25,160 bases of DNA from a virus, in the IMG/VR virus record IMGVR_UViG_3300032334_002107, positions 1-25,160 of that record. One strand, 5' to 3'. The position numbers and the translations under genes are program-made. The notes below the pieces were generated by a model, which saw nothing but the letters and a program-made list of their open reading frames with translations, was not told the origin of the DNA and did not search any database. Shown here piece after piece: positions 1-25,160 of this stretch (its first letter is position 1; each line of letters begins with the position of its first letter).

Positions 1-1
1 C

Positions 2-556
2 GGGGTATCTTCAGGAATGCATGCTTGGCATTCTCCATATTACATTCGTACAGTTCGTGGGGCAAAAGGAGATCCTATCTCTACATTTTTGAAGGAAGTC
101 GGAATTCCAGTAGAAGATGATGTAATGAAGCCAAACGATACATACGTATTTTCATTCCCAGTAAAGGCACCAGAAGGTGCAATTGTTAGAAATGATCTTA
201 CTGCTATTGAACACCTAAACATTTGGTTAGTTTACCAACGTGCATGGTGTGAGCACAAGCCATCAATTACAGTTTCTGTAAAAGAGGATGAATGGATGGA
301 AGTAGGCGCTTGGGTATATAAGCATTTCGATGAAGTGTCTGGAATATCATTCCTACCGCATTCAGATCACTCTTATAAGCAAGCACCATATCAAGAAGTA
401 ACAAAAGAAGAGTTTGATGCTCTTGTTGAAAAGATGCCAAAGGATATACGCTGGGAAGACCTATCTTTTTATGAGACAGAAGATGGCACTTCTACCAATG
501 CCACGCTTGCCTGCAGCTCAGATGGAAATTGCGAGCTTGTAGATATTTCGGCTTAG
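2..556 (+). CDS. nrdJ: Class II (adenosylcobalamin-dependent) ribonucleoside-triphosphate reductase, C-terminal part (5' cut by window)
   Basis: This is the tail of a monomeric B12-dependent ribonucleotide reductase, which converts ribonucleotides to deoxyribonucleotides for phage DNA synthesis in the cytoplasm. The frame is open to the window edge, so the Met at 17 is internal and the gene starts upstream. Recognisable family stretches are NDTYVFSFPVKAPEGA, NIWLVYQRAWCEHKPS, EVGAWVYKHFDEVSG and SFLPHSDHSYKQAPYQ. The C-terminus carries a cysteine pair (ACSSDGNCE, C-x5-C) nine residues or more before the stop. In this family such a mobile Cys pair re-reduces the active-site disulfide, although the best-studied enzyme has C-x4-C. 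About 185 residues are visible of roughly 700 expected. It is the only metabolic gene in the window and marks the boundary between nucleotide metabolism and late genes. The identification rests on motif recall, but the fit is strong. Confidence 0.88.
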   Translation, partial: GVSSGMHAWHSPYYIRTVRGAKGDPISTFLKEVGIPVEDDVMKPNDTYVFSFPVKAPEGAIVRNDLTAIEHLNIWLVYQRAWCEHKPSITVSVKEDEWMEVGAWVYKHFDEVSGISFLPHSDHSYKQAPYQEVTKEEFDALVEKMPKDIRWEDLSFYETEDGTSTNATLACSSDGNCELVDISA

Positions 557-565
557 TGGTAGAAT
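537..565 (+). promoter_or_regulatory. Possible promoter before the holin-like gene
   Basis: TTGTAG (537-542), a 17-bp spacer and TAGAAT (560-565) lie across the end of nrdJ, about 57 bp before the holin-like start. The -10 matches the consensus at 5 of 6 positions, but the -35 is weak. Confidence 0.3.
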
Positions 566-592
566 TATAGTATTGGGTAAAACCAAAATTCA

Positions 593-607
593 TGGGCACC
601 TTGCCCA
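593..607 (+). promoter_or_regulatory. Small perfect hairpin just upstream of the holin-like gene's ribosome binding site
   Basis: TGGGCA (593-598), loop CCT, TGCCCA (602-607). It ends a few bases before the Shine-Dalgarno GAGGAG (609-614) of the next gene and has no T-tract, so it is more likely an mRNA leader structure than a terminator. Confidence 0.4.
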
Positions 608-622
608 CGAGGAGATGATCAA

Positions 623-859
623 ATGGCTAAATTTGCAAAAGCAGATTTAAACAAAGATGGGAAAGTTGTTATGACAGAACAGATTCTAGCAGCGCTTGGA
701 ACTTATGCTCGTGCATTTCTTTCAGCAGCTATTGCTCTATACATGACTGGGAATACCAGTCCAAGAGATCTTTTGATGGGTGGTTTTGCCGCAGTGGCAC
801 CAGTTATTCTTAAGGCTCTAAGCCCAGCAAATAAAGAATTCGGGTTTACAAACAAGTAA
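623..859 (+). CDS. Holin-like small membrane protein with an N-terminal EF-hand-type loop
   Basis: This 78-residue protein has two hydrophobic segments (about 21-41 and 50-66) separated by a polar turn (GNTSPRD). It ends in a short charged tail, the usual build of small phage holins that permeabilise the cytoplasmic membrane at lysis. The central stretch (ARAFLSAAIALYMTG, then DLLMGGFAAVAPVILKAL) resembles holin-type proteins seen in actinophages. Residues 8-19 (DLNKDGKVVMTE) fit the EF-hand loop D-x-N-x-D-G-x-V-x3-E, including the position-12 Glu; this is unexpected in a holin. The start is set by GAGGAG eight bases upstream. It lies between nrdJ and the first structural gene, and a terminator-like hairpin follows. 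No lysin is adjacent, so holin function is inferred from topology and family resemblance. A structural membrane protein remains possible. Confidence 0.6.
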   Translation: MAKFAKADLNKDGKVVMTEQILAALGTYARAFLSAAIALYMTGNTSPRDLLMGGFAAVAPVILKALSPANKEFGFTNK

Positions 860-874
860 TTTAACTATTACTAT

Positions 875-916
875 TAGGATAGCTCCTGTGCTAAAATAAG
901 CATAGGAGTTTTCCTA
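875..916 (+). terminator. Terminator-like hairpin between the holin-like gene and the structural genes
   Basis: The core stem is 881-892 paired with 899-910 (12 pairs, two of them G-U), with a six-base loop AAAATA. TTTT covers 909-912 and an outer arm pairs TAGGA (875-879) with TCCTA (912-916). Position and shape suit a Rho-independent terminator. The sequence TGCTAAAAT (889-897) within it also resembles an extended -10, so a promoter role for the next gene cannot be excluded. Confidence 0.5.
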
Positions 917-933
917 TTTAGGAGTACTAGCAA

Positions 934-1284
934 ATGGCAGGACAAAAGAATTTCGAAGTAGATCAAAATGCTACTTTTTCATTTATTGTTGAATATAAAG
1001 ACAATAATGGATTACCCATTGACTTAACAGGCGCAACAGCAAAAATGCAAGTCCGTGATACAAAAGGCGGAGCAAAACTAGCATTTACTTTAACGTCACC
1101 TTCAACGGGCGGGATTACAATAACCCCATTGCTTGGTCAACTATCTATAAAGATGACTCCCACACAAACCAACAAGCTATTCTATCCAAAATCATCATAT
1201 GACATTATGATAACTGACTCAAATACAAATAAAATTAAATTGCTGGAGGGATTTTTAACCCTTAGCAGATCGGTGACAATATAA
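934..1284 (+). CDS. Small beta-sandwich structural protein (baseplate/tail accessory, BppU- or LtfC-like N-domain type)
   Basis: This 116-residue protein opens with a polar strand (FEVDQNATFSFIVEYKDNNG), followed by LPIDLTGATAKMQVRDTKGG and a Gly/Ile-rich hairpin region. It ends in YDIMITDSNTNKIKLLEGFLTLSRSVT. This pattern (polar, 'DLTGATAKMQVR', 'YDI...LEG.LTLS') recurs in small phage tail or baseplate proteins that form an immunoglobulin-like beta-sandwich. It is the first gene after the hairpin at 875-916, with Shine-Dalgarno AGGAG about 10 bases before ATG. Its stop overlaps the next start (TAATG), indicating translational coupling. Exact position in the virion is unknown. Confidence 0.55.
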   Translation: MAGQKNFEVDQNATFSFIVEYKDNNGLPIDLTGATAKMQVRDTKGGAKLAFTLTSPSTGGITITPLLGQLSIKMTPTQTNKLFYPKSSYDIMITDSNTNKIKLLEGFLTLSRSVTI

Positions 1285-1721
1285 TGACAGAGACAGTTAT
1301 AGTAACGGAAGTTGTTAATGATGTAATTATTTCCTCTCCAGGACCACAAGGACCCAGAGGTAAATCAATATTAAATGGTAATGGAGTTCCTGCAGAAAAC
1401 CTAGGGCTTGAAGGAGATTTTTACTATGATAAATCTACAACAAGATTCTATGGCCCAAAACCAACAGATGCTACATGGGCTGGAGCAACCAACTATCTTT
1501 TAAGTACAAGCACACTTACATATCCGTTCTCAATCAGTCAGGTTACAAATCAAGGATCGTACTGGGCCCTTGAAATAACACATAATATGGGCTATAACCC
1601 AAACGTGACCGTAAAGAACAGCGCAGGCGATATATTAGAAACTGGAATAGACTATAATAGTATTAACAAAATAACACTGACAATGGCTCAACCATTCGGT
1701 GGGATAGCTTACCTATCCTAA
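1284..1721 (+). CDS. Short tail fibre/tip protein with collagen-like kink
   Basis: This 145-residue protein has an N-terminal anchor strand (TETVIVTEVVNDVIISSPG), a two-triplet collagen-like bit (GPQGPRG, about residues 20-26), a short aromatic module (LEGDFYYDKSTTRFYGPK) and a C-terminal domain. The C-terminal domain has the signature EITHNMGYNPNVTVKNSAGD and ends GGIAYLS. Many phage tail fibres carry this 'THN-G-x-P-x-V-V' terminal domain, and the gene at 1735 has a cognate version (VTHNLGARDVTVQVYD). It is coupled to the upstream gene and probably forms one small appendage with it. It recognises no known substrate that I can identify. Confidence 0.55.
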   Translation: MTETVIVTEVVNDVIISSPGPQGPRGKSILNGNGVPAENLGLEGDFYYDKSTTRFYGPKPTDATWAGATNYLLSTSTLTYPFSISQVTNQGSYWALEITHNMGYNPNVTVKNSAGDILETGIDYNSINKITLTMAQPFGGIAYLS

Positions 1722-1734
1722 AGGAGAATAGAAA

Positions 1735-3030
1735 ATGGCAAGATTATTTGTAACTGATATCAATCTTAATAAGAATGAGCTTCAGAATGCCAGAATTCAG
1801 GGATTGAGCACAGCTCCATCGGCACCTGTATCTGGACAGATTTATTACAACAACGCAGACAATGTGATGTACTACTACAATGGACTTACATCACCAAATG
1901 GCCCATGGATGCCAATGTCTGGTTCTACAGAAGTTATTCAAGATGTAATTGGATCAACAATTGTTGGCGGAACAGGTATTACAGCAACCTACGGGGACCC
2001 AGCTGGTACTGAAACAATTTCTATTACAAATACTGGAGTAACTGCAGGTTCTTATGGATCGCAAACAGCAATTCCAACATTTACAGTTAACGCTCAAGGT
2101 CAATTAACTGCAGCAGGAACAGTAACAGTAGCAACTGTGCTTTCTATTGCTGGAGAAACTGGCACAGATACAGTAAATCTTCTTACAGATACATTAACTG
2201 TAACAGGAGATGCCGCAATTGATACAGCGGTAACAAATAATACTATTACCATTACTGCAAAAGATGCAACTTCATCAGTAAAGGGTGTTGCTTCATTTGA
2301 TTCAACAGACTTTACAGTAACAGCAGGAGCAGTAACACTTAATAAAGATCCAGTAATTACTCTTACAGGAGATGTAACTGGTTCTGGCACAATGACAAAT
2401 CTTGGCAGTGTTTCAATTGCCACAACAGTACAGCCAAACTCTGTAGCACTTGGAACAGATACAACTGGCGATTATGTACAAAACATTTTAGGTACAACAA
2501 ATGAAGTAACTGTTAGCCCAACATCTGGAGAAGGAACTACAGTAACAATTGGTCTTCCAGATGATGTAACTGTTACTAACAACTTGACAGTTGGTGGAAA
2601 CCTCAATGTAACAGGAACAATCAACTCAGTAAATACTACTCAGGTAAATATTGTTGATAATAAGATTAATCTTAACACCGACTTTACAGGAAGCCCAACA
2701 GCAGATGCTGGTATCCGTGTAGAGCGTGGCACAGGCGCAGATGTAGAAGTACTATGGAATGAAACAGATGATCGATGGACATTAACAAATAATGGTACCA
2801 ACTATCATGCAATCACAAGAAAGTATTCAACAACCATTGGAAATGGTTCTTTAACACAAGTACCAGTCACACACAACTTGGGTGCACGGGATGTTACAGT
2901 TCAAGTTTATGATAGTTCAACATTTGATACAGTAGAATGCGACGTAGTGAGAACTTCAACTTCTGTTGTAACACTAGGATTCACAGTCGCACCTGCAGCT
3001 GGAGCATATACGGTAGTAATCGTAGGATAA
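1735..3030 (+). CDS. Tail fibre shaft protein
   Basis: This 431-residue, Thr/Val/Gly-rich fibre has several modules. Residues about 34-62 are a small aromatic module (GQIYYNNADNVMYYYNG, ending WMPM). Residues 66-130 hold a repeat common in tail fibres (GGTGITATYGD, then GVTAGSYGSQTAIPTFTVNAQG). Residues 205-300 form a beta-helix-like shaft, with TGDVTGSGTMTN, SVALGTDTTGDYV and NLTVGGNLNVTGTINS. Residues 305-362 include QVNIVDNKINLNTD and the C-terminal 363-431 is the VTHNLG-type tip. Shine-Dalgarno AAAGGAGA lies eight bases before ATG. The composition and motif order match T4-like and other aquatic phage fibres. The receptor is unknown. Confidence 0.7.
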   Translation: MARLFVTDINLNKNELQNARIQGLSTAPSAPVSGQIYYNNADNVMYYYNGLTSPNGPWMPMSGSTEVIQDVIGSTIVGGTGITATYGDPAGTETISITNTGVTAGSYGSQTAIPTFTVNAQGQLTAAGTVTVATVLSIAGETGTDTVNLLTDTLTVTGDAAIDTAVTNNTITITAKDATSSVKGVASFDSTDFTVTAGAVTLNKDPVITLTGDVTGSGTMTNLGSVSIATTVQPNSVALGTDTTGDYVQNILGTTNEVTVSPTSGEGTTVTIGLPDDVTVTNNLTVGGNLNVTGTINSVNTTQVNIVDNKINLNTDFTGSPTADAGIRVERGTGADVEVLWNETDDRWTLTNNGTNYHAITRKYSTTIGNGSLTQVPVTHNLGARDVTVQVYDSSTFDTVECDVVRTSTSVVTLGFTVAPAAGAYTVVIVG

Positions 3031-3041
3031 GGGGGCAATAG

Positions 3042-3299
3042 ATGTCTGTAAAAAGATTAGTCCCTTTACATGCAGTAGTTTTAGATAGCGATCCAACTGC
3101 AACCCGCATGGGTGAAATTTATTTTAACTCTGTAGATTCAGAGTTGAGATTTTATGATGGAACATCATGGCTTCCAATTGGTTCTGGCGGAATGGTTAGT
3201 GGACTTCTTGATCATATTCATACTTATGATGGAGCAGTATTCTCTGTTGAAACAGTAGAAGTAAATGCATCAGGCACAGTTGATGGGGGAACCCCATAA
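3042..3299 (+). CDS. Small tail-associated protein sharing the fibre N-terminal module
   Basis: This 85-residue protein contains GEIYFNSVDSELRFYDG followed by SWLPIGSGG. The same module occurs near the start of the fibre at 1735 (GQIYYNNADNVMYYYNG then WMPM), suggesting a stand-alone copy of a fibre-docking or trimerisation module. The strong Shine-Dalgarno AAGGGGG precedes ATG. The stop overlaps the start of the next fibre gene (TAATG), so the two are probably made in fixed ratio. I do not recognise a defined family. Confidence 0.5.
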   Translation: MSVKRLVPLHAVVLDSDPTATRMGEIYFNSVDSELRFYDGTSWLPIGSGGMVSGLLDHIHTYDGAVFSVETVEVNASGTVDGGTP

Positions 3300-4558
3300 T
3301 GGCTCTAGTAATCAAACTAAGACGTGGTACAACAGGACAATGGTCAACATCTTCAAGAGTTCTTCAAATAGGCGAACTTGGATTAGATACAACATTAAAT
3401 AAAATTAAATCAGGCGATGGAACATCTCTATGGGGATCATTGCCTTTCTTAAATGTACTTCCATCTGAACTTACAGAGCTTTCTCAAGATGCGGTAAATG
3501 CAGCATTGGTTGCAGGAACTGGATTATCAAAAACATATAACGATGGCGCTAATACAATTACTTTAAATGTTGACACAGCAACAATTGCAACAACAAATTA
3601 TGTAGATAGCGCAATTACAGGAGTAAATAACCAGTCAGGAACTACATATGTTCTTGTATCAGATGTAGGATCTGCAGATGGAGTTGCTTCATTAGGCCCA
3701 GATGGTAAAATTCCAGATTCAGAAATTCCCGCCGCAATTGCAAGAGATTCAGAGTTATCTTCACATACATCTGCAAGTACAAGCGTACATGGTATAGCAG
3801 ATACATCAGCATTGGCTACAAAAACATATGCAGACAATGCAGCCTCTACAGCTGCCGCTGCAGTAGTAGCAGCAGCACCTACAGCATTAAATACTTTAAA
3901 CGAATTAGCAGCCGCATTAGGAAATGATGCTTCATATGCCTCAACTATTACAACAGCACTAGGCACAAAAGCTCCAATTGCTTCACCTACATTTACTGGA
4001 ACAGTCGGCGGAGTTACAAAAGCAATGGTAGGATTAGAAAACGTTGACAATACAACAGATGCTAATAAGCCTATTTCAACTGCAACACAAACTGCCCTTG
4101 ACCTTAAGCTTGCTTCAGCCACTGCAGCCACCACATATGCTCCAATTGCTTCTCCAACATTTACTGGAACAGTCGGCGGAGTTACAAAAGCAATGGTAGG
4201 TCTTTCAGACGTAGACAATGTTTCTACAGCAACAATTTATTCAAATCAATATGTATTAGTAACAGGAACAAGCAGAACTATAAACTCAACAACAGATAAG
4301 TTTAATGTTGTAGAATTTAACTCTAGTAATCCTATTACAGTAACTATTCCAAATGACACACAAGATGCTGGATGGCCAGTAGGTTCATCTGTTGAAATCC
4401 GTCAAATTGGAACAGGCCAAATTTCAATTGCTAAAGATGCAGCAGTCACATACTATGCTCCAGATTCACAATTTAAATCAAGAGTTCAATGGAGCTCATT
4501 ATTTTTAGAAAAACGTGCAGCCAATTCATGGCTTGTTACGGGCGATGCCACAGCATAG
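3299..4558 (+). CDS. Tail fibre with major-tropism-determinant-type N-terminal domain
   Basis: The first 51 residues (IKLRRGTTGQWSTSS through GELGLDTTLNKIKSGDG to WGSLPFL) match the short N-terminal domain of major tropism determinant and many other phage fibres, which attaches the fibre to the virion. The shaft contains ASLGPDGKIPDSEIP (about 125-140), VHGIADTSALATK, an Ala-rich segment ending TLNELAAALGND, and two near-identical copies of PIASPTFTGTVGGVTKAMVG (residues 225-245 and 281-301). The C-terminal ~100 residues (VEFNSSNPITVTIPND, VEIRQIGTGQISI, ending VTGD) form a common fibre-tip domain. Total length is 419 residues. No reverse transcriptase or variable-repeat signature is present, so the Mtd-like N-terminus does not imply a diversity-generating retroelement. 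Confidence 0.72.
   Translation: MALVIKLRRGTTGQWSTSSRVLQIGELGLDTTLNKIKSGDGTSLWGSLPFLNVLPSELTELSQDAVNAALVAGTGLSKTYNDGANTITLNVDTATIATTNYVDSAITGVNNQSGTTYVLVSDVGSADGVASLGPDGKIPDSEIPAAIARDSELSSHTSASTSVHGIADTSALATKTYADNAASTAAAAVVAAAPTALNTLNELAAALGNDASYASTITTALGTKAPIASPTFTGTVGGVTKAMVGLENVDNTTDANKPISTATQTALDLKLASATAATTYAPIASPTFTGTVGGVTKAMVGLSDVDNVSTATIYSNQYVLVTGTSRTINSTTDKFNVVEFNSSNPITVTIPNDTQDAGWPVGSSVEIRQIGTGQISIAKDAAVTYYAPDSQFKSRVQWSSLFLEKRAANSWLVTGDATA
3971..4200 (+). repeat. Intragenic direct repeat of 62 bp, copies 168 bp apart
   Basis: Copies at 3971-4032 and 4139-4200 differ at only two positions. Both encode the fibre repeat APIASPTFTGTVGGVTKAMVG in the gene at 3299. The offset of 168 bp is a multiple of three, so recombination between copies would remove or add 56 residues of shaft without breaking the frame. 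Confidence 0.85.
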
Positions 4559-4566
4559 GACAAAAT

Positions 4567-4800
4567 ATGACAAACAACGTACAACCACCACTTCCTCCAA
4601 TGAAGGTAGCTTTTATTTTGGACGGAAGAGTTCAAGAGATGCTACATACGGATAATAAACTAGCAGCAATTTTTTTAAGCGAGCCAGTAGTTGTAGATAT
4701 TACAAATAGAACAGATGCAACTATATATGCTCAGTATGATAAAGAAACAGATACATTTACACCAGCAGTTTATAACGAAAATGGAGAGCTAATAGGTTAA
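4567..4800 (+). CDS. Small conserved phage protein of unknown function
   Basis: Starting at the ATG at 4567, the product is 77 residues (MTNNVQPPLPPMKVAFILDG to NENGELIG). A longer in-frame start at 4489 would overlap the preceding fibre by 70 bases and is unlikely. The core VAFILDGRVQEMLHTDNKLAAIFLSEPVVVDIT resembles small proteins found beside fibre genes in aquatic phages; they have no assigned role. It lies 8 bases after the Mtd-type fibre and overlaps the next start (TAATG). It may be a fibre chaperone or accessory, but this is conjecture from position. Confidence 0.6.
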   Translation: MTNNVQPPLPPMKVAFILDGRVQEMLHTDNKLAAIFLSEPVVVDITNRTDATIYAQYDKETDTFTPAVYNENGELIG

Positions 4801-6146
4801 TGAAAAGATCCGCAAAAAGAAGAGTTTTTACCACAAGGCTTAAGGCCTTTAATTCTTTTTCGGACACATTTTCTACATCGACAACAAAAAGCGGATGGAA
4901 AACTTTATCTGGAACATGGACATCGGGATCAAATGCATTTTCTAGCTCTTCTGGCTCTGCTCTTGCTATAGTTCCTCTTTCAAAATCTAATGCAACAGTT
5001 TCTACTATTATACCTTCAGGCGGAGGTACTGGAGTAGCATTCTGGGCGCTAGACTCAAGCAATTATTGGGCGGCTTACGGATATTCTACTTCATCAACTT
5101 CTTCTACATGCTCAAGCGCAGCTTGCTCAGGAACTGAAAATTATACAGTTACACAAAGTTGCTCTTGCCCATTTGCTGGATATTATTATCCATCAACTTG
5201 CGGCAATGGGGCTTGTTCTGGCTCTGAGAATTTTACCAATTATAGAAGCTGCTCGTGCAACACATCCTATGGAACATGTGCTCAGAATCAAGGAACTTGT
5301 GTATCTTCTCCAAATTACACAACTTGTTATTATCCATCAATTACTTGCGTATATACAGCAGGTAGCAGTAGCACAATATCTTTAGGTTGCTATTCAGCAT
5401 TTTCAGGATGCTCTTATTATTCATATCCCTACGGAGAAACACCCGCCCCAGGTATTTGTGGTTGTCCTACAGGATCTAATAAGGTATGTTGTACTCAAGT
5501 TGTAACAACTTCAGGATCTTGGAATAATGGCGCTTGCAGTTATAGTGGTCAAACAGTTAGTTCTTCAACACTAAGCCCTTCAGGATGTAGCTACCCAGGA
5601 CAATCAATTGCAACAGGAACATATTCATTTAATTATGGGTCTTGCAGTTATGCAGGACAACAAGTCAACATTGGTTGGAACTACGGCTCATGCTCATATG
5701 CAGGACAAGTTGTACCAACTGGAACAAGTTATACTTGTAGCAGTCAAGCATGTTCAGGTGTAGAAGCATTTACAGACTCTAGATCATGTTCTTGCCCACA
5801 AACAGCTTTATATTCTTCAACCTGTAATAACGGAGCATGCTCGGGAACATATAGTTATCAAGCTTCAAGAAGCTGCTCATGTACAACTAATTATGCAAGA
5901 AAAGTAAGAGTAGTTAAATATATTAGCGGTTCCCCAACAACAGTTGGAGAATTTACAGTATCTTCAATGCCAACAACAATTTCTGTATTAACCAATGGAA
6001 CTTCAGTCACCGTAACTGGCTCAGGCTCATCTAATACATATACAAATTCAGACGGGACAACTTACAAGAATTTTGGTATACTTAAAACAGACGGCGGGGC
6101 AGAGCAATCAACAGCGATATCCTCATTTACCGCCCTGGTCAGTTAG
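4800..6146 (+). CDS. LamG-like tail protein with a large 30-cysteine repeat block inserted in it
   Basis: This 448-residue protein begins with a basic N-terminus (MKRSAKRR). Residues about 18-98 look like the first half of a LamG/concanavalin-type domain (DTFSTSTTKSGWKTLSGTW through GVAFWALDSSNYWAAYGY). Residues 366-448 look like its second half (VRVVKYISGSPTTVGEFTV through FGILKTDGG, ending AISSFTALVS). Between them, residues 104-361 contain 30 cysteines and the flanks contain none. Four copies of C-x4-C-S-G-x8-S-C-S-C begin at C104, C134, C313 and C342, bracketing four copies of C-S-Y-x-G-Q (at 246, 263, 282, 298). Ser, Tyr, Gly and Asn dominate the block. It is probably a disulfide- or metal-stabilised protrusion on an adhesin, but I recognise no named family for the block. 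A zinc-ribbon-like gene follows six bases later. Confidence 0.6.
   Translation: MKRSAKRRVFTTRLKAFNSFSDTFSTSTTKSGWKTLSGTWTSGSNAFSSSSGSALAIVPLSKSNATVSTIIPSGGGTGVAFWALDSSNYWAAYGYSTSSTSSTCSSAACSGTENYTVTQSCSCPFAGYYYPSTCGNGACSGSENFTNYRSCSCNTSYGTCAQNQGTCVSSPNYTTCYYPSITCVYTAGSSSTISLGCYSAFSGCSYYSYPYGETPAPGICGCPTGSNKVCCTQVVTTSGSWNNGACSYSGQTVSSSTLSPSGCSYPGQSIATGTYSFNYGSCSYAGQQVNIGWNYGSCSYAGQVVPTGTSYTCSSQACSGVEAFTDSRSCSCPQTALYSSTCNNGACSGTYSYQASRSCSCTTNYARKVRVVKYISGSPTTVGEFTVSSMPTTISVLTNGTSVTVTGSGSSNTYTNSDGTTYKNFGILKTDGGAEQSTAISSFTALVS
5109..5882 (+). repeat. Cysteine-rich repeat block within the LamG-like gene
   Basis: It encodes residues 104-361. The outer pairs of the C-x4-C-S-G-x8-S-C-S-C repeat are spaced 30 and 29 residues apart, at the beginning (about 5109-5258) and end (about 5736-5882). 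Four C-S-Y-x-G-Q units fill the later middle (about 5535-5709). The repeats are clear in protein but diverged in DNA, so this is not a recent tandem expansion. Confidence 0.8.
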
Positions 6147-6152
6147 GCAGTT

Positions 6153-6398
6153 ATGAAAGATCCATTTGAAAGACCAGCAAGACCGTGGGACCTATTTAAT
6201 AAAAACCTAGGAAGAGTAGAGAATGAAATTTCTGCCAAAAGACTAGCAATTTGTAAAGAATGCCCACAATTTATAGACTTGACTTCGCAATGCAAAGAAT
6301 GCGGTTGTATTATGAATCTCAAGACTAAGTTACCAAATGCTGAGTGTCCACTTCACAAGTGGGGGCAAGAGCAGATTCCAATTGATAGAGAGTTATAG
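6153..6398 (+). CDS. Zinc-ribbon-like small protein (six-cysteine type)
   Basis: This 81-residue protein has the pattern C-x2-C-x9-C-x2-C-x-C-x12-C-P-L-x-K-W (CKECPQFIDLTSQCKECGC, then ECPLHKW), which suggests one or two bound zinc ions. The N-terminal ~35 residues (PFERPARPWDLFNKNLGRV) are extra compared with the paralogue at 20566-20730. Such small Cys-rich proteins occur among structural genes of many aquatic phages (DUF6171-like in my recall) without a defined role. It sits 6 bases after the Cys-rich adhesin gene and before a strong promoter. A role in folding, assembly or docking of the adhesin is possible but only inferred from this repeated gene order. Confidence 0.65.
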   Translation: MKDPFERPARPWDLFNKNLGRVENEISAKRLAICKECPQFIDLTSQCKECGCIMNLKTKLPNAECPLHKWGQEQIPIDREL

Positions 6399-6410
6399 TT
6401 AAGGTATAAT
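6382..6410 (+). promoter_or_regulatory. Sigma-70-type promoter for the 6431 fibre cassette
   Basis: TTGATA (382-387), a 17-bp spacer and perfect TATAAT (405-410) overlap the end of the zinc-ribbon gene. It is followed by a 20-nt leader with a purine-rich Shine-Dalgarno (GGAAGAGG) before ATG 6431. It is the best -35/-10 pair in the window. Confidence 0.65.
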
Positions 6411-6430
6411 AAGGGAAGAGGTATACGCAA

Positions 6431-7558
6431 ATGGCAACAAATTTCCCAACTAGCTTGGACGCTTTAACCAATCCTCAAGGAACTGATTCCGTACAGGCCG
6501 TACCTCACGCTGCCCAACACGCTAATGCTAATGATGCTATTGAAGCACTTCAAGCCAAGGTTGGAATTAATGGTTCAACAAATGCATCATCTCTTGATAA
6601 GCGTGTAGCAACCCTAGAAAATGCATCTGTAGATACAGAGGCAATTCAAGATATTGTAGCAGGAGTCCTAACTGCTGGAACCCACACAAATATTACTGTC
6701 ACATATGACGATACAGCAAATAAAATAAATTTAGCAGCTACATATAGCGATGAGCAGGTTATGGATGCTATTGCCACCGCTCTCACAGCAGGAACTGGCA
6801 TAACAAAAACCTATAATGATGCCGCAAATACAATTACTATTGCAGTTGATACCTCATCAATAGCAACTCAATCTTATGTAACTACAGCAATATCTAACTT
6901 AGTAAATTCAGCTCCTGGAGCACTAGACACATTAAATGAAATAGCAGCAGCTCTAGGAAATGATTCAAATTTTGCAACAACTATAACAAATGCACTTGCA
7001 CTTAAAGCGCCTTTAGCTTCACCAGCCTTAACTGGTACTCCAACGGCACCCACAGCTGGTAGTACAACAAATACAACTCAATTAGCAACAACAGCTTTTG
7101 TTCAAACAGCAAAAACTGCAGCAATAACTTCATCTAATTCTTATGCAGATGCAGCAGTAGCAAGTCTAGGTAACTCTATTGGTCAAGGATATGTTCCAAT
7201 AGGAGATATAGGGTCTGCAGATGGCGTAGCTGCCCTAGGCCCAGATGGATTTGTTCCAGATGCTCAATTAAATATAAATGAAAGAATTCAAGATGTAGCA
7301 TCAACTATGATTACAGCAGGAACACATTCAAATGTAACTGTTTCATATAATGATACGGCGGGCACACTAAGCTTTACTGGAATTCCTTTAACACAAGAGC
7401 AGGTACAAGATTTTATAGCCCCGCTTTTTGCACATAATAGTCACACAAATCTTATTGCTACATATGACGATACAAGCAATAAAGTAATTCTAGAAGCTTC
7501 AGGATCAGGATCAGGTTCTGGCGGAAGCTTAACAAATTCTTGGTTCTTGGGGGCATAA
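6431..7558 (+). CDS. Tail fibre shaft protein with hydrophobic C-terminal tail
   Basis: The 375-residue product opens with FPTSLDALTNPQGTDSVQAV, then HAAQHANANDAIEALQAKVG, an N-terminal motif very common in phage minor tail or fibre proteins. The shaft holds several copies of a repeat of type IQDIV-x5-TAGTHTNITVTYDDTANKI (about residues 76-104, 108-137 in shortened form, 288-317 and 321-350). It also has LDTLNEIAAALGND, TGTPTAPTAGSTTNTTQLATTAFVQ and VAALGPDGFVPDAQL segments. It ends in a Gly/Ser linker (SGSGSGSGGS) and a short hydrophobic tail (NSWFLGA), with no tip domain of its own. A small beta-sandwich gene starts two bases after the stop and may supply the cap. Confidence 0.7.
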   Translation: MATNFPTSLDALTNPQGTDSVQAVPHAAQHANANDAIEALQAKVGINGSTNASSLDKRVATLENASVDTEAIQDIVAGVLTAGTHTNITVTYDDTANKINLAATYSDEQVMDAIATALTAGTGITKTYNDAANTITIAVDTSSIATQSYVTTAISNLVNSAPGALDTLNEIAAALGNDSNFATTITNALALKAPLASPALTGTPTAPTAGSTTNTTQLATTAFVQTAKTAAITSSNSYADAAVASLGNSIGQGYVPIGDIGSADGVAALGPDGFVPDAQLNINERIQDVASTMITAGTHSNVTVSYNDTAGTLSFTGIPLTQEQVQDFIAPLFAHNSHTNLIATYDDTSNKVILEASGSGSGSGGSLTNSWFLGA

Positions 7559-7559
7559 T

Positions 7560-8015
7560 ATGGCAATTAGAAGATTAGGCGTAGTTAATCCAGCGGCGGA
7601 TACAAATGTATTAGTAGCAACAGCAGTAGCCTCATATCTTGCTTCAGTAATTGTTACAAATAAAGATACAGTTTCTAAAACTGGAAGAGTATGGGTTGTT
7701 CCAGCAGGAGCAACTCTTGCATCACAATATTCATATGTAGTTTATGATGTTGCAATACCAGCGGGGAACTCAATAGAAACCCATAGATTTGCAATTAACT
7801 CTGGAGATAGCGTATATGTTCGTTCTAATTCAGCAAACCTATCATTTACACTTAATGGAATATATGACTCTACTACATCTATTGATGCCCACCTTTTACA
7901 AACAACAAATGTTCATGGAATTGCCGATACATCATTATTGGCTACTACTACAACAACAAATTCCCTAAATACCCGCCTAATCAATATCGAGCTAGGCCTA
8001 GGGATATTTGATTAA
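7560..8015 (+). CDS. Small beta-sandwich fibre-associated protein
   Basis: The 151-residue product has a beta-rich core: NPAADTNVLVATAVASYLASVIVTNKD, GRVWVVPAG, YVVYDVAIPAGNSIETHRFAINSGDSVYVRS, then LSFTLNGI. Paralogues are encoded at 11481, 11874 and 18643 (shared scheme 'SVIVTNK...VWVVP...YDVAI..NS...F....GD.VYVR....LSF...G'). This copy has an added C-terminal region with VHGIADTSLLAT, a motif also found in the fibre at 3299, and a short coiled-coil-like end (LNTRLINIELGLG). Its start is two bases after the upstream stop and uses the GGGGG in the end of that gene as Shine-Dalgarno. The likely role is a fibre cap or decoration. Confidence 0.55.
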   Translation: MAIRRLGVVNPAADTNVLVATAVASYLASVIVTNKDTVSKTGRVWVVPAGATLASQYSYVVYDVAIPAGNSIETHRFAINSGDSVYVRSNSANLSFTLNGIYDSTTSIDAHLLQTTNVHGIADTSLLATTTTTNSLNTRLINIELGLGIFD

Positions 8016-8035
8016 AAGCCGAAGAATGCTATAAT
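8008..8035 (+). promoter_or_regulatory. Promoter for the 8052 fibre cassette
   Basis: TTGATT (8008-8013), a 16-bp spacer and TATAAT (8030-8035) preceded by TGC, giving an extended -10. The leader to ATG 8052 is 16 nt and carries the Shine-Dalgarno AGGAG. Confidence 0.62.
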
Positions 8036-8051
8036 ACATTAGGAGACCAAA

Positions 8052-9965
8052 ATGCCAAATTATTCAAGTTTATCAACCCAGATCGATGCGATCAAGAGTG
8101 AAATATCATCCTCTCTCGCAGCATCTGCCTATTCTGCCCAAGACCTAGTCTATGTGGCAAAAGCGCTTCAAGCGCTAGGTTCAGTAGTTGCACCAGATGG
8201 TGTATCTAACATTACGGTTAATGACAATATTTATCTCGGCGCAACAGCAGAAGCTTTTGCAACCACTGCCGCTCTAACAAATCCTAATTTAGTAATTGCT
8301 GTAAGCAAAGACGACTACGCACAGCTAGCATTCACAAATAGATCTTCAAATGCCAACGCATCAACAGATGTTATTCTTTATTCAAATAACGGTAACGATG
8401 CCTCTGGTTATATTGACATGGGTATTACATCCTCTAACTTTGCCGATCCAGACTTTACAGTTACTGGAAAAGGCGATGGCTACATATTTATGGTTGGAGC
8501 AGAAGCTGGAGTTCAAGATAAGGGTAACCTAGTACTTGCAACTTCTGATACGGGCCTAGAAAATAAGATTATATTTGCAGCAGGAGGTCTTGCTTCAGAT
8601 AATACACAGATGGTAATTACACCTGATGTAAACGTACATATTGAAATTCCTACTCCATCAACATCACCAACAACAGGAGCACTTACAGTAGCTGGCGGAG
8701 TTGGTATTACTGGAGATGTTAATATTAATGGCGCAATTACATTTGGCGGTACAGGAACGTCAGTTTCAACAGCAAACCTTTCAGTGACAGACCCTCTATT
8801 ATTTGTTGGCAATGCCAACTCAGGTGATGCGCTAGATTTAGGATTTGTTGGTGAATACTCAACATCAGCTGCAACAATTACAAAAACAGTTTCCAATAAA
8901 GCTTTAACATCTAATATAGCAACACTTACTACATCTACTACCCATGGGTTTGCTATTGGAGATTATGCGGTAGTATCTGGAGTAGACGCTACTTTTAACG
9001 GAACTTATTTAATTGCTTCAGTTCCTACAACTACAACATTTACATATGCTAAAACAGCAACCAATGTAACCTCCGCAGCAGCAACAGGATCTGCAGCAGT
9101 ATCTTTAAAGCGCAGATTTGCAGCGGTAACAAGAGATGCATCTGACGGAGTAATTAAATTTGCATCAAATATTACAACAAAACCCACAAGCACAATTAAT
9201 TTTTCAGAAGCGGGATTAACTTATTCTGATATTAAGGCTGGATCAATTCAAGTAGACTCAGCAGTAATTGGAAATGTAGATAATACAGAGCTACAATATC
9301 TAAATGGCGTAACATCTGCAATTCAGACTCAAATTAATACTAAGCTAGCATCAGCAACTGCTGCTACAACATATGCTCCAATTGATGGTGCTACACTTAC
9401 TGGTACAGTAACACTTCCAGCAACTACTTCAGTTGGAAATGTATCTGCAACAGAGTTGCAATATCTTTCAACAGTAACATCAGATGTTCAAACACAATTA
9501 GATTCTAAGCTTGGAACAAGTACCGCTGCATCGACATATGCACCGCTTACTGGTGCTTCATTAACACGTCCAGTATTAACATCAGCATTTGAAACAAACT
9601 CAGTTTCTGCAACAGCAGCAACAGGAACAGTAAATGTAGATTTATCTACAGCAGCCGTTCATTATTACACTGCAAATGCAGCAGCAAACTGGACATTTAA
9701 TTTTAGAGGAAATGGATCAACTACACTTAACTCATTATTGTCAGTTAATCAATCTGCTACAGTAGCGTTTTTAGTGACAAATGGTTCAACCGCATATTAT
9801 CCAACAGCATTTACAGTTGACGGGTCTGCAGTAACTCCAAAATGGCAAGGTGGATCTGCACCAACTTCAGGAAGCGTTTCAGCAATAGATTCATATACAT
9901 TTACAATTATTAAAACAGGTTCGGGGGCATATACGGTCCTTGCTTCACAAGCTAAGTTTGCATAA
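8052..9965 (+). CDS. Long tail fibre protein, paralogue A (637 aa)
   Basis: The N-terminus (YSSLSTQIDAIKSEISSSLA, with AQDLVYVAKALQALG) is predicted helical or coiled. A conserved body follows: ASTDVILYSNNGNDASGYID, GKGDGYIFMVG, GNLVLATSDTG, NKIIFAAGG, ITPDVNVHIEIPTPSTS and TGALTVAGGVGITGDVNING, then a TDPLLFVGNANSGDALDLG segment. Residues 276-352 are an inserted Ig-like module (TVSNKALTSNIATLTTSTTH through TTFTYAKTATNVTSAAATG). After it come two shaft repeats of type TELQYL-x-GVTS-x-IQTQ ending KLASATAATTYAPI. The C-terminal ~115 residues (ANWTFNFRGNG, WQGGSAPTSGS, ending YTVLASQAKFA) match a tip domain common in phage fibres. The genes at 12439 and 17143 are paralogues. Confidence 0.72.
   Translation: MPNYSSLSTQIDAIKSEISSSLAASAYSAQDLVYVAKALQALGSVVAPDGVSNITVNDNIYLGATAEAFATTAALTNPNLVIAVSKDDYAQLAFTNRSSNANASTDVILYSNNGNDASGYIDMGITSSNFADPDFTVTGKGDGYIFMVGAEAGVQDKGNLVLATSDTGLENKIIFAAGGLASDNTQMVITPDVNVHIEIPTPSTSPTTGALTVAGGVGITGDVNINGAITFGGTGTSVSTANLSVTDPLLFVGNANSGDALDLGFVGEYSTSAATITKTVSNKALTSNIATLTTSTTHGFAIGDYAVVSGVDATFNGTYLIASVPTTTTFTYAKTATNVTSAAATGSAAVSLKRRFAAVTRDASDGVIKFASNITTKPTSTINFSEAGLTYSDIKAGSIQVDSAVIGNVDNTELQYLNGVTSAIQTQINTKLASATAATTYAPIDGATLTGTVTLPATTSVGNVSATELQYLSTVTSDVQTQLDSKLGTSTAASTYAPLTGASLTRPVLTSAFETNSVSATAATGTVNVDLSTAAVHYYTANAAANWTFNFRGNGSTTLNSLLSVNQSATVAFLVTNGSTAYYPTAFTVDGSAVTPKWQGGSAPTSGSVSAIDSYTFTIIKTGSGAYTVLASQAKFA
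8877..9107 (+). repeat. Inserted Ig-like module, copy 1
   Basis: This segment encodes about 76 residues from ITKTVSNKALTSN to ATGSAAVS. Equivalent modules lie at 13318-13542 and 17956-18183. Copies 1 and 3 are at the same place, after EYSTS; copy 2 is elsewhere in its gene. Protein identity between copies 1 and 3 is very high while many third-codon positions differ, so this is not a recent copy. Confidence 0.75.
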
Positions 9966-9975
9966 GGAGGGCTAA

Positions 9976-11481
9976 ATGCCATTATTAGAAACTCGTGGTT
10001 CTAGTTCAGCGGTAGCATATGGACTCAATAGTGGCTCTTTATTCCCAGGACTCTTTGCTAGGTATGATGCATCAGTTTCTGGATCTTTAACTCTATCTGG
10101 TTCTAATGTAACTCAATGGAATGATATATCTGGAAACGGGTATCATTTAAATGTTCCAACAATAACTCCAACTCCAGCAACTCCAGGAACCGCTCCAGTA
10201 TATTCTGCAACAGCTTTTAACTCTAAGCCAGGATTAATATTTAATGGCACTTCAAGCACATTAGCTACAATAAACAACACAATTACATTTGGAGCTCCAG
10301 GATTTGTCATGTTTATGGTTGCAAGTATTGAGACACCAAACGTTGCGATTATTGCAGAGCATACTGATACAGGAAATGATGGTGGATGGTATATAAATGC
10401 TGGTAGAGGCCACAGTATAAAATATGCTCAAGATGCTACTAGACAATCATGTAGGCACGTTTACCCAAACGGCCCAACATGGGCAGCAGATGGCGGAAAG
10501 AAAGTGATCACATTTGGTTTTAATGGAATTAATAAAAAAGTAAGACTAAGATCAAATAAATTAGAGCATGCATTTGATCCATTATCTAACCCCGCAGGTA
10601 TAGATGATAGCTTAACTGGAGACGGATTCGGCACGGAAGCTGGAAAAATATTCTTTATGTCTAGAGGTGCTACTGGCATTTATACAAAGGGAACAGTCTC
10701 TGAAATAATTATATGCAAAGCAGATTTAAGTAATGCTCAAATTGCTGCTATAGAAGACTTCTTGATTGCTAAATGGTCTATTAATAGCTTGACTGCACCA
10801 GTTTCTTCAAACTTAATTCTTCATTATGATGCGGCAGATATTCGTTCACACAATGCATTTAATACGATAGACTTGCCAGCAACAACTGGATGGCAGGATA
10901 TTACAACTAATGCAAAGCATTTAACAAATTCAAATGCTACATACACAACAACTGGTTCTGGTGGGTCATGGGTTATGAATGGAACTAATGCTAAATTCCA
11001 GGCAGACACAATGGCAGGTCTATTGACTGGTAAAAGCGAAGCAACAGTATCTGTTATGTACAAGAGCTTAGGTACAGATAATGATGCCATGGTCTGGGAC
11101 TTCGGTAATACTTCTGGTGGAAGAGATTACTTCTCTATGAGACAAAATTGGTCTGGCGGACAAACAACAGGGTATAACTCTACTGGAAGTTTATTTGGAA
11201 CTGCAACATTTGGCGCATCTGTAACTAATGTATGGAAACATTATGTCTTTACAAGAAGAGCGGGTGTTCTGTATGCCTATGTAAATGGTGTATTAAATAA
11301 CACTGGAAGTACAATGACAGATACTATGAACACAATTAATAGACTTATTATTGCTCAGGATAATATCGGTACAAACTTTGCTTGGGCAGAATATGGAAAT
11401 TTCTTAGTTTATGATAGAGGTTTAACAGGAACAGAAATTTCCCAGATGTTTGAATACTATAGAAATAGGTATCAAATCTAA
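9976..11481 (+). CDS. Adhesin with two tandem LamG/concanavalin-like domains
   Basis: This 501-residue protein has a short N-terminal peptide (LLETRGSSSAVAYGLNSG), then two lectin-like jelly-roll domains. The first (about 26-268) begins LFARYDASVSGSLTLSGSNV, continues TQWNDISGNGYHLNV, and has FNGTSSTLATIN, FVMFMVASI and SEIIICKADLSNAQIAAIEDFL. The second (about 279-501) begins NLILHYDAADIRSHNAFNT with WQDITTNAKHLTNS, and has WVMNGTNAKFQ, HYVFTRRAGVLYAYVNGVLN and LVYDRGLTGTEISQMFEYYRN. These are standard signatures for the fold, which often binds glycans, so this is a candidate receptor-binding tip for the fibre encoded just upstream. Shine-Dalgarno AAGGAGGG precedes ATG by six bases. Confidence 0.75.
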   Translation: MPLLETRGSSSAVAYGLNSGSLFPGLFARYDASVSGSLTLSGSNVTQWNDISGNGYHLNVPTITPTPATPGTAPVYSATAFNSKPGLIFNGTSSTLATINNTITFGAPGFVMFMVASIETPNVAIIAEHTDTGNDGGWYINAGRGHSIKYAQDATRQSCRHVYPNGPTWAADGGKKVITFGFNGINKKVRLRSNKLEHAFDPLSNPAGIDDSLTGDGFGTEAGKIFFMSRGATGIYTKGTVSEIIICKADLSNAQIAAIEDFLIAKWSINSLTAPVSSNLILHYDAADIRSHNAFNTIDLPATTGWQDITTNAKHLTNSNATYTTTGSGGSWVMNGTNAKFQADTMAGLLTGKSEATVSVMYKSLGTDNDAMVWDFGNTSGGRDYFSMRQNWSGGQTTGYNSTGSLFGTATFGASVTNVWKHYVFTRRAGVLYAYVNGVLNNTGSTMTDTMNTINRLIIAQDNIGTNFAWAEYGNFLVYDRGLTGTEISQMFEYYRNRYQI

Positions 11482-11852
11482 TGGCAATTTCAAGACTAGC
11501 AACATCTAATCCAGCATCTAATACAGATATACTTTTGTATACTGGATCAAGAACTATTTTGACTTCAGTTATTGCTACAAATAAATCTTCAGATCCCGCC
11601 ACAATTAGAGTATGGGTTATTCCACTAGACCAGGATGCAACTCCTGCAAATTATGTATTTATTTCTTACAACGTAGCAATTAGCGGGAATAACAGCCTGG
11701 AGACTTTTAGATTTCCAGTTTTGACTGGAGATAAAGTTTATGTGCGGGCTTCAACAGGAGATATTTCATTTAGCCTTTCAGGCATAGATGATACAACAGT
11801 TACTGGGCTTGAGTATGCGACCTTAGAGGCGCTTATTCTGGGCTTGGCATAG
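11481..11852 (+). CDS. Small beta-sandwich fibre-associated protein (paralogue of 7560)
   Basis: The 123-residue product begins MAISRLATSNPASNTDILLY, close to MAIRRLGVVNPAADTNVLVA of the protein at 7560. It keeps SVIATNKSSDPATIRVWVIP, YVFISYNVAISGNNSLETFRFPVLTGDKVYVRAST and ISFSLSGI. It lacks the VHGIADTS region and ends in a short hydrophobic helix (EYATLEALILGLA). Its start overlaps the stop of the LamG gene (TAATG), so it is coupled to it. It is probably a capping or decoration subunit of the same appendage. Confidence 0.55.
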   Translation: MAISRLATSNPASNTDILLYTGSRTILTSVIATNKSSDPATIRVWVIPLDQDATPANYVFISYNVAISGNNSLETFRFPVLTGDKVYVRASTGDISFSLSGIDDTTVTGLEYATLEALILGLA

Positions 11853-11861
11853 GAGATATAG

Positions 11862-11867
11862 TATAAT
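11862..11867 (+). promoter_or_regulatory. Leaderless-type -10 box before 11874
   Basis: TATAAT at 11862-11867 is followed by only six bases before ATG 11874. The nearest purine-rich Shine-Dalgarno-like run (AGGAGA, 11851-11856) is 17 bases from the ATG, too far to serve it. No convincing -35 is seen. A transcript from this box would start at or beside the ATG. Confidence 0.5.
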
Positions 11868-11873
11868 AACAAT

Positions 11874-12188
11874 ATGGCAAATTTTGGGAATGTAAAGTCA
11901 ACTTCAGTAGGAACCTCGGCGGTAAGCCTAAAGGTTGTAACCACCCCTACTCTTGTAACAGGATGTAACATTCTAAACAAGACTGGATCAACTGCCTCAA
12001 TATCTCTTTATGTGACAAACAACTCAGTAAATTACTACATATTTAAAGACAAGCAGATTGACGGAAATACAAACATAGAGGCAATAACAGGAAACAAGAT
12101 TGTCCTCGTAAGCGGAGACACATTAAAGGCGATATCAGATGTTTCAGCAGCCTTTGATATAATTGTTTCTACATTGGACGGATTCTAA
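11874..12188 (+). CDS. Small beta-sandwich protein, diverged paralogue
   Basis: The 104-residue product includes VGTSAVSLKVVTTPTLVTG, CNILNKTGSTASISLYVTNN, NYYIFKDKQIDGNTNIEAIT, KIVLVSGDTLKAISDVSAAF and DIIVSTLDGF. The layout (strand, 'N-K-x-G/D-x3-x-I/V', 'G.....GD.L...S....F') follows the 7560/11481/18643 family, but identity is low. The start lacks a usable Shine-Dalgarno and sits six bases after a TATAAT box. Its stop overlaps the next start (TAATG). Its role is unknown; probably structural. Confidence 0.5.
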   Translation: MANFGNVKSTSVGTSAVSLKVVTTPTLVTGCNILNKTGSTASISLYVTNNSVNYYIFKDKQIDGNTNIEAITGNKIVLVSGDTLKAISDVSAAFDIIVSTLDGF

Positions 12189-12439
12189 TGGCCACAATAT
12201 CTAACCCAAATGAGGTCACAGACCTCAGCTTTGCAAATAACACATTTTATGGATTTAAGATTATTGCCGATACGGGCAAATTCTACGTCCACGTAATAAA
12301 TGACGGGTCAACCGTAGAATTACCAGTAGATGACGTACTAAAAGATAATCAGTATAGAACTTGGATTTGGACCAAAAATACTGTACAATTTAGTTGGGAC
12401 GGCACAAAGAAAACACACCTTAAGATGGAGATAAAATAA
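12188..12439 (+). CDS. Small hypothetical protein in the fibre array
   Basis: This 83-residue beta-rich protein contains DLSFANNTFYGFKIIADTGK, FYVHVINDGSTVELPVDDVL and WIWTKNTVQFSWDGTKKTHL. I do not recognise the family. It overlaps its neighbours at both ends by TAATG junctions, between a small beta-sandwich gene and the CBM-bearing fibre at 12439. A fibre-connector role is possible by position alone. Confidence 0.5.
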   Translation: MATISNPNEVTDLSFANNTFYGFKIIADTGKFYVHVINDGSTVELPVDDVLKDNQYRTWIWTKNTVQFSWDGTKKTHLKMEIK

Positions 12440-14616
12440 TGACACAAATTATAGATTTAGGCAAACTTAGATTTCACTGGGCTGATTCATATAACGGCAG
12501 CACAGAATACGAATTAAACGACGTAGTCAAATACGGTGGAAACGCATACGTTTACACAAACGCAGTTGCAACAACTGGTAACCTCCCAACTAACACCACA
12601 TATTGGAAAACAATGGTGGAAGGAATTAACTTCTTAGGTGTATATTCATCTGGCACAGCATATAAGCCAGGAGACTCAGTAACACATGGTGCAAATCTTT
12701 ATCTTTGCGAAAATCCATCAACTGGAAATACCCCACCAAATGCTACATATTGGTCATTGATTGCAAGCGGAATTCAATACAATGGAACTTGGTCAAGCGT
12801 AACATCTTATCAAAAAGATGATGTTGTAAATTATGGCGGATCAGCATATATAGCATTAAGAGATACAGATGCAGATCAACCAGATATCTCTGCCTCAGAC
12901 TGGGCAAAATTAGTAGATGGAACATATCCATCACAAGCTGGTCTAACAAATTATATTTTAAAAACAAATGGTACAAGCGTATCATGGACAAATGCTCCAA
13001 CATTAGATGATGCAACAATTGTTGACGATCTAATTGTAGGAGGAACAATATATGGCGGAAATAACGCAGACGATTTTGATGCGGCGGCAGTACTAACTGG
13101 AGCTAAAGCAGTATTTGATATGAACTCATCTCCATATGGACAGATTGCAGTACATAACTCAAACACAACTTCATCAACAGATGTTATTGCATATTCCGCA
13201 AATGGAATAGATGCCTCTGGTTGGATTGATATGGGTATCACTGGAGAAGACTTTAGTCAGGCAACATTTGGAATTACAGGACCAAATGATGGATACATCT
13301 TCATGCAAGCCCCTGAAACATTTACAGAGACTGTAACAAACAAAGCATTAACAAACAATGTAGCGACATTAACTATTGGAGCAAACGACTTTAGAGTTGG
13401 AATGCCAGTAACCGTAACAGGCGTTGACGCAACATTTAACGGCACCTATACAATTACAGCCAGAACATCTACAACATTTAGTTATGCAAAAACAGCATCT
13501 AACGTAACATCAACAGCGGCTTCAGGTACAGCAGTTGCTGGTAAAACAGGAGCAGGCAATTTAGTTCTTGCAACTGGCGCAAACGGTACAGAAAATAAGA
13601 TTGTATTTGCTGCAGGTGGATATGATTCTGGTAATGAGCAAATGAGCATTACTCCTGACGTAAATGTACATATTGAAATCCCTACCCCTTCAACATCATC
13701 AACAACAGGAGCACTTACAGTAGTCGGTGGCGTAGGAATTGCGGGATCAGTTAATATTGCTGGTAACACAACAATTACTGGTAACTTAACATTTGGCGGA
13801 GGATCAACAACTACATCAAATCTTGCTGTATCTGACCCGCTTATTTTTGTTGGAAATGCAGCAACTGGAGATACAAATGATCTTGGAATTATTGAAGAAT
13901 ATCGGACTGGCGGATCAACTAAGTATGCTGGTATTGTTCGTGATGCTACAGATGGAATATTTAAAGTATTTAATGGTGCATCAACAAAACCAACATCTAC
14001 AGTTAACTTTTCAGAAGCTGGGCTTGGATATGGCTCATTGCAAGCAGGAGCAGTTTCAGCAGCGGCAATAACTGGTTCAGGAAATCTTACAATTGCAACA
14101 GATAAGCTTGTAGTTAATTCATCTACAGGAGCAATCACCGCCGCAGGAACATTTACTCCTTCAGGTTTAGTAACAGCAAATGGTGGAATTACTTCATCAG
14201 GAACGGTCACTTTAACAGGCGGAGTTTCAATGAGTGGAACAGTTGATGTTCAGGAATTGCGTGAATCAGTAGTAGATGTAACACTTTCTACAAATGCTGG
14301 AACACTAGATTGGACAGCTGGAAATATTTATTATGTTTCTAATGCTCCAACAGGGAATATGACATTTAATGCAACAAATGTTCCAACTGATAACTCAAAA
14401 ATTATGACAATTAACGTTATGGTAGTACAAGGTGCTACAGGATATGTTCCAGGAACATTTCAAATTGGTGGAACATCTCAAACAATTCGTTGGGCTGGAG
14501 GATCAGCACCAACACCAACATCATCAGCTGGAAAGATTGATATTTTTTCATTCACAATGCAAAGAACTTCAGCTGGAGCATGGATAGTATACGGTTCAGC
14601 AGCACTAAACTTCTAA
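12439..14616 (+). CDS. Long tail fibre, paralogue B, with three N-terminal carbohydrate-binding-like repeats (725 aa)
   Basis: Residues 11-165 hold three repeats of a chitin/cellulose-binding-like fold (CBM5/12 type): W14 to W56 with ELNDVVKYGGNAYVY, 68-106 with KPGDSVTHGANLYLC ending YW, and W118 to W155 with QKDDVVNYGGSAYIA. A short link (YPSQAGLTNYILKTNGTSVSW) leads to the body shared with the fibres at 8052 and 17143: ASGWIDMGITGEDF, GPNDGYIFM, GAGNLVLATGANG, ITPDVNVHIEIPTPSTSS and SDPLIFVGNAATGDTNDLG. The Ig-like module (residues 294-368) is inserted here after GYIFMQAPE, not after the EY(S/R)T position used by the paralogues. The C-terminal ~115 residues (NIYYVSNAPTGNMTFNA, IRWAGGSAPTPTSS, WIVYGSAALNF) are the same tip domain as in 8052. 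A GGAG 9 bases upstream and a TAATG overlap set the start. Confidence 0.72.
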   Translation: MTQIIDLGKLRFHWADSYNGSTEYELNDVVKYGGNAYVYTNAVATTGNLPTNTTYWKTMVEGINFLGVYSSGTAYKPGDSVTHGANLYLCENPSTGNTPPNATYWSLIASGIQYNGTWSSVTSYQKDDVVNYGGSAYIALRDTDADQPDISASDWAKLVDGTYPSQAGLTNYILKTNGTSVSWTNAPTLDDATIVDDLIVGGTIYGGNNADDFDAAAVLTGAKAVFDMNSSPYGQIAVHNSNTTSSTDVIAYSANGIDASGWIDMGITGEDFSQATFGITGPNDGYIFMQAPETFTETVTNKALTNNVATLTIGANDFRVGMPVTVTGVDATFNGTYTITARTSTTFSYAKTASNVTSTAASGTAVAGKTGAGNLVLATGANGTENKIVFAAGGYDSGNEQMSITPDVNVHIEIPTPSTSSTTGALTVVGGVGIAGSVNIAGNTTITGNLTFGGGSTTTSNLAVSDPLIFVGNAATGDTNDLGIIEEYRTGGSTKYAGIVRDATDGIFKVFNGASTKPTSTVNFSEAGLGYGSLQAGAVSAAAITGSGNLTIATDKLVVNSSTGAITAAGTFTPSGLVTANGGITSSGTVTLTGGVSMSGTVDVQELRESVVDVTLSTNAGTLDWTAGNIYYVSNAPTGNMTFNATNVPTDNSKIMTINVMVVQGATGYVPGTFQIGGTSQTIRWAGGSAPTPTSSAGKIDIFSFTMQRTSAGAWIVYGSAALNF
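13318..13542 (+). repeat. Inserted Ig-like module, copy 2 (different insertion site)
   Basis: It encodes about 75 residues from TFTETVTNKALTNN to ASGTAVAG. It interrupts the conserved body between GYIFMQAPE and GAGNLVLATG. The paralogues read through this point without it, and this gene in turn lacks the module at their insertion point (EEYRTGGSTKYAGIVRD). Confidence 0.75.
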
Positions 14617-14626
14617 GGAGATTCAA

Positions 14627-15586
14627 ATGCCGTTTATAAATAGCGTAAGATCTTCATACGGATCTCAAGGTAGGTTTAATAGAAGAGGTAGTATATTGTC
14701 TACATCTACTGGTGGAACAATTACAACATCAGGTGGATATCGAATACATACATTTACATCTACAGGATCTTCAATATTTTTACCATCAGGATCTGGAACA
14801 ATTGAGTATTTGATTGTTGGCGGAGGCGGAGCTGGTGGAGATGATATTTCTGGCGGAGGCGGAGCTGGTGGATTTCTTACTGGAACAACTTCTGTTACTG
14901 CACAAAATTATACTATTGTAGTAGGTAATGGAGGCGCAGCAACATTAGGTTTTGAAGGATCTGGTCAAGGATTAAGTGGAGAAGATAGTAGTGCTTTTGG
15001 ACTTACCGCATTACGTGGTGGAGCAGGCGGCGGAGAAAGCACAAATGAAAGATTTGGTATTGGAACAAGCGGTACACATGCATCTGGCGGAGGTGGCGGT
15101 TATTCAGAAGCATCTGGAGGAAGCGGAACACCTGGTCAAGGAAATAGCGGTGGAAATAGCGTTGGAGGACAATGCGGAGGCGGCGGAGGCGCAAGCTCTG
15201 CTGGATCTTATGGTACTGTAAATGGTCGAGGAGGGAATGGTGGTTCTGGATTAGCTTCATCAATTTCTGGAACATCTTATTATTATGCAGGCGGAGGCGG
15301 AGGATCAGGATGGAGTTCTGCAACTGGTGCTGGTAATGGTGGCTCAGGCGGAGGCGGAGGCGGAGGCGGAGTAGGAAATACGTATGCCCTAAGCCCTGGG
15401 CTAGGAGATACTAATGGAAGAAACCCAGGTTTAAATGGAAATAATGGTGGAGTTCTAGGTAAAGGCGGAAATGCTGGTGCAAATACTGGAGGCGGAGGCG
15501 GAGGCGCAGGAGAATCAAACGCAACTTATCAATCTACTTCTGGAGCAGGAGGATCTGGCATTGTTATTGTCAGATATTTAGCATAA
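14627..15586 (+). CDS. Glycine-rich adhesin / receptor-binding tip, tandem copy 1
   Basis: The 319-residue protein starts with an anchor-like peptide (PFINSVRSSYGSQGRFNRRG), then IHTFTSTGSSIFLPSGSGTI and EYLIVGGGGAGGDD. A long Gly-rich body follows with runs such as GGGGAGG and ASGGGGGYSEASGG. It closes with GGSGIVIVRYLA, the usual end of the phage glycine-rich domain family. Related Gly-rich distal tips (for example gp38 of some T4-like phages) fold into polyglycine helices and bind the host surface; that is family knowledge, not seen directly. Shine-Dalgarno AAGGAGA is seven bases before ATG, right after the fibre at 12439, which it probably caps. Its stop overlaps the next, paralogous gene. 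Confidence 0.72.
   Translation: MPFINSVRSSYGSQGRFNRRGSILSTSTGGTITTSGGYRIHTFTSTGSSIFLPSGSGTIEYLIVGGGGAGGDDISGGGGAGGFLTGTTSVTAQNYTIVVGNGGAATLGFEGSGQGLSGEDSSAFGLTALRGGAGGGESTNERFGIGTSGTHASGGGGGYSEASGGSGTPGQGNSGGNSVGGQCGGGGGASSAGSYGTVNGRGGNGGSGLASSISGTSYYYAGGGGGSGWSSATGAGNGGSGGGGGGGGVGNTYALSPGLGDTNGRNPGLNGNNGGVLGKGGNAGANTGGGGGGAGESNATYQSTSGAGGSGIVIVRYLA
15347..15370 (+). repeat. GGCGGA hexamer tract
   Basis: Four perfect in-frame tandem GGCGGA units encode Gly-Gly pairs in the glycine-rich adhesin. Shorter tracts of the same unit occur at about 15292-15303 and 15488-15505. Slippage by one unit would add or remove two glycines. Confidence 0.85.
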
Positions 15587-16551
15587 TGCCGTTTATAAAT
15601 AGCGTAAGATCTACATATGGAGTACAAGGCAGGTTTCTTAAAACTGGATCCCCTCTTTCAACTTCTACTGGTGGAACAGTTAGCCTATATGGCACTTATA
15701 AAGTTCATACTTTTACAAATGTAGGTACAACACAATTTGTTGCATCAGGTGCAGGAACAATTGAGTATTTAATAATTGGCGGTGGTGGTGCAGGTGGAGA
15801 TGATATTGGAGCTGGCGGAGGAGCTGGCGGATATCTTTCTGGAACGACTACAGTAACAGCACAAACATATAACATTGTTATTGGTGCTGGTGGAGCATCT
15901 ACTCAAGGAAGTGAAGGAACAGGAAGAGGTTTAGATGGTAATAATACAACTGCATTTGGCTTAACAGCTTATAAGGGTAGCGCAGGAGGCGGTGAAGGAG
16001 AGTCTACAAGTTTTGGCGGAAGCGGAGTTTATGGATCAACAGGTGGAGCAGGATATAACATTGCATCAGCTGGAACACCAACAAGCGGTCAAGGTTATAA
16101 AGGTGGAGATACAATAGTTCAAGGTTATGCATCAGGCGGTGGTGGTGCAGGTGGGGCTGGAGCAAATGGTGGCAGCGGTAGCGGAAATGGTGGTCCAGGT
16201 TTATTGAATACAATTGATGGAAATTCTTATTACTATGCAGGAGGAGGCGGCGGCAACGCATATTCTGGAAGTTTAGGTGGTAATGGAGGAATTGGCGGTG
16301 GTGGAGGTTCAGGACCTGCTACAAATCCAGGCACTGGTCCAGTCGGCACTGGAGGAGGTTCTGCAAGAAATAATGGACAAAGCGGTTCTTCATCTGGCTC
16401 TCAAACATCTTTAACTTTTGGTAAAGGCGGAAATGCTGGTGCAAACACAGGTTCTGGCGGCGGTGGATCTACAGAGTCCAACAGTACTCCTCAACTTTCT
16501 AACTCAGGTGCTGGCGGATCAGGCATTGTAATAATTAGATATGTAGGATAA
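15586..16551 (+). CDS. Glycine-rich adhesin / receptor-binding tip, tandem copy 2
   Basis: This 321-residue protein has the same architecture as its upstream neighbour: PFINSVRSTYGVQGRFLKTG, VHTFTNVGTTQFVASGAGTI, EYLIIGGGGAGGDD, a Gly-rich body and the ending GGSGIVIIRYVG. The first 27 nucleotides of both genes are identical, although the rest has diverged, especially in the body loops, as expected for a duplicated tip whose binding surface is free to vary. Gly codons here favour GGT/GGA rather than the GGC/GGA tracts of copy 1. It starts on the TAATG overlap without its own Shine-Dalgarno, so it is presumably translated by coupling. Confidence 0.72.
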   Translation: MPFINSVRSTYGVQGRFLKTGSPLSTSTGGTVSLYGTYKVHTFTNVGTTQFVASGAGTIEYLIIGGGGAGGDDIGAGGGAGGYLSGTTTVTAQTYNIVIGAGGASTQGSEGTGRGLDGNNTTAFGLTAYKGSAGGGEGESTSFGGSGVYGSTGGAGYNIASAGTPTSGQGYKGGDTIVQGYASGGGGAGGAGANGGSGSGNGGPGLLNTIDGNSYYYAGGGGGNAYSGSLGGNGGIGGGGGSGPATNPGTGPVGTGGGSARNNGQSGSSSGSQTSLTFGKGGNAGANTGSGGGGSTESNSTPQLSNSGAGGSGIVIIRYVG

Positions 16552-16559
16552 AATATCCT
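16545..16559 (+). promoter_or_regulatory. Leaderless-type -10 box within a small dyad before 16561
   Basis: AGGATA (545-550), AAA, TATCCT (554-559) form a perfect 6-bp inverted repeat. TAAAAT (549-554) in its centre overlaps the stop codon of the upstream gene and is six bases from ATG 16561. There is no usable Shine-Dalgarno. Confidence 0.4.
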
Positions 16560-16560
16560 T

Positions 16561-16941
16561 ATGAGATTTAAAACAACACAAAATATATTTAAAGATTTTG
16601 GCGAATACTTTGATCCTAACTGGATGGATTCAAATTCATTAATACTTCCTCCCAAAAAAAAATGGGATTATAAGCGCCCAATGCAGATAGAAGATGTTGA
16701 CCTGTGGGAAGTTATTTATGAGCAAGGTGGCGCAGTTGGAGTATATGCTTCATACAGCCCGCTTGCAGAATTTTATATGATCCGTGTCGGCTGGTTTTTA
16801 GAGCAACAAGGATACGGAACGGAAGTATATTATGGACAAGGTGCTATGCAAAAAGTAATAAAAAGAATGGATGAGATGAAGATTCCATATTCTATCAATA
16901 AACAATTTGTAGAGCCAGATGATATGTGGTTATATCAATAA
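16561..16941 (+). CDS. Conserved hypothetical protein of aquatic phages
   Basis: The 126-residue soluble protein contains NIFKDFGEYFDPNWMDSNSL, KWDYKRPMQIEDVDLWEVIY, EQGGAVGVYASYSPLAEFYM and GWFLEQQGYGTEVYYGQGAM, and ends FVEPDDMWLYQ. I have seen this pattern in unassigned proteins of cyanophage- and pelagiphage-like genomes, but no function is known to me. Unlike its neighbours it is not Ala/Thr/Gly-rich and looks globular rather than fibrous. A run of nine A's (16654-16662) encodes three lysines at residues 32-34 and is a possible slippage site. The start lies six bases after TAAAAT. It separates the glycine-rich adhesin pair from the next fibre cassette. Confidence 0.55.
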   Translation: MRFKTTQNIFKDFGEYFDPNWMDSNSLILPPKKKWDYKRPMQIEDVDLWEVIYEQGGAVGVYASYSPLAEFYMIRVGWFLEQQGYGTEVYYGQGAMQKVIKRMDEMKIPYSINKQFVEPDDMWLYQ

Positions 16942-16947
16942 TTGAGG

Positions 16948-16953
16948 TATAAT
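16948..16953 (+). promoter_or_regulatory. Leaderless-type -10 box before 16960
   Basis: TATAAT at 16948-16953, then six bases, then ATG 16960. GAGG at 16944-16947 is 12 bases from the ATG, longer than normal Shine-Dalgarno spacing. Confidence 0.5.
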
Positions 16954-16959
16954 TAAACC

Positions 16960-17106
16960 ATGCCTGGATACTTGACTAATAGATATATTACCTTGAACCC
17001 CGCCGCCGATGTTCAAACGGTAGCAACAAGCGTAACAACCCTTGCCTCAAGAGTAACTGAGGCGGAATCAAGCATAGATGATCTTAGCCTTAATATAGGC
17101 GTTTAA
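16960..17106 (+). CDS. 48-residue mini-protein, possibly an internally deleted beta-sandwich paralogue
   Basis: The product runs from MPGYLTNRYITLNPAADVQT to DDLSLNIGV. NPAAD near the start recalls VVNPAADTNVLVAT of the 7560 protein, and the end (LASRVTEAESSIDDLSLNIG) recalls that protein's coiled-coil-like tail. The whole beta-sandwich core between them is missing. Spaced hydrophobics (V, L, V, I, L) suggest a short amphipathic helix. A TATAAT box six bases before the ATG and the leadered promoter after its stop support it as a real unit, but it could be a decayed remnant. Confidence 0.45.
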   Translation: MPGYLTNRYITLNPAADVQTVATSVTTLASRVTEAESSIDDLSLNIGV

Positions 17107-17116
17107 ACCTACTTAA

Positions 17117-17125
17117 TGCTATAAT
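17117..17125 (+). promoter_or_regulatory. Extended -10 promoter for the 17143 fibre cassette
   Basis: TGC plus TATAAT (17120-17125), with no convincing -35, then a 17-nt leader carrying AAGGAGA before ATG 17143. The arrangement is almost the same as at 8027-8052, upstream of the paralogous fibre. Confidence 0.58.
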
Positions 17126-17142
17126 TTCATAAGGAGATACAC

Positions 17143-18624
17143 ATGGCACTTACAACAGAAATTGGTTTAGTTAAAACGGAAATAGCCTCATCGCTAGCCG
17201 CTTCTTTATATACCGCAAAAGATTTAGTATACGTAGCAAAGGCAATTGAAGCCCTAGCAAATGCAGAGACAACAACTGGAGTCTTTGAGACAGTCGATGT
17301 AAACTCTCTTCTATATGTTGGCCCAAATGCAGACACATTTAATACAGCGGCGGGACTAACAAATCCTGTAATTATCGCTCAATCTAATTATAATGATTAT
17401 TCACAGATAGCATTTAAGAATACCAACTCAGGCGCAAACGCCTCAACAGACTTTATTGCATACTCGAACAATGGAACAGACTCAGATGGCTACATTGATA
17501 TGGGTATTACTTCACAAAACTTTTCAGATCCAGACTTTACTATTACAGGTAAGGGTGATGGATATTTATTTATGGTAGGTGCCACAGGTGGAACAGATCA
17601 AGGTAACTTAGTTCTTGCAACTGGAGATACTGGATCACAAAACAAAATTATTTTTGCAGCAGGAGGACTAGCATCAGACAATCGTCAAATGACTATTACT
17701 CCAGATGTAAATGTTCATGTTGAAATTCCTACACCTTCAACATCACCATCAACTGGAGCACTCACCGTTGTCGGTGGAGTTGGAATCCAGGGCGATGTAA
17801 ATATTCAAGGTGCAATTACATTTGGTGGCACAGGAACATCAGTATCTGCAGCAAACCTAGCTGTAACAGATCCGCTAGTGTTTGTTGGTAATGCTAACGC
17901 AGGAGATGCGGTAGACCTAGGAATTATTGCTGAGTACTCAACATCAATTTCACCAATTACAAAAACAGTTTCTAACAAAGCTCTTACTTCAAATGTTGCT
18001 ACTATTACAACTTCAACAACACATGGATTTGCAGTCGGAGACTACGTAGTAGTTTCTTCAGTAGATGCCACATTCAATGGCACATACCTAATTGCATCAG
18101 TTCCTACAACTACAACATTCACATATGCTAAAACAGCAACTAACGTAACTTCTGCAGCAGCAACAGGCTCAGCAGTAGTTTCATCAAAACGTAGATTCGG
18201 CGGAATTGTTCGTGATGCATCAGACGGCATAACTAAAATATTTGAAGATGCTACTACAAAGCCATCATCTACAGTTAACTTCGCAGAGGCAGGTCTTGTA
18301 TACGGAGACTTGCAAGTAGGCCCATTAACAGCAACATCAGCAACCATCGGTAATGTTTCAAATACCGAACTTCAATATTTGGACGGCGTAACAAGCGCAA
18401 TTCAAACACAGCTAGATACAAAAGCTGTATATCCAACACAAACAAGCCAATCAGGTAAGTATCTTACTACAAATGGCACAGTAACATCTTGGGCAACGGT
18501 AGATGCCCTTCCAGCACAAGCAAATAATTCTGGATATTATCTAACCACAAATGGTACAGCGGCGACATGGGCTGCTATAGTAACAGATCCAACGCCACAA
18601 ATATTTATGCTTATGGGTGCATAG
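17143..18624 (+). CDS. Long tail fibre protein, paralogue C (493 aa)
   Basis: It parallels the 8052 fibre over its first ~420 residues. The helical N-terminus is EIGLVKTEIASSLAAS, followed by AKDLVYVAKAIEALAN. The body includes ASTDFIAYSNNGTDSDGYID, GKGDGYLFMVG, ITPDVNVHVEIPTPSTS and TDPLVFVGNANAGDAVDLG. The Ig-like module occupies residues 272-347. One TELQYLDGVTSAIQTQLDTK repeat is followed by two copies of SG-(K/Y)-YLTTNGT-x-(V/A)-x-(S/T)WA. In place of the tip domain of 8052 it ends in a short tail, DPTPQIFMLMGA, similar to the hydrophobic end of the fibre at 6431. A small beta-sandwich gene follows, as it does there. Confidence 0.72.
   Translation: MALTTEIGLVKTEIASSLAASLYTAKDLVYVAKAIEALANAETTTGVFETVDVNSLLYVGPNADTFNTAAGLTNPVIIAQSNYNDYSQIAFKNTNSGANASTDFIAYSNNGTDSDGYIDMGITSQNFSDPDFTITGKGDGYLFMVGATGGTDQGNLVLATGDTGSQNKIIFAAGGLASDNRQMTITPDVNVHVEIPTPSTSPSTGALTVVGGVGIQGDVNIQGAITFGGTGTSVSAANLAVTDPLVFVGNANAGDAVDLGIIAEYSTSISPITKTVSNKALTSNVATITTSTTHGFAVGDYVVVSSVDATFNGTYLIASVPTTTTFTYAKTATNVTSAAATGSAVVSSKRRFGGIVRDASDGITKIFEDATTKPSSTVNFAEAGLVYGDLQVGPLTATSATIGNVSNTELQYLDGVTSAIQTQLDTKAVYPTQTSQSGKYLTTNGTVTSWATVDALPAQANNSGYYLTTNGTAATWAAIVTDPTPQIFMLMGA
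17956..18183 (+). repeat. Inserted Ig-like module, copy 3
   Basis: It encodes about 76 residues from ITKTVSNKALTSN to ATGSAVVS. It sits at the same site as copy 1 (8877-9107) and is nearly identical to it in protein. Synonymous differences are spread over most of its length. Confidence 0.75.
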
Positions 18625-18642
18625 GAAAAAGGGGAATAAAAA

Positions 18643-18975
18643 ATGCCAACAACTTACAAGATATTAGGAAGAAAAGCTTCAGCGGCTACAACAATGGAAG
18701 AACTCTATGCAGTTCCTTCATCTACTTCAGCAGTAATTTCAACAATTACAGTATGCAATAGAGCGGCAGCAGCAAGAACATACAGAATTGCAATCAAGCC
18801 AGCAACAGGAACAACATTAGCAACAGAACACTATATTGCTTATGATGTAACAATTGCAGCAAATGACACAACTGCTTTGACACTTGGTCTAACACTTGCA
18901 ACTGCTAATTCAATTCAAGTATATGCATCTGCAGCAGATCTAACTTTTCAGGCCTTCGGCTCAGAGATAGCGTAG
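18643..18975 (+). CDS. Small beta-sandwich fibre-associated protein (paralogue of 7560/11481)
   Basis: The 110-residue product contains YKILGRKASAATTMEELYAV, AVISTITVCNRAAAARTYRI, HYIAYDVTIAANDTTALTLG and IQVYASAADLTFQAFG. The order 'VI.TI.V.N......YRI....YIAYDV.I...D........ATANSI.VY.....L.F...G' matches the family. It follows a fibre with a bare hydrophobic tail and precedes a LamG gene. Shine-Dalgarno AAAAAGGGG lies about eight bases before ATG. It is probably a fibre cap or joint; this is an inference. Confidence 0.55.
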   Translation: MPTTYKILGRKASAATTMEELYAVPSSTSAVISTITVCNRAAAARTYRIAIKPATGTTLATEHYIAYDVTIAANDTTALTLGLTLATANSIQVYASAADLTFQAFGSEIA

Positions 18976-18982
18976 GTTTAAA

Positions 18983-19750
18983 ATGGCTACAGCCAGTTTA
19001 TCAACCTCAAGCATAAAAAATAACCTTAACAAGTACGGTAGTTTTGGAACAAATAATATATCTTCTCCAAAAAATTATCAGCCAGAGGGCACAACTAGGG
19101 TATTTTCTATGTCCTGTTCAAATGGATCCATAACGGCGGATGTTGGTTCATTTAATCAAATGGGGGCATTGTCTGTAGACTCACACACAAATTATATAAA
19201 TAAAACAAGAACATATTCTATAAGAGGATTTTCTCAGCCAACTAGTGGAAGTGGTGTTCCAGCTACTTCAAGTAATTCAATTGCTATGGAAAGTATTCCA
19301 GTTCTTAATGGAATTAACTACACATATTCTGTTTGGTATAAAGGAACTCAGTTAAGCGCTACCACTCAATCTTATTCTACCCCAGTTGCTATTTTTGGAG
19401 ACCCTAGAGGTTCTGTATATATGACATATGGGCTTTCATCTGGTAAAATAGCTCGTGGAAGCAACGGTGTTATTGAGGGTTCAACCATAGTTGCTAATGA
19501 CCAATGGAACATGCTTACATGGGTTTACAAGAGTTCAAATCAAATTGATGGGTATGTAAACGGAAATTTAGAAATATCTAATGCCAGTACTGCTTCAGCA
19601 AGCAATAACAACATTGACTACATTGGAGCTACCTACCCGTATGGCAATGTTGAGGGTCCTTATAGATTAGCTAGAATTCAACTTTATTCTCAAGCATTAA
19701 CACAATCTCAAATTGCAGAAATATATAACGCTGAAAGGTTGTATTTTTAA
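18983..19750 (+). CDS. LamG/concanavalin-like adhesin
   Basis: The 255-residue product has an N-terminal linker rich in Ser/Asn (SIKNNLNKYGSFGTNNISSP), then a single jelly-roll domain. Recognisable parts are INYTYSVWYKGTQLSA, PVAIFGDPRGSVYMTYGL, DQWNMLTWVYKSSNQIDGYV, NGNLEIS and YRLARIQLYSQALTQSQIAE, the typical LamG ending. It probably binds a cell-surface glycan as part of the appendage built on the 17143 fibre. It overlaps the next gene (TAATG). The start has only a weak ribosome site (TAGGTTTAAA), so it may be coupled to the gene before. Confidence 0.68.
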   Translation: MATASLSTSSIKNNLNKYGSFGTNNISSPKNYQPEGTTRVFSMSCSNGSITADVGSFNQMGALSVDSHTNYINKTRTYSIRGFSQPTSGSGVPATSSNSIAMESIPVLNGINYTYSVWYKGTQLSATTQSYSTPVAIFGDPRGSVYMTYGLSSGKIARGSNGVIEGSTIVANDQWNMLTWVYKSSNQIDGYVNGNLEISNASTASASNNNIDYIGATYPYGNVEGPYRLARIQLYSQALTQSQIAEIYNAERLYF

Positions 19751-20559
19751 TGAGCTCATCAAAATTTTCTCAGTACAGTATTTCTAAAAAAAGTAGAAGC
19801 GCAATGACTAGTGCTAATAGTTATGGCACTCAGTCTAACCCAGCTGTAAGCGGAGTAGATCTTTTTGATAGAGGATTTCGTACAAGTGGCGTTTATTGGA
19901 TTAATCCAACTGGAAACTATGCTTTTCCAGCATATATTATTTTAGACAGATATGATGGAGGATATGTAAAATTTCTTCAATATTTTAATGGAGTAGATTT
20001 AAGTGGATCGGGAGAAGTAAATAATAATGGTGCATGGACTTCTTCAGAAATTAATACAAGTGGTGCTGGTAAAATTAGAACAGCTGATATTACTGCATTA
20101 AATACAACACAATCATTTTTATGTCGTGTAACTGGAGGCAGTGACTCACTATTTAACAATGGCTCTGGAACGGCTAGATTTAGATATTTAAACGGATCTC
20201 TTCCTGCATGGGGAACAGACGCACAGCCTCAAATTGGAAACAAGTTTATTTGGGAATTAGATGTAACAAGCAACGGAACATTTGATCACTCTTATAGATA
20301 TGTAAATACTAGACTTAATGGTAGATGCAATCACTCAACTAGTATTTTTGTCGCTGATCATAATTCTCCACCAGATTCTGGAAGTGGTTGGCTAACCGCA
20401 ACAACTCCAGTATCAGTAGGAGCAGAGATATGCTGGACTTTTGGTGCAACTGGAGCATATACTAATTTGCACCCATGGAGCGGGAATTCGGTATCTTCAG
20501 GTGGCAATATTAACTGGGGTACTGGAAACGGTACCGCATGGGCTATGTTTATTAAGTAG
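19750..20559 (+). CDS. Putative fibrinogen-like (FReD-type) adhesin
   Basis: The 269-residue product starts with a basic Ser-rich peptide (SSSKFSQYSISKKSRSAMTS). A domain follows that opens DLFDRGFRTSGVYWINPTGN with AFPAYIILDRYDGGYVKFLQ, resembling the start of fibrinogen-related domains ('T-SGVYWI-P-G...Y..D..DGG...'). Later parts are WTSSEINTSGAGKIRTADIT, FIWELDVTSNGTFDHSYRYV and INWGTGNGTAWAMFIK; the Trp/Gly-rich close also suits that fold. It could equally be an unrelated beta-rich tip. The gene is coupled to the LamG gene (TAATG) and is followed by a zinc-ribbon gene. Confidence 0.5.
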   Translation: MSSSKFSQYSISKKSRSAMTSANSYGTQSNPAVSGVDLFDRGFRTSGVYWINPTGNYAFPAYIILDRYDGGYVKFLQYFNGVDLSGSGEVNNNGAWTSSEINTSGAGKIRTADITALNTTQSFLCRVTGGSDSLFNNGSGTARFRYLNGSLPAWGTDAQPQIGNKFIWELDVTSNGTFDHSYRYVNTRLNGRCNHSTSIFVADHNSPPDSGSGWLTATTPVSVGAEICWTFGATGAYTNLHPWSGNSVSSGGNINWGTGNGTAWAMFIK

Positions 20560-20565
20560 CCTAAA

Positions 20566-20730
20566 ATGTCATTAACAGAAATTACAAAAAAAGAATATGA
20601 CGCAAGATTAAGTATTTGTGAAGGCTGCCACGTATTTGATAAAATAATGTCAGTCTGTAAAAATTGCGGATGTGGGATGATATTAAAGGCTAAATGGCAA
20701 GAGTCTACTTGTCCGCTAGATAAGTGGTAA
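20566..20730 (+). CDS. Zinc-ribbon-like mini-protein (second paralogue)
   Basis: This 54-residue product begins MSLTEITKKEYDARLSICEG. It has the same pattern as the protein at 6153-6398: C-x2-C-x9-C-x2-C-x-C-x12-C-P-L-x-K-W (SVCKNCGCGMILKAKW, ending CPLDKW). It lacks the ~35-residue N-terminal extension of the other copy. It follows the fibrinogen-like gene by six bases, and its stop codon is part of the TAAAAT box for the next gene. The matching cysteines and the terminal CPL(D/H)KW make it a clear real gene despite its size. Confidence 0.75.
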   Translation: MSLTEITKKEYDARLSICEGCHVFDKIMSVCKNCGCGMILKAKWQESTCPLDKW

Positions 20731-20733
20731 AAT
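20725..20733 (+). promoter_or_regulatory. Leaderless-type extended -10 before 20740
   Basis: TGG plus TAAAAT (20728-20733) overlaps the stop codon of the zinc-ribbon gene. Six bases separate it from ATG 20740, and there is no Shine-Dalgarno and no clear -35. Confidence 0.48.
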
Positions 20734-20739
20734 AATATT

Positions 20740-22479
20740 ATGAGTTATCAACTGAAGGTAATTAAAGATTATCCTATTGGCTTTTGGCCGTTGGATGAAT
20801 CTTCGGGTACCACCGCCGCAGATATATCAGGATGCGGAAATTCTGGAACATATGTAGGTGGACTTCAATCAAACATACTTCCTTTAATTCCTGGAGGATT
20901 AGCAGGAAATTTAATTAATTTAACTAAATCAATTACTCTTTCTACAACAAAAGATTTTTATGGATCAACTGTAAGTGGCGGGTTTGCTAATAAATATACA
21001 TCACAAAATAACTTTTCATTAGAGGCCTGGGTATATCCTAAAATTACTAGCACATCAAGAACAATTTTAATGGCAGATAATACGGCGGGAATTGGAATAT
21101 ATTATGAGGCAGGTTCTCTAGTATTTAGGCTTCAAGGTGAAGAGCTTTACTACACTCTCAATAATACCAACAAAGTAATGCATGTTGTAGCAACATATTC
21201 TCAGTCCAGCATATCTTTATATGTAGATGGATATAATGTTGCTAGCAAGTCAATTACTGGATTTAAATTTACAAATGAAACTCTATCTCTAGCAATTGGG
21301 CCATGTTCTGGAAGTGACTATTTCATAGTAGATGCCCCAGCCATATATCGTGATGCACTTACTTCAGAAGTAATTAGATCACATTTTGTGGCAGGAACTT
21401 ATCACGTAAATCCTATTCAATTTATTAGAACAGACGGAGGAAAACTATTCAATCTAAATGATGAATTTATTAAACCCGTTTACAGATACTCACTAGTTAA
21501 CCTAAAGAACTATGTTAATGATAACGTGTATTATGATAAAACAAATCAAGCCCTTACTTTTTACAAGACAGACACAGTAACTGCTAAATCTGTTGAAATT
21601 AATGAAATTATAAATATCCCAGTTGATATGAGCGCAACAACTTCTAAAGTATATTGGAAGGCGGATAAAAATATAACAGTAGAATCCAGCTCAGACGGAA
21701 TTACATATAATCAATGTGAGAATGGAAAATCTCTTCCTAATTATAATAAGTCAGCAGCAATTTCAACTAGTACTGTATTCCTTAGAATTACTATGTCTAC
21801 AACAGATGCTTCTAAATACCTTCCAAAGTTATCTTCAGTTAAAGTAGACTTCTATGCTTCAGTTGATGCATATTCAGAAAATTCAGGATACTATGCAACA
21901 TCTACATCCGATTATTCTTTAGGATCATTTAATTATCCTCCACTTTTAAGACATAAGAACAATGGATTACAGACAAAAGCTGGGTCAGGCTTTAATATAC
22001 CCGTAGCAGACTCTGTAAGCACCATAGAGATGTTTTTCACGCCTTCTGACCTTACTGCTAACACTTTGTTTGATGTGGCCGCAAATGGGGCTTATACGGC
22101 TTCTAAGTATTCTTGGACAAACGGCGGGACCATAACAAAAACCAATATCTCAAAGATATATGTAAATGGGGTAGATCGGACAAGTCAGACTAATATCTCA
22201 AATGTATTCCTAGCAGATAACCTGCACCATATTGTATTAGTTCTAACACAGCCTTGTTCAGGTATATTAAAGTTTAATTATTCAGGCACGGGTGGACCAT
22301 CTAGCCTATATAAGAATATTGCTATATATGATTATGCAATGTCACAAGCTTTGGCTACAGAGCATTATGGATCTTATATTGCCCGCCCAAACGTTTCAGT
22401 ATCAGATACGTCCATAACATTTACAGAATCCGCCCCTAAAGCGTACAATAGTGACTGGGTAGTGATACAAACTATTTAA
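20740..22479 (+). CDS. Large minor tail protein with LamG domain(s)
   Basis: The 579-residue protein begins with a classical LamG domain (about 10-222): PIGFWPLDESSGTTAADISG, NNFSLEAWVYPKITSTSRTI, MHVVATYSQSSISLYVDGYN and DAPAIYRDALTSEVIRSHFV. A middle beta region (about 225-375) contains VYWKADKNITVESSSDG and KLSSVKVDFYAS. The C-terminal third (about 420-555) looks like a second jelly roll: STIEMFFTPSDLTANTLFDV, KIYVNGVDRTS, HHIVLVLTQPCSGILKFNYS and NIAIYDYAMSQALATEHYGS. This order resembles LamG-bearing minor tail proteins of actinophages that sit near the tail tip. It is the last gene of the tail array; the head module starts beyond a dyad at 22480-22502. Confidence 0.68.
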   Translation: MSYQLKVIKDYPIGFWPLDESSGTTAADISGCGNSGTYVGGLQSNILPLIPGGLAGNLINLTKSITLSTTKDFYGSTVSGGFANKYTSQNNFSLEAWVYPKITSTSRTILMADNTAGIGIYYEAGSLVFRLQGEELYYTLNNTNKVMHVVATYSQSSISLYVDGYNVASKSITGFKFTNETLSLAIGPCSGSDYFIVDAPAIYRDALTSEVIRSHFVAGTYHVNPIQFIRTDGGKLFNLNDEFIKPVYRYSLVNLKNYVNDNVYYDKTNQALTFYKTDTVTAKSVEINEIINIPVDMSATTSKVYWKADKNITVESSSDGITYNQCENGKSLPNYNKSAAISTSTVFLRITMSTTDASKYLPKLSSVKVDFYASVDAYSENSGYYATSTSDYSLGSFNYPPLLRHKNNGLQTKAGSGFNIPVADSVSTIEMFFTPSDLTANTLFDVAANGAYTASKYSWTNGGTITKTNISKIYVNGVDRTSQTNISNVFLADNLHHIVLVLTQPCSGILKFNYSGTGGPSSLYKNIAIYDYAMSQALATEHYGSYIARPNVSVSDTSITFTESAPKAYNSDWVVIQTI

Positions 22480-22502
22480 TTTTGTCACATTCGTTGACAA
22501 AA
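22480..22502. promoter_or_regulatory. Perfect dyad with embedded TTGACA, upstream of the head module
   Basis: TTTTGTCA (22480-22487), a 7-base spacer, TGACAAAA (22495-22502). It begins directly after the stop of the tail gene, and a consensus -35 (TTGACA, 22494-22499) overlaps the right arm. No T-tract follows, which argues against a simple terminator. An operator or anti-termination structure fits better, but this is inference. Confidence 0.5.
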
Positions 22503-22525
22503 AGCTGGACTTGTGTACGGAATAA

Positions 22526-22534
22526 TGGTAAAAT
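22526..22534 (+). promoter_or_regulatory. Leaderless-type extended -10 before 22543
   Basis: TGG plus TAAAAT (22529-22534), then eight bases, then ATG 22543, with no Shine-Dalgarno. The TTGACA at 22494 is 29 bp upstream, too far to pair with this box. Confidence 0.45.
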
Positions 22535-22542
22535 AAATTACT

Positions 22543-22890
22543 ATGGATCTCAATAACCCTAAATACAAAGTGCTGGACGAAGAAACAAACCTAGGCATAT
22601 ATGTTTGGGAGATGCCTGACGGCAGATGGATTGGGGACGATGATGGCAATTTCCTTTCGGTCACAGCCAAAAAAGGAAATAAATCCAAGATCGATGCTCT
22701 ATCTAGAGAAGTTCGTTCATTTGGTATTTATGAGGGCGGGCCTAAATTTCTTTCTGGAAGAAGAAAAATTGACGATGAAGAATTCCAGTATCAAAAGCAA
22801 AGACTTGACTGGGGGCTAGTTCCAGACCCTATGGATATCGGTAACTATAAAGACGAAATGAAAAAATTAAACTTGGGTGGTATAAAATGA
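22543..22890 (+). CDS. Hypothetical protein preceding the portal gene
   Basis: The 115-residue, charged, soluble product contains KYKVLDEETNLGIYVWEMPD, GRWIGDDDGNFLSVTAKKGN, EVRSFGIYEGGPKFLSGRRK and LDWGLVPDPMDIGNYKDEMK. I do not recognise the family. It differs from the tail genes in being acidic and non-repetitive. Its stop overlaps the portal start by four bases (ATGA), so portal translation is probably coupled to it. This position suggests a head-assembly or packaging accessory, without direct evidence. Confidence 0.6.
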   Translation: MDLNNPKYKVLDEETNLGIYVWEMPDGRWIGDDDGNFLSVTAKKGNKSKIDALSREVRSFGIYEGGPKFLSGRRKIDDEEFQYQKQRLDWGLVPDPMDIGNYKDEMKKLNLGGIK

Positions 22891-24470
22891 GTGTAGAATT
22901 TCTTGATGACGATAACGCAGACAGCGTAATTAATATCTCTAACACAGCAGATTGGTTCTCCTTAAAAAAGGATGAAGTAAGCAATGATCCATTTGCGGTA
23001 GGAGTAGAGGAGCTAAAGAAGGTTAGAGGGCTAGGCTCTTCGTTTAAGCGCAAGGTAAGCAGAGAGTTTTCTAAATCATTTACAGGCGTAGAGTCAACGG
23101 GAACACAACAGAATTTACTAGCACAAGCTATTACAGGCTATGCTATGTTCGATTTAGTAGAGCCACCATACAACCTTGAATATCTTTCAAAAGTATACGA
23201 AATTTCAACATATAACTATGCAGCAATTAATGCAAAGGTTGCCAACATTGTTGGACTGGGATATGACTTTGTAGAAACAAAGAAAACAAATGATGCATTT
23301 GATTCAATCACAGATGATAAGGCTCTTGAAAGAGCACGTAGAAAGCTGAGTAAGCTAAGACAAGATATCCATGCGTGGCTAGATACTACAAATGATGAAG
23401 ACACTTTTACACAGACATTAATTAAAGTTTACACAGACCTTGAAGCAACAGGAAATGGTTACATTGAAGTAGGCAGAACAACAGGCGGAAACATCGGATA
23501 CATTGGACATATTCCAGCAAAGACAATGCGTGTTCGTAGACTAAGAGATGGCTTTATTCAATTGCTTTATGGCAAGGCTGTATACTTTAGCAACTTTGGT
23601 GATAAGGAAACAGAGAACCCAATTGCTGGTCAAGAAGATCGCCCAAATGAAATTATTCATTTAAAGAAGTACACCCCTATGAACAACTACTATGGATTGC
23701 CAGATATTGTGGCAGCTCAAGTGGCTCTGGCAGGTAATGAATTGTCAGGTAGATATAACCTTGATTATTTTGAAAACAAGGCGGTGCCAAGATATATTAT
23801 TACAGTAAAGGGAGCAAAGCTTTCACCAGAATCAGAAAGAAAATTGCTTGAGTTTTTTCAGGTTGGACTAAAGGGCAAGAATCACAGATCCCTATATATT
23901 CCACTTCCAGGAGATACGCCAGATTCAAAGACAGAATTTAAGATGGAGCCAGTGGAAGCAAACCCACAGGAATCTTCATTTAATGTTTATCGCAAATCTA
24001 ATAGAGACGAAATCCTATTAGCCCACCGTGTCCCAATTAATAAAATTGGAACTCCAGAAGGAGTTAATCTAGCGGTGGCTCGTGATGCAGATAAAACATT
24101 TAAAGAGCAGGTATGTCGTCCAGCACAAATGATTTTGGAAAAGAAAGTAAATAAAATATTTGAAGAAAAGACAGATGCTCTAGTCCTTAAATTTAATGAA
24201 TTGACTCTTACAGACGAAGATACTCAGTCTAAGATTGATGAAAGATATTTAAGAATGCAGGTAATTACCCCTAATGAAGTTAGAATTAGAAAGGGTATGA
24301 TTCCTCTTGACGGCGGAGACGATGTTATTGACCTAAAGGGTCAGGCGGCATCAGAACAGTTAGCCCAAGCTGGAAATACCAGACAAAGATCTCAAGATCG
24401 CCAGGCAACTGCCCCAGATAATTCTGGAGAAGGCAGAAATGCAAAGGGCGACGGCAGACAGGTTGACTAA
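22887..24470 (+). CDS. Phage portal protein (HK97/PBSX-like family)
   Basis: The 527-residue protein forms the dodecameric ring at the head vertex through which DNA enters and leaves. Family-typical stretches are YEISTYNYAAINAKVANIVG (about 104-123), DLEATGNGYIEVGRTTGG, IGHIPAKTMRVRR, EIIHLKKYTPMNNYYGLPDI, GNELSGRYNLDYFENKAVPR, SSFNVYRKSNRDEILLAHRV and PINKIGTPEG, with a late VITPNEVRIRKGMIPLDGGD. This order matches the PBSX/XkdE-type portal. The last ~40 residues are hydrophilic and low-complexity (RQRSQDRQATAPDNSGEG). The length is normal for the family. The start overlaps the upstream stop (ATGA). The XkdF-like protease downstream supports the call. The large terminase usually found just upstream is absent. 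Confidence 0.88.
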   Translation: MSVEFLDDDNADSVINISNTADWFSLKKDEVSNDPFAVGVEELKKVRGLGSSFKRKVSREFSKSFTGVESTGTQQNLLAQAITGYAMFDLVEPPYNLEYLSKVYEISTYNYAAINAKVANIVGLGYDFVETKKTNDAFDSITDDKALERARRKLSKLRQDIHAWLDTTNDEDTFTQTLIKVYTDLEATGNGYIEVGRTTGGNIGYIGHIPAKTMRVRRLRDGFIQLLYGKAVYFSNFGDKETENPIAGQEDRPNEIIHLKKYTPMNNYYGLPDIVAAQVALAGNELSGRYNLDYFENKAVPRYIITVKGAKLSPESERKLLEFFQVGLKGKNHRSLYIPLPGDTPDSKTEFKMEPVEANPQESSFNVYRKSNRDEILLAHRVPINKIGTPEGVNLAVARDADKTFKEQVCRPAQMILEKKVNKIFEEKTDALVLKFNELTLTDEDTQSKIDERYLRMQVITPNEVRIRKGMIPLDGGDDVIDLKGQAASEQLAQAGNTRQRSQDRQATAPDNSGEGRNAKGDGRQVD

Positions 24471-24493
24471 CTCTACTCAACTGTTATTTGCCT

Positions 24494-24515
24494 TTTTATC
24501 TATAAGTAGATAAAA
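24494..24515. promoter_or_regulatory. Perfect 9-bp dyad overlapping the promoter box of the protease gene
   Basis: TTTTATCTA (24494-24502), loop TAAG, TAGATAAAA (24507-24515). The right arm contains the first five bases of TAAAAT (24511-24516), which lies seven bases before ATG 24524. A protein bound to the dyad would cover that box; a weak A+T-rich terminator for the portal gene is the alternative. Confidence 0.5.
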
Positions 24516-24516
24516 T
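24511..24516 (+). promoter_or_regulatory. Leaderless-type -10 box before 24524
   Basis: TAAAAT followed by seven bases and ATG 24524. No Shine-Dalgarno lies in the short gap after the portal gene. Confidence 0.42.
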
Positions 24517-24523
24517 TAAGCAT

Positions 24524-25160
24524 ATGAATATTGAAAAGTCTTTATGGACTAGCCATGGCAATGACATTAACTTGTCTGTACCTTTCACTAAAGTTAACCG
24601 TGAAAAGAGAACTGTCTCTGGTTTTGCAACACTCGACAATGTTGATCAAACAGGCGATGTTGTAACAGCAGAAGCAAGCGTAAAAGCATTTGAAAACTTC
24701 CGTGGAAATATTCGTGAGATGCATGGATCTCTTGCAGTTGGTAAGATGGTTTCCTTTAAGCCAGAAACATTCTATGATCCAGCAACAAAAGAATTTTATA
24801 ATGGCGTTTATGTAACAGCTTACATTTCAAAAGGCGCACAAGATAGCTGGGAGAAAGTTCTTGACGGAACTCTTTCAGGGTTCTCAATTGGCGGAAAGAT
24901 TAAAGAATCCGATAATGAGGTTAACAAGGCCACAGGTAAGACTGTAAGGTTTATCAAGGACTATGAATTGATGGAACTATCAATCGTAGATTCTCCAGCA
25001 AATGAACTTTGCAACATTCTTTCTATTCAGAAAGTAAATGGCCAGTTCATTGCAAAGGGTATAGCAGTAGATGTTGTAACCGAAAATATTTTTTACTGTG
25101 AAGACAGTAACTCTGTTTTTATCTCAACAGAGAAGACATATGACTCACCAGTATCTGGTA
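24524..25160 (+). CDS. Prohead maturation protease, XkdF-like (3' cut by window)
   Basis: At least 212 residues are visible, with no stop before the window end. Motifs are VSGFATLDNVDQTGDVVTAE (32-50), the histidine motif FRGNIREMHGSLAVGKMVSF (H67), YVTAYISKGAQDSWEKVLDG, the serine motif TLSGFSIGGKI (S121) and YELMELSIVDSPANEL (147-162). His in EMHG and Ser in GFSIGG are the expected catalytic pair of the herpesvirus-assemblin-like prohead protease clan, and the layout is that of XkdF-type proteins. The enzyme cleaves scaffold and capsid precursors inside the procapsid. It follows the portal gene after a 53-base gap containing a dyad and a TAAAAT box. Full length and any scaffold fusion lie outside the window. 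Confidence 0.85.
   Translation, partial: MNIEKSLWTSHGNDINLSVPFTKVNREKRTVSGFATLDNVDQTGDVVTAEASVKAFENFRGNIREMHGSLAVGKMVSFKPETFYDPATKEFYNGVYVTAYISKGAQDSWEKVLDGTLSGFSIGGKIKESDNEVNKATGKTVRFIKDYELMELSIVDSPANELCNILSIQKVNGQFIAKGIAVDVVTENIFYCEDSNSVFISTEKTYDSPVSG

Follow-up and report, generated by a model that had tools for sequence, protein, structure and literature searches.

Phages change hosts by changing their adhesins, and the known rapid mechanism that does so through a single gene is the diversity-generating retroelement (DGR). The protein Mtd is diversified in this way and presents its hypervariable recognition part on a conserved tail-protein scaffold. Tentaclins, which are DGR-diversified phage receptor-binding proteins, likewise carry a hypervariable part on a conserved tail-protein scaffold (PMC10743442). 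Other phage tail receptor-binding domains include the C-terminal domain of the central fibre (gp20) of mycobacteriophage Douge (PDB 8ZDP/8ZDQ), whose recombinant form (CFP-tip-CTD) was reported to bind glycans and cells of mycobacteria (PMC13033339), and the receptor-binding domain of TM4 gp23 (PDB 9N6A). A beta-ribbon stalk combined with a disulfide-bonded knob, in which the number and position of cysteines vary, is found in the bovine ultralong CDR-H3 (PMC5994613). Tail proteins that combine a fixed scaffold with a hypervariable tip are thus known as a class of systems; for the architecture of the family reported here, we found no description in the literature searched. Open-licence papers on cysteine-rich or hypervariable phage adhesins contained no description of such a cysteine block, and the DGR-diversified tentaclins were the only relevant neighbour.

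The window, by which we mean the whole stretch of DNA that was analysed, is a virus contig of 25,160 bases with a GC content of 39%. It encodes a portal protein (22887–24470) and a prohead protease (from 24524 on), and since this portal shares 55–60% identity with its counterparts in Streptomyces phages, for instance BillNye and Wakanda, the phage probably infects Actinobacteria, although this has not been demonstrated. The gene of interest is a forward-strand open reading frame (ORF; 4800–6146) that starts with ATG and encodes an adhesin of 448 amino acids. It lies in a tail-gene neighbourhood with a gene for an Mtd_N-type protein (3299–4558) and tail-fibre matches (6431–7558), and LamG proteins are found among the surrounding tail genes. 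We consider it probable that this adhesin carries a hypervariable, disulfide-bonded receptor-binding knob on a conserved tail-protein sandwich and that no DGR is involved; the disulfides, the geometry of the knob and the receptor are inferred.

All 30 cysteines of the adhesin fall between residues 104 and 361, and none lies outside (residues 104, 109, 121, 123, 134, 139, 151, 153, 160, 167, 176, 183, 197, 204, 220, 222, 230, 231, 246, 263, 282, 298, 313, 318, 330, 332, 342, 347, 359 and 361). The chance of finding all of them in a given stretch of 258 residues under random placement is approximately (258/448)^30 = 7e-8, and the remaining tail or virion ORFs in the window carry 0–4 cysteines apiece. 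As a cysteine block is kept at the same position in relatives from other contigs, it is neither due to chance nor an assembly artefact. The insert (residues 104–361; 5109–5882, forward strand, as are all adhesin features below) is delimited by this cysteine map, by its low model confidence and by its replacement in relatives. It contains exactly four copies of the motif C-x4-CSG-x8-SCSC, starting at residues 104, 134, 313 and 342, and four copies of CSYxGQ, starting at residues 246, 263, 282 and 298, an arrangement that the first-pass annotation had mapped without error. The former repeats, A1 to A4, span residues 104–123 (5109–5168), 134–153 (5199–5258), 313–332 (5736–5795) and 342–361 (5823–5882). 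Between A2 and A3 lie a non-repetitive centre, GCYSAFSGC ... CGCPTGSNKVCC (residues 197–231; 5388–5492), which is common to several relatives and is the proposed tip of the knob, and the four CSYxGQ units (residues 246–303; 5535–5708), with one cysteine each and with related units in the loci L004 and L002/L023.

To describe the parts flanking the insert, we used an AlphaFold2 model of the window protein that was built with 36 relatives. The pLDDT was 85–98 for residues 21–100 (mostly 93–98 over residues 31–100) and 93–98 for residues ~361–448, and it was below 50 for most of residues 130–342, which make up most of the insert. According to DSSP of the model, the insert sits between two long strands, namely 88–102 (5061–5105), the proposed ascending strand of a stalk, and 361–375, and we infer that these two pair with each other. 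Structure comparison matched the window model, over residues 16–448 (161 aligned), to single domains across both halves; the best match was the Douge central-fibre C-terminal domain (8ZDP residues 690–877, Z 18.4, rmsd 2.6), and CBM66 (Z 17.8, 149 aligned residues) and the TM4 gp23 receptor-binding domain (Z 16.6) also matched. A second model, of the relative L087 with an unrelated insert, showed the same fold with long strands at 91–105 and 238–252, including the 15-residue strand into the insert, and matched CBM66 (Z 17.3) and Douge (Z 16.5). The ranking obtained with Foldseek against the PDB was poor (best E 0.025), as is to be expected when half of a model is unstructured. In both models, despite their unrelated inserts, the two halves form one sandwich of the ConA-like/CBM66-type fold class, which establishes, at the level of predicted structure, that the scaffold is a one-domain fold. 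Its N-terminal half (residues 18–102; 4851–5105) is free of cysteines and is supported by pLDDT, by structure alignment and by an HMM of this half in 86 proteins, while its C-terminal half (residues 361–448; 5880–6143) begins with the long strand 361–375 and is supported by pLDDT and by the corresponding HMM.

The first-pass annotation had proposed that the flanks close into one beta-sandwich and that the block is a giant loop inserted into it. Both proposals are borne out, since both halves were modelled with high pLDDT and align together to single ConA-like/CBM66-type domains, and since the block lies between two long strands. Its label 'LamG-like' calls for one refinement: the Pfam LamG profile (Laminin_G_3) did not match the adhesin, even though it matched two other ORFs of the window, and the closest structures are CBM66 and phage receptor-binding domains. 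Likewise, the protein did not match the CBM66 family model and had no Pfam or PDB-sequence match. CBM66 of Bacillus subtilis (PDB 4B1M, 4AZZ), which shares the fold of the scaffold, is a cellular carbohydrate-binding module of 161–165 residues and too short for an insert of this type. The Douge and TM4 domains, which have the same sandwich across both window halves, are only 19% and 8% identical in sequence to the window adhesin, respectively, and, unlike it, have no cysteine-rich insert described in the literature searched. The domain class has many functions, which is a caveat to any fold match. Nevertheless, the idea of a receptor-binding protrusion gains support from a fold that resembles proven phage glycan-binding domains and from the hypervariability of the block; receptor binding itself remains an inference, as there are no data on virion incorporation or binding.

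Searches of Pfam and PHROGs with the window protein returned nothing at E-values up to 1, PDB sequences contained no match either, and tblastn against 50,697 phage records was likewise negative. Neither a loop-free scaffold query nor one of the relatives matched cultured phages, and Pfam searches with ten relatives returned only an fn3 match in one of them. The first-pass annotation had recognised no named family for the block, and these searches placed the window protein in none. All relatives came from uncultured viral contigs. A first search yielded 2, a three-sequence alignment 14 loci, and scaffold-only or subgroup alignments more, until HMMs built from the two flanks retrieved 46 different proteins with both halves. 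A second, independent search anchored on the neighbouring gene provided 40 complete members, a few of which duplicate earlier ones. Of the resulting 86 relatives, none is found in cultured phages, Pfam or PHROGs; they represent 77 distinct inserts at 95% identity (31 of these clusters contain members of the second search only) and, by single linkage at 40%, 50 clusters. Members truncated at the end of a contig were left out of the cysteine counts. In all 86 the insert occupies the same point of the scaffold, and it ranges from 65 to 595 amino acids and from 0 to 64 cysteines and looks unrelated between members. The scaffold is nearly free of cysteines, with 8 in 16,121 scaffold residues versus 1838 in 16,512 insert residues (6 in 8756 versus 1104 in 10,126 for the first 46 proteins). 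A scan of genome contigs with the loop-free alignment found no relative, which is weak evidence of absence because it relied on one short peptide pattern. In BFVD, six uncharacterised proteins of uncultured Caudovirales, among them A0A6J5KM36, A0A6J5REI5 and A0A6J7WRS3, matched over the whole length (E 1e-9 to 1e-15) and very likely belong to the same family; they are unannotated, with nothing reported on an insert.

In the relatives, other cysteine-rich or tyrosine-rich sequence takes the place of the window's insert. The type of repeat varies by locus, with CNNGxCSGSENYTATRSCSC in L001 and L004, CCSGV-type blocks in L006 and L009, CNCGS in L015 and CTHSGGSCGTTTTC in L017, and L013 and L083 contain a long tyrosine-rich insert with 2 and 0 cysteines, respectively. 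Given that a few inserts have only 0–2 cysteines, the design does not depend on disulfides. The centre GCYSAFSGC...CGCPxGxxKxCC is common to the window, L001/L005, L004 and L089, with different surrounding repeats, so that the insert can be regarded as a mosaic; L094 has the second half of such a centre. The window's repeat occurs in three members, each with as many copies before the centre as after it (2+2, 4+4 and 3+3), from which we infer, on only these three cases, that the repeats face each other along a two-strand stalk. In the proposed arrangement, the cysteine-free ConA/CBM66-type sandwich would be the mounting of a tail receptor-binding protein, and the giant insert between its two long neighbouring strands would be swapped or remodelled quickly between related phages. 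In the window subfamily, the insert would form a ribbon stalk that lengthens or shortens by matching numbers of repeats on both sides, topped by a knob at residues ~197–231. This knob may contact the host surface, and its Ser/Thr/Gly/Tyr/Cys-rich make-up might accommodate widely differing sequences provided that the cysteines stay paired. Stalk, knob and cysteine pairing are inferred and not visible in the model, where the insert has a pLDDT below 50. A by-eye likeness of the window repeat to thrombospondin-type repeats (C-x4-C-x-G-x8-C) was followed up and rejected, as there was neither a profile match nor a Trp ladder; for the window protein, Pfam gave no match to thrombospondin type 1, EGF or other named cysteine-rich repeats at E-values up to 1.

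How such a block is stabilised can be approached through its cysteine numbers, which are even in the inserts of all 86 proteins. This regularity was first seen in the inserts found by the flank HMMs (46/46) and held again in those from the neighbour-gene search (40/40), which served as a test on data not used to spot the pattern. Low-cysteine ORFs elsewhere in the same loci have an even number in 88 of 143 cases (~60%), and 50 independent even counts at a base rate of 0.6 would have a probability near 1e-11, a figure meant as a guide only since the clusters are not fully independent. Moreover, cysteines are lost in twos between aligned relatives, from 18 to 16 in L058/L061 and from 26 to 24 in L039/L042, where the two sites are far apart; L005, L038, L076, L142 and L143 have one extra scaffold cysteine, which makes their total count odd. 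Even numbers and paired losses are what would be expected of a disulfide domain. Virion proteins are made in the reducing cytoplasm, and this, together with the frequent CC, CxC and CxxC spacings in the inserts (124, 173 and 185 cases) and with a neighbouring gene product that is itself a CxxC protein, would suit a metallothionein-like or zinc-cluster protrusion that is stable in the cell without oxidation. We find such a metal-binding block quite unlikely, since metal clusters need no even number of cysteines, since cysteine spacing differs between relatives, and since the insert composition (His 0.6%, Asp 1.7%, Glu 0.9%, Tyr 9.5%) is unlike that of metallothioneins. Of the two options left by the first-pass annotation, disulfides or metal, the all-even numbers thus favour the former and disfavour the latter. 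In the absence of oxidation data, we infer from the sequences that the insert is probably disulfide-bonded, which would amount to 15 disulfides in the window if all 30 cysteines pair. They would have to form once the virion has left the reducing cytoplasm, or else with the help of a phage-encoded partner, and the family raises the question of how up to 64 cysteines made in a reducing cell are folded. No dedicated thiol oxidase was found, but the Erv1/Alr search carries no weight because no control matched, and glutaredoxin and thioredoxin genes exceeded the cut-off in only 3 and 6 of 20 relatives' contigs, that is, not consistently.

The variability of the insert is seen in L058 and L061, two near-identical contigs (99.1% and 97.8% identity over 1500 bases up- and downstream) in which the changes amount to 0.9% and 1.5% in the two scaffold halves and to 26.1% of bases plus gaps in the insert. 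In all nine close pairs the insert changed faster than the scaffold, by 1.8 to 21.6 times. A hypervariable part on a fixed tail-adhesin scaffold is the usual target of a DGR, as in Mtd of the Bordetella phage. Yet the L058/L061 differences comprise all substitution classes with no bias towards A, insert length varies, and no reverse transcriptase was detected in 20 contigs with family members or the neighbouring gene (21.7 to 109 kb, ~1.4 Mb in total, mostly fragmentary records), even though control genomes matched. With neither a reverse transcriptase in these mostly fragmentary records nor A-specific variation, the hallmarks of a DGR target were not found, and we rejected this origin as having almost no chance of being correct. 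What remains as a source of variation is recombination between inserts, or else very rapid change at this site. Could the insert instead be a disulfide-hardened stalk or spacer that stabilises the tail tip in water, and vary through drift and recombination of low-complexity repeats without selection on receptor recognition? Inserts are indeed rich in Ser, Thr and Gly with tandem repeats able to slip, close relatives vary in repeat number, and some inserts have few or no cysteines (L013, L083). Against this, changes between L058 and L061 are 20 times denser in the insert and seldom alter its length, which argues mainly for substitutions or replacement rather than slippage, and the scaffold resembles receptor-binding domains; we therefore regard a mere spacer as unlikely and retain the reading of a receptor-binding knob.

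Directly downstream of the adhesin lies a gene for a small DUF6171-like protein (6153–6398, forward strand; PF19668, phrog_13558) of 81 amino acids with six cysteines in the pattern CxxC ... CxxCGC ... C, which passes the Pfam threshold (31.1 bits versus a cut-off of 27). The neighbourhood is conserved: of 45 evaluable loci, 39 have this gene as the next one downstream, no more than 50 nt from the adhesin, and in 42 the distance is at most 720 nt; two of the exceptions concern the adhesins with 2 and 0 cysteines, where the neighbour was not found and was 711 nt away, respectively. Conversely, 40 of the 79 loci found by the DUF6171-like gene had a complete family adhesin upstream, in 31 cases within 600 nt. 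Hypothetically, this protein may maintain the solubility of the cysteine block or act on its thiols ahead of assembly. The window carries a second DUF6171-like ORF (20566–20730, forward strand; 54 amino acids, six cysteines), absent from the list of ORFs of at least 60 amino acids, which directly follows a cysteine-poor adhesin-like ORF (19750–20559; 269 amino acids). The protein is hence not exclusive to cysteine-rich adhesins, and for this reason a role as thiol partner is only a guess. Furthermore, several cyanophages have the gene away from cysteine-rich adhesins. The cultured cyanophage S-SRM01 has, immediately upstream of the DUF6171-like gene, a gene annotated as a gp37-gp38 adhesin tip whose product contains a cysteine cluster, and S-CRES2 encodes a 53-cysteine protein two genes upstream. 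The DUF6171-like profile gave only weak matches to NSE1 zinc domains in the PDB, and DUF6171 was not mentioned in the open-licence literature searched.

The nearest functional parallel, by analogy only, is the bovine ultralong CDR-H3, which resembles the phage adhesin in outline with a fixed beta-sandwich, a two-strand stalk (merely proposed for the phage) and a disulfide-rich knob. It is an unrelated protein and fold without common descent, its loop reaches up to ~70 amino acids as compared to 65–595 in the phage family, and it is diversified somatically, whereas the phage insert varies between phage lineages. The difference from Mtd and the tentaclins is that no reverse transcriptase and no A-specific changes were found and that a whole cysteine-rich module varies in length and type. 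It is possible, though we put this forward only tentatively, that the family represents an undescribed, widespread and DGR-independent way of diversifying host recognition, in which disulfide-rich miniprotein cassettes are exchanged at one fixed site of a sandwich, aided by a dedicated DUF6171-like protein, as a phage counterpart of the cow knob. The family would then be a natural library of disulfide-rich binders and would offer a possible role for the uncharacterised DUF6171-like family. The all-even cysteine rule makes a sharp prediction that can be tested on any further sequence.

Several proteins outside the family also deserve mention. In the same gene slot, L167, L181 and L182 encode Fibronectin-III-like tail proteins with cysteine-rich C-terminal tips (10, 14 and 10 cysteines), and the tips of L167 and L182 contain a C-x-x-GG-x-L-S-G-x-x-C-like motif that is also present in sandwich inserts; cysteine-rich tips may thus move between scaffolds. 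Upstream of the DUF6171-like gene, L175 encodes an 890-residue protein (1292–3973) with cysteine-rich repeats followed by an end that looks like an intein or Hint-type domain (CVEENTLVDTMDG ... FVNGMLVHNK). The L013 locus encodes another protein, of 245 amino acids with 36 cysteines and starting with MACAKGSCSGFCAGGCGGGC, which is of a different type from its 2-cysteine family adhesin. For L095 (Synechococcus phage S-CBS2 gp034), the annotation 'RNA polymerase-like protein' looks doubtful, as it has the DUF6171-like cysteine motif. Within the window, a 103-residue ORF just upstream of the adhesin (4489–4800, forward strand; its start is probably an internal ATG, MTNNVQPPLPP) is similar to a 90-residue protein of L002 (9277–9549) located downstream of the DUF6171-like gene, and thus appears to be a small conserved neighbour whose place in the gene order differs. 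Lastly, two adjacent Gly-rich adhesin-like proteins (14627–15586 and 15586–16551) both start with MPFINSVRS, an apparent tandem duplication.
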